The translations under genes and the position numbers were made by a program. A stretch of 64,000 bases of DNA from Elusimicrobiota bacterium (GTDB lineage Bacteria > Elusimicrobiota > Elusimicrobia > Elusimicrobiales > Elusimicrobiaceae): positions 62,001 to 126,000 of the forward strand of contig JAQXJI010000007.1 in NCBI GenBank assembly GCA_029008615.1, written 5' to 3'. The notes below the pieces were generated by a model. It was not told the DNA's origin and did no database searches. It saw nothing but the letters and a program-made list of their open reading frames with translations. Below are positions 1 to 64,000 of this stretch, piece after piece (the first letter of the stretch is position 1; the number at the start of each line of letters is the position of its first letter).

Positions 1-2
1 TG

Positions 3-1214
3 GGCTATAAAAACCACGCCGAAAACCGCCTGGACACCCGTATGGCAAAAACGCCCGAAAACGTGGAAAAATTCTTAAAAGATTTGGAAAAGAAATTAAG
101 AAAACCCGCCAAAGCGGAGGAAAAAGAACTGCTTAAACTTAAAGAGGAAAAGACGGGCATAAAATCAAATCACTTCAACGCTTGGGAAACTGGATATTGG
201 AACAATCTTCATAAAAAACTTTATTACGATATTGATTCCGAAAAAATAAAAGAATATTTCCAAACGGATATAGTAATAGCGAATATGTTTGAAATTTTCG
301 GCAATTTATTCGGTGTAAAATTTGAAATCGTTGATATTCCGACTTGGCACAAAGACGTTAAAAGCTATAAAGTTTCCGACGAAGAAACCGGCAAAACCAT
401 AGGCTATATTTATATGGATTTATATCCCAGGGACGGAAAATACAAACACGCCGCCTGTTTTGATCTTATCGACGGAGAACTTAAAGAAGACGGCACTTAT
501 CAGCAGCCTTTTACGGCAATAGTCGCCAATTTAAATCCGCCCAGTAAAGATACTCCTTCCCTTTTAAAACACGACGAGGTTGAAACTTTATTTCACGAGT
601 TCGGCCACGTTTTGCATAACGTGCTTACCGAAGCGAAATATTCCTCAATTTCCGGCACGTCGGTAAGCAGGGATTTTGTTGAAGTTCCTTCCCAAATACT
701 TGAAAATTGGGCTTGGGATCCTTCGGTAATAAAAAAGATTTCCAAACATTACAAAACCGGCCAACCGCTTGACGATGAAACCATTAAAAAGATGATTGCT
801 GCCAAAAATCACGGTGCAGGAAATTTCTATATAAGGCAAAACTTTTTGGCTCAAATCGATATGATTTATCACACCTCGGAAAAACCCGTTGACAGCACAA
901 AATTGTGGGAAAAATATTCCGACAAAATCAGAATGGTGCCGATGACTAAAGATACTTACCCTCAAGCCAGTTTTGACCACTTGATGGGCGGTTACGACGC
1001 AGGTTATTACGGTTATTTGTGGGCGGAAGTTATTGCGTTGGATTTCTTTTCGGAATTCCAAAAACACGGTTTGTTTAACCCAGAAATAGGCAAAAAATTC
1101 CGTAAAGAAATTTTAGCCCCCGGCGGAAGTTACGAAGAAGAAGATTTGGTAAAAAACTTCCTGGGCAGAAAAGTATCAAACGAACCTTTCTTAAAGAATA
1201 TCGGATTGAAATAA
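3..1214 (+). CDS. M3 family oligopeptidase (oligopeptidase A/thimet type), 5'-truncated by window edge
   Basis: Zinc metallopeptidase that degrades short cytosolic peptides. The reading frame is open to the window edge: codons before the track ATG at 42 read GYKNHAENRLDTR, matching the family's conserved run into RMAKTPENV, so the track start is internal and only the C-terminal part of a roughly 650-700 residue protein is present. The zinc motif HEFGH lies near nucleotide 595, with the third ligand region as SGTSVSRDFVEVPSQ. The conserved substrate-binding stretch GGYDAGYYGYLWAE follows near the C-terminus. No signal peptide can be judged. A terminator follows directly. Assignment to family M3 is secure; which subtype (PrlC, Dcp or other) is not. 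Confidence 0.9.
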   Translation, partial: GYKNHAENRLDTRMAKTPENVEKFLKDLEKKLRKPAKAEEKELLKLKEEKTGIKSNHFNAWETGYWNNLHKKLYYDIDSEKIKEYFQTDIVIANMFEIFGNLFGVKFEIVDIPTWHKDVKSYKVSDEETGKTIGYIYMDLYPRDGKYKHAACFDLIDGELKEDGTYQQPFTAIVANLNPPSKDTPSLLKHDEVETLFHEFGHVLHNVLTEAKYSSISGTSVSRDFVEVPSQILENWAWDPSVIKKISKHYKTGQPLDDETIKKMIAAKNHGAGNFYIRQNFLAQIDMIYHTSEKPVDSTKLWEKYSDKIRMVPMTKDTYPQASFDHLMGGYDAGYYGYLWAEVIALDFFSEFQKHGLFNPEIGKKFRKEILAPGGSYEEEDLVKNFLGRKVSNEPFLKNIGLK

Positions 1215-1231
1215 AAAACAATCATAAAACA

Positions 1232-1262
1232 AAAGGGCCGAGAAAAATATCGGCCCTTTTTT
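1232..1262 (+). terminator. Rho-independent terminator of the M3 peptidase
   Basis: Inverted repeat AAAGGGCCGA / TCGGCCCTTT with an AAAAATA-type loop, followed by a T run, 18 bases after the stop codon. Confidence 0.85.
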
Positions 1263-1300
1263 ACGGCTTAAAATTAATTTAAAATTATTCCGCAAAATTA

Positions 1301-1325
1301 AAAAGCCTCCTTTGCAGGAGGCTTT
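1301..1325 (-). terminator. Terminator of the redox-defence operon
   Basis: On the minus strand, AAAGCCTCC / GGAGGCTTT with a short loop is followed by TTTTAATTTT. It sits four bases past the rubredoxin stop and closes the rbr-to-rubredoxin operon. Confidence 0.8.
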
Positions 1326-1328
1326 AAA

Positions 1329-1484
1329 TTACTGAGCGGAGAATTGGTCCTTGCCTACGCCGCAAACAGGGCAAACCCAGCTTTCGGCTACGTCGGCCCA
1401 TTTGGTTCCGGCGGCTATTCCGTTATCCGGATCGCCCAATTCTTCGTCATAAACATATCCGCAGACATTACATACGTATTTCAT
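1329..1484 (-). CDS. Rubredoxin
   Basis: A 51-residue gene too short for the ORF track. It encodes a canonical one-iron electron carrier: CNVCGY near the N-terminus and [11 protein letters not shown] near the C-terminus give the two CxxC knuckles of the Fe(SCys)4 centre, and the GDPDNGI...GTKW segment between them is standard for the family. AAGGAGG lies about seven bases before the ATG. It is the last gene of the operon, directly after a flavin reductase and FprA, so it probably passes electrons from the reductase to the flavodiiron protein, superoxide reductase and rubrerythrin. Confidence 0.97.
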
Positions 1485-1496
1485 TATTACTCCTCC

Positions 1497-2009
1497 TTAA
1501 GCGTCTTTAAAAGTTGTGGCTCCTTTAGGGGTTTTCCCTTTAAGAACCGTTTGATAATAATCATAAGTTAAAGGTTTGCAGTCATCGCATAAAACTTCAG
1601 CGGCCGTTATAGGCCCGATAAACATTGTATGCGTACCCAAATTTATGGACTGTTTGACTTCCGCCGACAATACCGCCAGTACGTTTTCCGTAACTGTGGG
1701 CAAACCGCAATCGTTTAATTTATATTTTACCTTGGAAAATTTATCAAAATTCCTTCCGCTTCTAAAGCCGAATATCCCTATAAAAGGCATTTGCGCGCTT
1801 TGCATTAAAGGCTGTACGCAAAACTTGCCGGAAGCTTTTATATATTCGCAAGTAAGCGAATTATTGTTTAAAGCCACGGCAATTTGGGGCGGTTCGGCCG
1901 TTACCTGAAAAACGGAATTGGCTATTAATCCGTTATATTTTCCGTCTTTAATACTGCTGACTATAAAAAGGCCGTAAGATAAATCAGCTAAAGCTTTATT
2001 ATCAAGCAT
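1497..2009 (-). CDS. Flavin reductase-like FMN-binding protein (Hrb/flavoredoxin type)
   Basis: 170 residues covering one flavin-reductase-like split-barrel domain. The start, DLSYGLFIVSSIKDGKYNGLIANS, and the GIFGFRSGRNFDKF segment fit the family whose members hold FMN and take electrons from NAD(P)H. In Moorella Hrb this domain is fused to rubredoxin and feeds FprA. Here the same parts are separate adjacent genes (FprA, this protein, rubredoxin). The ATG overlaps the fprA stop by one base (TAATG), implying translational coupling. Physiological role as the NAD(P)H:rubredoxin/FprA reductase is an inference from context. Confidence 0.85.
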   Translation of the reverse strand: MLDNKALADLSYGLFIVSSIKDGKYNGLIANSVFQVTAEPPQIAVALNNNSLTCEYIKASGKFCVQPLMQSAQMPFIGIFGFRSGRNFDKFSKVKYKLNDCGLPTVTENVLAVLSAEVKQSINLGTHTMFIGPITAAEVLCDDCKPLTYDYYQTVLKGKTPKGATTFKDA

Positions 2010-3205
2010 TATTTATTTTTCTCCGATACTTTAAGTCCTACTGCGCGCCCAAGCTCAAAACATTCTTTAAGCTTTTCTTCCGTAGGAACAAACCTGCTTT
2101 TAACGCAAGGCGCCGCGATTTCAACGCCTAATTTTTCCTTCATAATCGTTTCAAGTCCGTTTATTGCGCCGTCGCTCCACCCGTAAGAACCGAAAGCCGC
2201 GCCGATTAAATTTTGCTTTTTAAGGCCTTTAAAATAAGTTATCAAATCTCCCAAAGAAGGATATATTTCCTGATTTAAAACAGGCGTACCGATTATCAGG
2301 CCGGCCGCGTCCAAAAGTTCGGTGGCGGCGTCGCTCCTGTGGGTGGCGTGCAAAGACATTTGTTTAACTTCAACGCCCGCGCTGATAAGCCCGTCGGTAA
2401 CCGAGCAAGCCATTTTTTCCGTACTGCCCCACATAGTGTCATATATAACTATTACTTTATTTCTGTTCTTTTGTGCGGCAAATTCAGCATAAAGATTTAC
2501 TATTTTCTGAGGATCTTTACGCCAAATAGGGCCGTGATCGGGGCAAATTACGGAAGGTTTTATCCCCAATTTTGTAACCTGCCCTAAAAACGCCGTCACT
2601 ATTTTTGAATAAGGCAAAATAATATTGGCGTAATATTTTTTAGCTTCATAAAGCCAATCACGCTCAGAAACTTCGTCGTCAAAACGATAGCTTGAAGCAT
2701 AATGCATACCGAAAATATCATTACAGAACAGTATATTGGCCTTTTTTAAGAGGCAAATCATACTGTCCGGCCAATGCAGCATTCTCGATTCTATAAAAGT
2801 TAAAGAATCTTCCCCCAAATCCAAACTTCCGCCGTTGGGTATAATTTCAACCGGCAAATCTTGCCCGAGATGGGCTTTTAAATTAGCTGCGCCAAGCGTG
2901 GAAGCGTATACGTGTTCCGGCTTAATATCGGCTATTGCCGATTTTAAAGAACCGCTGTGGTCAAGCTCGGCGTGGTTTGATATTATCAAATCTATTTTTT
3001 GAGGATCTATTACGCTTTTTATTCTGGAAAGCATTTCCGGATAAAATTCTTTTTTTACCGTATCGATAAGAGCTGTTTTTTTATCCAAAATCAAAAAAGC
3101 GTTGTAAGTTGTGCCTTTATTGGTTGAATAACCGTGGAAATCCCTTACGTTCCAATCAATCGCTCCAACCCAATATATTTTATCTGTAACTTTTATAGCT
3201 TGCAT
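2009..3205 (-). CDS. fprA: A-type flavoprotein, flavodiiron oxygen/NO reductase
   Basis: 398 residues, the usual length of a class A flavodiiron protein. The N-terminal metallo-beta-lactamase-like domain carries the diiron ligands: HAELDHSG near residue 80, His of MLHWPDSM, Asp of CNDIFGMHY, and His of CPDHGPIW near residue 225. The C-terminal flavodoxin domain starts near residue 250 with VIVIYDTMWGSTEKMA, the FMN phosphate loop, and has GTPVLNQEIYPSLGDL. It reduces O2 to water and/or NO to N2O in anaerobes using electrons from rubredoxin. It is the fourth gene of the redox-defence operon. The sequence cannot decide between O2 and NO as the main substrate. Confidence 0.95.
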   Translation of the reverse strand: MQAIKVTDKIYWVGAIDWNVRDFHGYSTNKGTTYNAFLILDKKTALIDTVKKEFYPEMLSRIKSVIDPQKIDLIISNHAELDHSGSLKSAIADIKPEHVYASTLGAANLKAHLGQDLPVEIIPNGGSLDLGEDSLTFIESRMLHWPDSMICLLKKANILFCNDIFGMHYASSYRFDDEVSERDWLYEAKKYYANIILPYSKIVTAFLGQVTKLGIKPSVICPDHGPIWRKDPQKIVNLYAEFAAQKNRNKVIVIYDTMWGSTEKMACSVTDGLISAGVEVKQMSLHATHRSDAATELLDAAGLIIGTPVLNQEIYPSLGDLITYFKGLKKQNLIGAAFGSYGWSDGAINGLETIMKEKLGVEIAAPCVKSRFVPTEEKLKECFELGRAVGLKVSEKNK

Positions 3206-3220
3206 AAATTTAACCTTATT

Positions 3221-3604
3221 TTATTTTTTCTCCGAAGACCATAACCCGTGTATATTGCAATATTCCCTGGCTTTAATTACGCGGCAGTTGCAGCTGAATT
3301 TTGCTTCCGGTTTATCGCCCGGTTTTAAATGTTTGCGGCCTATTTTGCCGTCGTCAGTTAAAACTTCTATAAACTCAATATAATGTTCCGGCAACATCGG
3401 ATGAGCGGCCGAACCGACTTTTACCAAAATACCGTCTTCAAGATATTCTATGACAGGTACGTGTTTTTCCGTCGCGCCGTCAGTACTGGCTTCATTTTGT
3501 TTTACCATAGGTTTGCCGCAGCAGACAAGTTCCCCTCCGCCAACGTGAACAAACTCTACGATATTTCCGCAAACGGAACATTTATAAACGTCGTTTAATT
3601 CCAT
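3221..3604 (-). CDS. dfx: Desulfoferrodoxin (two-iron superoxide reductase)
   Basis: 127 residues. The N-terminal desulforedoxin-like domain has KCSVC and VCCG, giving the four cysteines of centre I. The catalytic centre II domain follows with [19 protein letters not shown] and [10 protein letters not shown], which supply four His and one Cys around the iron. It reduces superoxide to hydrogen peroxide without making oxygen, suited to an anaerobe. The peroxide would then be handled by the neighbouring rubrerythrin and thiol peroxidase. Both centres are complete, so this is the 2Fe form, not neelaredoxin. Confidence 0.96.
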
Positions 3605-3612
3605 ATAACCCC

Positions 3613-4119
3613 CTATATTAATTCATTCACGGCATCCAAAACAGCATTATAATTAGGCTCTTCGGACACCTCTTTTACAAATTGTATATATTTTATCAGG
3701 CCTTCTCCGTCTATAACAAAAACCGCCCTCGTAAGAAGATGAAGCCCCTGTATCAACAAACCGTAATCCTCCGCAAAAGAAGTATTTTTATAATCGGAAA
3801 GAGTTTGTAAATTCTTTACGCCTTGCGCGGCGCACCAACGGGCCTGCGCAAAAGGTAAATCCTTACTTACCGTCAATACTTTTACTTTATCGCCAAGTTT
3901 TCCGGCTTCTTTGTTAAAACGGGCCGTTTCCAAGGAACAAGTGGGAGTATCCAAAGAAGGTACGGCTGATAAAATAACGATGCGTCCCTTAAAATCTTTA
4001 AGGGACACATCGCTCAAATCATTGGCGGCCAAAGTAAAATCGGGCGCTTTAAAACCCGGTTTTAATTCAACGCCGCTTAAAGAGAACTTATTACCGTTAA
4101 GAGTAATTTCTCCGGACAT
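3613..4119 (-). CDS. tpx: Thiol peroxidase (Tpx-type atypical 2-Cys peroxiredoxin)
   Basis: 168 residues, full family length. The peroxidatic cysteine is in [10 protein letters not shown] and the resolving cysteine in ARWCAAQG about 34 residues later, the Tpx spacing. The N-terminal GNKFSLSG and GFKAPDFTL segments are also typical. It reduces hydrogen and alkyl hydroperoxides at the expense of thioredoxin. It lies eight bases upstream of desulfoferrodoxin and follows rubrerythrin in one operon, so the two peroxidases flank the superoxide reductase. Confidence 0.95.
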
Positions 4120-4125
4120 AATTAT

Positions 4126-4698
4126 TTACCAATTTTCGCAAAGAATTTCAAAATAATCTCTGGCATGGGCGCAAGCCGGGCATTTTTCCGGGGCTTCAAG
4201 GCCTTCATGCAAATAACCGCAATTTAAACATCTCCATATTACCGGTACGGATTTTTTAAATACGGTTCCGTTCAAGATATTATCTCTTAATCCTTTATAT
4301 CTGGCGGAATGTTGTTTTTCGGCAACAGCTATATTTTCCATTACGGCTGCTATTTCTTCAAAACCTTCTTCCCTAGCAACTTTTGCAAAAGAAGGATACA
4401 TTTCCTGCCATTCGTGATCTTCGCCTTTGGCGGCTTCAAGAAGATTGTTTTCCGTGCTGGATATTACGCCTGCGGGGAAAGAAGCGGTAATTTCAACATC
4501 TCCGCCTTCCAAAAATTTAAAAAGTCTTTCGGCGTGTTCTTTTTCCTGCGCGGCGGTTTCTTCAAAAATTTTACTTATTTGGACATAACCGTCTTTTTTG
4601 GCTTTGCTTGCAAAAAAAGTATATCTGTTTCTGGCTTGAGATTCCCCCGCAAAAGCGGTAAGAATGTTCTTTTCTGTTTTAGATCCTTTCAATTTCAT
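4126..4698 (-). CDS. rbr: Rubrerythrin (start moved to internal ATG)
   Basis: 190 residues from MKLKGSKTEKN. The track start 15 codons upstream lies inside the promoter and operator, while this ATG has GGAGGA upstream. The N-terminal ferritin-like domain binds a diiron site: FAGESQARNRY, AQEKEHAERL and the later NIAVAEKQHSARY carry the Glu and His ligands. The C-terminal rubredoxin domain has RCLNCGY and KCPACAH. It reduces hydrogen peroxide to water with electrons from rubredoxin or a reductase. It is the first gene of the six-gene oxygen-defence operon. The family is certain. Confidence 0.96.
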   Translation of the reverse strand: MKLKGSKTEKNILTAFAGESQARNRYTFFASKAKKDGYVQISKIFEETAAQEKEHAERLFKFLEGGDVEITASFPAGVISSTENNLLEAAKGEDHEWQEMYPSFAKVAREEGFEEIAAVMENIAVAEKQHSARYKGLRDNILNGTVFKKSVPVIWRCLNCGYLHEGLEAPEKCPACAHARDYFEILCENW

Positions 4699-4724
4699 AA
4701 TGTTAAAGTTCCTCCATAAACGAA

Positions 4725-4763
4725 ATTGTATAAAATTAGACAATATAAAGTATAGAGCGTCAA
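4725..4763 (-). promoter_or_regulatory. Promoter of the rbr operon with overlapping palindromic operator
   Basis: On the minus strand TTGACG, 17 bases, TCTAAT forms a good sigma70-type promoter (4735-4763). A 20-base imperfect palindrome, ATTGTATAA-AA-TTAGACAAT (4725-4744; arms match 8 of 9), lies directly over the -10 element, where a bound repressor would block transcription. A redox or peroxide regulator is the natural candidate, but the box is not a clear PerR or Fur match. Confidence 0.65.
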
Positions 4764-4822
4764 AATAATTTTTACAAGTAGCGGCGCATATATAATATAT
4801 ATTAAATGTATATCTATCTTTA

Positions 4823-4852
4823 TTGACTAATTTTGGCCAAAACTGCTAATAT
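4823..4852 (+). promoter_or_regulatory. Probable dnaA promoter with palindrome in the spacer
   Basis: TTGACT, 18 bases, TAATAT, with TG one base before the -10 (extended -10). The spacer contains a perfect 12-base palindrome TTTTGGCCAAAA (4831-4842). The predicted mRNA start is about 45 bases before the dnaA GTG. The rest of 4764-4902 is AT-rich without an evident gene. Confidence 0.6.
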
Positions 4853-4902
4853 TTACTTATATTTGAATTTTTAATATTTTGTAGGGTGTTTGGATATTTA
4901 AA

Positions 4903-6261
4903 GTGGAAAATCTTAATATAAACGAAATTTGGGCCGATTTTTTAAAAAAACTTGAAAATAACCTTGGTAAAGATGTCTGCGAAATGTGGATAAAACCTAT
5001 GAAAATACTCTCTTTTAAAGGAGGTATTTTAAAAATAGAACTGCCAAGCGAAGTTTGGCTCAAAACAATAAAAGACAGGTATGAAAGTTCTATAATTCAG
5101 GCTTTGACGGAAATTTTAAACACAACTTTCTCAATAGAATATACTATTCCTCTAAAAGAGGAAGTACCCGAACAGGAATATGTTTCCCTGCCGGAAAATT
5201 CCGTATATCAGCAAAAAAACCCTTTTATAAACAAATTAAATTCTTATTTCACTTTTGAAGGCTTTATAGAAGGCCCTTCAAACAGATTCGCTTATAAAGC
5301 TTCCGAAGCGGTGGTTAAAAAAATGGGCGAAAGGGCAAATAACCCTTTTGTAATTTTCAGTTCGCCCGGGCTTGGTAAAACTCACCTTTTACACGCAATA
5401 GGAAACCAAATTTTAAAGGACAATCCTTTCGCCAAAGTATTATATATGTCCGGCGAGGGGTTTGTTTCGGAATATATAGAATCTTTACAGAAATCTACTC
5501 AGGATTCTTTCAGGAAAAAGTACCGTTCTTTGGACTGCCTGCTTATAGACGATATACAATTTGTAGTCGGCAAAGAGCGCTGCGAAGAAGAATTTTTCTA
5601 TACTTTTAACAGCCTTTTCGACAACAGAAAACAAATTGTTCTTACTTCGGACAGAACCCCAAATCAGCTGGGACTTAGCGAAAGGCTGTCTTCCAGACTG
5701 CTATCAGGAATAGTGGCTGAAATAAAAAGGCCCGATCTTGAAACGAGAATAGCTATTTTAAGGCAAAAAAGAGATTCAAACCATTTTGATATAACAGACG
5801 ACGTTTTGGCTTTTATAGCCGAAGGCGTACAAGGCAGCATCAGGGAGCTGGAAGGCTGCCTGTTCCGTCTTACAACTTACTGCAATATACACGGAGTCAA
5901 CGCCACAATTTCAATAGCGAAAGAAGTTTTGGCGGATATTTTGACTCTTGAAAAAGAAAAATACTCCATAAGCATAAACCAAATAAAAAAAGTGGTATGC
6001 AAGTATTTTAAGGTAAGTATAGAAGATTTAAATTCTAAAAAGAAAAACAATTCCATAGCGTGGCCGAGGCAGGTTTCTATGTATTTGGCTACGGAATTGA
6101 CTTCGCTTTCTCTGCCGGAAATAGGCCGGGAATTTAACAGAGATCATTCAACCGTAATACACGCTAAGGAAAAAGTTAAAGAAGAAATAGACAATAATCT
6201 GCTTTTCGCCCCTATTATCAATGACTTGATAACTAAGGTAAAAGCTGTGGATAACAATTAA
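4903..6261 (+). CDS. dnaA: Chromosomal replication initiator DnaA
   Basis: 452 residues from a GTG start; no strong Shine-Dalgarno precedes it. Domain I is the first ~90 residues ([14 protein letters not shown]...), a short linker follows, and the AAA+ domain starts near 115 with [19 protein letters not shown] (Walker A) and CLLIDDIQF (Walker B). The C-terminal DNA-binding domain ends with [18 protein letters not shown]. That signature is usually FGGRDHST; here it is one residue shorter (FNRDHST). It binds DnaA boxes and opens the origin. The gene is followed by a box-rich gap and dnaN, the common origin arrangement. A DnaA box overlaps its last codons. Confidence 0.97.
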
Positions 6262-6397
6262 CAAAAACATTTTTTTAAAATAACTGTTTATAATGTTTAT
6301 AAAATTTGACAACAATTAACAATTTATCCAAACCGATTGTATAGGGCTGTCAACATTATCAACACAATTAACAGGATATAATAATAAGGATAATAAT
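6246..6397 (+). other. Candidate replication origin (dnaA-dnaN gap)
   Basis: A perfect DnaA box, TTATCCACA on the minus strand, lies at 6246-6254 within the last dnaA codons. One-mismatch boxes TTATCCAAA (6324-6332) and TTATCAACA (6356-6364) lie on the plus strand. TGTTTATAA is directly repeated at 6285-6302. The 9-mer CAATTAACA occurs exactly three times (6255-6263, 6313-6321, 6365-6373); copies one and three abut DnaA-like boxes with no gap. The stretch is very AT-rich, as expected for unwinding. TATAAT at 6377-6382 may be the dnaN -10. Origin function is inferred; strand-composition skew over the whole chromosome was not available. Confidence 0.6.
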
Positions 6398-7507
6398 ATG
6401 AAAATAAATATTACTAAAGAGAATTTTCTTGAAGGAATCCAAATCATTCAGTCCGGGCTTTCGGGCAGAACGACTTTACCTATCCTTTATAACTTTCTTA
6501 TGGAAGCCGAAGACGGAAATATTAAACTTACCAGAACCGATATGGAAATGGCCACTATACACAATATGAAAGCCGAAGTTTTGGAAAACGGTTCCATTAC
6601 GGTTCCTCTTAAAGAATTTTCCGATATTCTTAAAAATCTTCCTTCCAATAAAGAAATCAATTTGGAAACCGATGAAAACAATAAACTTCATATTACCAGC
6701 GGCAAATCCAAATTTTGGGTTATAGGCACTCCCAAAAGTGAGTATCCAATCGTTCCCGAAATCGAGAAAAATGAAACTTTCAGCATAAAAGCCAAAGAAA
6801 TTAAAGAAATGATTGAAAATACCATATTTTCTTCTTCCACACAGGAAACCAGATATGTTCTTAACGGTCTTTTGTGGGTAAATACGCCGGAAAAATTTGA
6901 AGTCGTCGCCACCGACGGCCGCCGTTTGGCTTTGGCCACAGCGCCTGCTTTGCAAAATTCAAAAGATTTTAAAATTATAGTGCCAAGCAAAATATTAAAC
7001 GAAGTTTTAAAACTTTTGGGAATAAATAAACCTTCGGACGAGGATTTTATAGACGTTACAGTTTCTTCCAACCAAATAAGTTTTAATATGAAAGACACCA
7101 CTTTCATCTCAAGATTGATAGAAGGAAATTTCCCTAATTATGAACAGGTTGTTCCTACCAAGAAAAACATAGTTTTTAAAGTGGGTACCAAAGATTTATT
7201 ATCTTCCACCAAGCGCGCCGCACTTTGCGCCGGCGATTTGGGTGGAACCGTAAAATACGCTTTGAGCGAAAATCTTTTGGGTATATCGGCAAGTTCTTCA
7301 AAAATGGATTTTTCCGATGAACTTAAAGTGGATTATACTTCCGAAGATTTCAGCACCTCTTTTAATCCTCAGTATTTGATAGACGTGCTTAAAATAGCCG
7401 GCAGCGAAAATATTATATTTTCTTTCGCAAACGCTTCCCAGCCCGTTTTGGTGGAGCCGGAAGGCAAAGAGCAATATAAATACGTAATTATGCCGGTAAG
7501 AGCTTAA
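6398..7507 (+). CDS. dnaN: DNA polymerase III beta subunit (sliding clamp)
   Basis: 369 residues, normal for a bacterial clamp of three repeated domains. The start MKINITKENFLEGIQIIQ, the mid-protein ATDGRRLALA, and the C-terminal YVIMPVRA are characteristic; the last places the conserved MP(V/M)R end in the protein-binding pocket. The homodimer rings DNA and tethers polymerase, MutS, MutL, ligase and DnaA regulators. AAGGA sits about six bases before the ATG. The stop overlaps the next start by one base (TAATG). Confidence 0.97.
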   Translation: MKINITKENFLEGIQIIQSGLSGRTTLPILYNFLMEAEDGNIKLTRTDMEMATIHNMKAEVLENGSITVPLKEFSDILKNLPSNKEINLETDENNKLHITSGKSKFWVIGTPKSEYPIVPEIEKNETFSIKAKEIKEMIENTIFSSSTQETRYVLNGLLWVNTPEKFEVVATDGRRLALATAPALQNSKDFKIIVPSKILNEVLKLLGINKPSDEDFIDVTVSSNQISFNMKDTTFISRLIEGNFPNYEQVVPTKKNIVFKVGTKDLLSSTKRAALCAGDLGGTVKYALSENLLGISASSSKMDFSDELKVDYTSEDFSTSFNPQYLIDVLKIAGSENIIFSFANASQPVLVEPEGKEQYKYVIMPVRA

Positions 7508-7803
7508 TGGATAATTTCGGTAAAAAAGAACAAATTTGGCACGAGCCCAAAGAACTTAAAAATCCGTTTTCCAAGCTTGGCGGTACGCTTGACAGACTTA
7601 TTTTGTTGGAAACGGTTTGGAATAATGTTTTGGGATCAAGAGCCAAATATTGGGTTCTCGACGCGGTAAAAGAAGGAACCGTCTATGTTAAAGTAAACGT
7701 AATGACGGCAAGACACGAACTTAAACTTAAAGAAAAAGAAATTATAAAAGAACTCAATAAGAATTTTGAAAAACCTTGGATAAAACGGATTTCAGTTATT
7801 TAA
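7507..7803 (+). CDS. dciA: DciA-like DUF721 protein (predicted replicative helicase operator)
   Basis: 98 residues, one DUF721 domain. The pattern of an early LILLETVWNNVLGSRAKYW helix, then GTVYVKVNVMTARHELKLKEKEIIKELN, matches the family's KH-like fold and its usual place between dnaN/recF and gyrB. In bacteria without DnaC or DnaI, DciA proteins help load or activate DnaB. No recF is present here between dnaN and gyrB. It is translationally coupled to dnaN and 11 bases from gyrB. The role is by family; sequence identity in this family is low. Confidence 0.75.
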   Translation: MDNFGKKEQIWHEPKELKNPFSKLGGTLDRLILLETVWNNVLGSRAKYWVLDAVKEGTVYVKVNVMTARHELKLKEKEIIKELNKNFEKPWIKRISVI

Positions 7804-7811
7804 AGGAGTAA

Positions 7812-10286
<2,475 letters not shown>

Positions 10287-10297
10287 GGAGTTTTTAA

Positions 10298-12826
10298 ATG
10301 ACAGATAATCTTAACAATAATAATCAGCCAAATCCTCAACAGAAAGTAAAAAACGTTGATTTGTTCGGTAATATAAAACAACGCGACGTCGGCGAAGAAA
10401 TGAAGAAATCTTTTATAGACTACGCTATGAGCGTAATCGTAAGCCGCGCTTTGCCTGACGTAAGGGACGGACTTAAACCGGTTCATCGCCGCATACTTTA
10501 CGCTATGCAGGAAATGGGCCTTAAATACAATAAACCTTTTAAGAAATCGGCCCGTGTAGTCGGTGACGTACTCGGTAAATATCACCCGCACGGCGATACC
10601 GCCGTTTATGACGCTTTGGTTCGTATGGCGCAGGATTTCTCTATGAGGAAAATGCTCGTAAACGGGCAGGGAAACTTCGGTTCGGTCGACGGCGACAGCG
10701 CTGCCGCTATGAGGTACACCGAAGTCCGCCTTCAGGCTATAGCGGACGAACTTTTGGAAGATATTGATAAGGACACTGTAAAATTCGTTCCGAACTACGA
10801 CGGTTCTTTGCAGGAGCCTTCTGTATTGCCCGGCAAAATGCCGCAGCTTTTGGTAAACGGTTCAAACGGTATTGCCGTAGGTATGGCCACTAATATTCCT
10901 ACGCACAACTTGGGCGAAATTTGCGAAGGCATTATAGCTTTAATCAAAAACCCGGCCATTACCACTAAAGAAATGATGCAAATCGTAAAAGGGCCGGATT
11001 TCCCTACCGGCGGTATTTTGCGCGGTACAAAAGGCGTATTTGATTACTTTGAAACCGGCAAAGGTTCCTTAAAAATACAGGCCAAAGCCGAAATTGAAGA
11101 AATGAAAGGCGGCAGGGAATCTATTATCGTTACGGAAATACCTTATCAGGTAAATAAAACCAATTTGATTGAAACGATAGCAGGGCTCGTCAAAGATAAA
11201 AAAATTATGGAAATTTCCGATATCCGCGACGAATCCGACCGCAGAGGTATGCGCCTTGTAATAGAGCTTAAACGCGACGCAAACGGCCAGGTGGTTTTAA
11301 ATCAGCTTTACAAACACACCCAGTTGCAGACTTCTTTCAGCGTAAATATGCTTGCCATCGTAGACGGTAAACCGCGTATTTTGGGCATTAAAGAAGCTAT
11401 GCGCCAATATGTAAAGCACCGCCAGGAAGTTATAACAAACCGCACCCGCTTTGATTTAAACAAAGCGTTAAAACGCGAACACGTTTTGGAAGGTTTGCTT
11501 GTTGCCATAGCCAATATGGACGAAGTGGTAAGCATTATCAGAAATTCCAAAGATGCGGCGGAAGCAAAGCTTAATTTGATGAAGCGCTTTAATTTAAGCG
11601 AAGCCCAAACCCAAGCCATTTTGGATATGAGGCTCCACCAACTTACGCAGCTTTCTTCAATAGCTATTGAGCAGGAACAAAAAGATTTAATGGCTTTAAT
11701 CAAAGAATTGCAGGATATTTTGGGTTCGCCTCAACGCGTACTTGATATTATCGTTGAAGAGCTCAGCTCAATGAAGAAAAACTACGCCGACCCGAGAAGA
11801 ACTGAAATATCCAATGAAATTTCCGATTTCTCAATAGAAGATTTAATTGAAGAGCAGGAAGTCGTTATAACGCTTTCAAACGACGGTTACGCAAAAAGAA
11901 TCCCGCTTGACACTTATAAATCCCAAAACAGAGGCGGAAAGGGCATAATCGGCGGAAAAACGAAAGAAGAAGATTTTATCGAACATCTTTTCGTAACGTC
12001 CAGCCATTCCACCATACTTATGTTTACCAACAGGGGCAGAGTGTTTGCTCTAAAAGCTTTTGAGATACCGGAAGGCAACCGGCAGTCAAAGGGCAAAGCC
12101 ATAGTAAACTTGCTGCAAATTACCGGTCAGGAAAAAGTTACTTCTGCCATAGCTTTTAGGGATTTTGATCCTAAAAACTCCGGCGAAACTTACCTTACGA
12201 TGTGCACCAGAATGGGTACTATCAAGAGGGTTGAACTTTGCGAATTTGCAAATATCAGAAGAACCGGCATTATAGCCATAGGCCTTGAAGAAAGCGACGT
12301 CCTCGTTTCCGTACAGGAAACCCACGGCAAGAGCGATATCATAATCGCCACCAAGAACGGCAAATCCATAAGATTTGATGAGAACCAAGTCCGCGCTATG
12401 GGCAGAACAGCCAAAGGCGTAAGAGGCATAAAACTTGCGCAGGGCGACAACGTCATAGGTATGGAACAGGCCGAAAAAGAAGGCGAACAGCCCGACGTAC
12501 TTTCCGTATGCGAAAACGGTTACGGCAAACGCACCGCTTTCAGCGAATACAGAACGCAGAACAGAGGCGGCAGCGGCGTAATCACGATTAAGACCACACA
12601 GAGAAACGGCTGCGTCGCGGGTATAAAACTCGTAGACGAAAGTAAAGACCTTATGGTAATAACCGAAAAGGGTATGGCCATAAGAATCCGCTGCGAGGAA
12701 ATCCGCTCCGTCGGCAGAAACGCGCAGGGTGTAAGACTTGTCAGATTGGATGAAAACGACAAAATCTCCCGCGTTGCTCCCGTAGTAAAAGAAGAAGAGG
12801 AAAAGGCGGAGGGAGAAGAAAAATAA
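10298..12826 (+). CDS. gyrA: DNA gyrase subunit A
   Basis: 842 residues. The breakage-reunion domain includes [12 protein letters not shown], the quinolone-determining [25 protein letters not shown] (Thr at the E. coli Ser83 position, Asp kept at 87), and catalytic Tyr in [10 protein letters not shown]. The C-terminal beta-pinwheel holds a GyrA box as SQNRGGKG near residue 545 (usual QRRGGKG) and the related QNRGGSG later. This box indicates gyrase, not topoisomerase IV. The tail is acidic ([11 protein letters not shown]). The gene follows gyrB by 11 bases with AAGGAG before the ATG. Confidence 0.98.
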
Positions 12827-12848
12827 ATTTAACCTAGCTGGTTAAGTG

Positions 12849-12876
12849 AAAGCCCCGGTTTTCGCCGGGGCTTTTT
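12849..12876 (+). terminator. Terminator after gyrA
   Basis: AAAGCCCCGG / CCGGGGCTTT with a TTTTCG loop and T run. It lies between convergent gyrA and trpB; the opposite strand has only a short T tract, so trpB may share it weakly. Confidence 0.85.
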
Positions 12877-12901
12877 ATTGTTTAATTTTTGTTGAACGGA
12901 T

Positions 12902-14110
12902 TTATATTTCAGTTCCGTAATGCTCGGTTATAAAGTCTATATCTTTATCGCCTCGCCCGGATAAATTCACCAAGATATTTTTATCTTTCGGCATAATTTT
13001 TGCCAGTTTTAAAGCGTAAGCCACCGCGTGTGAGCTTTCAAGCGCGGGGATAATTCCGTCGCTTTTGCAAAGAGTGTAAAAAGCTTTTAAAGCTTCTTCA
13101 TCGGTTACGGCATCATATTTTACGCGGCCGGAAGCTTTTAAAAATGCGTGTTCGGGCCCTATGCCGGGATAGTCCAAGCCGCTGGCTATTGAATATACCG
13201 GCGCGGGGGAACCGTCTTCGTTTTGCAAAACAAGGGATTTAAATCCGTGTAAAATGCCGTCTTTGCCGTAACGAGCGGTGGCGGCGTTCTGCCCGATTCC
13301 GCAGCCCTTTCCCAAAGATTCCACTCCGTAAAGCTTTACGGAATTATCATTTAAAAAGGCAGAAAATATGCCTATGGCGTTGCTTCCACCGCCAACGCAG
13401 GCCGCTACGGCATCTGGCAGCCGGCCGGTAAGCTCAAAGATTTGCTCTTTTGCTTCCGCGCCGATAATGCTTTGGAAATCTCTTACTACGGTAGGAAAAG
13501 GATGCGGCCCCACTACCGTTCCTATACAATAAAGGGTATTATCCAAATCCCGCATATAGGCCTGAAATGCGCTGTCTACGGCTTCTTTTAAAGATTTTTG
13601 GCCGAAAGTTACTGGTACTATTTTGGCGCCGAGCAGCTTCATTCTTATTACGTTGGGCCGTTCTTTTTTTATATCCGTTTCGCCCATATGTATTTCACAT
13701 TCAAGGCCGAAGTATGCCGCCGCGGTTGCCAAAGCCACTCCGTGCTGTCCCGCACCCGTTTCGGCAAGAAGCTTCTTTTTGCCTAGTTTCTTTGCCAACA
13801 GGGCTTCGCCCATACAATGATTCAATTTATGAGCGCCGGTATGGTTTAAATCTTCGCGTTTTAGATAGATTTTTGCTCCGCCGGTTATTTTGTTAAGCCC
13901 TTTTGCCAAAGTTATCGGCGTGGGACGGCCCTGATAATGTTTGCGTATATAAGAAAGTTCTTTGGTAAATTCTTCGCTGTTTTTAAGTTCTTTATAAACC
14001 TCGGCTATTTTATCGGTTTCCTTTTTAAGTTCCGCCGGAATAAAAGAACCGCCGTACGCGCCGAAAAAACCCTCTTCGTTTGAATTTTGTTTATTTAAAT
14101 TATTTGTCAT
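12902..14110 (-). CDS. trpB: Tryptophan synthase beta subunit, solitary
   Basis: 402 residues, normal TrpB1-type length. It joins serine and indole to make tryptophan using PLP. The PLP lysine is in HTGAHKLNH (usual HKINN), with [10 protein letters not shown], the phosphate loop GGGSNAIG and the SGRGDKD end. No trpA or other trp gene is adjacent, so it either pairs with TrpA encoded elsewhere or salvages indole. Its AGAGGATATT ribosome site is preceded by a leader peptide with two adjacent Trp codons and attenuator-like hairpins, so expression is probably set by charged tRNA-Trp. Convergent with gyrA. Confidence 0.97.
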
Positions 14111-14141
14111 AATATCCTCTGTTTTTAAAATATAAGTAAGA

Positions 14142-14217
14142 CCGCGGTTTATGCCCGCGGCGAAAAGAAAATACGGAATACTGTCGTTAAATTGAAAAAT
14201 AAGCGGCGCTCAGCGCC
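14142..14217 (-). promoter_or_regulatory. trp-type transcription attenuator upstream of trpB
   Basis: Two hairpins follow the leader Trp codons on the minus strand. GGCGC-TGA-GCGCC (14205-14217) has the leader stop codon in its loop. CCGCGG-7 nt-CCGCGG (14142-14160) is followed by TCTTACTTATATTTT and lies about 31 bases before the trpB ATG; it is the candidate terminator. A third small hairpin, CACCA-TCCTC-TGGTG (14217-14231), spans the Trp codons. A ribosome stalled at TGGTGG would cover the 5' arm of the stop-codon hairpin and free its CCGC-containing arm to contact GCGG of the terminator. That alternative pairing is short (4 bp), so the switch mechanism is inference. Confidence 0.65.
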
Positions 14218-14275
14218 ACCAGAGGATGGTGTTGAAAGAAGAAAAAATGTTTTGTTTAACGGATAATTCTTCCAT
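14210..14275 (-). CDS. trpL: trp leader peptide with tandem Trp codons
   Basis: A 21-codon ORF missing from the ORF track. It ends ...NTILWWR followed by TGA. Two consecutive TGG codons sit three codons before the stop in a short peptide directly upstream of trpB, the hallmark of ribosome-mediated trp attenuation as known from enteric trpL. The ATG is six bases after a TATACT -10 hexamer, and no Shine-Dalgarno is visible, so the mRNA may begin at or very near this ATG (leaderless). Downstream hairpins complete the attenuator. The peptide itself needs no function beyond being translated. Confidence 0.72.
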   Translation of the reverse strand: MEELSVKQNIFSSFNTILWWR

Positions 14276-14281
14276 AATCAA

Positions 14282-14290
14282 AGTATATCA
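14282..14290 (-). promoter_or_regulatory. Extended -10 promoter of trpL-trpB
   Basis: Minus strand TGATATACT, an extended -10, ends six bases before the trpL ATG. No good -35 lies at 16-18 bases; an A-rich tract occupies that place. The remaining bases to nusB (14291-14438) are AT-rich and hold TATAAT at 14401-14406, a probable nusB -10, and no other evident feature. Confidence 0.6.
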
Positions 14291-14438
14291 TTTTTGTTTT
14301 TTTTGAACAGTATCAAAACGGATATTGATTTAAAGGCTAAAAAATTTTAAAGTTACTTTAATAAGCCGGTGCTTTAAATTTTTTTATTTGATAAAATCTA
14401 TATAATAGACGTAAAATTTAATGATTTCGGGATGAATT

Positions 14439-14858
14439 ATGAGCAAAAGACGCCTTGCCAGAGAGTATGCTTTGCAAACGCTTTACTATTATGATACGGG
14501 GAAGTTTTCAAAAGACGACAGCACGATGTTTGTAAACGGTTTTTATGAGAATTTGGACGAAGACACCTTCGCTTTTTGCAAAGATTTGGCTTTGGGCGCA
14601 ATAGCCAATTTGCCCGAGATAGATAAAATTCTGGCTTTAAAAGCAAAAAATTGGGCCGTTGACAGAATGTCTGCGGTTGACCGCTCGATACTGCGTATGG
14701 CTACTTACGAAATCGCTTTCAGTGAAGATAATGCCCCTATCGCCGCGATCATTGATGAAGCCATAGAACTGGCAAAAAAATATTCCACGGAAAATTCCGG
14801 CAAATTTATAAACGGTCTTCTCGACCAAATTAAAACTGAGCGCAAAAATGGAAATTAA
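14439..14858 (+). CDS. nusB: Transcription antitermination protein NusB
   Basis: 139 residues, all-helical NusB fold. It begins SKRRLAREYALQTLYYYD and contains WAVDRMSAVDRSILRMATYEI and PIAAIIDEAIELAKKY...KFINGLLD, the conserved core helices. With NusE (S10), NusA and NusG it assembles on boxA RNA to prevent premature termination in rRNA operons. Its 3' end overlaps ligA by 11 bases. A TATAAT at 14401-14406 is the likely promoter -10. Confidence 0.96.
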   Translation: MSKRRLAREYALQTLYYYDTGKFSKDDSTMFVNGFYENLDEDTFAFCKDLALGAIANLPEIDKILALKAKNWAVDRMSAVDRSILRMATYEIAFSEDNAPIAAIIDEAIELAKKYSTENSGKFINGLLDQIKTERKNGN

Positions 14859-16830
14859 GCAGGAAATCGACCGCTTAAAACAACTTATCGCTTATCATAA
14901 TAACCGCTATTACGATTTGGACTCGCCCGAAATATCGGATTATGAGTATGACAAACTTTATGCGCGCCTAAAAGAACTTGAAGAACAAAACCCGCAATTT
15001 GCTTCGTCCGACAGCCCAACCCTTAAAATAGGCGGCAAAGCTGCGTCTTCCTTCGCACCGTATACGCATCTTGCCCCGATGATGTCTTTGGACAATACTT
15101 ACAACGCCGATGAAATAAGAGAATGGTACGAAAGAACATCTTCCGCTTTGGGGCTGCGCGATTTTGAAATGGTGGTGGAAACCAAAATAGACGGTGTTTC
15201 CTGTTCCCTTACTTACAAAGACGGTATTTTGATTAACGCGGCTACGCGCGGCGACGGCAAAACGGGCGAGAATATTACCGCCAATATCAAAACATTAAAA
15301 TGTATTCCGCATAAACTTGCCTGTCCTATAAACGGCATTGTGGAAATCCGCGGTGAAGTTTTTATCGCTAAAGAAGATTTAATAAAATTGAACGAACGCC
15401 AACAGGAGGAGGGCCTTGTTCCTTTTGCCAATGCGCGTAATGTGGCGGCCGGTTCCATAAGGCAGAAAGATCCGGCGGTAACGGCTTCGCGCCCTTTAAG
15501 TTTTTATGTTCACAGCTACGGATGGGGCGATATCGGCGCGTCGAGTTTTACCGATTTTATAAATAAATGCCAAGAATGCGGCTTGCCTGTTTCCCCCGTC
15601 AGAAAAGTTTTTACCGATATAGAAGAAGTTATAAAATTTTATGAAGATTTTGCCAAAGGGCTTCACGCATTGCCTTATGACGCCGACGGATTGGTAATAA
15701 AAGTAAATTCTTTTGAACTTCAAAAAAAATTGGGCGTTACGGCAAAAAGTCCGCGTTGGGCGGAAGCTTTTAAATATCCGGCCCAACAATGTGAAACGAT
15801 TGTAAAAAACATCAGCTTTTCCGTAGGCCGCACCGGCGTAGTTACTCCGGTGGCCGAACTTGAGCCCGTCAAATGCGCCGGTGTTGTGATATCTTCGGCG
15901 ACTTTGCATAATTTTGACGAAGTCGCCCGCTTGGGCGTTAAAATCGGCGACGGCGTTATCGTTGAAAGAGCGGGCGAAGTTATCCCGAAAGTGATAAAAG
16001 TGGTAAAGAGCTCTCCAAACGCGCAAGCCGTTGCGGAACCGAAAGTTTGCCCGGTGTGCTCCGGGGAACTTTTTAGGGAAGAGGGCGAAGTCGCCCTGCG
16101 CTGTATAAACCCTAATTGCCCCGCCCAAATTAAGGCCAGAGTGCAGCATTACGCTTCCCGGGAGGCTATGGATATTGACGGCCTGGGCGAAATCGCTGTG
16201 GATCAGCTTGTAAGATACGGCGCGATTAAAAAACTTTCCGATATTTATAATCTTACTTTGTTTGATTTGATGGCTTTAAACTCTTGCAGAGATAAAAAAG
16301 CCGATAATCTGTTAAATGCGATAGAATCTTCCAAAAAAAGGCCTTTGGGTAAGTTTATTTACGCTTTGGGAATAAGGCACGTCGGCGCAAAAACAGCCGA
16401 TTTGCTGGCTTCGGAGTTCGGTACTGCGGAAAAACTTGCGGCCGCGTCTTTACCAGAGTTGGAAAGAATAGAGGAAATCGGCCCGGTTATAGCCAAAGAA
16501 ATATATGATTTTTTTGCTTCGGAAGAAGTTAAGAAAGAACTTAATTCCTTCCGTCTTTACGGGGTTAACCCTCTGCCGGCCCCGGCAAAAAAAGAGGGCG
16601 GCCCTTTAAGCGGGAAAACATTTGTTTTTACCGGCGAGCTTAAAACGATGTCGCGTTCAGAAGCCGAAGCTTTGGCCAAAGCCAACGGCGCGAAGACTTC
16701 AGGCTCGGTTTCTTCAAAAACTTATGCGGTGGTGGCGGGCGCTGAAGCCGGGAGCAAACTTAAAAAAGCGGAAACTTTAGGCATAAAAATAATGAACGAA
16801 GAAGAGTTTTTGGCTTTACTCAAAAGCTGA
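14848..16830 (+). CDS. ligA: NAD-dependent DNA ligase
   Basis: 660 residues, standard length. The Ia domain (YHNNRYYDLDSPEISDYEYD) binds NMN, and the adenylated lysine is in ETKIDGVS near residue 115. OB-fold, then a four-Cys zinc finger CPVCSGEL...CINPNCPAQ near 400-425, helix-hairpin-helix repeats, and a C-terminal BRCT domain from about 585 (LSGKTFVFTGEL). It seals nicks during replication and repair. The start overlaps nusB, suggesting coupled translation. Intergenic 16831-16970 after it holds TATAAT at 16924, the likely glmU -10. Confidence 0.98.
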   Translation: MEIKQEIDRLKQLIAYHNNRYYDLDSPEISDYEYDKLYARLKELEEQNPQFASSDSPTLKIGGKAASSFAPYTHLAPMMSLDNTYNADEIREWYERTSSALGLRDFEMVVETKIDGVSCSLTYKDGILINAATRGDGKTGENITANIKTLKCIPHKLACPINGIVEIRGEVFIAKEDLIKLNERQQEEGLVPFANARNVAAGSIRQKDPAVTASRPLSFYVHSYGWGDIGASSFTDFINKCQECGLPVSPVRKVFTDIEEVIKFYEDFAKGLHALPYDADGLVIKVNSFELQKKLGVTAKSPRWAEAFKYPAQQCETIVKNISFSVGRTGVVTPVAELEPVKCAGVVISSATLHNFDEVARLGVKIGDGVIVERAGEVIPKVIKVVKSSPNAQAVAEPKVCPVCSGELFREEGEVALRCINPNCPAQIKARVQHYASREAMDIDGLGEIAVDQLVRYGAIKKLSDIYNLTLFDLMALNSCRDKKADNLLNAIESSKKRPLGKFIYALGIRHVGAKTADLLASEFGTAEKLAAASLPELERIEEIGPVIAKEIYDFFASEEVKKELNSFRLYGVNPLPAPAKKEGGPLSGKTFVFTGELKTMSRSEAEALAKANGAKTSGSVSSKTYAVVAGAEAGSKLKKAETLGIKIMNEEEFLALLKS

Positions 16831-16970
16831 AAATCCCAGGGAATTTTACCAGCGTGTTTTGCTTTTTGCCGTTTATTTCCGTTAGAAATATTCCTTTAAT
16901 CCCCAAAAGGCTTCCCAGTTTTGTATAATATATAAAGTAGTAAAGATTCTACGGCAAGAGTAAAGGAAAT

Positions 16971-18365
16971 ATGGTAGCCAAAAAAAATCTGTGCGTGCTG
17001 ATACTCGCAGGGGGTAAAGGCACGAGAATGAAGTCATCTCTCCCTAAACCGTTGCATAATATTTGCGGCGGGCCCATACTTTCGCACATACTTAAAACGG
17101 CGCAAAAACTTAAACCCGCCGCCATAGGCGTGCTTACCGGGCATCAGTCTGAACTTTTAAAACAGACGGTTAAAGACAATCTTGAAAGCTGGGGCATAAA
17201 AACCCCGGTGGAATTTTTATTGCAAAAAGAACTTACCGGCAGCGGTACGGCCGTTAAGGATTCAATCCCTTTTATCAAAAAATACGACAGAGTTTTAATC
17301 CTTGCCGGGGACGCGCCTTTGGTGCAAGCCGATACACTTAAAAATTTGATTAAAACGCACGAGGCTAAAAAGGCTTCCTGTACGGTTTTTACCGTTACTA
17401 TTGAAAACCCTTACGGTTACGGGCGCATAGTTAAAGCGGAAGACGGATCTTTTAATAAAATAGTCGAGCAAAGCGAAGCCGACGTTAAAACCGCGGCTAT
17501 AAAAGAAGTCAATTCCGGTATGTATATTTTTGATACGGCTCCGCTTATAAAAATGCTTGCGCTGCTGCGTCCGCAGGGCGTCAAGAAAGAATATTATCTT
17601 ACCGACACTTTGGGCTTTTTAAAACAGAACTCTTACGGGGTGGAGGTTTTCAACGCGGAGGATTTTACTGAAGCTATGGGCATAAATTCCAAAAAGCAGC
17701 TTGCGGAGGCCGCAAAAATAATGCGCGCCAAAATAAACGATAAATTTATGGAAGAAGGCGTAACTTTCGTCAATCCGGAAGTTACTTATATTGACCCGGA
17801 AGTCAAAATCGGCGCGGACAGCACCGTTTATCCGAACTGCCATATACAGGGTAAAACCGTAATCGGCAAAAATTGCATAATAGGCCCTGATTGCTGGATA
17901 GAAAATTCCAAAATAGAAGACGGTGCGCTGATAAAAAGCGGCAGTTATATCACGGATTCCACCGTCGGCAAAAATTGCCAGGTCGGCCCGTATGCCCATT
18001 TAAGGCCTATGGCCGTTTTGAAAGAGGGCGCAAAAGTAGGCAATTATGTGGAAATTAAAAAAGCAGTTATAGGCAAAGGCTCCAAGGTGTCGCATCTTAC
18101 TTATATAGGCGATACCGATATGGGCGCGAAGGTCAATATCGGTGCCGGGACCATCACTTGCAATTACGACGGTGTAAATAAATTTAAAACCGTCATAGGC
18201 GATGAAGTTTTTGTAGGTTCCAATACGAATTTTGTTGCACCCGTTAAAATAGGCCGCGGCGCGAAAATCGGCGCGGGCTCTACCATAACGGAAGACGTAC
18301 CTTCCGCGGTTTTGGCAATCGCCAGAGCCAGGCAGGTAAATTTAAACAAAAAGAAAGGAAAATAA
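16971..18365 (+). CDS. glmU: Bifunctional UDP-GlcNAc pyrophosphorylase / GlcN-1-P acetyltransferase
   Basis: 464 residues, the full bifunctional length. The N-terminal uridylyltransferase has the nucleotide loop LILAGGKGTRMKSSLPKPLH and AGDAPLV. The C-terminal left-handed beta-helix shows hexapeptide repeats from about residue 265 (VKIGADSTVYPNCHIQGKTVIGKNC), with catalytic region NYVEIKKA and GAGTITCNYDGVNK. It makes UDP-GlcNAc for peptidoglycan and lipid A. AAAGGA is close to the ATG. prs follows by three bases, a frequent glmU-prs-rplY-pth arrangement also seen here. Confidence 0.98.
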   Translation: MVAKKNLCVLILAGGKGTRMKSSLPKPLHNICGGPILSHILKTAQKLKPAAIGVLTGHQSELLKQTVKDNLESWGIKTPVEFLLQKELTGSGTAVKDSIPFIKKYDRVLILAGDAPLVQADTLKNLIKTHEAKKASCTVFTVTIENPYGYGRIVKAEDGSFNKIVEQSEADVKTAAIKEVNSGMYIFDTAPLIKMLALLRPQGVKKEYYLTDTLGFLKQNSYGVEVFNAEDFTEAMGINSKKQLAEAAKIMRAKINDKFMEEGVTFVNPEVTYIDPEVKIGADSTVYPNCHIQGKTVIGKNCIIGPDCWIENSKIEDGALIKSGSYITDSTVGKNCQVGPYAHLRPMAVLKEGAKVGNYVEIKKAVIGKGSKVSHLTYIGDTDMGAKVNIGAGTITCNYDGVNKFKTVIGDEVFVGSNTNFVAPVKIGRGAKIGAGSTITEDVPSAVLAIARARQVNLNKKKGK

Positions 18366-18368
18366 AAA

Positions 18369-19319
18369 ATGATACGTTGCCAATGTTCCAGAGATTTAAA
18401 GGTGTTTACCTGCAATGCCAACAGGGCTTTGTCAGAGAAGATAGCCAAGCATTTGGGCAAGGAATTGGGTGCTCTGCGCGTTGACAGATTTGCCGACGGC
18501 GAAGTTGACGTACAAATCTTGGAAAGCGTACGCGGCGCGGATTGCTATATAATCCAGCCGACGTGCTCCCCCGCAAATGAAAATCTTATGGAACTGCTCG
18601 TCGCCATTGACGCGATGCGCCGCGCCAGCGCGGGCCGCATAACGGCGGTTATTCCGTATTTCGGCTATGCCCGCGCCGACAGGAAAAGCAATCCCCGTGT
18701 ACCTATAACGGCAAAGTTGGTTTCCAACCTTATAGCTATGGCGGGTGCGGACAGAGTGATGTCTATGGATTTGCACGCCGGGCAAATACAGGGTTTTTTT
18801 GATATCCCGGTTGACCATCTTAGGGCCCGGGGCGTATTTTTGGAATATTTCCTTAAAAACAAACCTAAAGATTTAGTTATAGTTTCACCCGATGTCGGAG
18901 GCGTGGAACGGGCGAGGAAATTCGCCGCTAAAATGGAGGCGGGGCTTGTAATTATCGATAAACGCCGCCCCAAAAAGAATGAAGCCGTCGTTTACAACGT
19001 AATCGGCGACGTGAAAGACAAAACCGTAATCATTGTTGACGATATCGTCGATACGGCCGGTACGCTTTCCGCCGTAGCCAATAAAGTTAAAGAAAACGGC
19101 GCAAAGAAAATCTATGCAGTATGCACTCACGGCGTACTTTCAAGAGACGGCGTAGATAAAGTGGAACATTCCGCGATAGAAAAATTATTTATTACCGACA
19201 CTTTGCCGGAAAAGCGCAAAGCCAGCGATAAAATACAGGTGCTGAGCATAGCCCATATTTTCGCCGACGCGATAAAGCGCAACCACGACGGCAGTTCCAT
19301 AAGCGAGATGTTCAAATAA
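18369..19319 (+). CDS. prs: Ribose-phosphate pyrophosphokinase
   Basis: 316 residues, class I PRPP synthetase. FADGEVDVQI and the ATP-binding flexible region PYFGYARADRKSN, the metal-binding VMSMDLHAGQIQGFF, and the PRPP loop VIIVDDIVDTAGTL are all present. It makes PRPP from ribose-5-phosphate and ATP for nucleotide, His and Trp synthesis. AGAAAGGAAAAT lies before its ATG within the glmU end. It forms one operon with glmU and probably rplY. Confidence 0.98.
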   Translation: MIRCQCSRDLKVFTCNANRALSEKIAKHLGKELGALRVDRFADGEVDVQILESVRGADCYIIQPTCSPANENLMELLVAIDAMRRASAGRITAVIPYFGYARADRKSNPRVPITAKLVSNLIAMAGADRVMSMDLHAGQIQGFFDIPVDHLRARGVFLEYFLKNKPKDLVIVSPDVGGVERARKFAAKMEAGLVIIDKRRPKKNEAVVYNVIGDVKDKTVIIVDDIVDTAGTLSAVANKVKENGAKKIYAVCTHGVLSRDGVDKVEHSAIEKLFITDTLPEKRKASDKIQVLSIAHIFADAIKRNHDGSSISEMFK

Positions 19320-19366
19320 CGAAGTAAAGATTTCAAATAAACAACAGAAGTTGGAGGAAGTAACAA

Positions 19367-20032
19367 ATGGAAAAAATTAAAGTAACAGCCCAGGCCAGGC
19401 AGAAAGCCGGCGTAAGGGGAGAACTTTCAAAATTAAGAGCAACGAAACAGATTCCGGCCGTAATTTACGGCGCGGATAAAGAACCTGTCAGCATTTCAAT
19501 AGCGGAGAAAGATTTAATCGCCGTACAAAAAGCGGGCGGCAACGTAATAGTTGAAATCACCTTGCCCACCGGCGCGGAACAGGCCATCATTAAGGAAGTG
19601 CAGTATCACGTAGTAAAAGATACGCCGATTCATATTGATTTCCAGAGAGTTTCTATGGATCACGCCATTGAAACTATCGTCCCCGTTGTATTGACCGGCG
19701 AATGCGCTTTTGCCAAAGCCAACGGCGCGATTGTAGACCACGTTTTGCGCGAAGTAACGATTAAATGTCTGCCGGGCGATATCCCGCATCACATTGAAGT
19801 CGATATTACCAATGTAACGCTTGAAAAACATATCTCCGTAGCGGATATTAAAGCCCCTAAAGGCGTAACGATACTAGGCGACGGAGACAGAACGGTTGTC
19901 CACGCGCTTATGCCGAAAGATGAAGCCCCGGCCCCTGCAGCTGCAGCCCCTGCCGCTGACGCAGCCGCCGCTCAGCCCGAACTTTCCGCCACTAAAGGCA
20001 AGAAAGAAGAAGAAGGCGAAGCAAAGAAATAA
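19367..20032 (+). CDS. rplY: 50S ribosomal protein L25 (TL5/CTC family, long form)
   Basis: 221 residues. The N-terminal 5S rRNA-binding domain (ARQKAGVRGELSKLRATKQIPAVIYG) is followed by the CTC C-terminal beta domain (VVLTGECAFAKANGAIVDH...VTIKCLPGDIPHHIEVDI). A low-complexity tail of Ala and Pro, then Lys and Glu, closes the protein. It binds 5S rRNA in the large subunit and in some species responds to stress. GGAGG lies nine bases upstream. It precedes a terminator and pth. Confidence 0.95.
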   Translation: MEKIKVTAQARQKAGVRGELSKLRATKQIPAVIYGADKEPVSISIAEKDLIAVQKAGGNVIVEITLPTGAEQAIIKEVQYHVVKDTPIHIDFQRVSMDHAIETIVPVVLTGECAFAKANGAIVDHVLREVTIKCLPGDIPHHIEVDITNVTLEKHISVADIKAPKGVTILGDGDRTVVHALMPKDEAPAPAAAAPAADAAAAQPELSATKGKKEEEGEAKK

Positions 20033-20046
20033 GTTTGTGTTTAATT

Positions 20047-20074
20047 GGGGCGCAATAATATGCGCCCCTTTTTT
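20047..20074 (+). terminator. Terminator after rplY
   Basis: GGGGCGCA / TGCGCCCC around ATAATA, followed by seven T. It separates rplY from pth, which may then need its own promoter or read-through. Confidence 0.85.
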
Positions 20075-20112
20075 ATGGACAGTATTTAGCTTAATCAGCA
20101 GATTTAGAATTT

Positions 20113-20688
20113 ATGCCGCAAACCTTTTTAATCGCAGGCTTGGGCAATCCCGGGCGTCAATATGAACATACCCGCCACAATGCGGGCTTTATGGCTTTGG
20201 ATGTTTTTGCGGAAGGCTTTTCCCCCGTATGGAACAAATGGCAGAGCGATAAAGGTTTATATGCCAAAGCGGAGCTTTCTGGCAATACCGTTTATCTTTT
20301 AAAACCGATGACTTTTATGAATCTTTCGGGATATGCCGTAAGGTCTTTTGCGTCTTTTTATAAAATACAGCCTAAAAACATTTTGGTAATTTTTGACGAT
20401 ATGAGTTTGCCCCTTGGTTCCGTTCGTCTAAGAGCTGGCGGCAGCGCCGGCGGGCAAAACGGAATGCGCAATATAATTGAACAGTTAGGCACGCAGGATA
20501 TTCCTCGCCTGAGAATCGGCATAGGCCCCAGGCCGGCCTCATTTGAAGGGAAGGATTTTGTCCTTTCCAAATTCTCCTCGCAGCAAGCCCCTCTTTTGAA
20601 AGAAGCTTTAATCAAAGCCGATGCCGCCGTACACGATTTTATCGTAAGCGGCATAGACGCGGCTATGACAAAAGCCAACGCAAAATAA
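20113..20688 (+). CDS. pth: Peptidyl-tRNA hydrolase
   Basis: 191 residues, standard length. LIAGLGNPGRQYEHTRHNAGFMALD holds the catalytic His (HNAGF). KPMTFMNLSG and FDDMSLPLGSVRLRAGGSAGGQNGMRNI complete the active site, including the conserved Asp and Asn. It releases peptides from drop-off peptidyl-tRNA so the tRNA is recycled. It lies 80 bases after rplY beyond a terminator; no strong Shine-Dalgarno is visible before the ATG. The assignment is secure. Confidence 0.97.
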   Translation: MPQTFLIAGLGNPGRQYEHTRHNAGFMALDVFAEGFSPVWNKWQSDKGLYAKAELSGNTVYLLKPMTFMNLSGYAVRSFASFYKIQPKNILVIFDDMSLPLGSVRLRAGGSAGGQNGMRNIIEQLGTQDIPRLRIGIGPRPASFEGKDFVLSKFSSQQAPLLKEALIKADAAVHDFIVSGIDAAMTKANAK

Positions 20689-20795
20689 ATTTAATATTTT
20701 AGTAATTTATCAAATTTTAAGGTTCTTCATTATTTAATTTTACCGATGACCGTAAAATTTATTTATTGAGAAATTTGCCCTTTTTAAGCAAATAA

Positions 20796-20827
20796 AAACC
20801 CCGGCGTTTAAGCCGGGGCTTTTTTTG
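20796..20827 (+). terminator. Bidirectional terminator between pth and the DegT gene
   Basis: ACCCCGGC-GTTTA-GCCGGGGCT flanked by A and T runs on both sides, between convergent genes. The T run is longer on the plus strand. Confidence 0.85.
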
Positions 20828-20839
20828 TAAACAAAGATT

Positions 20840-21967
20840 TTATTTATTGTAAAATTCTTTGATTTTATTGCAGACGGTTTCAATTTGTTCTTCCGTGATT
20901 TCCGGGAACATCGGTATTGAAAGAACTTCTTTTGCCGCCGCTTCGGTGTTGGGATAATCTTCCACTTTGCAATTTAAGTGAGCGTAGCAAGGTTGTTTAT
21001 AAAGCGGAACAGGGTAGTAAACAGCGTTGCCGATATTATTTTCTTTCAAAAACGCGCTTAAAGCGTCGCGGTCTTTTACGCGTATCGTAAAGACGTAATA
21101 GCTTTGGCTCCAACCTTCTGGCGTGGCCGGCGGCGGAACAACCTGTTTAATACCGGCCAAATGCTTTCTGTAAAGTTCGGCGGCTTTGGCGCGGTTTTCC
21201 GTCCATTTTGCCAAATGTTTTAATTTTACGCCCAATATTGCGGCTTGGATTTCGTCCATTCTTAAGGTTGAACCTTCTCTGTCATATTCATAGGCTTTGC
21301 CTAAGGAACGTCCGCTATGGCGTATGCTTGTACAAGCGTCGGCGATTTCTTTATTATTGGTAACTATCGCGCCGGCATCGCCGCAAGCGCCTAAGTTCTT
21401 GCTGGGATAGAAGCTGAATGCGCCCGCATCGCCCCAAGTGCCGGTATATTTGCCTGCACAGAGGGCCAAATGGCTTTGTGCGCAGTCTTCAATAACTTTA
21501 AGATTATGTTTTTTGGCTATTGCCATAATTTCGGGCATATTGGCCGGATAGCCGTATAAATGCACAGGTACTATGGCTTTGGTTTTTGAGGTTATTTTGC
21601 GCTCTACGTCTTTGGGGTCAAGGTTGTAAGTTAAAGGGTCTATATCTGCGAAAACGAAGTCCGCCCCGGTAAGGGAAATGGAGGTTGTAGTCGCGACAAA
21701 AGTAAACGGAGTGGTGATAACTTCGTCGCCTTTGCCAATACCCGCCGCCATAAGGGCTATTTGTATTGCACTCGCGCCCGAAGAGCAAGTTACACAATGT
21801 TCGGCATTGAGCGCTTTGGCGAAATCGGCTTCAAACTGCTGCGTTTTGGGGCCGAGCAGCCATTTCATAGAGTTTAAAGCTTCAAGGGCAGCTTTATTGA
21901 TTTCTTCTTTAAGGCTGTCGTGTTGTTTCTGTAAGTTAAACAAGGGTACTGCCGTGTTGTTTGTCAT
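20840..21967 (-). CDS. DegT/DnrJ/EryC1/StrS family PLP aminotransferase
   Basis: 375 residues of a sugar-aminotransferase fold type I enzyme. CSSGASAIQIALMAAGIGKGDEV binds the PLP phosphate, VIEDCAQSHLA carries the PLP-ring Asp, and SFYPSKNLGACGDAGA holds the Schiff-base Lys. The family transaminates nucleotide-bound keto-sugars for surface polysaccharide or lipid decoration. No other sugar-nucleotide gene is nearby, so substrate cannot be inferred. It starts three bases from the MgtC-like stop, and is the last gene of a minus-strand operon with two membrane proteins. Confidence 0.92.
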   Translation of the reverse strand: MTNNTAVPLFNLQKQHDSLKEEINKAALEALNSMKWLLGPKTQQFEADFAKALNAEHCVTCSSGASAIQIALMAAGIGKGDEVITTPFTFVATTTSISLTGADFVFADIDPLTYNLDPKDVERKITSKTKAIVPVHLYGYPANMPEIMAIAKKHNLKVIEDCAQSHLALCAGKYTGTWGDAGAFSFYPSKNLGACGDAGAIVTNNKEIADACTSIRHSGRSLGKAYEYDREGSTLRMDEIQAAILGVKLKHLAKWTENRAKAAELYRKHLAGIKQVVPPPATPEGWSQSYYVFTIRVKDRDALSAFLKENNIGNAVYYPVPLYKQPCYAHLNCKVEDYPNTEAAAKEVLSIPMFPEITEEQIETVCNKIKEFYNK

Positions 21968-21969
21968 AA

Positions 21970-22611
21970 TTATTTATCCAATGATTTAATTTCTTTTATT
22001 AATATAAGTTCTTTAAAGCTTTCGGTAAAAGCTTTTTTGGACATATTTATTATCATTTTGACGATAAACATTCCGTCTTCCTTAAACAAATCTTCCTTAA
22101 TAATTTCCGCTTTATGTTTTTTAAGCGTATTATTGATTTTTTCCACTACGTCGGGGGAAGGCTCGCACTTAATGGTAAGGGAATCATAAAGGCGGACATA
22201 ATCAAAGCTGTTCATAAGTTTGCGGATAAACAGCTGCAATATCAATACGAAAATCGTAGCGGTGCCGGCTATAACAAATTCCCCGTATCCCGCGGCCATA
22301 CCGACGGCGGCTACTATCCAAATGCCGGCGGCCGTGGTTAAGCCCGATATTTTATTGCCTTCGCGCAGTATTGAACCCGCACCCAAAAAGCCTACGCCCG
22401 CAACTATCTGCGCGGCGATTCTGGCAGGGTCTCCTCCGTAATTAAAAGCGGAAGCTATTGAAAGCAAGGCAAAAACGGCCGAACCGGCGCAAATTAAAGT
22501 GTTTGTGGCAAAACCGGCAGGCTTATCGTGATATTGCCTTTCAAGCCCGATAACGCCGCCCAAAATAAGGGCGACCAAAATCCTTAAAATTATTTCCTCG
22601 GTGGTAAGCAT
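21970..22611 (-). CDS. MgtC/SapB family membrane protein (start moved to internal ATG)
   Basis: 213 residues. The track start is a TTG nine codons upstream overlapping the preceding gene; the ATG at 22611 lies one base after that gene's stop and is preferred. The N-terminal half has about four membrane segments with the MgtC signature GGVIGLERQYHDKPAGFATNTLICAGSAVFALLS and GVGFLGAGSILREG. The soluble C-terminus (about residues 140-213) resembles the ACT-like domain of long MgtC proteins. Family roles include adaptation to low magnesium and ATP or phosphate control; none is proven for this subgroup. Confidence 0.88.
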   Translation of the reverse strand: MLTTEEIILRILVALILGGVIGLERQYHDKPAGFATNTLICAGSAVFALLSIASAFNYGGDPARIAAQIVAGVGFLGAGSILREGNKISGLTTAAGIWIVAAVGMAAGYGEFVIAGTATIFVLILQLFIRKLMNSFDYVRLYDSLTIKCEPSPDVVEKINNTLKKHKAEIIKEDLFKEDGMFIVKMIINMSKKAFTESFKELILIKEIKSLDK

Positions 22612-22612
22612 A

Positions 22613-23662
22613 TCAATATTTTGACGCGACGGGTACAACGCTTAAAATAATAAAATACAATAGCATTACCGCTATACCCACCGGCAGGGCGTCCTTGGCC
22701 CACTCCTTGCTTTTAATTTTAAATTTGGAAGCACAAATAATATTCGGTATGTTTCCGGGGATAAGAAATCCGCCCGAAACTATCAAAGCCATAAGTAAAA
22801 ATTCTATTTGTTTGTTCGTCATACTCGGCACTATTTCTGCCGCGGCTAAAGTGGCGTTGTCCAAAATGGCGGAAATGGAGTTCGCCCAATATAAAGCCCA
22901 TTCCGGTAGTTTTAATATGGTAATTTCCGCCAGCGGGGTCAGCCCTTTGCCGAAGAACACCAAAGCCATTACAAACAGAAATACTTTTGCCGCTCTTACC
23001 GCGATGTCTTTTGCGCTTTCGGATTCTACTTTCCTTTTGGCGGAATTCTGCGGATCTTTAATCCTTGCGGCTAATACCGAGAATAATAATACGCCGGGCA
23101 AAATAAATTCCCAAAGTAAATTAAACAAGTAAAAGAAGCCGGCATTATGCGGCTCCCCCGCCAATTTGCCGGTAACTATCGTTGAAAGAGGCTCGCCTAT
23201 CGGGGTCAGTACCGCACCCATTCCAATGGCAAAACAGCCCATAACAATGACGTGAATAGTATCCCTTTTGGAAAGGCGCAGGGTTGAGGCGATTTCGCAT
23301 AATACCAAAGCCGCTATTATGGCGGTTATTACGCTTGAAAGAAGCGACAGCCCGAAAACCAAAACGATAATGGTTGGTTTCAAGCCGATTTTATCTTCTA
23401 TCATTTCTATAAATTTGGTTACGGCTCCGCGGAATTTCTTAAAGAGCAGGCCTGTAATCAATACCGCCAAAGATATTTCAATAGGTTCGGTAAAAGCGTG
23501 CCCGATAAGTTCCCAACTCCACGCGCCGGTAATACTTACGGCTAAAATGCCGAGTACGAAGAGAAAGGCTTCAAGTTCTTTTTCAACGGCGTGTACTGTA
23601 AAAGGAAGGAACAAGGCCAAGCATATAATTATGCTTAATAGAATTATTACTGTTGTCGTCAT
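22613..23662 (-). CDS. DUF1646-like predicted cation transporter, multi-pass membrane protein
   Basis: 349 residues with about ten hydrophobic segments. Paired motifs GEPLSTIVTGKLAGEP and SISAILDNATLAAAEIVP...GGFLIPGNIPNIICA resemble the re-entrant loop repeats of the ion-transporter superfamily (NhaD/ArsB-like) and the DUF1646 family of predicted cation transporters. The substrate is unknown. It is the first gene of an operon with MgtC-like and DegT genes. TGATATAAT ends six bases before the ATG and no Shine-Dalgarno is present, implying a leaderless transcript. Family name is from recognition of motifs only. Confidence 0.7.
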   Translation of the reverse strand: MTTTVIILLSIIICLALFLPFTVHAVEKELEAFLFVLGILAVSITGAWSWELIGHAFTEPIEISLAVLITGLLFKKFRGAVTKFIEMIEDKIGLKPTIIVLVFGLSLLSSVITAIIAALVLCEIASTLRLSKRDTIHVIVMGCFAIGMGAVLTPIGEPLSTIVTGKLAGEPHNAGFFYLFNLLWEFILPGVLLFSVLAARIKDPQNSAKRKVESESAKDIAVRAAKVFLFVMALVFFGKGLTPLAEITILKLPEWALYWANSISAILDNATLAAAEIVPSMTNKQIEFLLMALIVSGGFLIPGNIPNIICASKFKIKSKEWAKDALPVGIAVMLLYFIILSVVPVASKY

Positions 23663-23668
23663 AGTTTT

Positions 23669-23677
23669 ATTATATCA
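23669..23677 (-). promoter_or_regulatory. Extended -10 promoter, leaderless type
   Basis: Minus strand TGATATAAT followed by exactly six bases and the ATG of the DUF1646-like gene. The predicted transcription start coincides with the start codon. Confidence 0.65.
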
Positions 23678-23698
23678 AAAAGGCGGTGCGCAAATATA

Positions 23699-23726
23699 AA
23701 AAAGCCCGCCGGTTAAGGCGGGCTTT
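23699..23726 (-). terminator. Terminator of the outer-membrane protein gene
   Basis: AAAGCCCGCC / GGCGGGCTTT hairpin with a T run on the minus strand, 17 bases after the stop of the gene at 23743. Confidence 0.85.
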
Positions 23727-23742
23727 AAGAAAAACTTAACTC

Positions 23743-24384
23743 TTAGATTTTTATACCGACTTTAAGCATCAAAGAGATATCTGACAAATAGCTGGTATCC
23801 GCAAATTTGGAATCGTCCATCCACCAGTGATTGTATCTGGCTTCAAAACCCCAGATGAAAATATCGTTGATATCGGATTCAAGACCTAAACCTACATAAA
23901 GAGCGGGTTTGGTGTTGGATTCGCTTTCTTCTTGTCCGTAGTAACTTTCTTTAATTTTTCCTTTGTATTTTGCAAAACCTACGCCCAAAGGTACGTACAT
24001 TCTGGTTTTGGCTGTAGGGGCAAAGTTAAATTTACCGGCTAAGAAAATGCTGTATTTATCGGCGGAAGTTTTAAAGTGTTCCTCCATACCCATTCCGTAA
24101 ATGTCATATTCTGCTTCACTGTAATTGGTTCCGTTAAATTCCAACCCTAAACCGATGTTTTGGGTAAGGTAATGCATTACTTGAACGCCGTAAGTTCCGC
24201 CGACGTCAGCGTAATCAAAATCAGGGCCTGAAGCGGAAGGTCCAAAACCATATTCCGTAGTCGGTACGGCAAAACCGCCCAATACGGAAATATGGGTCAT
24301 ACCTTTGTCTATGCCCTGGTCAATGCCCGCAAAAGCCGGCGTAAGCAAAGCGCACAGCACTGCGGCAGTAAACAGTTTTTTCAT
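23743..24384 (-). CDS. Outer-membrane beta-barrel protein (porin-family, OmpA/OmpW-like barrel)
   Basis: 213 residues with a clear signal peptide (MKKLFTAAVLCALLTPAFA). The mature protein alternates aromatic and polar residues in beta strands: YGVQVMHYLTQNIGLGLEFNG, FLAGKFNF, MYVPLGVGFAKYKG, ALYVGLGLE, WGFEARYNHWW, ending LMLKVGIKI. Eight strands are plausible, as in small OmpW/OmpX-type barrels. AAGGAGA precedes the ATG and the gene has its own terminator, so it is monocistronic. No ligand or function can be read from the sequence. Confidence 0.8.
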   Translation of the reverse strand: MKKLFTAAVLCALLTPAFAGIDQGIDKGMTHISVLGGFAVPTTEYGFGPSASGPDFDYADVGGTYGVQVMHYLTQNIGLGLEFNGTNYSEAEYDIYGMGMEEHFKTSADKYSIFLAGKFNFAPTAKTRMYVPLGVGFAKYKGKIKESYYGQEESESNTKPALYVGLGLESDINDIFIWGFEARYNHWWMDDSKFADTSYLSDISLMLKVGIKI

Positions 24385-24473
24385 TTAGTTCTCCTTGTAA
24401 ACCAACTTTTTATAACTACATTTTATTCTATCAAAATTAACACTTTATTTTCCCCCTGTATTTCATATATATT

Positions 24474-24500
24474 AAAAAACCGCCCTTTTACGGGCGGTTT
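24474..24500 (-). terminator. Terminator of kdsC
   Basis: AAACCGCCC-GTAAAA-GGGCGGTTT hairpin followed on the minus strand by TTTAATATAT, five bases after the kdsC stop. Confidence 0.85.
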
Positions 24501-24505
24501 CGGGG

Positions 24506-25132
24506 TTAAAAGACATTGTTGTAATTTGGGTTCCAACTTTTATAGTCTATGACAGTCGGTTTTTTCTTGGGGCTTTTGCCTATTGTTCCCTGTTCGGCGC
24601 TTTGCATAGTTTTATCCCAAAAGCCTTGCGCTTTAAGCACCAATTCCGCCACTTCTCTGAAAGCGCCTTTTCCCCCGGGGGCATCGGTTACGTAGAGGCT
24701 GCAGTCTTTTACTTCCCGACGGCTGTTTGCGACGGCGCAGGGCAGGCCGACGGCTTTTAAAGCGGGGATATCTATAAAATCGTCGCCTATAAAGATAATT
24801 TCTTCCGCTTTAAGGCCGGTTCTTTTCATAAAATCCTGCATAGGAGCCAGTTTGGAAAGGAAATTATAGTATAAAAAATCCATTCCCAAAGATGTCGCCC
24901 GGTGTTCGGTGGCGGGAGCGTTGCCGCCGGTTATTATGCCGGTTATTATGCCGCAGTCCCTCAGCATATGAAAAGCAATTCCGTCATAGGCGCTGAATTT
25001 TTTAATTTCCACCGTTTTGCCTTCCGGCGTTACAAAAAAGTTCATAGTGGAATCGGTTAAGACGCCGTCAACGTCAGTGATGACGGCTTTGATTTTTTTA
25101 AATCTGTCGGAAAGTTCTTTATTGATAATCAT
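24506..25132 (-). CDS. kdsC: KdsC-type HAD phosphatase (KDO-8-phosphate phosphatase)
   Basis: 208 residues. The HAD motifs are DVDGVLTD (nucleophile Asp), GIITGGNA (motif II), and FIGDDFIDIPAL (motif IV), with a small or absent cap domain as in the C0 tetrameric KdsC group. It dephosphorylates KDO-8-phosphate for lipopolysaccharide inner core, or a related nonulosonate. A C-terminal extension of about 35 residues past the usual end (AEQGTIGKSPKKKPTVIDYK...) is rich in Lys and Pro and its role is unknown. It stands alone, divergent from the CsgG-like lipoprotein; the AT-rich gap includes a palindromic ATTATATAAT usable as -10 in both directions. Confidence 0.85.
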   Translation of the reverse strand: MIINKELSDRFKKIKAVITDVDGVLTDSTMNFFVTPEGKTVEIKKFSAYDGIAFHMLRDCGIITGIITGGNAPATEHRATSLGMDFLYYNFLSKLAPMQDFMKRTGLKAEEIIFIGDDFIDIPALKAVGLPCAVANSRREVKDCSLYVTDAPGGKGAFREVAELVLKAQGFWDKTMQSAEQGTIGKSPKKKPTVIDYKSWNPNYNNVF

Positions 25133-25173
25133 ATCTATATCTTAATAAATTTAGGCGTAAAGGTAAAAAATTA

Positions 25174-25179
25174 TATAAT
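25174..25179 (+). promoter_or_regulatory. -10 element of the CsgG-like lipoprotein gene
   Basis: TATAAT lies seven bases before the ATG at 25187 and overlaps the upstream in-frame ATG at 25178. This places the RNA start at the second ATG and argues against the first one as start. Confidence 0.6.
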
Positions 25180-25186
25180 GAATATT

Positions 25187-25864
25187 ATGAAGAGAATATA
25201 TATTCTTGCACTTTGCTTTTTGGCTTTGGCCTGCGCGCCTAAGACGTATATCAGCAAAAGCTACAATTTTAACAATTTAAAAAGGATAGGCGTTTTGGCC
25301 TTTTCTTCCCCCGACGACGCTTTCAGCGGGGCGGAAAATCTTTTTACCAAAAGCCTTATAAAATACGGATACACCGTTGTGGAAAGGGCGCAAATAGAGG
25401 AAGTCTTAAAGGAACACAATTTATCTTCAAATTCTTATCTTTCGCCGGCGGTTACGCGTGAGTTGGGCAAAGTTTTAGGCGTGGACGTTTTACTGACCGG
25501 GGAAATAACTTCCTATATGCCGGAAAGCAAGCAGTTGGTTTACAATATGACGAAACGTTCTTCCAGCGAGCCGGTATTTTCCAGAGAAGTTATAAAAGAC
25601 CAAGAAGGCAATGTTAAAGTCAAAAGCACCTATGCCGGGCAGCAGTACACCAACAGCAAAGACGTTTACCCGGTAGAATATACGATTTATGCCCAAGTCG
25701 GCGTAGTCGCTAAAATGATTGACGTAGATACGGCGGAAATAATTTGGGTCGGCGACGACACCAAAGAAGGCATAAGCGGGTTGGACGCGCTTTCTTCAAG
25801 CGCAAACGCTTTGATAAAGAATTTCGATAAAAAAGTGCGTAAGGCCAAGCAAGGCAAATTATGA
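25187..25864 (+). CDS. CsgG/LpoB-like outer-membrane lipoprotein
   Basis: 225 residues from the second ATG (the first overlaps the -10). The signal peptide MKRIYILALCFLALAC ends in a lipobox with Cys 16. The body has RIGVLAFSSPDD...NLFTKSLIKYGYTVVERAQIEEVL and GKVLGVDVLLTGEITSY, the pattern of the CsgG family (curli secretion pore subunits, LpoB-like activators and stress lipoproteins), then a strand region ending AKMIDVDTAEIIWVGD. The full CsgG pore helix could not be judged. It heads an operon with a small membrane protein and serS and overlaps the next gene by ATGA. Envelope role is likely; exact function unknown. Confidence 0.7.
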   Translation: MKRIYILALCFLALACAPKTYISKSYNFNNLKRIGVLAFSSPDDAFSGAENLFTKSLIKYGYTVVERAQIEEVLKEHNLSSNSYLSPAVTRELGKVLGVDVLLTGEITSYMPESKQLVYNMTKRSSSEPVFSREVIKDQEGNVKVKSTYAGQQYTNSKDVYPVEYTIYAQVGVVAKMIDVDTAEIIWVGDDTKEGISGLDALSSSANALIKNFDKKVRKAKQGKL

Positions 25865-26112
25865 ACGGCAATGACGGGGAAGAATTTGAATATCACGGCG
25901 GAAGTTCGGCCTTTTGGCTGATACTTTGCGCCGTTTTGGTTCCGCTTGCTTTGTTCTTTTTAAGGCAAATGCTTTATGTACCTGTAAATACGGTGGTTGT
26001 TAAAGATTTTGTATTGGATGAAAGTAAGGAAAAGGCCAGCCCGATAAAAAAATATTTTCCGAAGCCTTATTCCGTAAATGATTTAGCCGGAGGAGATTAT
26101 GATAGACATTAA
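25861..26112 (+). CDS. Small single-pass membrane protein, unknown function
   Basis: 83 residues. One strong transmembrane helix (AFWLILCAVLVPLALFFLRQML, about residues 17-38) follows an acidic 16-residue N-terminus; the remainder is short and charged (DESKEKASPIKKYFPKP). No family was recognised. It overlaps the lipoprotein upstream by four bases and serS downstream by 14 bases, so the three are translated together. Its tight coupling to the CsgG-like lipoprotein suggests an envelope partner. Confidence 0.6.
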   Translation: MNGNDGEEFEYHGGSSAFWLILCAVLVPLALFFLRQMLYVPVNTVVVKDFVLDESKEKASPIKKYFPKPYSVNDLAGGDYDRH

Positions 26113-27391
26113 AATTTTAAACGCTGAAACGGAAGAAACCAAAAAGAGATTGGCGTCCAGAAATCCCAAATTGGCGGAACTTGCCGATAAAGTGTTGGAA
26201 GAAGAAAAAGCTTATAAAGCCGCCCTTTTGGAAGTGGAAACTTTAAGAGCGAAAAGGAATGAACTTTCAAAAAAAATAGGCGCGGTAAGAGCCAAAGAAG
26301 GCCCGGAAGCCGCCCAAGCCGTAATGGAAGAAGCCAATAAACTTAAAGAAGCTATGCAGGGCAAAGAGCAGGAAGTCGCCGCGCTTAAAGATAAAATTAC
26401 CCAAACTTTGATGACTATCCCCAACCTCCCGGACGCTTCTGTTCCCGTAGGCGCGGACGAAAAGGCCAATATCGTGGTAAAAGAAAACACTTTACCGATA
26501 CCCCAATTTGATTTTAAAGTAAAGGATCATCACGAACTTGGTGAAACTTTGGGCATTTTGGATTTCGCCACCGCCGCAAAGCTTTCCGGCAGCCGCTTTG
26601 CTTTGTTAAGAGGCGACGGCGCCAGGCTTGAACGCAGCTTGATAGCTTTTATGTTGGATTTGCACGCCAAGAACGGCTATACGGAATTTATGCCGCCGGC
26701 CATAGTCAACGCAGAAGTGCTCTACGGTACGGGCCAGCTGCCTAAATTTAAGGAAGATATGTATCACGTAGACGGCGAGGGCGACCAGTATTTAATTTCC
26801 ACCGCCGAAATTCCTTTGACGAATATGCACCGCGGCGAAACTTTGCAGGATACGGACTTGCCCAAAGCCTTTACGGCGTATACGCCTTGCTTTAGGAAAG
26901 AAGCCGGCTCTTACGGAAAAGACACCCGCGGGCTTATAAGGCAGCACCAATTTAATAAAGTGGAAATGGTTTGGTTGGCCAAGCCGGAAGAATCTATGGA
27001 TATTTTGGAAAAGATGACCTGTGAGGCCGAACTCGTCCTTAAAACTTTGGGACTGCCTTACAGAAGGGTATTGCTTTCCACCGGCGATATGGGCTTTTCT
27101 TCCGCGAAAACTTTTGATTTGGAAGTTTGGTTCCCTAGCCAAAACACTTTTAGGGAAATTTCCTCCTGCTCCAACTGTACGGATTTCCAAGCCAGACGTA
27201 TGAACCTGCGCTTTAAACGCGCCGGCGCAAAAGGTACGGAATTTGTCCATACTTTAAACGGCAGCGGCGTTGCCGTCGGCAGGACTTTTGCCGCTATTTT
27301 GGAAAATTACCAACAGGCGGACGGAAGTATCGTCATACCGGAAGCTCTGCGTCCTTATTTCGGCAAAGACAGGATTACCAAGAATGATTAA
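26099..27391 (+). CDS. serS: Seryl-tRNA synthetase
   Basis: 430 residues, normal length. The N-terminal antiparallel coiled coil (about residues 30-100, rich in KEEANKLKEAMQGKEQEVAALK) binds the long variable arm of tRNA-Ser. Class II motifs follow: motif 2 TPCFRKEAGSYGKDTRGLIRQHQFNKVE, and motif 3 as LNGSGVAVGRTFAAILENYQ. YLISTAEIPLT and SSCSNCTDFQARR are serine-site elements. GGAGGAG lies three to six bases before the ATG, inside the upstream gene. The stop overlaps the next ORF by eight bases. Confidence 0.98.
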   Translation: MIDIKILNAETEETKKRLASRNPKLAELADKVLEEEKAYKAALLEVETLRAKRNELSKKIGAVRAKEGPEAAQAVMEEANKLKEAMQGKEQEVAALKDKITQTLMTIPNLPDASVPVGADEKANIVVKENTLPIPQFDFKVKDHHELGETLGILDFATAAKLSGSRFALLRGDGARLERSLIAFMLDLHAKNGYTEFMPPAIVNAEVLYGTGQLPKFKEDMYHVDGEGDQYLISTAEIPLTNMHRGETLQDTDLPKAFTAYTPCFRKEAGSYGKDTRGLIRQHQFNKVEMVWLAKPEESMDILEKMTCEAELVLKTLGLPYRRVLLSTGDMGFSSAKTFDLEVWFPSQNTFREISSCSNCTDFQARRMNLRFKRAGAKGTEFVHTLNGSGVAVGRTFAAILENYQQADGSIVIPEALRPYFGKDRITKND

Positions 27392-28553
27392 GAAGTATTG
27401 CTTGATTTTTGCCTTGGCTGTGCTTCCTTCATTCGGGTTTGCCGATTCTTTAACGCCGGAAATTTTGGCTTTGGCCGATTCCGGCGTAAAAGCCGTATAT
27501 GCGTTGGATTTCAATACGGCGGAAGAAAACATTAATCGTCTTTTGACGGAACATCCCAATTATCCGCTTGCGCTTTTCGGCAAGACTATGATTGAATGGT
27601 CCCGCTTTGAATACGAGTACGAAAAAAGCAATCCCGAACAGGCGAAAGTATTTGAAAAAAGCATTTCCGATTCCATAGAAGGCATAAAGGCTTGGCTTAA
27701 TGAAAATGGGCCCGAGGCGCAAGCCTATTTGGCTTTGGGCGGCGTTTACGGCGTTAAAGCGCGTTTTGAACTTGCCAACAGAAGTTATGTAAAAGCTTAT
27801 TTTTCCGGCAGGAAAGGCCTTAAATTTATGAACAAGGCGGCTAAGCTTGACCCGGAAATGTATGACGCTTATCTCGGTGAAGCCATTTATCAATATTATG
27901 CCGGCACTTTGCCCGCCGTAGTAAAAGTTTTGGCCAAATTGGTAGCCAGCGGCGACGCGCAAAAAGGCATAGATTATCTTAATATGATAAAGGAAAAGGG
28001 CCGCTTCAGCGCGGATACGGCCACTTTGCTGTTGGTGGAGATATCCATAGAAAGCGATAAATATTACAATCCGCTTTTGGCCGATAAATATATTCACGAA
28101 ATATTGGCCAAATATCCGGATAATCCCTTATATAACTTTGTAGCGATTATCGCCGCGTACGAAAATAAAAAGTACGATCAGGTTTACGCTTCGGCAGAAT
28201 CTTTTTTAAAGGATATCGGCGTTAAACCCTTGTATAACGATATTTATACGGCGCGTTCTTATACCGCTATGGGTACGGCTTTAATGGCGAAAGGCGATTA
28301 TAAAGGCGCGGCGGAAATATTTGAAAAGAGCCGCGAAGCCACTAAAGACCAAGAGATGAGCCGTTGGCAGCTGTTTAACGAATTGCGCCTTGCCCAATGT
28401 TACGACGCTCAGGATAAGACAGAACTTTCCGCTCCTTTATATCGCTCCGTTATCGCCAGAAAGGAAAACTGGGGTATGGACGATTTGGCCAAACGCCATT
28501 TAAAAAAGCCGTTTAAGCCGGGAACGGAACTCGGCAGAATGTCCCCGCCGTAA
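27384..28553 (+). CDS. Exported TPR-like protein, unknown function
   Basis: 389 residues from the ATG at 27384; the longer track ORF begins inside serS and lacks a signal peptide at its front. A signal peptide, MIKKYCLIFALAVLPSFGFA, is followed by helical repeat units resembling tetratricopeptide repeats: AVYALDFNTAEENINRLLTEHPNYPLALFGKTMIEW, AYLALGGVYGVKARFELANRSY, and YTAMGTALMAKGDYKGAAEIFEKSREATKDQ...NELRLAQCYDAQDKTELSAPLYRSVI. Such periplasmic repeats scaffold protein complexes. It overlaps serS by eight bases. Partners are unknown. Confidence 0.75.
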   Translation: MIKKYCLIFALAVLPSFGFADSLTPEILALADSGVKAVYALDFNTAEENINRLLTEHPNYPLALFGKTMIEWSRFEYEYEKSNPEQAKVFEKSISDSIEGIKAWLNENGPEAQAYLALGGVYGVKARFELANRSYVKAYFSGRKGLKFMNKAAKLDPEMYDAYLGEAIYQYYAGTLPAVVKVLAKLVASGDAQKGIDYLNMIKEKGRFSADTATLLLVEISIESDKYYNPLLADKYIHEILAKYPDNPLYNFVAIIAAYENKKYDQVYASAESFLKDIGVKPLYNDIYTARSYTAMGTALMAKGDYKGAAEIFEKSREATKDQEMSRWQLFNELRLAQCYDAQDKTELSAPLYRSVIARKENWGMDDLAKRHLKKPFKPGTELGRMSPP

Positions 28554-28588
28554 CACTTGTTTTTATTTTTGTTTTCCGCATAATATAA

Positions 28589-28611
28589 AAGGCCGGCCGA
28601 AAGCCGGCCTT
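28589..28611 (+). terminator. Possible weak terminator hairpin
   Basis: AAGGCCGGC-CGAAA-GCCGGCCTT is a strong stem, but only AGACATACC follows on the plus strand, so termination efficiency is doubtful. The opposite strand has TTTTATATTA but no gene that needs it. Confidence 0.45.
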
Positions 28612-28644
28612 AGACATACCTTATGTAAACTAAGAGGGGGTAAA

Positions 28645-29340
28645 ATGAAAAATAAGTATACGGCAGTATTATTATGCACAGTGTTTGCGCTTGCGGCTTC
28701 TTCCGCTTTTGCGCAGCAAGGGAAATGCCCTTTATGTGCAAAGGGCGCGATGGGCAAAGGCTTCATAGCCGAAGATTGTGCGGCGTTCTTCCCTAAAGCA
28801 TTAGGCGGACATATAGGTTCTTTTGAAGACAGAGCCGAAGCCTATATGGAAAACAATTCCTTTTGGGAAACCTGTATTCAGCCTTATTTGGATAAAGGCC
28901 AAAACGTTACCGTGAATTTTTTGACTTATACGGAAACCGAAGGCCCTACTGCCAGGGATGTGGCGCAAGCCGTAAGAGCGGCCAAAGACTTCAAAGACGA
29001 GTTTGACGATTACGTGGAAGACGTCCAGGAATATACCGGCGTTTACGAAAGGCCGGAAGCCTTTACATATTTACAGGTTCCTTCTTCCGTAAACACAAAT
29101 AAGCAGCTTATGAAAGAAGTCAAAAAGGCCAATAAGCATTATAAAGCCAAAAGCGATATGCCGAAGGTTATCGTCAGCGTTAAGTTTATGCAGGCTCCCA
29201 AACCTGAAGCAGCAGGTTTGATAAGAGTAACGGGCCCGTCTTCCAAAGCGAAAGCTTTGCCTGCTATCCCGGAAAAACCTATGGATAAAGATATGGCTCG
29301 CAAAGACATACCTCGTAAGGATATGCCCCGCAATAAATAA
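28645..29340 (+). CDS. Exported protein of unknown function with charged C-terminal repeats
   Basis: 231 residues. The signal peptide is MKNKYTAVLLCTVFALAASSAFA with a cleavage site at AFA-QQ. The mature protein has four cysteines near its front half (KCPLCAKG, EDC, ETC), a helical acidic middle (ARDVAQAVRAAKDFKDEFDDYVEDVQ), a strand-like segment (KVIVSVKFMQAPK), and an end of repeated KDM/KDI-R units. AGGGGG is a strong ribosome site. No family was recognised. It has its own terminator and seems to be a single-gene unit. Confidence 0.65.
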   Translation: MKNKYTAVLLCTVFALAASSAFAQQGKCPLCAKGAMGKGFIAEDCAAFFPKALGGHIGSFEDRAEAYMENNSFWETCIQPYLDKGQNVTVNFLTYTETEGPTARDVAQAVRAAKDFKDEFDDYVEDVQEYTGVYERPEAFTYLQVPSSVNTNKQLMKEVKKANKHYKAKSDMPKVIVSVKFMQAPKPEAAGLIRVTGPSSKAKALPAIPEKPMDKDMARKDIPRKDMPRNK

Positions 29341-29357
29341 AATTGACGGACTTAATT

Positions 29358-29386
29358 TAAACCCCGGTTTACGCCGGGGTTTTGTT
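29358..29386 (+). terminator. Terminator of the exported-protein gene
   Basis: AACCCCGG-TTTACG-CCGGGGTT followed by TTGTTTTATT, about 20 bases after the stop at 29340. Confidence 0.8.
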
Positions 29387-29457
29387 TTATTATAAAAACT
29401 GTTCGGCAGGAGCGGCTTGCTTCGGCATTAAAAAACGGTGGTATTTGTAATATAAAA

Positions 29458-29479
29458 ACCCCCTTTTGTAAGGGGGGTT
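29458..29479 (-). terminator. Terminator of the small tandem-repeat gene
   Basis: Minus strand AACCCCCC-TTACAA-AAGGGGGTT followed by TTTATATTA, 27 bases after the stop at 29506. 29387-29457 between the two terminators shows no evident feature. Confidence 0.75.
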
Positions 29480-29505
29480 AAATCATTGCGAAAAAGGCAG
29501 GCCTT

Positions 29506-29730
29506 TTATTTGGCGTTTACCATTTTTGCTCTGGAGATATCGCCTTTCTTATCTAAGAAATAAAGAAAGCCTTTCTCTTTTTTAATGCCGGCTTTGGCTA
29601 CTTTTTTGGCTTTGCCGCCTTTTTTGCCGCCGCGGGCCATTTGTACTCTTGAAACGTCGCCGTCTTTATCAATGTAATAAAGGAAGCCGTCTTCACGTTC
29701 TACACCAACTTTAAGAACTTTTTCTGCCAT
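29506..29730 (-). CDS. Small basic protein of two tandem GFLYxxDKxGDxSR repeats
   Basis: 74 residues built of two near-identical units: KVGVEREDGFLYYIDKDGD-VSRVQM and KAGIKKEKGFLYFLDKKGD-ISRAKM, joined by a Gly-Lys linker (GGKKGGKAKKVAK). Each unit looks like a beta hairpin, aromatic strand, DKxGD turn, second strand. The protein is strongly basic. AGGAGA lies seven bases before the ATG and the gene has its own terminator, so it is an independent and probably well expressed unit. A TTGCAT-N17-TAGACT promoter is possible upstream. I do not recognise a characterised family; a nucleic-acid or polyanion-binding role is only a guess. Confidence 0.75.
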   Translation of the reverse strand: MAEKVLKVGVEREDGFLYYIDKDGDVSRVQMARGGKKGGKAKKVAKAGIKKEKGFLYFLDKKGDISRAKMVNAK

Positions 29731-29857
29731 GGTAATTCTCCTGCTTGGAATAAGGCTTTGCAGCCGATATCACAAGTCTAATAAAAAAATTTAATATATG
29801 CAAGGGGTTTTTATGAGGAGGAAAAAGCTTTTTGCCGTCGGAGAACGGCCGCAGCTG

Positions 29858-32800
29858 CTATTTCATTTCGAAATCCCAGGCGTTTTGGCCGAAAGTCTCT
29901 TCTATAAAATTAACCAAAGAATTGTGTATTACTATTCTTGAGGAAGCTTTTATTAGGAATTTTTTCCCGTTTTCTTCAAAGTCCAAATAAACCATTGTAA
30001 GGCCTTGCGCCGCCTGCAGAAGGGCATTGAGTTTAAGCAAATCTTCTCTCTTGCAATCAGGCGGCAAATGAACTATAAAGCGGGCTGCCTTTCTGGAAAT
30101 TACGTTTAATATCGGTTCTACGTTGGAAACCATAATTTCCGGCTTGGCGGAAAGCTCGTCGCCGCGTATGTCGCCTGTTACTATCACCGCTTGGTTTATT
30201 TCCACTTTGCCGTTTATGGAAGCCCAAGCGCGGCTGAAAGCGTTTGCGGTTATTGATTGGGATTCGTCTTCAATGGTAAGCTGCGCCCAGTTGTCTTTAT
30301 TTTTTGTTTGACGTTTTTTAATTCTGGAAATTATGCCGGCCACTTCCACGGTGCCGATTGTAGGATTATCCTGCAAGGTGGAAATATCAGTTTTAAGGAT
30401 TTTCTTTATATGTCTTTTATATTTCGTTAAAGGGTGGCCTGAAAGATATAAACCCAATACTTCCCTTTCGTAATTTAAAAGTTCGGCTTTTGTAAGAGGC
30501 GGAACTTTTTTAAGTTCCGGTTTGGCCTGCATAGTTAAGTCTACCATACCGTCCCCGAATAAAGTCGTCGCGGCGGTTTCCTTTTCCTGTTTGATTTTTA
30601 TGGAATGGGTTACAACCGGGTCAATATCGCTTAAAAGCTGCGCTCTTACGGCAAGAGGATCGCCTTCGTATAAGGAATCAAAAGCCCCGGCCATTGCGAA
30701 AGATTCCAAAAACTTTCTGTTGGCGAAATAAAGATTAATCCTTATGCAGAAATCGTATAAGTCTTTATACGGGCCGTTTTCTTCCCTTTCCTTTACTATA
30801 TTTTTGCAGCCTTCTTCGCCTACGTTTTTTATTGCTGTCAGGCCGAAGCGTATCGCTTCTTTGCCGTTTGGCAGTTTTTCCACGCTGAAATAAGGTTTTG
30901 AGTGTTGTACGTCAGGCGGAAGAATTTCAAAACCCATTTTGCGGGCTTCCTCAAGATAAGTTACGATTTTGTTTTCTTTGTCGGAAGAACCTATGGCGTT
31001 GTGGCCGATTTCGTTGGTCAGAGAAGCGCACATAAATTCTATCGGATAATTGGCTTTTAAATAAGCCGTCTGATAGGAAACCAAAGCGTAAGCCACGGAG
31101 TGCGATTTGTTAAAACCGTATTCGGCGAATTTGGCCATTTGGTCAAAAACCTTATTTGAAAGCTTTGCCGGTACATTGTTTTTTTCGGCCCCGGATATAA
31201 ATTTGGCGCGGAACTTTTCCATTATGTCTATTTTCTTTTTACCCATAGCTTTGCGCAGAGTATCGGCTTCGCCGGGGGTAAACCCGCTTAGGGCTTTTGA
31301 AACTTCCATAATTTGTTCTTGGTAAATCATTGTGCCGTAAGTTTCGGCCAAAATCGGTTCCATAAGTTTATGATCCACCGTAATTTTTTCCGTGCCGTTT
31401 TTACGCTTGACGAAGCTGTCAAGCATACCGCTTTGCATAGGGCCCGGCCTGTAAAGCGCCACCAAGGCCGAAATATCGCTGAAAACGCTGGGTTTTAAGC
31501 GTTTTACCAAGTCCTTCATACCGCCGCTTTCCAGCTGGAACACGCAAGTGGTGTGTGCCGCTTGCAGAAGGTCGTAAGTTTTTTTGTCGTCTAAAGGGAT
31601 ATTGTCAATGTCAAGGTCTATCCCGTGCAGCTCTTTAATCATCTTTATGGTATTGTCAATGACGGTCAGCGTTTTAAGGCCCAAAAAGTCGATTTTCAAA
31701 AGGCCCATATCGGAAACGGTGTTGCCTTCGTATTGAGTGGTGATAATGCCTTTGGATCCTATTGAAAGCGGCGTATATTTTGTTACTTCCTCTTTTGTTA
31801 CCAAAAGCCCCGCCGCGTGAACGCCGGTATGGCGTTTAAGGCCTTCAATCTTCATCGCGTATTCAAAAAGCTGTTTTACTTTGGGGTTCGATTCCATTTC
31901 CTTGCGGATTTCGGGCACTTGTTCTATGGCGCTGTGTATGGTGGCTTTTAAATCGTCGGGAATATATTTGGCCAAACGGTTGGTATCTGTTACGCTGAAA
32001 CCCAAAACGCGGGCCGTATCTTTAAGGGCCAGTTTCGCTTTCATCGTCCCGAAAGTGATGATTTTGGCCACGTTTTTATTGCCGTACTTTTGGCGCATAT
32101 ATTCTATTACTTTTTCGCGCCCCGCGTCGGAAAAATCGATATCCAAGTCCGGCATACTTACGCGGTCCGGGTTTAAGAAACGCTCAAAAAGCAATTTGTT
32201 TTTTAAAGGATCAAGTTTTGTAATATCCATACTGTACGCCACGATTGACCCCGCGCCGGAACCCCTGCCCGGGCCTACGGGGATATCGTGGTTTCTTGCG
32301 TATCCGATAAAATCCGCCACGATTAGAAAATAGACGGAAAACCCCATAGAAGATATTACGGAAAGTTCATAATCCAACCTTTGGGCATATGCCGGCGGAA
32401 TTACGTCCGATCTCAACTTCTTCTTTAAACCCTCAATACATTTATATTTTAAATAATCCGTATGCGAAGCGAATTCCGGCGGGATTTCAAAATTGGGCAT
32501 TACGAAGCCTTCTTTTTTCATTTCCAAGTTGCATTTTTCCGCCACTTCCAAAGTGTTTTTGATAGATTCGGGCGCAAAATCAAAAAGTTTTGCCATTTCG
32601 TCGCCGCTTTTAAAATACAGTTCGTGCGTGGTCATTTTAAGGCGGTTGGGGTCGTCCAAAGTTTTGCCCATAGCTATGCACATATGGATGTCGTGCGCTT
32701 GCCAGTCTTCGCGTTTCTCATAGTGGCAGTCATTGGTTGCGACCAACGGTATTCCCGTTTTTTTGGAAACTTCCAAAAGCACTTTAAGCGCGGCTTGTTC

Positions 32801-33358
32801 TTCCGGGATGCCGTGATCCATAATTTCTATATAATAATTGCCTTTGCCGAGCATCTCTTCGTACTTTAAGGCCAGCTTTATCGCTTCTTCTTCGCCTTTT
32901 GTGATGGCGGTTTGGGCGAGTTCCCCTTTAATGCAGCCGGAAAGCACTATAAGCCCTGCTTTGTGTTTGGAAAGCAATTCAAAATCTATCCTGGGATGAT
33001 AATAAAATCCGTCGACCCACGCGTCGGAATTTAATTGCATTAAATTGTGGTAGCCTTCCAAATCTTTGCTTAAAAGAGTTAAGTGATTGTAAGCGGATTT
33101 TGTTTTGTCTATGACGTTATACTGAAACGGCGTAGTGTAAAATTCGCAGCCGACTATCGGCTTTACGCCCACTTCGCGCGTGTTTTTGTAAAATTCCATC
33201 GCGCCGTACATATTGCCGTGGTCGGTCATTGCCATAGCCTTTATTTTTTGTTCGGCCAGTCCTTTTAAGAACGCGGAAGGGCCCTTGCCGGCTATGCGTA
33301 TCATACCGTCCAGCAAGGAATATTCCGTATGATTGTGAAGATGTACAAATTCCGTCAT
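29858..33358 (-). CDS. dnaE: DNA polymerase III alpha subunit
   Basis: 1166 residues, DnaE1-type length. The N-terminal PHP domain keeps metal ligands (HLHNHTEYSLLDG, MTDHGNMYG). The catalytic palm is marked by VGPGRGSGAGSIVAY and PDLDIDFSDAGREKVIEY near residue 400. The fingers, a tandem helix-hairpin-helix (GLTAIKNVGEEG near 830), an OB domain (about 985-1060, VEVAGIISRIKKRQTK) and a C-terminal tau-binding region follow. It is the main replicative polymerase. No clear Shine-Dalgarno precedes the ATG. It stands alone on the minus strand, divergent from the Nudix gene. The 3' flank (29731-29857) holds no evident terminator. Confidence 0.98.
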   Translation of the reverse strand: MTEFVHLHNHTEYSLLDGMIRIAGKGPSAFLKGLAEQKIKAMAMTDHGNMYGAMEFYKNTREVGVKPIVGCEFYTTPFQYNVIDKTKSAYNHLTLLSKDLEGYHNLMQLNSDAWVDGFYYHPRIDFELLSKHKAGLIVLSGCIKGELAQTAITKGEEEAIKLALKYEEMLGKGNYYIEIMDHGIPEEQAALKVLLEVSKKTGIPLVATNDCHYEKREDWQAHDIHMCIAMGKTLDDPNRLKMTTHELYFKSGDEMAKLFDFAPESIKNTLEVAEKCNLEMKKEGFVMPNFEIPPEFASHTDYLKYKCIEGLKKKLRSDVIPPAYAQRLDYELSVISSMGFSVYFLIVADFIGYARNHDIPVGPGRGSGAGSIVAYSMDITKLDPLKNKLLFERFLNPDRVSMPDLDIDFSDAGREKVIEYMRQKYGNKNVAKIITFGTMKAKLALKDTARVLGFSVTDTNRLAKYIPDDLKATIHSAIEQVPEIRKEMESNPKVKQLFEYAMKIEGLKRHTGVHAAGLLVTKEEVTKYTPLSIGSKGIITTQYEGNTVSDMGLLKIDFLGLKTLTVIDNTIKMIKELHGIDLDIDNIPLDDKKTYDLLQAAHTTCVFQLESGGMKDLVKRLKPSVFSDISALVALYRPGPMQSGMLDSFVKRKNGTEKITVDHKLMEPILAETYGTMIYQEQIMEVSKALSGFTPGEADTLRKAMGKKKIDIMEKFRAKFISGAEKNNVPAKLSNKVFDQMAKFAEYGFNKSHSVAYALVSYQTAYLKANYPIEFMCASLTNEIGHNAIGSSDKENKIVTYLEEARKMGFEILPPDVQHSKPYFSVEKLPNGKEAIRFGLTAIKNVGEEGCKNIVKEREENGPYKDLYDFCIRINLYFANRKFLESFAMAGAFDSLYEGDPLAVRAQLLSDIDPVVTHSIKIKQEKETAATTLFGDGMVDLTMQAKPELKKVPPLTKAELLNYEREVLGLYLSGHPLTKYKRHIKKILKTDISTLQDNPTIGTVEVAGIISRIKKRQTKNKDNWAQLTIEDESQSITANAFSRAWASINGKVEINQAVIVTGDIRGDELSAKPEIMVSNVEPILNVISRKAARFIVHLPPDCKREDLLKLNALLQAAQGLTMVYLDFEENGKKFLIKASSRIVIHNSLVNFIEETFGQNAWDFEMK

Positions 33359-33413
33359 TTTATTTTGCCGCTTAAAAAGCTAATATAAAATCAAGTTGAG
33401 TTTTGGAGGCTCT

Positions 33414-33953
33414 ATGACACATTATAGTAAATTAGTAGAAAAGAAAATTAAAAGCGAAAAGATTTACAGGGGTGTTACAGGTTTTAACCGCGATACGGTA
33501 AAGTTGGTAAACGGGAAGACGGCTTTCAGGGAATATATGCTGCACCCGGGCGCAAGCGCAGTTTTGGCTTTTGTCGACGGTAAAGTTTTGTTTGTGGAGC
33601 AGTTTCGTTATCCCGTAAACAAAGTTACGTTGGAACTGCCGGCCGGCAAAATGAAGAAAGGGCAAAGCCCTTTGGCCTGCGCCAAAGCGGAGTTGGAAGA
33701 GGAAACCGGATATAAAGCCGGCAAAATAAAAAAACTTTTAAGTTTTAACACTTCGGTGGCTTTTTCCGATGAAGTCCTGCACATTTATTTGGCCGAGGGC
33801 TTAAAACCGGGCAAAATGCACTTGGACGAAGACGAGTTTGTAAACGTAAAACTCATAGATTTCGAAAAGGCCCTTAAAATGGTGCAAAGCGGAAAGATAA
33901 CAGATTCCAAAACCGTTATCGCGCTTTTATACTACAAAGCCTTTTGTTTATAG
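33414..33953 (+). CDS. Nudix hydrolase, ADP-ribose pyrophosphatase-like (start moved)
   Basis: 179 residues from the ATG at 33414, which has GGAGG seven bases upstream; the track start is a TTG six codons earlier. The layout matches NudF: VEQFRYPVNKVTLELPAG, then the Nudix box region GKMKKGQSPLACAKAELEEETGY. Two box positions deviate: the first Glu is Gln (GQ for GE) and the Arg before the catalytic Glu is Ala (AE for RE), while the metal-binding ELEEE is intact. Substrate is probably ADP-ribose or a similar nucleoside diphosphate sugar. It stands alone. Confidence 0.85.
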   Translation: MTHYSKLVEKKIKSEKIYRGVTGFNRDTVKLVNGKTAFREYMLHPGASAVLAFVDGKVLFVEQFRYPVNKVTLELPAGKMKKGQSPLACAKAELEEETGYKAGKIKKLLSFNTSVAFSDEVLHIYLAEGLKPGKMHLDEDEFVNVKLIDFEKALKMVQSGKITDSKTVIALLYYKAFCL

Positions 33954-34050
33954 GTGTAATAATGCTAAGCGGTGCAAAATGGTTTTAAAATTGCATCTTT
34001 ACGGTTTTTTAATATTTTAAAGAGGGGCAAAATTTTATAAAATCACTCTA

Positions 34051-34923
34051 ATGGAAACGATATTGGAAGGAAAAACTTTGGCTACCGCTATAAGGGAGAA
34101 ACTGCCGGCCAGAGCGCGGGAAATTGCCTCCGCGTTGGGCCGCGCCCCGCGGCTTGTGGGTATTTCTTGGCAAGGAGATTATGCCGGGCATTTATATTTA
34201 AACAAAGAGGCCGCCGCCGCGCGCAAAGCCGGAATAAGGGCCGATATCGTTTTGGTGGACGAAAACACTTCCGAGAAAGACTTTAAAACTTTACTTTCGA
34301 AAATTTATGAGGATTCTTCCATAGACGCGCTTTTGATACCGCGCCCGCTGCCGCCCGCTCTTAACGGGTTGGATATTTCCGTATTAATTAGCCCAAAGCA
34401 GGATATAGACGGGGCCGGGCTCATAAGTATGGGCCGTTTGTTTATGTGCAAAACCTGGGCGGATGTGGAAGCGCTGAACACTTTTGTACCGTGCTGCCCT
34501 TTGGCCGTAATGCGCCTGTTGGAATATCACGGCGTCAATTTGAGCGGAGCGAAGACGGCGGTTATCGGCCGCAGCAATACGGTAGGCGGGCCTTTGGCTA
34601 AAATGCTTATGTGCAAAGACGCCACCGTAACCGTATGCCATACGAAAACCGCGGATTTAAAGGATGTTATTTATAATCAGGATATCGTCATCAGCGCGGC
34701 GGGGCGGGCAAGATTTATTAAAAAAGATATGATAAAAAAAGGTACAATACTGATAGATGTCGGAACCAATCAGGATGAAGCCGGCGTCTTTTGCGGAGAT
34801 GTTGATTTTGACAATATTAAACAAAGCTGCGTCGTTTCCCCGGTGCCGGGCGGAGTAGGGCCTGTAACGGTGGCTTGCCTGCTGGAGAATATTCTAAGCG
34901 CGGCTGAGAGGAAATTAAAATGA
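34051..34923 (+). CDS. folD: FolD-like methylene-THF dehydrogenase/cyclohydrolase, atypical active site
   Basis: 290 residues, full FolD length with both domains. The NADP domain is intact (AVIGRSNTVGGPLAKML, ISAAGRARFI, VSPVPGGVGPVTVACLLENIL) and DIDG keeps the folate-site Asp. However YVASK, which holds catalytic Lys56 in E. coli, reads YLNKE, putting Glu at the Lys position, and VQLPLP reads IPRPLP, losing Gln98. FolD normally interconverts methylene-, methenyl- and formyl-tetrahydrofolate. Activity, especially cyclohydrolase, is therefore uncertain. A TATAAA lies nine bases before the ATG with no Shine-Dalgarno. The stop overlaps a lipoprotein gene by ATGA. Confidence 0.82.
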   Translation: METILEGKTLATAIREKLPARAREIASALGRAPRLVGISWQGDYAGHLYLNKEAAAARKAGIRADIVLVDENTSEKDFKTLLSKIYEDSSIDALLIPRPLPPALNGLDISVLISPKQDIDGAGLISMGRLFMCKTWADVEALNTFVPCCPLAVMRLLEYHGVNLSGAKTAVIGRSNTVGGPLAKMLMCKDATVTVCHTKTADLKDVIYNQDIVISAAGRARFIKKDMIKKGTILIDVGTNQDEAGVFCGDVDFDNIKQSCVVSPVPGGVGPVTVACLLENILSAAERKLK

Positions 34924-35387
34924 AAAAACTTTTATTTTTTGCTATTATCCCCGCTTTTATTGCCGGCTGTTACGGCGGCGGGTCTTCTTCCGGCAATCTT
35001 AAAGGGAAGACTTTTAACGAACAGATAGCCGAACTTGAAAAAGAGCCCCTACCGGAAGAGTATAACCCTTCCGATATTCCCACGGCTTTGCAGAACGAAG
35101 TCGACAGAGCTATGGAGGTATCCGCAGAAGCGCAAAAAGAACGCCGCGGCGTCGCGCCTTTGGTGGAATCAAACTATATCTTTAGAGTAATGCCCGATAA
35201 AGGCACTTACAGTTTTGACGAATACAATCAAGTTTGGACCGATGAACCCAAAGCTGCCGATTACAAAAATACAAAAAGACTTTGGAAAAAACCCAGAGCT
35301 TTCAAACCTGAAGAAGTTGACCAAGGTAATTCCTCTTCTGGTGCAGAATCAAGCGGCGATGAGGCCCTTTACGAAAGCGAGTGGTAA
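34920..35387 (+). CDS. Small lipoprotein of unknown function
   Basis: 155 residues. The signal MKKLLFFAIIPAFIAGC has a lipobox (FIAGC, Cys 17) followed by a Gly/Ser-rich linker (YGGGSSSGN). The rest is acidic and polar (EQIAELEKEPLPEEYNPSDIP, FRVMPDKGTYSFDEYNQVW) and ends in a Ser/Glu-rich tail. No domain was recognised. It is coupled to folD by a four-base overlap; a functional link is not obvious. Confidence 0.65.
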   Translation: MKKLLFFAIIPAFIAGCYGGGSSSGNLKGKTFNEQIAELEKEPLPEEYNPSDIPTALQNEVDRAMEVSAEAQKERRGVAPLVESNYIFRVMPDKGTYSFDEYNQVWTDEPKAADYKNTKRLWKKPRAFKPEEVDQGNSSSGAESSGDEALYESEW

Positions 35388-35403
35388 ATTATCTTTTGAA
35401 TTT

Positions 35404-35434
35404 AAAACCCCCGGTCTTAAAACCGGGGGTTTTC
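35404..35434 (+). terminator. Bidirectional terminator
   Basis: AAAACCCCCGGT-CTTAAA-ACCGGGGGTTTT with A and T runs on both sides, between the convergent lipoprotein and GDPD genes. Confidence 0.85.
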
Positions 35435-35450
35435 ATTATAAAGGGTATTT

Positions 35451-36113
35451 TTATAAAGCTTGTTTTGAAATCAAATCGGGGAAATCGCTGAATATCCCGT
35501 CCGCGCCCATAGCTTCAAGTTCGCGGGCTCTGCTTAAATCGTTGACGGTATAAACAAAAGTTTTTAAGTTGTTTTCTTTGCAGATTTTTATAATATCGGC
35601 ATTGATTCTCTTTTCGCTTATATTGACGCTGTAAGCGTTTAGGCTTAAAGCTTGTTTAACATCAAAATTCCTCGTCAATACGCCGATTTTTATTGTAATG
35701 TCCAAAGCGCGGACGCGTTTTAAAGTTTCAAAATCAAAAGAGGACAAAAGCAGATGTTCTTTATTAACGGTTTTGGCGGAGTTTAAAAAGTCAAAAAGTT
35801 GTTTTTCTATGCCCGGGTAAAGATTATCGTCGTTTTTAATTTCAAGATTGATTTTTACGGAAAAATTCCGTGCGGCGAAAAAAAGCTCTTCTATTGAAGG
35901 TACATCATATTTTTTTAGTTGGGAAAAGGGCAAATCTTTTATTTTTCGACCGTCCGGCAGGGCATAATCGTGATAAAGAACCAAAACGCCGTCTTGGGAG
36001 CGCTGCACATCCGTTTCCATATATTGTGCGGACATATTAAAAGCTTCTTTAAAAGCTTTTAATGTATTTTCTTTAAAATATGCGCTTGCGCCGCGGTGTG
36101 CTATAACTATCAT
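35451..36113 (-). CDS. Glycerophosphodiester phosphodiesterase family protein
   Basis: 220 residues, the short cytosolic (UgpQ-like) form without signal peptide. The TIM-barrel catalytic motifs are IAHRGASAYFKENTLKAF (catalytic His and Arg), YMETDVQRSQDGVLVLYHD (metal Glu, Asp and second catalytic His), and NLEIK. It hydrolyses glycerophosphodiesters from phospholipid turnover to glycerol-3-phosphate and an alcohol. Its start overlaps the PHP gene stop by four bases; the operon is nfu-PHP-GDPD. Confidence 0.93.
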   Translation of the reverse strand: MIVIAHRGASAYFKENTLKAFKEAFNMSAQYMETDVQRSQDGVLVLYHDYALPDGRKIKDLPFSQLKKYDVPSIEELFFAARNFSVKINLEIKNDDNLYPGIEKQLFDFLNSAKTVNKEHLLLSSFDFETLKRVRALDITIKIGVLTRNFDVKQALSLNAYSVNISEKRINADIIKICKENNLKTFVYTVNDLSRARELEAMGADGIFSDFPDLISKQAL

Positions 36114-36922
36114 AATCCGAAAGCTTTTTTAAGATTATCAAAAGTCTCCTGCGGTATATCAAAACCCGGTGTTGAACAACGCCCGCTTTTTGTACCGTGG
36201 AAGTCAGACCCCGCGCTTATCAAAAGATTATACTTCGCGGCTATCGTGAATAAATCCTGCCTGGTTTGAAATGAATGCGCCGGATAATAAATTTCTATGC
36301 CGCTCAGCCCCGCATTTGTCCAAGCCGGAAAGTTCCAATGATCCTTTACTATGCCGGGGTGAGCTATAAAGGCGAGTCCGCCGGCCTGACGAATTATTTT
36401 GATGGTTTCTTCTACCGAAGCTCCTCTGGGAGCGGCGTAACCGGGTTTGCCTTGTACAAGGTATTTCCTGAAAGCTTCCTGCCGCGTCGGTACCAACTTT
36501 TTGTTTTTTAAAGCGTCGGCCACGTGAGCGCGGGAAGCCACGGTTTTTACCAAGCAGAAAACGTCTTGCTCTTCAATATCAACCCCGGCGTCGCGCAGCT
36601 GTTTTATAATGCCTTTTACTCTTTCGTTTCGTTGGCTTCGGTTAAATTCCAAAAATTCCTGTAAAACTTTGTTTTCAGGGTCTACGTTAAAACCCAAAAA
36701 GTGCAGATGATCGTGTTCTTTTGTGCTTATTTCCACGCCGTTTACATAAAGAATGCCCGCTTCTTTAGCTTTTTGTGAGGCTTCTTTATTTGCGGAAAGA
36801 GTATCGTGGTCGGTTACGGACATCAATCTTACGCCGGCCTTTTTATAGTAATAAACGACTTCAGACGGGCTGTTAGTCCCGTCCGAATGTCTTGTATGGG
36901 CGTGAAGATCTGCAATCGGCAT
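36110..36922 (-). CDS. PHP-domain phosphoesterase (RNase AM/TrpH-like)
   Basis: 270 residues. The PHP motifs are DLHAHTRHSDGT, VTDHDTLSA, and the C-terminal FIAHPG and GSDFHGTKSG that supply the trinuclear metal site. Length and order match the YciV/TrpH group, whose members include 3',5'-nucleotide bisphosphate phosphatase and an RNA 5' exonuclease (RNase AM). No polymerase domain is attached. It overlaps nfu by one base (TAATG) and the GDPD gene by four. Despite the TrpH name there is no tie here to tryptophan synthesis. Confidence 0.85.
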   Translation of the reverse strand: MPIADLHAHTRHSDGTNSPSEVVYYYKKAGVRLMSVTDHDTLSANKEASQKAKEAGILYVNGVEISTKEHDHLHFLGFNVDPENKVLQEFLEFNRSQRNERVKGIIKQLRDAGVDIEEQDVFCLVKTVASRAHVADALKNKKLVPTRQEAFRKYLVQGKPGYAAPRGASVEETIKIIRQAGGLAFIAHPGIVKDHWNFPAWTNAGLSGIEIYYPAHSFQTRQDLFTIAAKYNLLISAGSDFHGTKSGRCSTPGFDIPQETFDNLKKAFGL

Positions 36923-37146
36923 TAGATTTTTTCTACGGAAGTTATCTGAGGTATGGCTTCCTTTAAATATCTTTCAATGCCGTTTTTAAGCGTCATCGTA
37001 GCCATCGGGCAGGAACCGCAGGCGCCTTTAAGTTTTACGCTTACGACGCCGGTGCTTTCGTTAAAATCCACAAATTCGACGTCGCCTCCGTCGGCCTGTA
37101 AGGCAGGGCGTACTTTTTGCAATAAAGCGATAATTTGTTCTCTCAT
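36922..37146 (-). CDS. Nfu-type iron-sulfur carrier (NifU C-terminal domain)
   Basis: 74 residues, one Nfu domain. LQADGGDVEFVDF and the cluster-binding CGSCPMATMTLKNGIERYL place the CxxC that holds a bridging [4Fe-4S] between monomers. It delivers clusters to target enzymes. GGGAG precedes the ATG. A full three-domain NifU with the same C-terminal domain is encoded 1.3 kb away, so the genome has at least two Nfu modules. Confidence 0.92.
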   Translation of the reverse strand: MREQIIALLQKVRPALQADGGDVEFVDFNESTGVVSVKLKGACGSCPMATMTLKNGIERYLKEAIPQITSVEKI

Positions 37147-37247
37147 AAAAATCTCCCAAATATATTATTTAATTAATAATATCATTTTTATATAATAAAT
37201 ATGAAGCCTGCCCGCGTCAAACCTGCAAATTAAGGCCCGCGGAATTG

Positions 37248-37275
37248 TTGATAAGTCAAAAAAATATGATATACT
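37248..37275 (+). promoter_or_regulatory. Promoter of the SH3b protein gene
   Basis: TTGATA, 16 bases, TATACT preceded by TGA (extended -10). The expected RNA start is about 40 bases before the ATG at 37321. Confidence 0.6.
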
Positions 37276-37320
37276 GTTTCCAGCGGGTAATTTTACAGAT
37301 TAAACGGAGTTGTTAATAAT

Positions 37321-37785
37321 ATGAAGAACATAACCAGAATTTCTGCGGCTGTTATAGCCTTGTTTTTAGGCGTAAACGCCTTTGCCGCGGCGGAATACGC
37401 CAGCGTGGGCGTACAGGAAGGCAATATAAGATCCTGCGCAAGCGCAAAATGCAAAATAGCTTTTAAAGTGTGGAAATACACCCCGCTTAAAATGCTTAGC
37501 GTAAGCAAAGACAAAAACTGGGTGGAAGTAAAAGATTTCCAGGGTTTTAAAGGCTGGATAAATAAAAACCTTCTTTCGGAAACACCGGGTCTTTCCGCCA
37601 AAAGCGACGCCAATATAAGGGTTTCACCCAGCAGCGACGCCGAAGTGGCTTGGATAGTGCAGGAAGGCTATCCCCTTAAATTCATCAAAAAGCAAGGCAA
37701 ATGGCTGCAAGTCGAAGGAACCGACGGCGTAAAAGGTTGGATACATTCTTCCGTCACCTGGGGCTTTTTAGAATACAAAAAATAG
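37321..37785 (+). CDS. Exported protein with two bacterial SH3 (SH3b) domains
   Basis: 154 residues. Signal peptide MKNITRISAAVIALFLGVNAFA. Two SH3b repeats: first GNIRSCASAKCKIAFKVWKYTPLKMLSVSKDKNWVEVKD...GWINKNLL, second DANIRVSPSSDAEVAWIVQEGYPLKFIKKQGKWLQVEG...GWIHSS. The pattern N(I/L)R..PS.....W.....P......WL.V....G+I is typical. Such domains bind peptidoglycan or cell-wall peptides in the periplasm. The two cysteines in the first repeat may form a disulfide. A terminator follows, so the gene is monocistronic. Confidence 0.85.
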   Translation: MKNITRISAAVIALFLGVNAFAAAEYASVGVQEGNIRSCASAKCKIAFKVWKYTPLKMLSVSKDKNWVEVKDFQGFKGWINKNLLSETPGLSAKSDANIRVSPSSDAEVAWIVQEGYPLKFIKKQGKWLQVEGTDGVKGWIHSSVTWGFLEYKK

Positions 37786-37793
37786 TTTTTATT

Positions 37794-37827
37794 AAAAAGC
37801 GGAACTTTAAAGGTTCCGCTTTTTTTA
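37794..37827 (+). terminator. Terminator after the SH3b gene
   Basis: AAAAAGCGGAACC-type stem: AAAGCGGAAC-TTTAAAG-GTTCCGCTTT with long T run. Confidence 0.85.
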
Positions 37828-37898
37828 CGTCGTAAAAAGGGGTAAAGCGTTTTTTTGCTCTGTTTAAAAAACGAAAATAAAGGTATAATTATATTAAT

Positions 37899-38366
37899 AT
37901 GAAATATATTTTAATTATATTCACGTTTGCGGTACTCGCCTTCGGCGGGTATATGATAAATTCCACTAAAGCCGACGAGGGGTTTAATCTCGCCGGGCGC
38001 GTAGAAGTGGCCGAAAGGCTGCGTAAACCCGCCCAGGCAGATAACGTCGCTTGTTCAATAGTGGTAAAAAACGAAGCCGACGTACCTATTGCGATTAAAA
38101 GGATTATTAATCCCAAATTCCCTATGGATTTTAACATCGGGAAAGAAGATTTGCTTATAGACGACGTCGAAGGCGATATAAAACTTGAAGTCCAAATAAA
38201 TTCGCACGGTAATTTGGGCGTCTTGAAAAGCGGGGATATATTTGGCCAAAGCAATCAGATGTATTCCTCCGGGCGTAAAGATATCGTGCTTGTGGCCGAT
38301 AAAATGATGGGCAAGCCCACTTTGGGTTCAAACAGAGGAAACTTCTTTAGAACCGCGGCCAGGTAA
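37899..38366 (+). CDS. Membrane-anchored protein resembling the CcmI/CycH C-terminal domain
   Basis: 155 residues. An N-terminal membrane anchor (MKYILIIFTFAVLAFGGYMI) precedes a beta-rich domain. The order LAGRVEVAERLRKPAQADNVACSIVVKNEADVPIAIKRI, FPMDFNIGKEDLL, LEVQINSHGN, LKSGDIFGQS and GRKDIVLVADKM resembles the C-terminal domain that follows the TPRs in cytochrome c maturation protein CcmI. No other cytochrome c maturation gene or TPR is here. TATAAT lies nine bases before the ATG and no Shine-Dalgarno is seen. The similarity is by eye and needs a profile search. Confidence 0.5.
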   Translation: MKYILIIFTFAVLAFGGYMINSTKADEGFNLAGRVEVAERLRKPAQADNVACSIVVKNEADVPIAIKRIINPKFPMDFNIGKEDLLIDDVEGDIKLEVQINSHGNLGVLKSGDIFGQSNQMYSSGRKDIVLVADKMMGKPTLGSNRGNFFRTAAR

Positions 38367-38385
38367 ACTGTTTTTTTGTGAATAA

Positions 38386-38414
38386 AAAGCCCTCGCTTCC
38401 GGCGGGGGCTTTTG
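38386..38414 (+). terminator. Terminator before nifU
   Basis: AAAGCCCTCGC-TTCC-GGCGGGGGCTTTT, an imperfect stem followed by TTTTG; it separates the CcmI-like gene from nifU. Confidence 0.7.
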
Positions 38415-38473
38415 CGTCAGTTGCTGAGGGCGTTTTATAGTATAATATACGTAACGGATTTGGAGATATTTTT

Positions 38474-39334
38474 ATGTGGGATTATACAGAAAAAGTGATG
38501 GATCACTTTAAAAATCCGCGCAATGTAGGGGAAATTAAAAACGCAGACGGAACGGGCCAAGTGGGCAGTTTGGTTTGCGGCGACGCTTTAAAACTTACTT
38601 TAAAAGTAAACAGGGAAACGGAAGTTATAGAGGACATCAAATTCCAGACTTTCGGCTGCGCCAGCGCGATAGCGTCCTCTTCGATTTTGACGGAAATGGC
38701 AAAAGGCAAAACTCTTGAAGAAGCCCTTAAAATAACCAACAGGGATATAGCCGACGCTTTAGGCAGCCTTCCTGAAGAAAAAATGCATTGTTCCGTAATG
38801 GGAATGGAAGCTTTGGAGGCAGCCGTAAAATCTTACCGCCAAGGCGGCGAACCCGTTATTTTTGAACAAGAACCCGGCACAAATATCGTTTGTCAGTGCT
38901 TTAACGTAAGCGAACAGGCCATAATCCAGGCCATACACAATAACAACCTTAAAACGGTGGAAGACGTAACCCATTTTACCAAAGCGGGCGGAGCCTGCGG
39001 TAAATGCAAAGGAGAGATACAAAAAATATTAAATAAAGTCCTTTCCTGCGAGATTCCTTCCGCCCCCAAAGAAGATAAACCCAAGGCTTATGCCGATATG
39101 ACCATCGTCGAAAAAATCAAAGCAGTGGAAGAAATTTTGAATAATGACGTCAAACCTAAACTTAATTTGGACGGTGGCAGTGTGGAACTTGTTGATATTG
39201 CCGGCAAAGTAATTACCGTCAAATTGCTTGGTATGTGCGGCGGATGTATGAATGCGGCTGCCACTTTAAAAGGCTTTGTCGAAAAGACTTTACGCGATAA
39301 ACTTTCGGCCGATATAGAGGTAAAACAGGCATGA
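38474..39334 (+). CDS. nifU: Iron-sulfur cluster scaffold NifU, three-domain
   Basis: 286 residues. The IscU-like domain (1-125) has LVCGDALKL, FGCASAIASSS and MHCSVMG, the three scaffold cysteines. The middle BFD-like [2Fe-2S] domain (about 140-190) has CQCFNVSE and GGACGKCKGEI. The C-terminal Nfu domain (about 210-286) has LDGGSVELVD and GMCGGCMNA. It assembles clusters with sulfur from NifS. GGAG is upstream of the ATG and TATAAT lies at 38441-38446. The stop overlaps nifS by four bases (ATGA). No nitrogenase gene is present, so this is probably the general Fe-S system, as in epsilonproteobacteria. Confidence 0.96.
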   Translation: MWDYTEKVMDHFKNPRNVGEIKNADGTGQVGSLVCGDALKLTLKVNRETEVIEDIKFQTFGCASAIASSSILTEMAKGKTLEEALKITNRDIADALGSLPEEKMHCSVMGMEALEAAVKSYRQGGEPVIFEQEPGTNIVCQCFNVSEQAIIQAIHNNNLKTVEDVTHFTKAGGACGKCKGEIQKILNKVLSCEIPSAPKEDKPKAYADMTIVEKIKAVEEILNNDVKPKLNLDGGSVELVDIAGKVITVKLLGMCGGCMNAAATLKGFVEKTLRDKLSADIEVKQA

Positions 39335-40509
39335 AAGTAATTTATTTCGATAACAACGCCACGACTATGGTTCTGCCGGATGTTTTTAAGACAATGGCCC
39401 CTTATTTTACGGAGAATTACGGCAATGCCAGCAGTATGCATCATTTTGGAGGGCTTAACAAAAAAGCGATAGAAAACGCCCGCAGAAATGTGGCCGCTCT
39501 TCTAAACGCCCAACCGACGGAGGTTATTTTTACTTCCGGCGGGACTGAAGCCGACAGCAGCGCGATATATTCCGCTTTGCGCGTTTATCCGGCAAAAAAA
39601 CATATCATAACTTCCGCGGTGGAACATCCTGCCGTTTTGGAAGTGTTCAAAAAGCTTTCTCACGAAGGTTACAGCGTTGATTTTATCAGCGTAGACGCGG
39701 ACGGACGTTTTAATATGGAACAGTATAAATCCGTTTTGAACGAAGATACAGCTTTGGTATCCGTGATGTGGGCCAACAGCGAAACGGGAACGATTTTCCC
39801 CGTAAAAGAAATCGCCGCTTTGGCGCATAAAGCGGGTGCCCTTTTCCATACCGACGCCGTGCAGGCCGTGGGCAAAATTCCTACGGACGTTAAAGATATT
39901 GATGCGGATATGCTTTCCTGCTCTTCCCACAAAATACACGGCCCTAAGGGTGTGGGCGCGCTTTACGTCAAACAAGGCGTAAGGTTTATGCCTTTTATGG
40001 TGGGCGGACATCAGGAAAAATCCAGAAGGGCTGGCACCGAAAACGTGCCGGCTTTGGTCGGTTTCGGCGAAGCCGCAAAAATCGCCAAAGAAACTTTATG
40101 GAAGTATGAGGCGCAAGTGGCCCCGTTAAGAGATAAACTTGAAAACGCTTTGCTCGCCGCCATACCGGACTGTAAAGTCAACGGGGATAAATCAAGCCGC
40201 CTTCCCAATACTAGTAATATAAGTTTCGGTTATGTGGAAGGGGAATCCATACTTATGATGCTTGACGAGCATAACATTTGCGCTTCTTCGGGCTCGGCTT
40301 GCACTTCCGGCTCTTTGGAGCCTTCCCACGTTTTAATGGCTATGGGCGTTCCGTTTCAGTTCGCTCACGGTTCAATAAGGTTTTCCTTAAGCAAATTCAA
40401 TACGGAAGAGGAAGTCGACGCCGTTGTCAAAGTTCTTCCGCCTATTATTAAAAGGCTTAGGGAAATATCCCCGTTTCACGGGCAGAAGATAGCTTGCCCC
40501 GCACGCTAA
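39331..40509 (+). CDS. nifS: Cysteine desulfurase NifS
   Basis: 392 residues. The PLP fold begins YFDNNATTMVLPDV, TSGGTEADSSAIYSAL binds phosphate, HTDAVQAVGKIP carries the ring-contact Asp, and SCSSHKIHGPKGVGALYV holds the Schiff-base Lys. The sulfur-accepting Cys is in the flexible loop SSGSACTSGSLEPSHVL. It transfers sulfur from cysteine to NifU. It is translationally coupled to nifU and 22 bases before secA. Confidence 0.97.
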   Translation: MKVIYFDNNATTMVLPDVFKTMAPYFTENYGNASSMHHFGGLNKKAIENARRNVAALLNAQPTEVIFTSGGTEADSSAIYSALRVYPAKKHIITSAVEHPAVLEVFKKLSHEGYSVDFISVDADGRFNMEQYKSVLNEDTALVSVMWANSETGTIFPVKEIAALAHKAGALFHTDAVQAVGKIPTDVKDIDADMLSCSSHKIHGPKGVGALYVKQGVRFMPFMVGGHQEKSRRAGTENVPALVGFGEAAKIAKETLWKYEAQVAPLRDKLENALLAAIPDCKVNGDKSSRLPNTSNISFGYVEGESILMMLDEHNICASSGSACTSGSLEPSHVLMAMGVPFQFAHGSIRFSLSKFNTEEEVDAVVKVLPPIIKRLREISPFHGQKIACPAR

Positions 40510-40531
40510 AAAATTATTTTAAAGAGGATAT

Positions 40532-43117
40532 ATGCTTACTTATATAGTTGATAAATTAATCGGTACAAAAAGCGAAAGACAATTAAAAAAATACTATCCG
40601 GTTGTAAACAAAATCAATGAGCTGGAAAAAACTTTTTCCCCTTTAACAGACGCCCAACTGAAAGAAAAAACGTCCGAATTTAAAGAACGCTTAAACAAAG
40701 GCGAAACTTTGGATGATATCCTCCCCGAGGCTTTCGCTTTGGTAAGGGAAGCGGCTAAAAGGGTTTTGGGCCTTAGGCATTATGACGTACAACTTTTGGG
40801 CGGGATGGTTTTGCATAATGGCAAAATCGCCGAAATGCGCACCGGAGAAGGTAAAACTTTGGTGGCGACATTGCCCTCTTACCTCAACGCTTTGACGGGC
40901 AAGGGCGTGCACGTCGTTACCGTAAACGACTATTTGGCCAAACGCGACAGACAATGGATGGGCCCGGTACACGAATTCTTGGGCTTAAGCGTAGGCTATA
41001 TCAGCCACGATATGGACAATGCCGAACGCCGCGAAATGTATTTAAAAGATATAACTTATGTAACCAATAACGAGCTTGGTTTTGATTATCTGCGTGATAA
41101 TATGGTTATCCGCGCCGGGGACAGAGTTCAGCGCAAACTTAATTATTGTATAGTTGACGAAGTGGACTCAATACTTATTGACGAGGCCAGAACTCCGCTT
41201 ATCATTTCCGGCCCGTCCGACCAAAAGACCGATAAGTATTATATCGTCAACAGAATGGTGCCTTCCCTTAAAATCCGCAAAATTACGGAAAAGGACGAAG
41301 TAAACGCCAAATACGCAGGGGAAGACCTTTCCAAAGGCTATGACGCTTTAATTGACGAAAAGAATCATACCGTTACGCTTACTGACGAAGGCGTCGCCAA
41401 AGCCGAAAAAATGCTCGGAGTGCCCAATTTATATAACGATGTGGAATCCGAATGGGTGCACCACATTAATCAGGCTTTAAGGGCGCATCATCTGTATGAG
41501 AAAGACGTCCATTACGTAATTAAAGACGGCGAAGTTATTATCGTGGACGAGTTTACCGGACGCCTTATGCCCGGCAGACGCTGGTCCGACGGTTTGCACC
41601 AAGCCGTTGAAGCCAAAGAGCATTTGCCGATAAAAGAAGAAAATCAAACTTTGGCAACGATTACGTTCCAGAACTTTTTTAAACTTTACAATAAACTTTC
41701 CGGTATGACGGGTACGGCTATGACGGAAGCCAACGAATTTTGGACGATTTATAAATTGGACGTCGTCGAAATTCCTTCCAACAAACCTTGTTTAAGAAAG
41801 GATGACCCGGACATAATTTATAAAACCGAACGCGAAAAATTCAACGCCGTCATAGAAGACGTGGAACAGCTTTGGCGCAAAGGTTTGCCGGTGCTGGTGG
41901 GTACGCGCTCGATAGAAAAGTCGGAAAAACTTTCTGAGCTTTTAAGAAAGCGCGGCATTCCCCATAAAGTTTTAAACGCCAAATATCACGAAATGGAAGC
42001 ACAAATAATCAGCCAGGCCGGACGCAAAGGCGCGGTAACGATAGCCACCAATATGGCCGGGCGCGGTACGGATATAGTTTTGGGCGGCAATCCCTGTGAT
42101 AAAGCCGAACAGGAATATGTGGCCGAGCACGGCGGGCTTACCGTAATAGGCACGGAACGCCACGAAAGCAGACGTATAGATAATCAGCTTCGCGGACGCT
42201 GTGCAAGGCAGGGCGATAAAGGCTCAAGCAGATTTTACGTCGCTTTGGATGACGAACTTATGCGCCTTTTCGGCAGCGAGCGCATAGCTTCGGTAATGAC
42301 GACTTTGGGTATGAAAGACGGCGAGAGCATTAAATCCCGCATAATTTCCAAGCAGATAGAAGGCGCGCAGAGGCGCGTTGAAGGCCATAACTTTGACATA
42401 AGAAAACACCTTTTGGATTATGATAAAGTAATGAATCAGCAAAGAACGGCCGTCTATAATTTAAGGAACGCCATTTTGGACGGAGCCAACTTCAGCGAGC
42501 GCATTAATCAAATGATTGAAGAAACCGCGGAGGAACTGTTCTGCCAATTCTTTAATCATCATCATCCCAAGCAGTCCGATTTTTCCGGGTTAAACGCCGT
42601 ATTTAAAAGACGCTTTACTTTGGATTTGGACTTGTCTGCGGAAAATACGCTCGGCAAGAACGAAAAAGTTATTTTGGAAGACATAATCTCCAAAATCAAA
42701 GAGGTTTATACGCAAAGGGCAAATTACTTCCTTGAGCAGGGCATTTTGTTTGACGAGATTGAACGTATGCTTCTTTTACAGCTTTTGGACCAAAGTTGGA
42801 AACAGCACCTTTACGAACTTGATCAGCTTCAGAAAAGCGTAGGCCTTAGGGCTTACGGGCAGAAAGATCCGCTTATTGAATATCAGAAAGAGTCTTTTAA
42901 CCTTTATCAAAATATGATGACAAGGGTGAGAGATTTGTTTGTGGATTATATCTTCCGCTTGCAGCTTCCTCCGCAAAGAAGGCAGCCGGTTGTAAAGCAA
43001 GCGGCGGCCGAAGAACAAAACGGCTCAACGCCCGCGCAGGAACCGCATAAAATCGGCAGGAATGATTTGTGTCCTTGCGGCAGCGGGAAAAAATATAAAA
43101 AATGCTGCGGAAAATAA
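40532..43117 (+). CDS. secA: Preprotein translocase ATPase SecA
   Basis: 861 residues. Walker A EMRTGEGKTLVATLPSYLNAL, Walker B VDEVDSILIDEARTPLIISG, the preprotein cross-linking and helical wing domains, and the motor core TNMAGRGTDIVLGGNP with RQGDKGSSRFYV are present. The C-terminal zinc tail [18 protein letters not shown] binds SecB or ribosomes. It drives protein export through SecYEG. AAAGAGGATAT precedes the ATG. The stop lies inside the start of lnt, giving a 16-base overlap. Confidence 0.98.
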   Translation: MLTYIVDKLIGTKSERQLKKYYPVVNKINELEKTFSPLTDAQLKEKTSEFKERLNKGETLDDILPEAFALVREAAKRVLGLRHYDVQLLGGMVLHNGKIAEMRTGEGKTLVATLPSYLNALTGKGVHVVTVNDYLAKRDRQWMGPVHEFLGLSVGYISHDMDNAERREMYLKDITYVTNNELGFDYLRDNMVIRAGDRVQRKLNYCIVDEVDSILIDEARTPLIISGPSDQKTDKYYIVNRMVPSLKIRKITEKDEVNAKYAGEDLSKGYDALIDEKNHTVTLTDEGVAKAEKMLGVPNLYNDVESEWVHHINQALRAHHLYEKDVHYVIKDGEVIIVDEFTGRLMPGRRWSDGLHQAVEAKEHLPIKEENQTLATITFQNFFKLYNKLSGMTGTAMTEANEFWTIYKLDVVEIPSNKPCLRKDDPDIIYKTEREKFNAVIEDVEQLWRKGLPVLVGTRSIEKSEKLSELLRKRGIPHKVLNAKYHEMEAQIISQAGRKGAVTIATNMAGRGTDIVLGGNPCDKAEQEYVAEHGGLTVIGTERHESRRIDNQLRGRCARQGDKGSSRFYVALDDELMRLFGSERIASVMTTLGMKDGESIKSRIISKQIEGAQRRVEGHNFDIRKHLLDYDKVMNQQRTAVYNLRNAILDGANFSERINQMIEETAEELFCQFFNHHHPKQSDFSGLNAVFKRRFTLDLDLSAENTLGKNEKVILEDIISKIKEVYTQRANYFLEQGILFDEIERMLLLQLLDQSWKQHLYELDQLQKSVGLRAYGQKDPLIEYQKESFNLYQNMMTRVRDLFVDYIFRLQLPPQRRQPVVKQAAAEEQNGSTPAQEPHKIGRNDLCPCGSGKKYKKCCGK

Positions 43118-45072
43118 ACTTTAAGTCTTTGACGGAAAAAGCCAAAGGGTTTTTTAAAAAAGGCGAAGCAGGCAAACGCCCTGATGTCCCCGCCGCGTCT
43201 TCCGCGCCGGTAAAACCGGCGGAAGCAAGCGGAGTTAAAGATACCGCTTCTCCGGCGCAAACGGGGCGTGCGGATAATACCGTCGCCGGTATGATACCTA
43301 AAGACGATATGTACGGCGCGCCGCCGACGCATAGTTCCCTTAAAGTAAAAGAGGAAGATTTTTTTGTCGGCAATAGTTCCGATTTTCTTAAACCGATATC
43401 GGAAGAGGACGTTGAGGACATTGACCTTAAGCCTTTGGGTGAAGAACATCCCGATATTATCAAAGCCGATAAAAAAATATTGGTTGTTCAGTTGTTTAAA
43501 GATTTGTTTTCCGGCATTGTCGTTGCGCTTTGCGCCGTAGCCTGCGGTCTTTTGTTGGCCGAAAGCTATATAACCAAGGCCGCTCCGGTTTACGCTTGGC
43601 TGGCTTTCATTCCTTTTACAATAGCGATTTTTAATATAAGAAGCGCATTTTTCAGCCTTATATTCGGTTGGCTTACCGGCGGGATATTTTACTTCGTAAC
43701 GCTTAATTGGATTTCGCTTACGGTTATGGAAGGAACCGGCAATCACGGCTTGGCTATGACGGCGCTTACCGCGCTTTCTTCGGTGCTTGCATTGCAGTTT
43801 GCTTTATTTTCCTTTGGCTCTTATTATCTTAAGAGGATTCCTTTTGCCTGGCCTTTTGCAGCGGCCTGCCTTTGGGTCGGCCTGGAAATCGTACATCAGT
43901 TGATAGCTTTGAAGTTTATGGCGTTCCCTTGGTTTGTACTGGGCTATACGCAGTTTAATTTCATTTATCTTATCCAAATAAGTTCTTACACCGGCGTTTA
44001 CGGCGTAAGTTTTATGGTGGCGTTTACCTCTTTGGTTTGCGGCTTTTTGGTTTTGAAAATGAACCGCGTCCTTAAAATGTTTTATTTTACTTTGGCCTTC
44101 TGCCTTATGTTGTTTGTTTTGAGTTTCGGGCATAAAGTTATTAAAGAACAGCTTAATTATATTCAGGCTTCGCCCCATACTTTGCGCGTGGCCTTAATGC
44201 AGCCCTATACTCATAAACTGCATATTGAGGGCCGTTACGAGGATGTTGTTTTTACCATAGCGGGCCAGCTGGAAGCTTTAAAGAATAAAAACGCTTCTTT
44301 CATCATTTGGCCGGAAAGTTCCCTGCCGGGCGATTTGCTTCAAAACGAATATATGGATTATATTAAAGAGCAAAGTGCGGAGCTTAAAGCTTGGCAGCTC
44401 TTCGGCGGGACGGAAGACGCCGACGAAGAGCAATACGTCGCGGCGGTTTTGGTAAACGAAACGGGTGTAACCGACGATTACAAGAAGACCAAACTTGTAC
44501 CCTTTGGGGAATTTTTGCCCTTTAAATTTTTACTCGGCGGTTTTTACGAGAGCAACGGAATAACGTCGCTTACAGGTGTTTTTACGCCTGGCACGGAACC
44601 GGGCAAAACTCTTAAAATAAACGTGCCCGCTCAAGGAAAGGCTAAAAAGGAAGAATTTACTTTCGGCACGGAGATTTGTTTTGAGTCCATTTTCCCTTCA
44701 ATATACAGGGCTCAGGCCGAGAACGGTGCGGAGTTCTTTGTTAATATTTCAAATGACGGGTGGTTCTTGGAAAGCGCTGCGCCTTATCAGCATTTACGGG
44801 CCAATGTATTCAGAGCGGTGGAAAACCGCCGCCCGCTGCTGCGTTCCACTAATACGGGCATTTCGGCGTGGATAGACAGCCTCGGCAAAATCCGCTTTGA
44901 AACCGGCCTTAACAAGCAGGAAAGTTCCGTTTTCAACTTTGTTTTTAAAGACAGAGATACAAAAACTTTCTATACTTTGCACGGCGATGTTTTTGCCTAC
45001 GGTTGTTTGGCTTTTGCGGCGGCTTTGGTAATTTTCGGTATGGTATTTTTGAGCGTAAGAAATGAGTATTGA
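43102..45072 (+). CDS. lnt: Apolipoprotein N-acyltransferase with long N-terminal extension
   Basis: 656 residues, about 130 longer than usual Lnt. Residues 1-125 are polar, Pro/Ala-rich then acidic ([30 protein letters not shown]), with no fold recognised. About six membrane helices follow (125-345) and then a nitrilase-like periplasmic domain with the triad Glu404 (WPESS), Lys464 ([10 protein letters not shown]) and Cys526 (GTEICFES). It N-acylates lipoproteins, consistent with the several lipoproteins here and a diderm envelope. The last helix ends at the C-terminus. It overlaps secA by 16 and prfB by 11 bases. Confidence 0.93.
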
Positions 45073-46171
45073 AACTAAAGATTTGCAGCAGCTTTCCGCG
45101 GATATCGCGCAAAGGCTTGATAAACTTTTTGAAATCCAGCACATAACGAAAAAGCGGGATATCCTTAAAGAAAAGGAAGCCCTTAGCTCCGCACCGGATT
45201 TTTGGAATGACGCGGACAAAGCCAAAGCCGTTTCAAAGGAAATAGATTCGCTTAAAAGCGATATAGAAGCTTACACTTCTATGCGCGCGCGTTTGGAAGA
45301 CGCTGAAACTTTGCTTGCTTTGGCGGTGGAAATGGCCGACGAAGGCGAACTGACCAATGTTGAAACCGCGCTTAAATCTTTGGACGAAACTTTGAAATCG
45401 GCCGAGTTTAAAACCAAACTTTCCAGGCCGGAAGACAAATTAAACGCCATAGTCAGCATACACGCCGGCGCAGGCGGAACGGAATCCTGCGATTGGGCAG
45501 ATATGTTGTTAAGAATGTATACCCGTTGGGCCGAACAGCATAATTTTAAAGTTCACATAACGGATATTTTACCGGGTGAAGAGGCCGGAGTAAAAAACGT
45601 AACTTTGTTTATAGAAGGCCCTTACGCTTACGGCTTTTTAAAAAGCGAAAACGGCGTACACAGGCTAGTGAGAATTTCCCCTTTTGACGCCAACAGCCGC
45701 AGGCATACCTCGTTTGCTTCTTTGGACATACTGCCCGATATCGAAGACGAAATCAATATAGAAATTTTGGATAAAGATATAGAAGTAACCACCTGCCGCA
45801 GCGGCGGTGCGGGCGGCCAGAACGTCAATAAGGTGGAAACAGCCGTGCGCATTTTGCACAAACCTACGGGGATAGTCGTCGCCTGCCAGGTTGAGCGTTC
45901 CCAACTGCAAAACAAAACGCGCGCTATGAAAATGCTTAAAGCCAAGTTGTACGAAATGGAACTCGATAAAAAACGCTCGGAAATGGAACGCCATTACAGC
46001 GAAAAGGGCGATATCGCTTGGGGCCATCAGATACGCTCCTATGTGTTTATGCCTTATCAGCTTGTAAAAGATTTGCGGACGGGTTATGAAACTTCCAATA
46101 TCCAAGGCGTTATGGACGGCGATTTGGACTCTTTTATGCAGGCTTATCTTGATTATAAAGCCGGTGCTTAA
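45062..46171 (+). CDS. prfB: Peptide chain release factor 2
   Basis: 369 residues. The stop-codon anticodon-like tripeptide SPF ([13 protein letters not shown]) marks RF2, reading UGA and UAA, and GGQ in [17 protein letters not shown] triggers hydrolysis. The frame is open from the ATG with no in-frame UGA near codon 25, so the autoregulatory +1 frameshift of many prfB genes is absent. It starts inside lnt and its stop overlaps hemW by one base. Confidence 0.97.
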
Positions 46172-47256
46172 TGCTTGGTCTTTATATACATATTCCTTTT
46201 TGCGTCAGCAAATGTTTTTATTGCGATTTCGCTTCCTATCCCGGCAAAACCGCTTTGATAACTCCTTACCTAAAAGCTTTGGAAAAAGAATCCGGCCTTT
46301 ACCGGCTTAAAACAAAACCGCAAACCGTTTATATAGGCGGCGGTACGCCCAGCATTTTAAGCGCGGAACAAATAAAATTTTTGCTTGATTTTATCAATGC
46401 GAAGTACGGCGGCGGTTTTAAAGAATTTACTTTTGAATGCAATCCGGAAAGCGTAAACGAAGAAAAACTAAAAATTTTAAAAGAGGGCGGAGTTAACCGC
46501 ATAAGTTTGGGGCTTCAAAGTTTTAATGACGCGGAACTTAAGCTTATAGGCCGCGCGCACAATAAGGCCGATTTTATAAAAGCATATTCTCTTGTCGTTA
46601 AATATTTTGATAATATCAATATCGACTTGATAGCCGCTTTGCCAGGACAGACAAAAGAAAGTTTTTTAAGCGGGCTGAAAGCCGTTTTGGATTTTAAGCC
46701 GAGGCACATTTCCCTCTACGGTTTGCAGGTTGAAGAAGGTACGCCGCTTTTTCGGCAAGGCTATTCTTACGACGACGCTTTTTATGTGGAGCTACTGGAG
46801 AGCGCGTATAAAATTTTAACCGCTTGCGGTTTTGAACAGTATGAAATTTCCAATTACGCTATGCCCGGCGCGGAAAGCTTGCATAATATAAATTATTGGC
46901 TTGGCGGAGAATATTTGGGCTTGGGTGCGGCCGCCGGCGGTTATTTGGGCGGAGAGAGATATGGAAACTTCCCCGGGATTGAAGAGTATATTTCTTCCGT
47001 AAACAAAGGGGAAAGGCCTCTTTCTTTTAAAGAAACACTTTGCGGTAAAGCAAAAACCGGGGAAAAAATAATGACGGCTTTCAGATACTTAAAAGGTTTT
47101 AAACCGGATTTGCAAATGTTAAAATATTTCGGTGCGGATTTTGACGATTTGCTTAAAGCCGGCCTTATAGAAAATGACGGCGAGAATTTAAAACTTTCCG
47201 CCAAAGGCAAATATTTTGCCAATCAGGTATTCAGCCGTTTTGTGGAGCCTTTTTAA
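46171..47256 (+). CDS. hemW: HemW-like radical SAM protein (heme chaperone)
   Basis: 361 residues. The radical SAM cluster motif is IPFCVSKCFYCDF; CDF after the third Cys, not CxC, and the absence of an N-terminal extension separate HemW from coproporphyrinogen oxidase HemN. YIGGGTPSIL and NPESVNEEKLKILKEGGVNRISLGLQSF are typical, as is the HemN C-terminal domain. HemW binds heme and is thought to pass it to apoproteins. Many database entries call it coproporphyrinogen III oxidase, which is not supported. It is coupled to prfB (TAATG) and is directly followed by the CofE-like gene. Confidence 0.92.
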   Translation: MLGLYIHIPFCVSKCFYCDFASYPGKTALITPYLKALEKESGLYRLKTKPQTVYIGGGTPSILSAEQIKFLLDFINAKYGGGFKEFTFECNPESVNEEKLKILKEGGVNRISLGLQSFNDAELKLIGRAHNKADFIKAYSLVVKYFDNINIDLIAALPGQTKESFLSGLKAVLDFKPRHISLYGLQVEEGTPLFRQGYSYDDAFYVELLESAYKILTACGFEQYEISNYAMPGAESLHNINYWLGGEYLGLGAAAGGYLGGERYGNFPGIEEYISSVNKGERPLSFKETLCGKAKTGEKIMTAFRYLKGFKPDLQMLKYFGADFDDLLKAGLIENDGENLKLSAKGKYFANQVFSRFVEPF

Positions 47257-47955
47257 ATGCGCGTAAAAGCTTATAAAACAGGGATTTTCAAAGAAAACGG
47301 GGATTTGCCCTCTTTCATAAAAAAACATCTTCCTTCGCTTAAAGAGGGCAGTATTATTGCGGTTTCCTCCAAAGTGGCAGGGCTTTGGGAAGGCCGCACC
47401 GCGGATTTGGCTCTTAAAGAAAAAATCATAAAAGAAAGCAGCGATTTTTATTTAAAGACTTCGCTTTGTTATTTTACAGTAAAAGACGGTATGGTTATGA
47501 CTAATGCCGGCGTTGACGAAAGCAATATAAAAGGCAAGCTTTCGCTTTTGCCGGAAGAACCTTATAAAACCGCCGCGCGCCTAAGAACCGCACTTAAAGA
47601 AATTTATAAAGTAAAAAAGCTCGGCGTGATTTTAACCGACAGTATGATACTGCCTTTAAGGGCGGGGGTGATTTCCGCCGCGGTGGGGTATGCCGGTTTT
47701 AAAGGCGTAAAAGATTACAGAGGAAAGGGAGATATCTTCGGCCGCAAACTTAAAATGACCCTTGTAGACGCCGCCGATACTTTGGCGGCTGCCGCCGGCC
47801 TTATGATGGGCGAAGGCAAAGAAAAAAGGCCCTTTGCCGTCATTGAAGACGCGCCCGTAATATTTGTTTCCGGACAAAAAAAAGGGGAAATAACTTATCC
47901 CCTTGAAGACGACCTTTATTATCCGTTTTTTAAACCTTTTTTTAAACGCAAATAA
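47257..47955 (+). CDS. CofE-like (F420-0:gamma-glutamyl ligase family) protein
   Basis: 232 residues. SSKVAGLWEGRTADL, GMVMTNAGVDESNIKGK, ILTDSMILPLRAGVISAAVGYAGFKGVKDYRGK and FGRKLKMTLVDAADTLAAAAGLMMGE match the CofE fold in order and spacing; the nucleotide and metal residues of NAGVDESN and of the TDS and DYRG segments are retained. CofE adds glutamate to F420-0, but no other F420 gene is in the window. A bacterial paralogue acting on another acidic substrate is likely. It starts immediately after hemW and ends one base from convergent coaD. Confidence 0.8.
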   Translation: MRVKAYKTGIFKENGDLPSFIKKHLPSLKEGSIIAVSSKVAGLWEGRTADLALKEKIIKESSDFYLKTSLCYFTVKDGMVMTNAGVDESNIKGKLSLLPEEPYKTAARLRTALKEIYKVKKLGVILTDSMILPLRAGVISAAVGYAGFKGVKDYRGKGDIFGRKLKMTLVDAADTLAAAAGLMMGEGKEKRPFAVIEDAPVIFVSGQKKGEITYPLEDDLYYPFFKPFFKRK

Positions 47956-47956
47956 A

Positions 47957-48439
47957 TTATTTTTTATATTTTTCCACCAGTTCTTTTTCCACGGAAGCGG
48001 GCACGCAGTTTTTAAGCCGTCCGCCCAGGGAATAGGCTTCACGCACCATAGAGGAAGTCAGATAAGTGTATTTCGCGCTCGGCATTAAAAAGACGGTTTC
48101 CATTTCCCCGTTAAGTTCGCGGTTGGTATTTGCCAGGATAAATTCGTATTCCAAATCCGTCAAAGCGCGCAGGCCGCGTATGGCCACTTTGGCTTTTTTA
48201 AGCTTCATATAATCGGCCAGAAGTCCGTCAAAAAAATCTACTTTTACGTTTTTAAATTCCTGCGTATTTTCTTTTAAATGTTTTAAACGCTCTTCAACGC
48301 TGAAGACCGGTTTTTTGTTTTTATTGACGAGTATCGCGACGATGACTTCGTCAAAAATATCGGCCGCGCGGCGGATAATATCAAGATGTCCGTTTGTTAC
48401 AGGGTCGAAAGTTCCGGGGTATACGGCAATATTTTTCAT
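47957..48439 (-). CDS. coaD: Phosphopantetheine adenylyltransferase
   Basis: 160 residues. The nucleotidyltransferase motif TNGHLDIIRRA (T/HxGH) follows YPGTFDPV; the C-terminal YTYLTSSMVREAYSLGG has the (I/L)SSSxVRE signature. RGLRALTDLEYE is the phosphopantetheine-site segment. It makes dephospho-CoA from ATP and phosphopantetheine. GAGAGGTG precedes the ATG. It is divergent from dgt and the AT-rich gap TTATTATAATAA supplies -10 elements for both. Confidence 0.97.
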   Translation of the reverse strand: MKNIAVYPGTFDPVTNGHLDIIRRAADIFDEVIVAILVNKNKKPVFSVEERLKHLKENTQEFKNVKVDFFDGLLADYMKLKKAKVAIRGLRALTDLEYEFILANTNRELNGEMETVFLMPSAKYTYLTSSMVREAYSLGGRLKNCVPASVEKELVEKYKK

Positions 48440-48460
48440 AAAACACCTCTCTAACTTTAT

Positions 48461-48466
48461 TATAAT
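48461..48466 (+). promoter_or_regulatory. -10 element of dgt, leaderless type
   Basis: TATAAT followed by six bases (AATTCT) and the dgt ATG. No Shine-Dalgarno fits between them. Confidence 0.6.
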
Positions 48467-48472
48467 AATTCT

Positions 48473-49585
48473 ATGAATAAAAATCCTTTTCCAGATTCGG
48501 TTTATTTAAAAAGAACTTATCCGGCGGAGCCGGATTTCAGAGGGGAGTATTTCCGCGATCAAACCAAAATTATACATTCCCAGCCTTTTAGAAGGCTTAA
48601 AAGTAAGACGCAGGTTTTCGCCGCGCCCGGCAATGACCATATTTGCACGCGTATAGAACACGTTTTGCACGTTGCGACGATAGCCGTTTCAATATGTAAA
48701 GGATTAAACCAAACCGGCAACTGGAAACTGGATGAGGAACTGGCCTATTCCATAGGCCTTGCTCACGATTTGGGCCACGCGCCTTTCGGCCACGAAGGCG
48801 AAAGAGCGATAGCCAGCAAAATAGCTCCTGCAAATTTTATGCACGAATTAAACGGCTACCGTGTGGTGGAGCATCTTACCTGTTACGGGCGGGGGCTTAA
48901 CCTTACTTATGCTGTTAAAGACGGTATTATCTGCCACTGCGGAGAAGACTTCAACAACAACGCTTTAAAGCCGGGCCCGATTCCCAACGATTTGGAAGCC
49001 ATCAAAGACCGCCGGCACTTGCCTTCTACTTATGAGGGCTGTGTGGTGCGCCTTTCAGATAAAATAGCTTATTTGGGCCGCGATATTGAGGATGCCGTCC
49101 GCGCCAAAATAATAACTTACGCAGACGTACCCTCAATAATAAAAAAGGAACTGGGCGAAAACAACGGCGAAATTATAAATACCCTCGTGCTTGATTTGAC
49201 GCGCAATTCCGCCGATAAGGACAGTATAGGCTTTTCCCAAGAAAAGTTTGAGATTATGGGCGAACTTAAAAAGTTTAACTATAAACATATTTATAATCAT
49301 TCTTCCGTGGCGAAGCAAAAAGACGTGCTTACTTATGCTGTCGGCAAATTGTTTGATTATTACGAAGAACTTTTTGAAAAGTATTCTTTCGGCCCGGGTT
49401 ACGCCGCCGAACAGAAACAGGCCGCAAGAAGTTTTGGACATTATTTGGAATCAATGCGGCACATTTACGAGGGCAAAGCCGGGGTGAAAGTCATCGTTAC
49501 GGATTACATAGCCGGTATGACCGATTTTTACGCACAGGAATGCATAAAAGAGGCCCTTGGAATCAATCTGAATTTTAATTTTTAA
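48473..49585 (+). CDS. dgt: dGTPase-family dNTP triphosphohydrolase
   Basis: 370 residues, the shorter (type 2) Dgt-like form. The HD-domain ligands are in RIEHVLHVATIA, GLAHDLGHAPFGHEGE and RLSDKIAYLGRDIEDA. PFRRLKSKTQVF near the start is the conserved Dgt entry. It hydrolyses dNTPs to deoxynucleosides and triphosphate, limiting dNTP pools. The ATG appears to be the first base of the mRNA. It converges with mutL across a perfect 12-bp hairpin. Confidence 0.93.
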   Translation: MNKNPFPDSVYLKRTYPAEPDFRGEYFRDQTKIIHSQPFRRLKSKTQVFAAPGNDHICTRIEHVLHVATIAVSICKGLNQTGNWKLDEELAYSIGLAHDLGHAPFGHEGERAIASKIAPANFMHELNGYRVVEHLTCYGRGLNLTYAVKDGIICHCGEDFNNNALKPGPIPNDLEAIKDRRHLPSTYEGCVVRLSDKIAYLGRDIEDAVRAKIITYADVPSIIKKELGENNGEIINTLVLDLTRNSADKDSIGFSQEKFEIMGELKKFNYKHIYNHSSVAKQKDVLTYAVGKLFDYYEELFEKYSFGPGYAAEQKQAARSFGHYLESMRHIYEGKAGVKVIVTDYIAGMTDFYAQECIKEALGINLNFNF

Positions 49586-49613
49586 CCGCTGATTCTTTTA
49601 TATATTGGGAAAA

Positions 49614-49642
49614 CGGACGAAGCTGGAAATCAGCTTCGTCCG
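49614..49642 (-). terminator. Perfect 12-bp hairpin between dgt and mutL, probable terminator
   Basis: CGGACGAAGCTG-5 nt-CAGCTTCGTCCG; the mutL stop codon lies at the edge of its loop, so the last mutL codons form one arm. On the minus strand TTTTCCC follows. It probably ends mutL transcription and may serve dgt from the other side. Confidence 0.6.
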
Positions 49643-51522
49643 AATTTGCGCGTTATTTCCTTCATTTCCAAAGTAATTAAAGTCGGCCTGCCGTGCGGGC
49701 AATGTAAAGCATCTTTGCACTTTTTCATATTGTTTAGTAAAGCTTCGGCCTGGACTTTTTCCAGCTTTTCCCCGGCTTTTATTGATTTTTTGCACGCCAT
49801 TGTAGATATCAGACAGTACTTAAGTTTATCGTCGGATTTGGCCGGGTCGCCGATAACGTCGGATAAAGAAATTATGAAATCTCTTATGCTTTCTTCTTTG
49901 AACTTAAGTAAATTCGGTACGGAGTTAATGCTGAGCGTGTTTGCGGAAAATCTTGATATCTCAAACCCCGTCAATTCTAAAACTTCGCTCCAGGCAAGCA
50001 CGGCTTCAAGCTTGCTTGCCGGCAGCCGTACGCTTACAGGGAACATCAAAGGCTGAACTTGCACCGCCGCATTTTCAATCTGAGCCCAATACTCTTCAAA
50101 ATAAATTCTTTCCTGCGCGGCGTGTTGGTCTATCAAAACCAAACCTTGAGGATTTTCAAATAACAGATAACTTTGCTGAAGCTGCCCCAAATAGGTGTAA
50201 GGGCCTTTAAACCATAAGGGGTCGCTCGGCTCGGATTGGGGTATAAGGGTTGGGCCTTCTTCCTGCGGGTTGTTTTTGTTCGTATAGGAAAATTCCGCGG
50301 CGTGATGCTCTTTTTCAATATCGTAAGAAGGGGGTTCCTCAAAATCCCTGGCTTGCATAGAAGGTTCGGCCTTGGGCGTAGCCACATTAAGAAAATCTAC
50401 GCCGCCGAAGCTTTGCGTCTTTGTCAAAAAATCTTCTTGAGCAATCGGCACAGGCGGGCAGGGAAAAGCGGACGCATCTTCAGCCGAAACGGGTTGACGG
50501 CTTGTTTTAATTTGCAAATTTTGGCTTTGAGAGTTTTTTAAAAGAGTATCGGCTATTTTTGAATAAACGAAATTAAATACCGCATTTTCCTGAATAAACT
50601 TAATATCCTTTTTTTGCGGATGTATGTTTACGTCAAACTCGCTCGGCGGAAGAGTCATATAAATTACGGCGGCGGGGTGTTTGTCTTTTTCCCGGTAAGG
50701 CTGATAGGCCTTATATAAAGCCTGCTGTAAAAGTTTGCAGGTTATGGGCCGCCTGTTGACGAAGAAAAATTGTCTGTCCCGCGCGGGGCTCAGCTTATCC
50801 GCCGGTGAAACAAAAGCCTTAAAACTAAATTGCGAGTCTTCAATGTAAATCAAATTTTTTACGATTTCTTCGCCTATGATTTTTCCAAGGCGGCTTCTCA
50901 GCCCGGCTTGGTCGTTTTTTTGCGAGGCGAGCGCATAAATTTTATTTCCGTCGGTTCTTACGTTAAAGGCCGTTTCGGGGTTTGCCATAGCGGCGTCTTC
51001 CGCGCAGGAAAGAAGATGGCTTCTTTCTACGGCGTCGGATTTTAAAAATTTTAGTCTGGCGGGAGTGTTAAAAAACAAATCGCGCACTTCCACCGTCGTG
51101 CCTTTTAAAGCGGGCGCGGGCGCTTGGTTTATCAGTTTGCCGCCTTCGGCTTGTATCATTGCGCCCTTTTTGCCTTCCACGCAGGAAGAAATCGTAATTT
51201 TGCTTATCGCCGCAATGGAGTACAAAGCTTCTCCCCTGAAGCCGAAAGTGTTTAAGCTGCCTAAATCCTCAAAATCCGTGATTTTGCTGGTTGAGTGACG
51301 CAAAAGGGCCGTAGGCAAATCTTCTTTCCCGATGCCTTGGCCGTTGTCGTTTACGCGGATAAGTTTTTTGCCCGCTTTTTCTATGTCAACATTAATAATT
51401 GTCGCGCCGGAATCCAGGCTGTTTTCCAACAGTTCCTTTAAGACGCCGCTCGGGCGTTCTATCACTTCCCCCGCGGCGATTTTTCCTGCGGTTTTCTGGT
51501 CAAGCAGCTTAATGCGTTTCAC
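49630..51522 (-). CDS. mutL: DNA mismatch repair endonuclease MutL (GTG start)
   Basis: 630 residues from GTG at 51522, which overlaps the mutS stop as GTGA and has AGAGG upstream; the track ATG seven codons earlier is less likely. The GHKL ATPase has KELLENSLDSGAT, VNDNGQGI and TFGFRGEALYSIAAI. The C-terminal endonuclease is complete: DQHAAQERIYFEE, STMACKKSIKAG and CPHGRP. So this is the nicking MutL used in bacteria without MutH. It follows mutS in one operon. Confidence 0.97.
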   Translation of the reverse strand: MKRIKLLDQKTAGKIAAGEVIERPSGVLKELLENSLDSGATIINVDIEKAGKKLIRVNDNGQGIGKEDLPTALLRHSTSKITDFEDLGSLNTFGFRGEALYSIAAISKITISSCVEGKKGAMIQAEGGKLINQAPAPALKGTTVEVRDLFFNTPARLKFLKSDAVERSHLLSCAEDAAMANPETAFNVRTDGNKIYALASQKNDQAGLRSRLGKIIGEEIVKNLIYIEDSQFSFKAFVSPADKLSPARDRQFFFVNRRPITCKLLQQALYKAYQPYREKDKHPAAVIYMTLPPSEFDVNIHPQKKDIKFIQENAVFNFVYSKIADTLLKNSQSQNLQIKTSRQPVSAEDASAFPCPPVPIAQEDFLTKTQSFGGVDFLNVATPKAEPSMQARDFEEPPSYDIEKEHHAAEFSYTNKNNPQEEGPTLIPQSEPSDPLWFKGPYTYLGQLQQSYLLFENPQGLVLIDQHAAQERIYFEEYWAQIENAAVQVQPLMFPVSVRLPASKLEAVLAWSEVLELTGFEISRFSANTLSINSVPNLLKFKEESIRDFIISLSDVIGDPAKSDDKLKYCLISTMACKKSIKAGEKLEKVQAEALLNNMKKCKDALHCPHGRPTLITLEMKEITRKFGRS

Positions 51523-54068
51523 TCTTCTAACCTCTTTTTCCATTCGGAAATTATTTGTAAAGCCTGTAAAGGCGTTATTTTATTTAAGTCTACCATTTTT
51601 ATTTCCTGCACTATCGGGCTGGAAAATAAATCGGGGTTTTTGTCCTCCTGCATAGTGTTGGCCATAGCCTGTTTTTCGCCCAAATCTGCCAATATCTTCT
51701 TGGCGCGTAAAATGCAGCTTTGCGGAAGCCCGGCTATCTGCGCGACGTGCACTCCGTAAGATTTATCCGCCCCGCCCGGCTGTATTTCAAAGAGGAAATT
51801 CAATTTAATTTCGCCGGACGGCGTTTTGTATTCGCTGGCGGTTACGTGGAAGTTTTTTATGCGGGAATATTTTTCTTCCAGTTCCGTAAGTTCAAAATAA
51901 TGCGTTGCGAACAGCACTTTAGGTCCCTGCCCGTGCGGTTTATAGAGATATTCCGTTATGGCCCAAGCTATGGAAATGCCATCGTAGGTGGAAGTGCCGC
52001 GGCCGACTTCGTCCAAAAGTATCAGCGTGGAAGATGTGGCGCAGGCCAAAATATTGGCCGTTTCGCGCATTTCCACCATAAAGGTGGATTCGCCCCTGCT
52101 TAAAGCGTCCTGCGCACCGATACGGGTGAGGATTTTATCCGTTATCGGTATTTCCGCGTGTTCGGCCGGGACGAAGCTTCCCATTTGCGCCATAATCGTA
52201 ATTAAGGCCGTCTGCTTTAAAAATACGCTCTTGCCGCCCATATTCGGCCCTGTCAGCAGTATAATCTGCGGGCCTTGCCCGCCGAGCGTCAAATTGTTGG
52301 GAACGAAGCTGCCGCTGGGGATATTTTGCTCCACTATCGGGTGGCGGCCCTTTTCTATTACCAAGGCGCCGTTTTCCGGCATAATTTGCGGCTTTTTGTA
52401 ATTGCCGTTAAGCGCGGCGCACGCCAAAGAGAACAAACAATCGGTTTTCGCTATTATTTTTGCCATTTGCTTCAGCACCGCAAGATTTTGGTAAAGATAG
52501 GCTTTTATCTTTTCAAATATAGCAAGCTCTATGCGAAGGCTTTTTTCTTCCGCGGAAAGGATTTTCTTTTCCAGTTCTTTCAGCTCTTCCGTTACGAATC
52601 TTTCCGCGCTGGTTAAAGTTTGTTTGCGGATATAGTCGTAAGGCACTTTTGAAATATGCGTTTTGGTGACTTCTATATAATAGCCGAATACGGTGTTGAA
52701 CCCGACTTTTAGGGAAGGTATGCCGGTGCGTTCCTTTTCCCTTTGGCAGATTTCCATAAGAGCTTTGTCCGCGTGCTGTTTTAAATTGACGATTCCGTCC
52801 AGTTCCGTATTATAGCCGGGTTTTATTATGCCGCCGTCGGAAAGTTTTACGGGCGGATTTTCATTTAACGCGCTTGCGAGCAAATCGGAAATTTCTTTAA
52901 GTTTCGCAAAATGCATGGCGAAGACTTCCTTAAGCTCCGGCAGCATCTCTCCGTAGCTTAAAACCCACTCGCGTATTTTGTCGGAAAGCATTAAAGACTG
53001 CCTTAAACCCGCCAAATCCCTTGGAGTGGCGGAAGAAGTGGCCACGCGGCTCATAATCCTTTCAATATCGCAGATGTCCTTTAAAAGCAAGGCCAGCTCG
53101 TCGCGGGCGGATTCATTGCTAAGCAAAGCTTCCACGGCGTCTTGCCTGTGGTTGATTTCTTTGACGTTTAAAAGCGGGCGCAGTATCCATTCCTTGAGCA
53201 TTCTTGAACCCATCGGCGTTTTTGTGTAATCCAATATGCCCCAAAGGGTGTTTTTCCTGCCGCCGACTTGGCTGGAAACCAGTTCCAAGGTGTTTACGGC
53301 TGCGCCGTCAAGCTGTAAAAATTCCGAAATTTCCCTGTAAAACGGGGCGAAGTATTCGCGGAAATTGTCGTTTGTGCCCGCCATGTATTTAAGGCAGTTT
53401 AAGCCCGCTTTCAAAGCCAGGGGATATTCTGTCAGTATGCCGGGCCAATTTTCGGGAATATTGTCGGTTTCGGAGGAACTTTCGCACGGGGAAAGCGTCA
53501 AATCCTGAGGGAGTATAATTTTGGTTTTAAGTTTCGCCAAGCTGGCTTTGCCGCCTATCACTTCGGAGGGGTTAATCGTCGCCATTACCGTGGAAAGTAC
53601 GGTCATTTCTTCGTCCTCGGCGTTCTGCGTAATCCAAAAATCGCCGGTTGAAGCTTCAAGGCAGGCCAGGCCCCATCCTTTTTTATCGGTTTCCACGGCT
53701 ACCAAATAATTGGAATTGCCGGCTTCCAGCATGGAATCTTCAAGAACGGTGCCGGGGGTTATTATCCTGACGATTTTCCTTTCAAAAAGTTTTGTTTTTG
53801 GGTTTGTGATATTTGAAGTCTGTTCGCAAACTGCTATTTTTTTGCCGGCTTTTAAAAGTTTGGCTATGTAGGAATTTGCCGAATGGAAAGGCACTCCGCA
53901 CATCGGCTGATCTCCGCGGGCCGTCAAAGCAAGCCCGAGCAGGCGGGAGCCTTCTTTGGCGTCTTCTCCGAACATTTCATAAAAGTCGCCCAGCCTGAAA
54001 AACAATAAAGCTTCGGGGTTTTGGTTTTTTATTTCATAGTACTGTCGCATTAGGGGGGTTAGTGTCAT
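51519..54068 (-). CDS. mutS: DNA mismatch repair protein MutS
   Basis: 849 residues, MutS1 length. The mismatch-reading Phe-x-Glu is in RLGDFYEMFGEDA near residue 30. The C-terminal ATPase has Walker A ILLTGPNMGGKSVFLKQ, STFMVEMRETANIL, and LILLDEVGRGTSTYDGISIAWA. The helix-turn-helix end and a short tail that can carry beta-clamp and tetramer contacts follow. It recognises mispairs and recruits MutL. It lies eight bases after dus, with AAGGAG inside the dus end. Confidence 0.98.
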   Translation of the reverse strand: MTLTPLMRQYYEIKNQNPEALLFFRLGDFYEMFGEDAKEGSRLLGLALTARGDQPMCGVPFHSANSYIAKLLKAGKKIAVCEQTSNITNPKTKLFERKIVRIITPGTVLEDSMLEAGNSNYLVAVETDKKGWGLACLEASTGDFWITQNAEDEEMTVLSTVMATINPSEVIGGKASLAKLKTKIILPQDLTLSPCESSSETDNIPENWPGILTEYPLALKAGLNCLKYMAGTNDNFREYFAPFYREISEFLQLDGAAVNTLELVSSQVGGRKNTLWGILDYTKTPMGSRMLKEWILRPLLNVKEINHRQDAVEALLSNESARDELALLLKDICDIERIMSRVATSSATPRDLAGLRQSLMLSDKIREWVLSYGEMLPELKEVFAMHFAKLKEISDLLASALNENPPVKLSDGGIIKPGYNTELDGIVNLKQHADKALMEICQREKERTGIPSLKVGFNTVFGYYIEVTKTHISKVPYDYIRKQTLTSAERFVTEELKELEKKILSAEEKSLRIELAIFEKIKAYLYQNLAVLKQMAKIIAKTDCLFSLACAALNGNYKKPQIMPENGALVIEKGRHPIVEQNIPSGSFVPNNLTLGGQGPQIILLTGPNMGGKSVFLKQTALITIMAQMGSFVPAEHAEIPITDKILTRIGAQDALSRGESTFMVEMRETANILACATSSTLILLDEVGRGTSTYDGISIAWAITEYLYKPHGQGPKVLFATHYFELTELEEKYSRIKNFHVTASEYKTPSGEIKLNFLFEIQPGGADKSYGVHVAQIAGLPQSCILRAKKILADLGEKQAMANTMQEDKNPDLFSSPIVQEIKMVDLNKITPLQALQIISEWKKRLEE

Positions 54069-54076
54069 ACTGAGTT

Positions 54077-55051
54077 TTAATTCTCCTTTGTAACGACGGA
54101 GAGTATCTCCCGCGCTTGGGCAAGGGTTTCACAGCGTACAAATTGTTCTCTCACGGCGGCGGCGTTGGTAAATCCGTTCAGCCAATAACCAACCGTCTTT
54201 TTGCTGCGGCTTATGCCGGTTCTCTCTCCGTAGAATTTAACATTCTCCTCTATCAAAGTAAGAAACATCAGCGCCTTTTCCGCATTTGCAATTTTGCCGA
54301 AAGGCCGTGAGCTGAGGATACTGCTTATTTCCGTAAAAATAAATGGGTTGCCTATGGCGCCGCGGCCTATCATTACGGCCTGCGCGCCGGTTTCAAACAT
54401 ATTTTTTGCGTCCTGCGCATTCAGAATGCCGCCGTTTGCTATTACAGGTATCTGCGCCACACGGCAGGCGCTTTCCAAAAAAGCCAAATTAGGCGGGCCG
54501 GAATGAACGTCTGCCGCCGCACGGGCGTGCAAAGTTATGGCGGCCGCGCCGCTGTCTTGCGCGATTTTGGTCAGCAAAGGCGCCAAATTTTCCGTGCGGT
54601 TTAAAGAAACGCGTGTTTTTAAAGTAACGGGAATCTTTACGCTTTTTACCGCGGCTTTTAAAATTTCGGCGATTTTTTTGGGTGTTTTCATAAGTACGCA
54701 GCCGGCCCCGGCTTTGTTGACTTTTTTAACCGGGCATCCGGCGTTTATATCTATAATGTCCGCGCCCTGGGCTTCGGCCCTTTTGCAGGCTTGCGCTATG
54801 GTTTGTGCGTCGCCGCCGAACACTTGCATAGAAAGCGGGTGTTCGGCTTTATCCACCTGAAGCATTTTAACGCTTTTGGGACTGTCAAATTTTAAAGCGG
54901 CGGCGGAAACCATTTCCGCGCATACAAGCCCCGCCCCGCCTTTAAGACATAAAATTCTAAAAGGAGTATCCGTAATCCCCGCCATCGGAGCGAGGACCAA
55001 GTTTGAGGGACAGACGAAATCCCCTATTTTAAGTTGTTTTATATAAGGCAT
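54077..55051 (-). CDS. dus: tRNA-dihydrouridine synthase
   Basis: 324 residues, DusB-like. APMAGITDTPFRILCLKGGAGLVCAEM binds FMN. The catalytic acid Cys is in DINAGCPVKKVNKAGAGCVLMK, followed by TLKTRVSLN, HARAAADVHSGPPN and IANGGI, MIGRGAIGNPFIF for the FMN phosphate. It reduces uridine to dihydrouridine in tRNA D loops. It is the third gene of the minus-strand unit of two nucleotidase-family genes, dus, mutS and mutL; the preceding lipoprotein stop is directly adjacent. Which Dus subclass is not certain. Confidence 0.95.
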   Translation of the reverse strand: MPYIKQLKIGDFVCPSNLVLAPMAGITDTPFRILCLKGGAGLVCAEMVSAAALKFDSPKSVKMLQVDKAEHPLSMQVFGGDAQTIAQACKRAEAQGADIIDINAGCPVKKVNKAGAGCVLMKTPKKIAEILKAAVKSVKIPVTLKTRVSLNRTENLAPLLTKIAQDSGAAAITLHARAAADVHSGPPNLAFLESACRVAQIPVIANGGILNAQDAKNMFETGAQAVMIGRGAIGNPFIFTEISSILSSRPFGKIANAEKALMFLTLIEENVKFYGERTGISRSKKTVGYWLNGFTNAAAVREQFVRCETLAQAREILSVVTKEN

Positions 55052-56545
55052 TTATTCTTCCTTCCAGTTGTCTTGCGGAGCCGAGGATACTTCCTTCTCC
55101 CGGCTGAGGCACCAACGCAGAATGTCGCGCACGGTTCTGTCGGTATTTTTAAATTCAAATACGTTTAAAAATTCATTATGGCCCATACCGCCTGCTACTA
55201 TATGATCCGATACGGAAACGGAATAGAGCCTTTCGTTTTGGACGGGCGCGCCGTTAATATACATTTTCTTTATTTTTTGGCCCAAAGGAGCGGAAGGATT
55301 GTAGACTATGTTCAGCCCCGAAGTCTGCGGCCAGTTGTTTTTTGTTTCTATGCTGTGTTCCAGCGCGTTTTTAAGTTCGTCGCCGCGCATTTTTATCAGC
55401 ATTACCCTGTCGTTAAAAGGAATGGCGTTGTTTAGTTGGACTTCGCTTAAAGGGCCCTGTTCAAATCCGTTTAAGAAAGCGTCGGAATTGATTATACCTA
55501 TTTCATTATTGGCCCACCTTTTTATGCAGCGCGCCGTATAAGCCCCCAGCGGGGAAGGCCTGTCGCTGTAAGTGGGTAGCGGTATATTCAGCCCTGCTAT
55601 TTTGCGGCCGGTTATTCTTAAAGCCGTTTTGCGCATAGCGTCAATTTCAAGGGATAGTTCCTCATCTTGCCCATAGAGGTCTTTGTCGAGGGTGATTTCC
55701 TCAAAATCATAAGAGGAAAGCAGTTTGTTTTTATCGAAGTTCAAAGTTATTTTTGCCGTTTCAAAAAGCATCGGAGGGCGGCGCGTTACCAGCGTTTTTG
55801 AAACCTCTTCCGTTTCCGAGCCGGAAACATCACCGTTGCCGCCTAAAATAAGGGAAAGTTCAGGCAATTCTTCCGCCAAGAGCTTCTCATCTGTTTTTTG
55901 CCCGGAAGGAGCCAAATCAAAACCTATGCTGCTTAAAAGGATTATAACGTCAGGCTGATGCTTTTCAAGTTCCGGCAGGATAGCTTTTACGGAAGGAATT
56001 TCGTCTTTGACGCGTAAGGAAGAGTTCCTTAAAGTGTCTGGGAAGTCTTGGCGCGATATCAGCCCGATTATGGCCGCTTTTATGCCGTTTTTCTCCGTAA
56101 TGACGTATTTTTTTATGTATTTGGGCTGGCTGCCGTCCTTGTTTTCCAGGTTTGAAACTACAATCGGGAAGTTCGCTTTTTTTATTCCGGCTTCAACCAC
56201 GTCCCAGCCTAGGGCAAGGTCGCTAGGGCTTAAAGTGGCGGCAGTGTAGCCGAGTTTATTCATAAGGTTAACCGCGCCTTCAAGTTTAAACTGCTTTCCT
56301 TCCTGCGTTCTGAAAAACGTATTCCCGCTGTCAAACAGCATATAAGCGCGTTCCTGCGCCAGTAAAAGATTTTTGAGTACGGCCAAGCCGCCGGTGGGGC
56401 GGTTGTTGTTTTCGGCCGAATTGCGGGCCCAGTAAAACCCTTGGATATCATTGGTGTGATAAATATCAAGGCGTGTTACAGGCTCTTTGGAGCAGCCGCT
56501 TAAAAGCAAAATGGCGGCAAGCGGAAAAATCGGAAAGAATTTCAT
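55052..56545 (-). CDS. 5'-nucleotidase-family lipoprotein, probable pseudoenzyme
   Basis: 497 residues. Signal peptide with lipobox LLLSGCS (Cys 19). The two-domain plan matches UshA/YfkN enzymes and its upstream neighbour, but metal-site motifs are degraded: HTNDIQG (His to Gln), DSGN for DGGD (Asp to Asn), SPSDL for GNHE, no His in LLSSIGF where the paralogue has LLTHSSL, and GGNGD for GGHAH. At least six of the seven usual ligands are gone. The C-terminal substrate-binding domain is well kept (GIINSDAFLNGFEQG, FNDRVMLIKMRGDELKNALEH). It is probably a binding or structural outer-membrane lipoprotein. It lies three bases from its intact paralogue and adjoins dus. Confidence 0.8.
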   Translation of the reverse strand: MKFFPIFPLAAILLLSGCSKEPVTRLDIYHTNDIQGFYWARNSAENNNRPTGGLAVLKNLLLAQERAYMLFDSGNTFFRTQEGKQFKLEGAVNLMNKLGYTAATLSPSDLALGWDVVEAGIKKANFPIVVSNLENKDGSQPKYIKKYVITEKNGIKAAIIGLISRQDFPDTLRNSSLRVKDEIPSVKAILPELEKHQPDVIILLSSIGFDLAPSGQKTDEKLLAEELPELSLILGGNGDVSGSETEEVSKTLVTRRPPMLFETAKITLNFDKNKLLSSYDFEEITLDKDLYGQDEELSLEIDAMRKTALRITGRKIAGLNIPLPTYSDRPSPLGAYTARCIKRWANNEIGIINSDAFLNGFEQGPLSEVQLNNAIPFNDRVMLIKMRGDELKNALEHSIETKNNWPQTSGLNIVYNPSAPLGQKIKKMYINGAPVQNERLYSVSVSDHIVAGGMGHNEFLNVFEFKNTDRTVRDILRWCLSREKEVSSAPQDNWKEE

Positions 56546-56548
56546 TTT

Positions 56549-58027
56549 TTAATCAACTTTTAATATCCTTCCGTTTTTGGCGGATTTTATGCCTGCGGGA
56601 TTGGCTTTTACCCAGTCCGTAAAGAGTTCCGTTATAAGTTTTTGGGAATACATCTTTTTATCTTTTATGTTCTTGAACATATAACCCTCGGATCCGCCCT
56701 TGGCGATATGATCGTTTGTGCCGATTGTATAGGTCTTTTGCGGGTCAAGATCTTCCCCGTTGACTTTTACGGAAACTATTTCCGGGCGTTTATGTTTAAA
56801 TCTGTATTTAACTTCCAAACCCGAATATTGGAAAAGGCTTTTATTTTCTTTAAGGCTCCTTAAAACCAGCTTTTTCACAAAATCTCCCTTTACTTTAACT
56901 ACATAAGGCTTGTTGGGGAAAGGGAAAATCTGATAAGCGATTCTGGTTGTTATTTCCCCTTTGTTTAAAGTTTCGCGGACGCCGCCGGTATTTTGCAGGC
57001 CTATATCCGCGCCGGTATATTCCTTGACGAGATCTGCGAAGATATTACCTAAAGGGGAATCTATATATCCTGCGTCCTTGGGGGCATAGTTGTAAATCGT
57101 TTCGGAAGCTTTGCCTATGGGGGTATCCATATATTTTGCGCGGTTGGCTTCCGCAAATTCCCGAATGTAAGGATCTTGAGGATATTTGTCGGCGTCAAGC
57201 TCTATAAATTCCGAATTGGCGGATTTGAACTTGCCGGTTTCGTCGTCAAATTCAAGCGTGATACGGCTGACGTGCGTCAAAGCCGTTCCGCTTTCCACAA
57301 AAAGTACCCCGTCTTTATAGACGTTTTGGCAAACTTTATGCGCGTGTCCTCCCAAAACGACGTTTATTCCCTCAAGGCCTTTTATAAGGGAAAGGTTGCT
57401 GGGCGCGTCGGTGTGCTTATCGTCTTTTAAAGAGGAATGGGTCAATAAGATTATGGCGTCCGGATTTTGCAGGCGCGCTTGATATAAAGCTTTTTTGAGG
57501 GCTTTTTTGTCCCCGGATATCCTTATACCGTCGGCTTTGGTAGAAAATTCTTTCGCCAAGCCGATTACCGCTATTTTTTTGCCGTTTACCATATAAGTTT
57601 TGAAAGGCTTTACGTTTTTAACCAAACCGCCTTCTACGGTGTCGTGCATATTGGCGGCAAGAATATCAAAGTTTACGGAGTCCATATTTTTAAGCAGATT
57701 TGCTTTGCCGAAATCGTTTTCGTGATTGCCGATAGTAGTGGCCGCATAGCCGAGTTTATTCATAAACTGTACGGAAAGATTACCGTTTGATTGTTTGGCT
57801 TCATAAGTGCCGGAAGAAAAATCCCCGCCGTCAAGCAATAAATACGGCGTTTGCTGTTGCTGTAAAAAGGCTTTAAGGGCTGAAAATCCGCCTATGTTTT
57901 TGCCGTTGATTTTTCTGGGAAAATAAAAACCGTGAGTATCGGAAGTGTGAAATATGTTTACTGTCGCTGCGGCGGCAAAACCGGATAAAAACAAAGCGCA
58001 AAGCAGGATAAAAAATCGTCTTGACAT
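56549..58027 (-). CDS. 5'-nucleotidase / 2',3'-cyclic phosphodiesterase family protein, exported
   Basis: 492 residues from the ATG at 58027, which has GGGAGG five bases upstream; the track start is a TTG in that ribosome site. Signal peptide MSRRFFILLCALFLSGFAAAA. The dimetal site is intact: FHTSDTHG, LDGGDFSSG, GNHENDFG, LLTHSSL and LGGHAHK. The C-terminal domain has GLQNTGGVRETLNKGEIT and PFPNKPYVVKVKG. It hydrolyses periplasmic nucleotides, allowing nucleoside and phosphate uptake. It and the following paralogue arose by duplication. Confidence 0.92.
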   Translation of the reverse strand: MSRRFFILLCALFLSGFAAAATVNIFHTSDTHGFYFPRKINGKNIGGFSALKAFLQQQQTPYLLLDGGDFSSGTYEAKQSNGNLSVQFMNKLGYAATTIGNHENDFGKANLLKNMDSVNFDILAANMHDTVEGGLVKNVKPFKTYMVNGKKIAVIGLAKEFSTKADGIRISGDKKALKKALYQARLQNPDAIILLTHSSLKDDKHTDAPSNLSLIKGLEGINVVLGGHAHKVCQNVYKDGVLFVESGTALTHVSRITLEFDDETGKFKSANSEFIELDADKYPQDPYIREFAEANRAKYMDTPIGKASETIYNYAPKDAGYIDSPLGNIFADLVKEYTGADIGLQNTGGVRETLNKGEITTRIAYQIFPFPNKPYVVKVKGDFVKKLVLRSLKENKSLFQYSGLEVKYRFKHKRPEIVSVKVNGEDLDPQKTYTIGTNDHIAKGGSEGYMFKNIKDKKMYSQKLITELFTDWVKANPAGIKSAKNGRILKVD

Positions 58028-58142
58028 TAAGCCTCCCAACCAAAGGCCGCGCCGGGCGGCGCGCCGATAATGATATATATTAAAATATTAACAAAATAAG
58101 ATATAATATGCAAAAGCCGCGGGAACTTGCTTTTATGCGGAT

Positions 58143-58198
58143 TTGACAGCAAAGCCGGCGGTTTCATATAATATATAAGTCCCTTAAAAAGGGCTTAT
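58143..58198 (+). promoter_or_regulatory. infC promoter and leader hairpin
   Basis: TTGACA (58143-58148), 18 bases, TATAAT (58167-58172): the best promoter in the window. The expected RNA start is near 58179. The 5' leader then forms AAG-CCCTT / AAGGG-CTT (58177-58196, one bulged T) before TTATTTATTTCAG and the ribosome site. It may regulate IF3/L35/L20 synthesis. Left of it, 58028-58142 is the 5' region of the minus-strand nucleotidase, GC-rich then AT-rich, without another recognised element. Confidence 0.65.
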
Positions 58199-58218
58199 TT
58201 ATTTCAGTTAGGAAATAG

Positions 58219-58752
58219 ATGAAAATACCTAATAACAGAAGCAGTAAGGATCTTTTAAGAAAGAACGAACATATCCGCGCCGCCGAAGTCAGATTGATAG
58301 ACTCAGACGGAACAATGCTGGGCATAGTGAACATACGCGAAGCCTTGGCAAAAGCGAAAGAAAAAGAGCTTGACTTGGTGGAGATTTCTCCCACAGCGCA
58401 GCCTCCTGTTTGTAAAATATTGGAATACTCCAAATACATTTATGAGCAGGGTAAAAAGAATAAAGACGCTAAAAAGAAGCAAAAAGCAGTTTCTTTAAAA
58501 GAAATAAGGCTTAAATCCAGAATAGCGTCCCACGACTTAGAGGTTAAAGTTAAGCAAATTGAAGGATTTCTTAAGAAGAAAGATATGGTAAGAGTGTCCG
58601 TCGTGTTCTACGGACGCGAAAACCAACATAAAGATATCGGCTTCGCTATGCTTAATGATATGAAAACCAAATTAGCGGAGATCGGCGATATTGATGGCAA
58701 TATACAGACGCAAGGCAACAGAGTAACAGTTACCTTCGTCCCGAAAGCATAA
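58219..58752 (+). CDS. infC: Translation initiation factor IF-3
   Basis: 177 residues. N domain NEHIRAAEVRLIDSDGTMLGIVNIREALAKAKEKELDLVEISPTAQPPVCKI, a Lys-rich linker with KKKQKAVSLKEIRL, and the C domain ending GNIQTQGNRVTVTFVPK. It binds the 30S subunit and proofreads initiator tRNA and start codons. It begins with ATG, not the rare ATT or ATA found in many infC genes, so the classic start-codon autoregulation is absent. TTAGGAA precedes the start. Confidence 0.97.
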   Translation: MKIPNNRSSKDLLRKNEHIRAAEVRLIDSDGTMLGIVNIREALAKAKEKELDLVEISPTAQPPVCKILEYSKYIYEQGKKNKDAKKKQKAVSLKEIRLKSRIASHDLEVKVKQIEGFLKKKDMVRVSVVFYGRENQHKDIGFAMLNDMKTKLAEIGDIDGNIQTQGNRVTVTFVPKA

Positions 58753-58777
58753 AATAAAGAGGTAAGGATAAGTTAAT

Positions 58778-58981
58778 ATGCCAAAACTTAAAAATCATAC
58801 CGGAGCCAAAAAAAGATTCAGAGTAACGGCAACCGGTAAATACAAAAACAGAAAGGCCGGCAGGAGGCACTTACTCGCCCCTGAAAAGGCAAGCATTAAA
58901 AGAGAAAGAAGAGAAAGCGCTATTATCGCGCCGAACTCTGCGGAAGGCAAGTTCTTAAAGAAATACCTTCCTATGAAATAA
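58778..58981 (+). CDS. rpmI: 50S ribosomal protein L35
   Basis: 67 residues, standard. [21 protein letters not shown] followed by [20 protein letters not shown] is diagnostic. It lies between infC and rplT in the universal order, with AGAGGTAAGGA upstream of the ATG. Confidence 0.97.
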
Positions 58982-58996
58982 GGTTGGAGTGGCAAA

Positions 58997-59353
58997 ATGA
59001 GAATAAAATTTAGCGTCGCAAGACATGCAAGAAAGAAAAAAGTTCTTAACAGAGCAAGCGGTTACTACGGTGATAAATCCCGCCGCTTGAGAATGGCCAC
59101 CCAGCAGGTGGATAAGTCCCTGGTACACGCTTACACGGACAGAAAAGACAAAAAAGGCAATTACCGCTCACTCTGGATTACCAGAATCAACGCCGCGGTA
59201 CGCGAAGAAGGTATGAACTATTCAACCTTTATCAGCGGCCTTAGCAAAGCCAATATCACGCTTAACAGGAAGATGCTTTCCGAAATGGCGATTAAAGACC
59301 CGGTTTCTTTTAAACAACTGGTCGATATTGCAAAAACTTCCGTCGCGAAGTAA
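58997..59353 (+). CDS. rplT: 50S ribosomal protein L20
   Basis: 118 residues. RHARKKKVLNRASGYYGDKSRRLRMATQQVDKSLVHAYTDRKDKKG and LWITRINAAVREEGMNYSTFI are typical. It nucleates 23S rRNA assembly, and in several bacteria L20 also represses its own infC-rpmI-rplT operon through the leader. GGAGTGG precedes the ATG. A terminator follows. Confidence 0.97.
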   Translation: MRIKFSVARHARKKKVLNRASGYYGDKSRRLRMATQQVDKSLVHAYTDRKDKKGNYRSLWITRINAAVREEGMNYSTFISGLSKANITLNRKMLSEMAIKDPVSFKQLVDIAKTSVAK

Positions 59354-59367
59354 GCTTTTGCGGTTTC

Positions 59368-59398
59368 AGCCCCGATGGTTTAGGCCGTCGGGGCTTTT
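59368..59398 (+). terminator. Terminator of infC-rpmI-rplT
   Basis: AGCCCCGA ... TCGGGGCT hairpin followed by TTTTTATT, 15 bases after rplT. Confidence 0.85.
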
Positions 59399-59462
59399 TT
59401 ATTGCCGTAAAATTTAAAAGTGTTTTAAACCGTTTCTGCTTTCCCGTTACAGCTGGTATAAT

Positions 59463-59471
59463 TGATATAAT
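59463..59471 (+). promoter_or_regulatory. Extended -10 promoter of tatD, leaderless type
   Basis: TGATATAAT, then ATATAT, then ATG: six bases between the -10 and the start codon, no Shine-Dalgarno. Confidence 0.65.
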
Positions 59472-59477
59472 ATATAT

Positions 59478-60281
59478 ATGGAATTTATTGACTCACACGC
59501 ACATTTAAACGACGAAGCTTTTGACTCCGACCGCAAAGAAGTCATAGATCAGTGCTTTGCCGCCGGCGTAAAACGTATGGCGGAAATCGCCTGCGAAGTC
59601 AATGAATGGGCCCCCGCCTTAAAATTAAGTGCGGAGTATAACGGGGCGATTTTCCCCGTATGCGGCGTCCACCCGGATTATGCTTCCACGCTGAACGCGC
59701 AAACCGTTAAAGAATTGGAAGATTATTTGCTTAAGCCGGAAGTAAAAGCCCTCGGCGAAATCGGCCTTGATTATAATGAATATGAAGGCGAGCCTAAGGA
59801 CAGGGAACTGCAAAAACACGCTTTTGACGTTCAGCTTAAACTTGCCGCAAAAGTAAATATGCCGATAGTTTTGCATTGCAGAAAAAGCCGCGAGGCGGAG
59901 GATTTTTCCGCCTATGAGGATATGTTTTCAATCTTGAAAAACAATCTTTACACCGGCGGTATTATGCACTGCTTCAGCGGGCGCGAAAAAGACGCTTTCC
60001 GCGCTTTGGATATGGGCTATAAATTGGGCATAAACGGCATAATAGGCTATAAAAGGAACTACGACTTGCGCCAAACAATTAAAAAAGTCGGCCTTAAATA
60101 TTTGCATTTGGAAACGGACTGCCCTTATCTTCCCCCACAAAGCAAACGCGGACAGAGAAACAACCCTTCTTATATACCCGAAATCGCCCTCACTTTGGCG
60201 GAAGTTACGGGCGAAACACTCGCCAAAACGGCCGATATAACCACTCAAAACACCCTAGAAGTTTATAAACTCAAAATATAA
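59478..60281 (+). CDS. tatD: TatD-family metal-dependent deoxyribonuclease
   Basis: 267 residues. FIDSHAHLND gives the HxH ligands, GEIGLDYNEYE the Glu, IVLHCRKSREAED and MHCFSGR the two further His, and LETDCPYLPP the Asp. TatD proteins act as 3'-5' exonucleases in DNA repair or quality control. It is monocistronic with an unusual promoter placement (-10 six bases before ATG). The following 60282-60350 has nothing evident before the hrcA promoter. Confidence 0.93.
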   Translation: MEFIDSHAHLNDEAFDSDRKEVIDQCFAAGVKRMAEIACEVNEWAPALKLSAEYNGAIFPVCGVHPDYASTLNAQTVKELEDYLLKPEVKALGEIGLDYNEYEGEPKDRELQKHAFDVQLKLAAKVNMPIVLHCRKSREAEDFSAYEDMFSILKNNLYTGGIMHCFSGREKDAFRALDMGYKLGINGIIGYKRNYDLRQTIKKVGLKYLHLETDCPYLPPQSKRGQRNNPSYIPEIALTLAEVTGETLAKTADITTQNTLEVYKLKI

Positions 60282-60350
60282 TATCGTTAAATTTCCCGAC
60301 GTAAAATAAAACTTTGTCCCTGTTTTATTTTTAGCAGACTTAAAAGGGGA

Positions 60351-60407
60351 TTGACAATTTTGATTTTTTTAGCTAGAATATTAGCAGTCGCTTAAGAAGT
60401 TTGCTAA
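60351..60407 (+). promoter_or_regulatory. hrcA promoter with CIRCE-like operator
   Basis: TTGACA, 17 bases, TAGAAT (60351-60379), followed at once by TTAGCAGTC-N9-GTTTGCTAA (60381-60407). This has the CIRCE geometry (consensus TTAGCACTC-N9-GAGTGCTAA) with six outer bases of each arm conserved and the inner bases divergent. HrcA, encoded next, would bind here and repress the operon until heat shock. Confidence 0.8.
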
Positions 60408-60434
60408 AAAATTGCGTTTTAAGGTCGCAAAATA

Positions 60435-61541
60435 ATGAGAATACTTAAACCCGAAATAGCAAAAGAAAGGGAAGAAAAAATATTAAGAATGGTTATCCAG
60501 GAATATGTGGAAACCAGAAAGCCCGTAGGATCGGAGCTTGTTGCTCAAAAAGGATTGCCGGGCGTATCCAGCGCGACGATAAGAAACACAATGAAAAAGC
60601 TTGAAGAAGAAGGCTATTTGTATCAGCCTCACGCTTCGGGCGGCAGAATCCCCACCGATAAAGCTTACCGCTTTTATGTGGACTACTTATCAAAAATACA
60701 AAAAATAGCCGTCAAAGAACGGGAAAGGATAGAAAGCGAGTATAAACAAAGCAGCGCGGAAATCAACAGGGTTATGGCGCAGACTTGCAAAATGCTTTCG
60801 ATGATGTCCCATTCTGCGGGATTCGTGCTTAGAAGCAGCGTACAGGACTTAAGCGTACAACGCCTTGATTTTATGCCCTTGGGGCCATATAATATATTGG
60901 CTATTCTTGTTACGGAAGAGGGGGTAATAAAACATTGGCCGTTTAGAATGAACAGGGCCGTTTCCCCGGCGTGGCTGATGATGTTCAACCATTTTATAAA
61001 CGAACAAATCTCAGGCCTGACGCTTAAAGACGCCCAACAAGTGCTTTGGGAAAACCTGCAAAGAGGCGCGGCGGACGGGGAAGGCTTTACGGAATTGGCC
61101 TGCAACATTTTAAGCGATATGGCTTCCCGCCAACGCAGAGAAGAGCGTTTATATATAGACGGGATGAGCCAGCTTGTGGAAACTATGACCGAAGAAGAAC
61201 ACGGTCAGTTGGGCCAAATGATGCGCGTTATGGAAGAGCGCGACAGACTGGCCGCTCTGCTTAACGAAAAAATGCAGCAGTTGGAAACCGAATCGGCCAA
61301 TAAAATAGACGTCAGTATAGGTTCGGAAAATGAACTGAGCGAACTGAAAGACCTCAGTATAATATCTTCTGCCTGCAAAGTGGGCGGCAAGACCATAGGG
61401 CTTATAGGCATAGTGGGGCCTAAGCATATGGAATACAACAGGATGATGTCCCTTGTAAATTTCATCGGGGAAATGCTGGGAACAACCATAAGAAACTGGC
61501 AGGTCTCCCTGGATTTAAAACAAAGGAGTGAAGATGAATAA
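60435..61541 (+). CDS. hrcA: Heat-inducible transcription repressor HrcA
   Basis: 368 residues. The N-terminal winged helix has EKILRMVIQEYVETRKPVGSELVAQ, SSATIRNTMKKLEEEGYLYQPHASGGRIPTDKAYRFYVDYL, all diagnostic. The GAF-like middle and C-terminus include LSIISSACKVGGKTIGLIGIVGPKHMEYNRMMSLVNFI. It binds CIRCE and is kept active by GroEL. The gene heads hrcA-grpE-dnaK and lies 28 bases after its own operator. Its stop overlaps grpE by eight bases. Confidence 0.97.
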   Translation: MRILKPEIAKEREEKILRMVIQEYVETRKPVGSELVAQKGLPGVSSATIRNTMKKLEEEGYLYQPHASGGRIPTDKAYRFYVDYLSKIQKIAVKERERIESEYKQSSAEINRVMAQTCKMLSMMSHSAGFVLRSSVQDLSVQRLDFMPLGPYNILAILVTEEGVIKHWPFRMNRAVSPAWLMMFNHFINEQISGLTLKDAQQVLWENLQRGAADGEGFTELACNILSDMASRQRREERLYIDGMSQLVETMTEEEHGQLGQMMRVMEERDRLAALLNEKMQQLETESANKIDVSIGSENELSELKDLSIISSACKVGGKTIGLIGIVGPKHMEYNRMMSLVNFIGEMLGTTIRNWQVSLDLKQRSEDE

Positions 61542-62115
61542 GAAGAAACACTCAAAGCCGCAGGGGGAAGAGGAAATCCTTGAGGAGAATGAGCCTAAAC
61601 GGCAAACCCAAGAGGAGCAAACCGCGGCGGAAGACGCTAAAGAGGCTTCACCCGAAGAGGAAACCTCCAAAGCGGATAAATATTTTGAACAGCTTGTAAG
61701 GCTTCAGGCCGATTTTGAAAACTACCGCAAAAGAACCGAAAAGGAAAAACCGCAGCTTATAAGTTACGGCAAGTTTGAAACCTTAAGAAAACTTTTGCCG
61801 CTGTATGATACGCTTCTTAAGGCCGAGGCCGAAAGTTCCAAGCCGGAAGCCAATATGCAGCATATAAAACAAGGCCTTAAAATGATTTTTGAACAGTTTG
61901 ACAAACTGTTTAAGGCCGAAGGCGTCAAGATTATAAGCGCGAAAGGCAAACCTTATGACCCTATGACGCAGGAAGTCGTAACCACTATACCTTGCCCGCC
62001 GGAACAGGACGGCATAGTTCTTGAAGAACTTGCTGCGGGGGTGGAAATTGAAGGCAAAACTGTCCGCCCGGCGCAGGTAATAGTAGGCAAAAGCAGTGAA
62101 GAAGCAGCTAAATAA
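61534..62115 (+). CDS. grpE: Nucleotide exchange factor GrpE (start moved to internal ATG)
   Basis: 193 residues from ATG at 61534, which has AAGGAG five bases upstream; the track GTG start lies in that site. An acidic disordered N-terminus (EEEILEENEPKRQ) precedes the long helix QLVRLQADFENYRKRTEKEK and the helical bundle LLPLYDTLLKAEAES. The beta-wing region has GKPYDPMTQEVVTTIPCP and GKTVRPAQVIVGK. It releases ADP from DnaK. Translationally coupled to hrcA and 27 bases before dnaK. Confidence 0.96.
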   Translation: MNKKKHSKPQGEEEILEENEPKRQTQEEQTAAEDAKEASPEEETSKADKYFEQLVRLQADFENYRKRTEKEKPQLISYGKFETLRKLLPLYDTLLKAEAESSKPEANMQHIKQGLKMIFEQFDKLFKAEGVKIISAKGKPYDPMTQEVVTTIPCPPEQDGIVLEELAAGVEIEGKTVRPAQVIVGKSSEEAAK

Positions 62116-62142
62116 AGTGATTTTATAAGGAGAAAGAATAAT

Positions 62143-64000
62143 ATGTCTAAAATTATAGGTATTGATTTAGGAACCTCAAATACGGCGGCCGCAGTAATGG
62201 AAGGCGGCAGGCCGACGATTATCCCTTCCGCCGAAGGCAGCTCCATTGGCGGCAAGGCGTTTCCCTCCTATGTGGCTTTTACGAAAGACGGCCAGCGCCT
62301 TGTAGGCGAACCGGCCAGAAGGCAGGCCGTATCCAACCCGGAAGGTACGGCAACGGCTTTTAAAAGAAGAATGGGTGAAAGCTATAAATTTAATTTGAGA
62401 GGCAATGAATTTACTCCTCAACAGCTTTCCGCTTTCATTTTGCAGAAAGTTAAAAAAGACGCCGAAGCCTTTTTGGGCCAGCCTGTGGAAAAGGCCGTAA
62501 TTACCGTCCCCGCTTATTTTAACGACAACCAACGCCAAGCGACGAAAGACGCCGGCAAAATCGCCGGGCTTGAAGTGGTAAGACTTTTAAACGAGCCTAC
62601 GGCTGCGGCTTTGGCTTACGGTATCGATAAAACCGGCAAAGAGCAGAAAATCTTGGTATTTGACCTCGGCGGCGGTACATTGGATGTTACTATTATGGAA
62701 ATGGGTAAAGAAGGTACTTTTGACGTCCTTTCCACTTCCGGCGATACGAAACTCGGCGGTACCGATATGGATAATGCCGTAATCGATTGGATAATCGACG
62801 AGTTTAAGAAAACTTCCGGCATTGACCTTAGAAACGACAAACAAGCTATGATGCGCCTTAAAGACGCGGCGGAAAAAGCCAAGATCGAGCTTTCCACCAC
62901 TATGGAAACGGATATCAACCTTCCGTTTATAACCTCCGATAATACCGGCGCAAAACATTTGGAACTTAAACTTTCCAGAGCGAAACTTGAAAGCTTGGTA
63001 AGGCCGATAGTTGAACGCTGCGGAGCTTCAATCGACAGAGCCGTAAGCGATTCAAAACTTTCTATGAGCAATATCGATAAAATCATTATGGTGGGCGGCC
63101 CTACCCGTATGCCTATTGTTCAGGAATACGTCGAAAAACACGTCGGCAAGAAAATTGAAAGAGGCATCGATCCTATGGAATGCGTCGCGGACGGCGCGGC
63201 AATCCAGGCGGGCGTACTTACAGGCGACGTAAAAGATATTTTGCTCTTGGACGTTACCCCGCTTTCCTTAGGTCTTGAAACTTTGGGCGGTGTATTCACG
63301 AAGCTTATTGAAAGAAATACGACTATCCCGGTTCGCAAGACGCAGGTGTTTTCCACCGCGGCGGACAATCAGCCCGCGGTAACGGTCAACGTATTGCAAG
63401 GCGAACGCCCTATGGCCAAAGACAATGTTCCTTTGGGCAAATTCGACTTGGACGGCATTCCGCCAGCTCCCAGAGGAGTACCTCAAATCGAAGTTACATT
63501 TGATATCGACGCAAACGGTATTTTAAAAGTTTCCGCCAAAGACTTGGGCACCAACAAAGAACAGCACATCACGATTACCGCGCCCAACAAACTCAGCGAA
63601 GCGGAAGTGGAAAACTTCGTAAAACAGGCCGAGAAATTCGCCGAGGAAGATAAGAAAACCAAGGAAAGAATCGAAGCCAAAAACGAGGCCGACGGCGTGC
63701 TTTACCAGACCGAAAAAGCCTTGAAAGACTACGGCGACAAAATCCCGCAGGAAGACAGGCTTAAAGTAGATCAGGCTTTAAGCGAACTTAAAGAGGCCAT
63801 TAAATCCGAAGATACCGAAAGGATTAAAAAGGCCAAAGACGAAGCCTTGGCCGCCAGCCAAAAACTTGGGGAAGTAATCTATAAAGAATCCCAAGCTAAA
63901 GCTCAGGCCGCGCAGGGCGCGCAAGCCGGGGCTCAGGGCCAGGCGCAGGAAGCACCTCAGGGCGAAGCCAAGAAAGACGACGTCGTAGAAGCTGAAGTCG
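62143..64000 (+). CDS. dnaK: Chaperone DnaK (3' end cut by window edge)
   Basis: 619 codons present, open at the window end; only the last few residues are missing (DDVVEAEV is near the usual DDVVDAEFEE). The ATPase has [14 protein letters not shown] (usual GTTNS), [13 protein letters not shown] and [11 protein letters not shown]; the substrate domain has [16 protein letters not shown]. The tail is Gln/Ala-rich. The ~24-residue insert in the ATPase quadrant typical of Proteobacteria is lacking ([23 protein letters not shown] is the short form). AAGGAGAAAG precedes the ATG. Absent from the ORF track since no stop lies in the window. Confidence 0.97.

Follow-up and report, generated by a model that had tools for sequence, protein, structure and literature searches.

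Organization of the trpB locus

The window, a 64-kb stretch of DNA from an Elusimicrobiota genome, contains a solitary trpB gene (12902–14110, minus strand) that encodes a tryptophan synthase beta subunit of 402 residues (TIGR00263, 552.7 bits; cut-off 392). The gene is flanked by gyrA, which is convergent, and by a divergent nusB-like gene. Along the minus strand, from 14290 to 14110, the upstream region consists of an extended -10 element, 6 bases, an ATG, a 21-codon ORF, a first hairpin (H1), the U-rich tract TTATTTTT, a second hairpin (H2), the Shine-Dalgarno (SD) hexamer AGAGGA (14120–14115) and trpB.

The leader ORF (14275–14210, minus strand) encodes MEELSVKQNIFSSFNTILWWR, which terminates with the residues ILWWR and is followed by a TGA stop codon. 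Codons 19 and 20 are tandem TGG triplets (14221–14216, minus strand), the presumed site of ribosome stalling. This is the sole short ORF in the window featuring tandem TGG codons at most 5 codons from the stop. The predicted extended -10 promoter element, TGA-TATACT, spans positions 14290–14282 of the same strand. As its hexamer ends 6 nt 5' of the leader ATG, the predicted transcription start lies at or adjoins the A of the ATG, and the leader mRNA is probably leaderless.

H1 (GTGGCGC-TGA-GCGCCGC; 14220–14202, minus strand) has the leader stop codon as its loop. The Trp codons and the Arg codon provide the 5' arm, and the 7 nt past the stop provide the 3' arm. The tract TTATTTTT (14202–14195, minus strand), directly 3' of H1, is terminator- or pause-like. 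H2 (GCCGCGG-7-CCGCGGT; 14161–14141, minus strand), a candidate terminator, is followed by TCTTACTTATATTTT, about 20 nt upstream of AGAGGA. A preliminary description of this DNA had reported the ORF ending in ILWWR-stop, the hairpin with the stop codon as loop, and the second GC-rich hairpin with a T-rich tract ahead of the trpB ribosome site, and all three are present. The U-rich tract following H1, the extended -10 element and a complementarity between the leader and the SD region are additional features.

Leader copies in other genomes

True trpB genes were found in 6 of the 90 genomes surveyed in the family of the window. In this family, G031 and G056 (71% identity) carry the leaders MQSKVSRIVSSSFCTSFLWWR and MQSQNAFSLVFSFCTSNLWWR, each closed by a stop codon, before trpB. 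A fourth leader, MQKMIMTSLVSFSSARVFWWR, also closed by a stop codon, precedes trpB in L045 (72%), a sheep-colon MAG filed as Alphaproteobacteria. All four leaders are exactly 21 codons long and end with WWR-stop, preceded by L or F in the counterparts of the window ORF. The preliminary description had proposed conservation of the WW codons in relatives as a check, and the tandem TGG is the same in all four leaders. Between the start of the first TGG and the end of the H1 3' arm, 15–18 of 19 nt are identical. In codons 2–18, just 1–8 of the 17 residues are shared, and differences are equally distributed over the three codon positions. Since codons 2–18 have diverged while the WWR-stop-hairpin core has been kept, the constraint, as judged from these alignments, is on the codons and the hairpin and not on the peptide. 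The string TGN-TATA[AC]T-N6-ATG is identical in three of the four leader loci (the window, or G000, G031 and G056); the -10 at the corresponding place in L045 is poor (CATAGC). The SD hexamer is identical at all four loci.

Upstream regions of 110 trpB genes were scanned for a short ORF with a Trp codon and the stop codon lying in a hairpin, followed by a U-rich tail. The pattern was found in 5 of these regions, compared with 0 of 2200 shuffled sequences. The fifth region, in the IMG/VR contig L274, carries an unrelated leader, MTFLRKYIFNQAGGNIWA followed by a stop codon, upstream of a trpB gene located next to an alpha-amylase-like gene and an AAA-ATPase-like gene. Its hairpin, an 11-bp stem with one bulge, encloses the Trp codon and the stop and is followed by UUUU; its terminator score is low (-12.6). 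The H1 topology is thus found again, at the level of predicted folds, on an unrelated leader sequence. The L274 leader (1324–1459) contains a single Trp residue, and the contig may derive from a host instead of a virus. The sample hence comprises four related leaders and one independent leader.

A covariance model (R1) trained on the four known copies, for which scores of these same copies are circular, detected no additional copy in the 341 phylum genomes scanned, in sets of 385 and 17 alphaproteobacterial genomes, or in most of the trpB loci fetched. A 17-nt motif matched 120 loci in viral contigs, none with TrpB, and a search for the motif combined with a distant CGCG pattern in 90 genomes mostly returned coding-sequence noise. 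In Rfam, no family reached the gathering score, and no trp leader was matched even at an E-value of 10.

H1 stands out in conservation and score

H1 is kept in the four genomes, and its noncoding 3' arm pairs better than shuffled sequences in each of them. In the window, the arm surpasses 99.8% of shuffles (p 0.002), and the p-values for the other leaders are 0.0005, 0.004 and 0.03; the window H1 as a whole has a z-score of -2.9; here as below, folding is thermodynamic only, and shuffle p-values are per sequence and uncorrected. In contrast, H2 is borderline in the window (p 0.05), beats shuffles in L045 (p 0.03), and is no better than shuffles in G031 (p 0.22) or G056 (p 0.92).

Terminator scores, used for ranking only, also single out H1. 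Gene-end terminators in the window score 3–49, and the 95th percentile of random windows is -35; a bidirectional terminator in the trpB/gyrA intergenic region (12848–12875) served as a yardstick. H1 and H2 score 12 and -18 in the window (12.0 for H1 with its tail; -17.8 for H2), -12 and -43 in G031, -22 and -69 in G056, and 4 and -34 in L045. H1 thus outscores H2 in all four leaders. H1 scores of the window and L045 fall among those of real gene-end terminators. Those of G031 and G056 fall below the recognisable gene-end terminators of the window and above background, and are weaker because the U-run begins 4–6 nt past the H1 stem.

Gene content and the trpR contrast

Ten trpB genomes were examined, four carrying the leader and six in which none was detected. 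Neither trpA nor trpC was found in any of them, although all control genomes were positive, in agreement with the earlier proposal that a solitary trpB is the target. The window genome is 99.6% complete, while six of the ten genomes are less than 90% complete or of unknown completeness; the absences of trpA, trpC and trpR are therefore strongest for the window genome. As trpA and trpC were not found, indole, the substrate of TrpB, would have to come from elsewhere. Indole salvage via TrpB has been reported for gut bifidobacteria (PMC11085991).

No trpR gene was detected in the four leader genomes, whereas trpR is present in all six relatives of the same order that carry trpB without a detected leader. 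In five of them, trpR lies directly 5' of trpB; in the sixth, trpB is located at a contig edge and the upstream region is unreadable. The preliminary description had regarded relatives with trpB and no leader as potential counter-evidence. Such relatives do exist, but as all six carry trpR they lose their force as evidence against function, and the pattern reads as a regulator swap. The two-gene trpR-trpB arrangement, with no detectable trpA or trpC, is found in L004, L006, L119, L120 and L121. A second TrpR-family gene is present at G068:C1:787822-788070 (L148), distant from the trpB gene of the same genome.

A tree of TrpB places the four proteins from leader loci in one group (SH-aLRT 88), separate from those linked to trpR; vertical inheritance of trpB in the phylum of the window was not rejected (p-AU 0.114). 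On these sequences, trpB is likely to have moved horizontally together with its leader. Because the four leader-bearing genes group together, the trpR contrast may reflect a single evolutionary event. L045 was also considered as a contaminant contig and this was rejected, since the neighbouring Lgt protein is 77, 63 and 52% identical to those of three other genomes of its class, and about 30% identical to Lgt of the window's phylum. Judged by its Lgt gene, the L045 contig is genuinely alphaproteobacterial. Within the window's family, trpB is patchily distributed in varying neighbourhoods (gyrA/nusB, mutL/cysK-like, hpt/ftsH-like), a pattern suggestive of gain and loss.

Proposed attenuation without an antiterminator

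We consider it somewhat more probable than its negation that the leader is a Trp-responsive, ribosome-mediated attenuator of solitary trpB that operates without an antiterminator, a ribosome stalled on the WW codons blocking H1 directly. Transcription would begin at or beside the leader AUG, and ribosomes would translate the 21-codon ORF, the peptide sequence of which would be irrelevant apart from the Trp codons. The 5' arm and loop of H1 would consist of UGG UGG CGC and the stop codon, with the U-rich tract coming next. When charged tRNA-Trp is plentiful, ribosomes would pass the WW codons, reach the stop and leave; with the ribosome gone, or not yet arrived, H1 would form, and transcription would end or pause ahead of trpB. 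Under tryptophan shortage, the 5' arm would be covered by a ribosome stopped at WW, H1 would not form, and the polymerase would enter trpB. TrpB would then make tryptophan from serine and external indole. H1 would likewise be covered by a ribosome that has reached the stop codon, and fed and starved states would have to be told apart by dwell time and by pausing of the polymerase.

Control could instead be translational: the pyrimidine-rich stretch before WW would pair with the trpB SD, a stalled ribosome would mask the stretch and free translation, and H1 would merely aid folding. The leader segment ATCCTCTG (14227–14220, minus strand), which overlaps the first TGG, is a perfect 8-nt complement of the SD region CAGAGGAT (14121–14114, minus strand). 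This candidate duplex beats all 1000 shuffles, and in the predicted fold of the window ATCCTCTG sequesters the SD. A complement of 9–10 bp is found in L045 (p 0.013). The SD is paired in the predicted free folds of all four leaders (unpaired probability 0.00–0.13), the 24 nt upstream of WW are 75–88% pyrimidine in each, and the actinobacterial LEU element provides a precedent for codon runs that pair with an SD (PMC1262725). However, the pairing is no better than with shuffled leaders in G031 (p 0.52), G056 (p 0.59) and L274 (p 0.42), and SD accessibility is significantly below shuffles only in the window. Moreover, when a ribosome is placed on WW, the SD is predicted to be still mostly paired elsewhere; in the constrained folds, pairing of the SD with the pyrimidine-rich spacers occurs regardless, masking any release. 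Nor would translational control account for the U-rich tail conserved after H1. We regard translational control as the principal mechanism as unlikely. Anti-SD pairing would provide another possible output in two of the four leaders; in the window and the alphaproteobacterial copy, a stalled ribosome would also free trpB translation. Of the structures compared, only H1 is shared by all five leaders, and direct occlusion of H1 is therefore preferred, with a translational output as a possible addition in the window.

Somewhat less likely still is classical trp attenuation, in which H1 would be the 1:2 hairpin, H2 the 3:4 terminator, and a 2:3 antiterminator would form upon stalling. H2 of the window is GC-rich with a T-rich tail, H2 marginally surpasses shuffles there and does so in L045, and at each of the four loci some hairpin ends 16–22 nt upstream of the SD. 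Yet none of the four leaders shows 2:3 pairing above that of shuffled sequence (p 0.14–0.55), although the same test is positive in two classical Marinilabilia attenuators (p 0.02 and 0.007). The 4-bp candidate antiterminator, which the preliminary description had itself pointed to as a weakness, is indeed that weak. H2 does not differ from shuffles in G031 and G056, lacks a U-tract in G056, and scores below H1 in every leader. Finally, when the window leader is folded under the constraint of a ribosome on WW, an analysis that the preliminary description had suggested, H2 stays in the predicted MFE structure; starvation would thus not remove H2 as a terminator. Neither 2:3 nor anti-SD pairing was found in L274. 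The 2:3/3:4 scheme was accordingly rejected as the common mechanism on the basis of 2:3 pairing, H2 shuffles, terminator scores and the constrained fold. Of the trp attenuation originally proposed, the Trp-codon leader with a hairpin that a ribosome could control stands in four genomes, whereas the classical layout does not.

That the ORF and hairpin are decaying or fortuitous, with trpB constitutive or transcribed from its own downstream promoter, is very improbable: short ORFs are easily over-read and trpB relatives without a detected leader exist, but the 21-codon length, WWR-stop, hairpin and extended -10 element have been kept independently against a diverged background, and the 5 matches among trpB upstream regions compare with 0 expected.

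Relation to known leaders

Leader attenuators for amino acids are already known, as is the overlap of regulatory codons and terminator in the absence of an antiterminator. Closest in layout to the window leader are the actinobacterial ilv leaders (Seliverstov et al. 2005), in which regulatory codons lie within the terminator hairpin and no antiterminator was described (PMC1262725). These contain branched-chain codons and precede ilv operons, whereas the present leaders feature Trp codons and a stop codon in the loop. Replacing codons upstream of S. coelicolor ilvB left regulation unaffected (PMC1262725).

The E. coli trpL leader (Rfam Trp_leader) similarly features a leader ORF with tandem UGG codons and a hairpin involving the Trp codons before a trp gene, with a presumed stall-to-induce logic. 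In contrast, in the leaders described here 2:3 pairing is unsupported, a separate 3:4 hairpin is not consistently supported, trpB is the single target, the stop codon is the loop, and Rfam gives no match. The Sinorhizobium meliloti trpL transcript starts at the ATG of trpL and is leaderless (PMC7298713), as predicted for the window leader mRNA; the S. meliloti system differs in its target, trpE(G), in its leader peptide and hairpins, and in the terminator/antiterminator alternatives described for it. Chlamydia trachomatis trpRBA, which serves to obtain tryptophan from scavenged indole with no de novo synthesis and in which trpR adjoins trpB (PMC7755916), resembles the trpR-trpB relatives, but trpA is present and control is exerted by TrpR and YtgR. 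The trpL proposed for C. trachomatis is a long and unvalidated element without tandem Trp codons.

In the open-licence papers searched, we found no Trp counterpart that has the stop codon in its loop, serves a solitary trpB and contrasts with trpR in relatives. Tentatively, and with less confidence than attaches to the mechanism itself, the leaders may represent a minimal class of trp attenuator devoid of an antiterminator, in which one or more Trp codons and the stop lie in a single terminator hairpin. This class would control solitary trpB in bacteria lacking de novo tryptophan synthesis, would have moved with trpB between phyla and would replace the TrpR repressor encoded next to trpB in relatives. 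If so, this would be the smallest workable trp attenuator: sensing codons and controlled hairpin would share nucleotides, so that no alternative structure is needed. Such a single-gene module would explain how Trp auxotrophs could adjust indole salvage to the available tryptophan. One order would also offer a natural comparison between repressor control of trpR-trpB and attenuator-controlled trpB, and searches for attenuators that require an antiterminator would overlook leaders of this kind.

Classical-looking trp attenuators are located about 500 nt upstream of trpB in Marinilabilia (L086:2476-2640 and L109:2511-2675). Their leaders, MNNNHSHIWWRELDS and MNNMHLHIWWRQLDF (MNN..HIWWR..), each closed by a stop codon, are accompanied by an antiterminator (CAGGTGG/CCACCTG) and by the terminator ACCGCAGG-N8-CCTGCGGT, which has an 8-bp stem and is followed by a U-run. 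In L099 (Anaerophaga), this terminator is partly visible.
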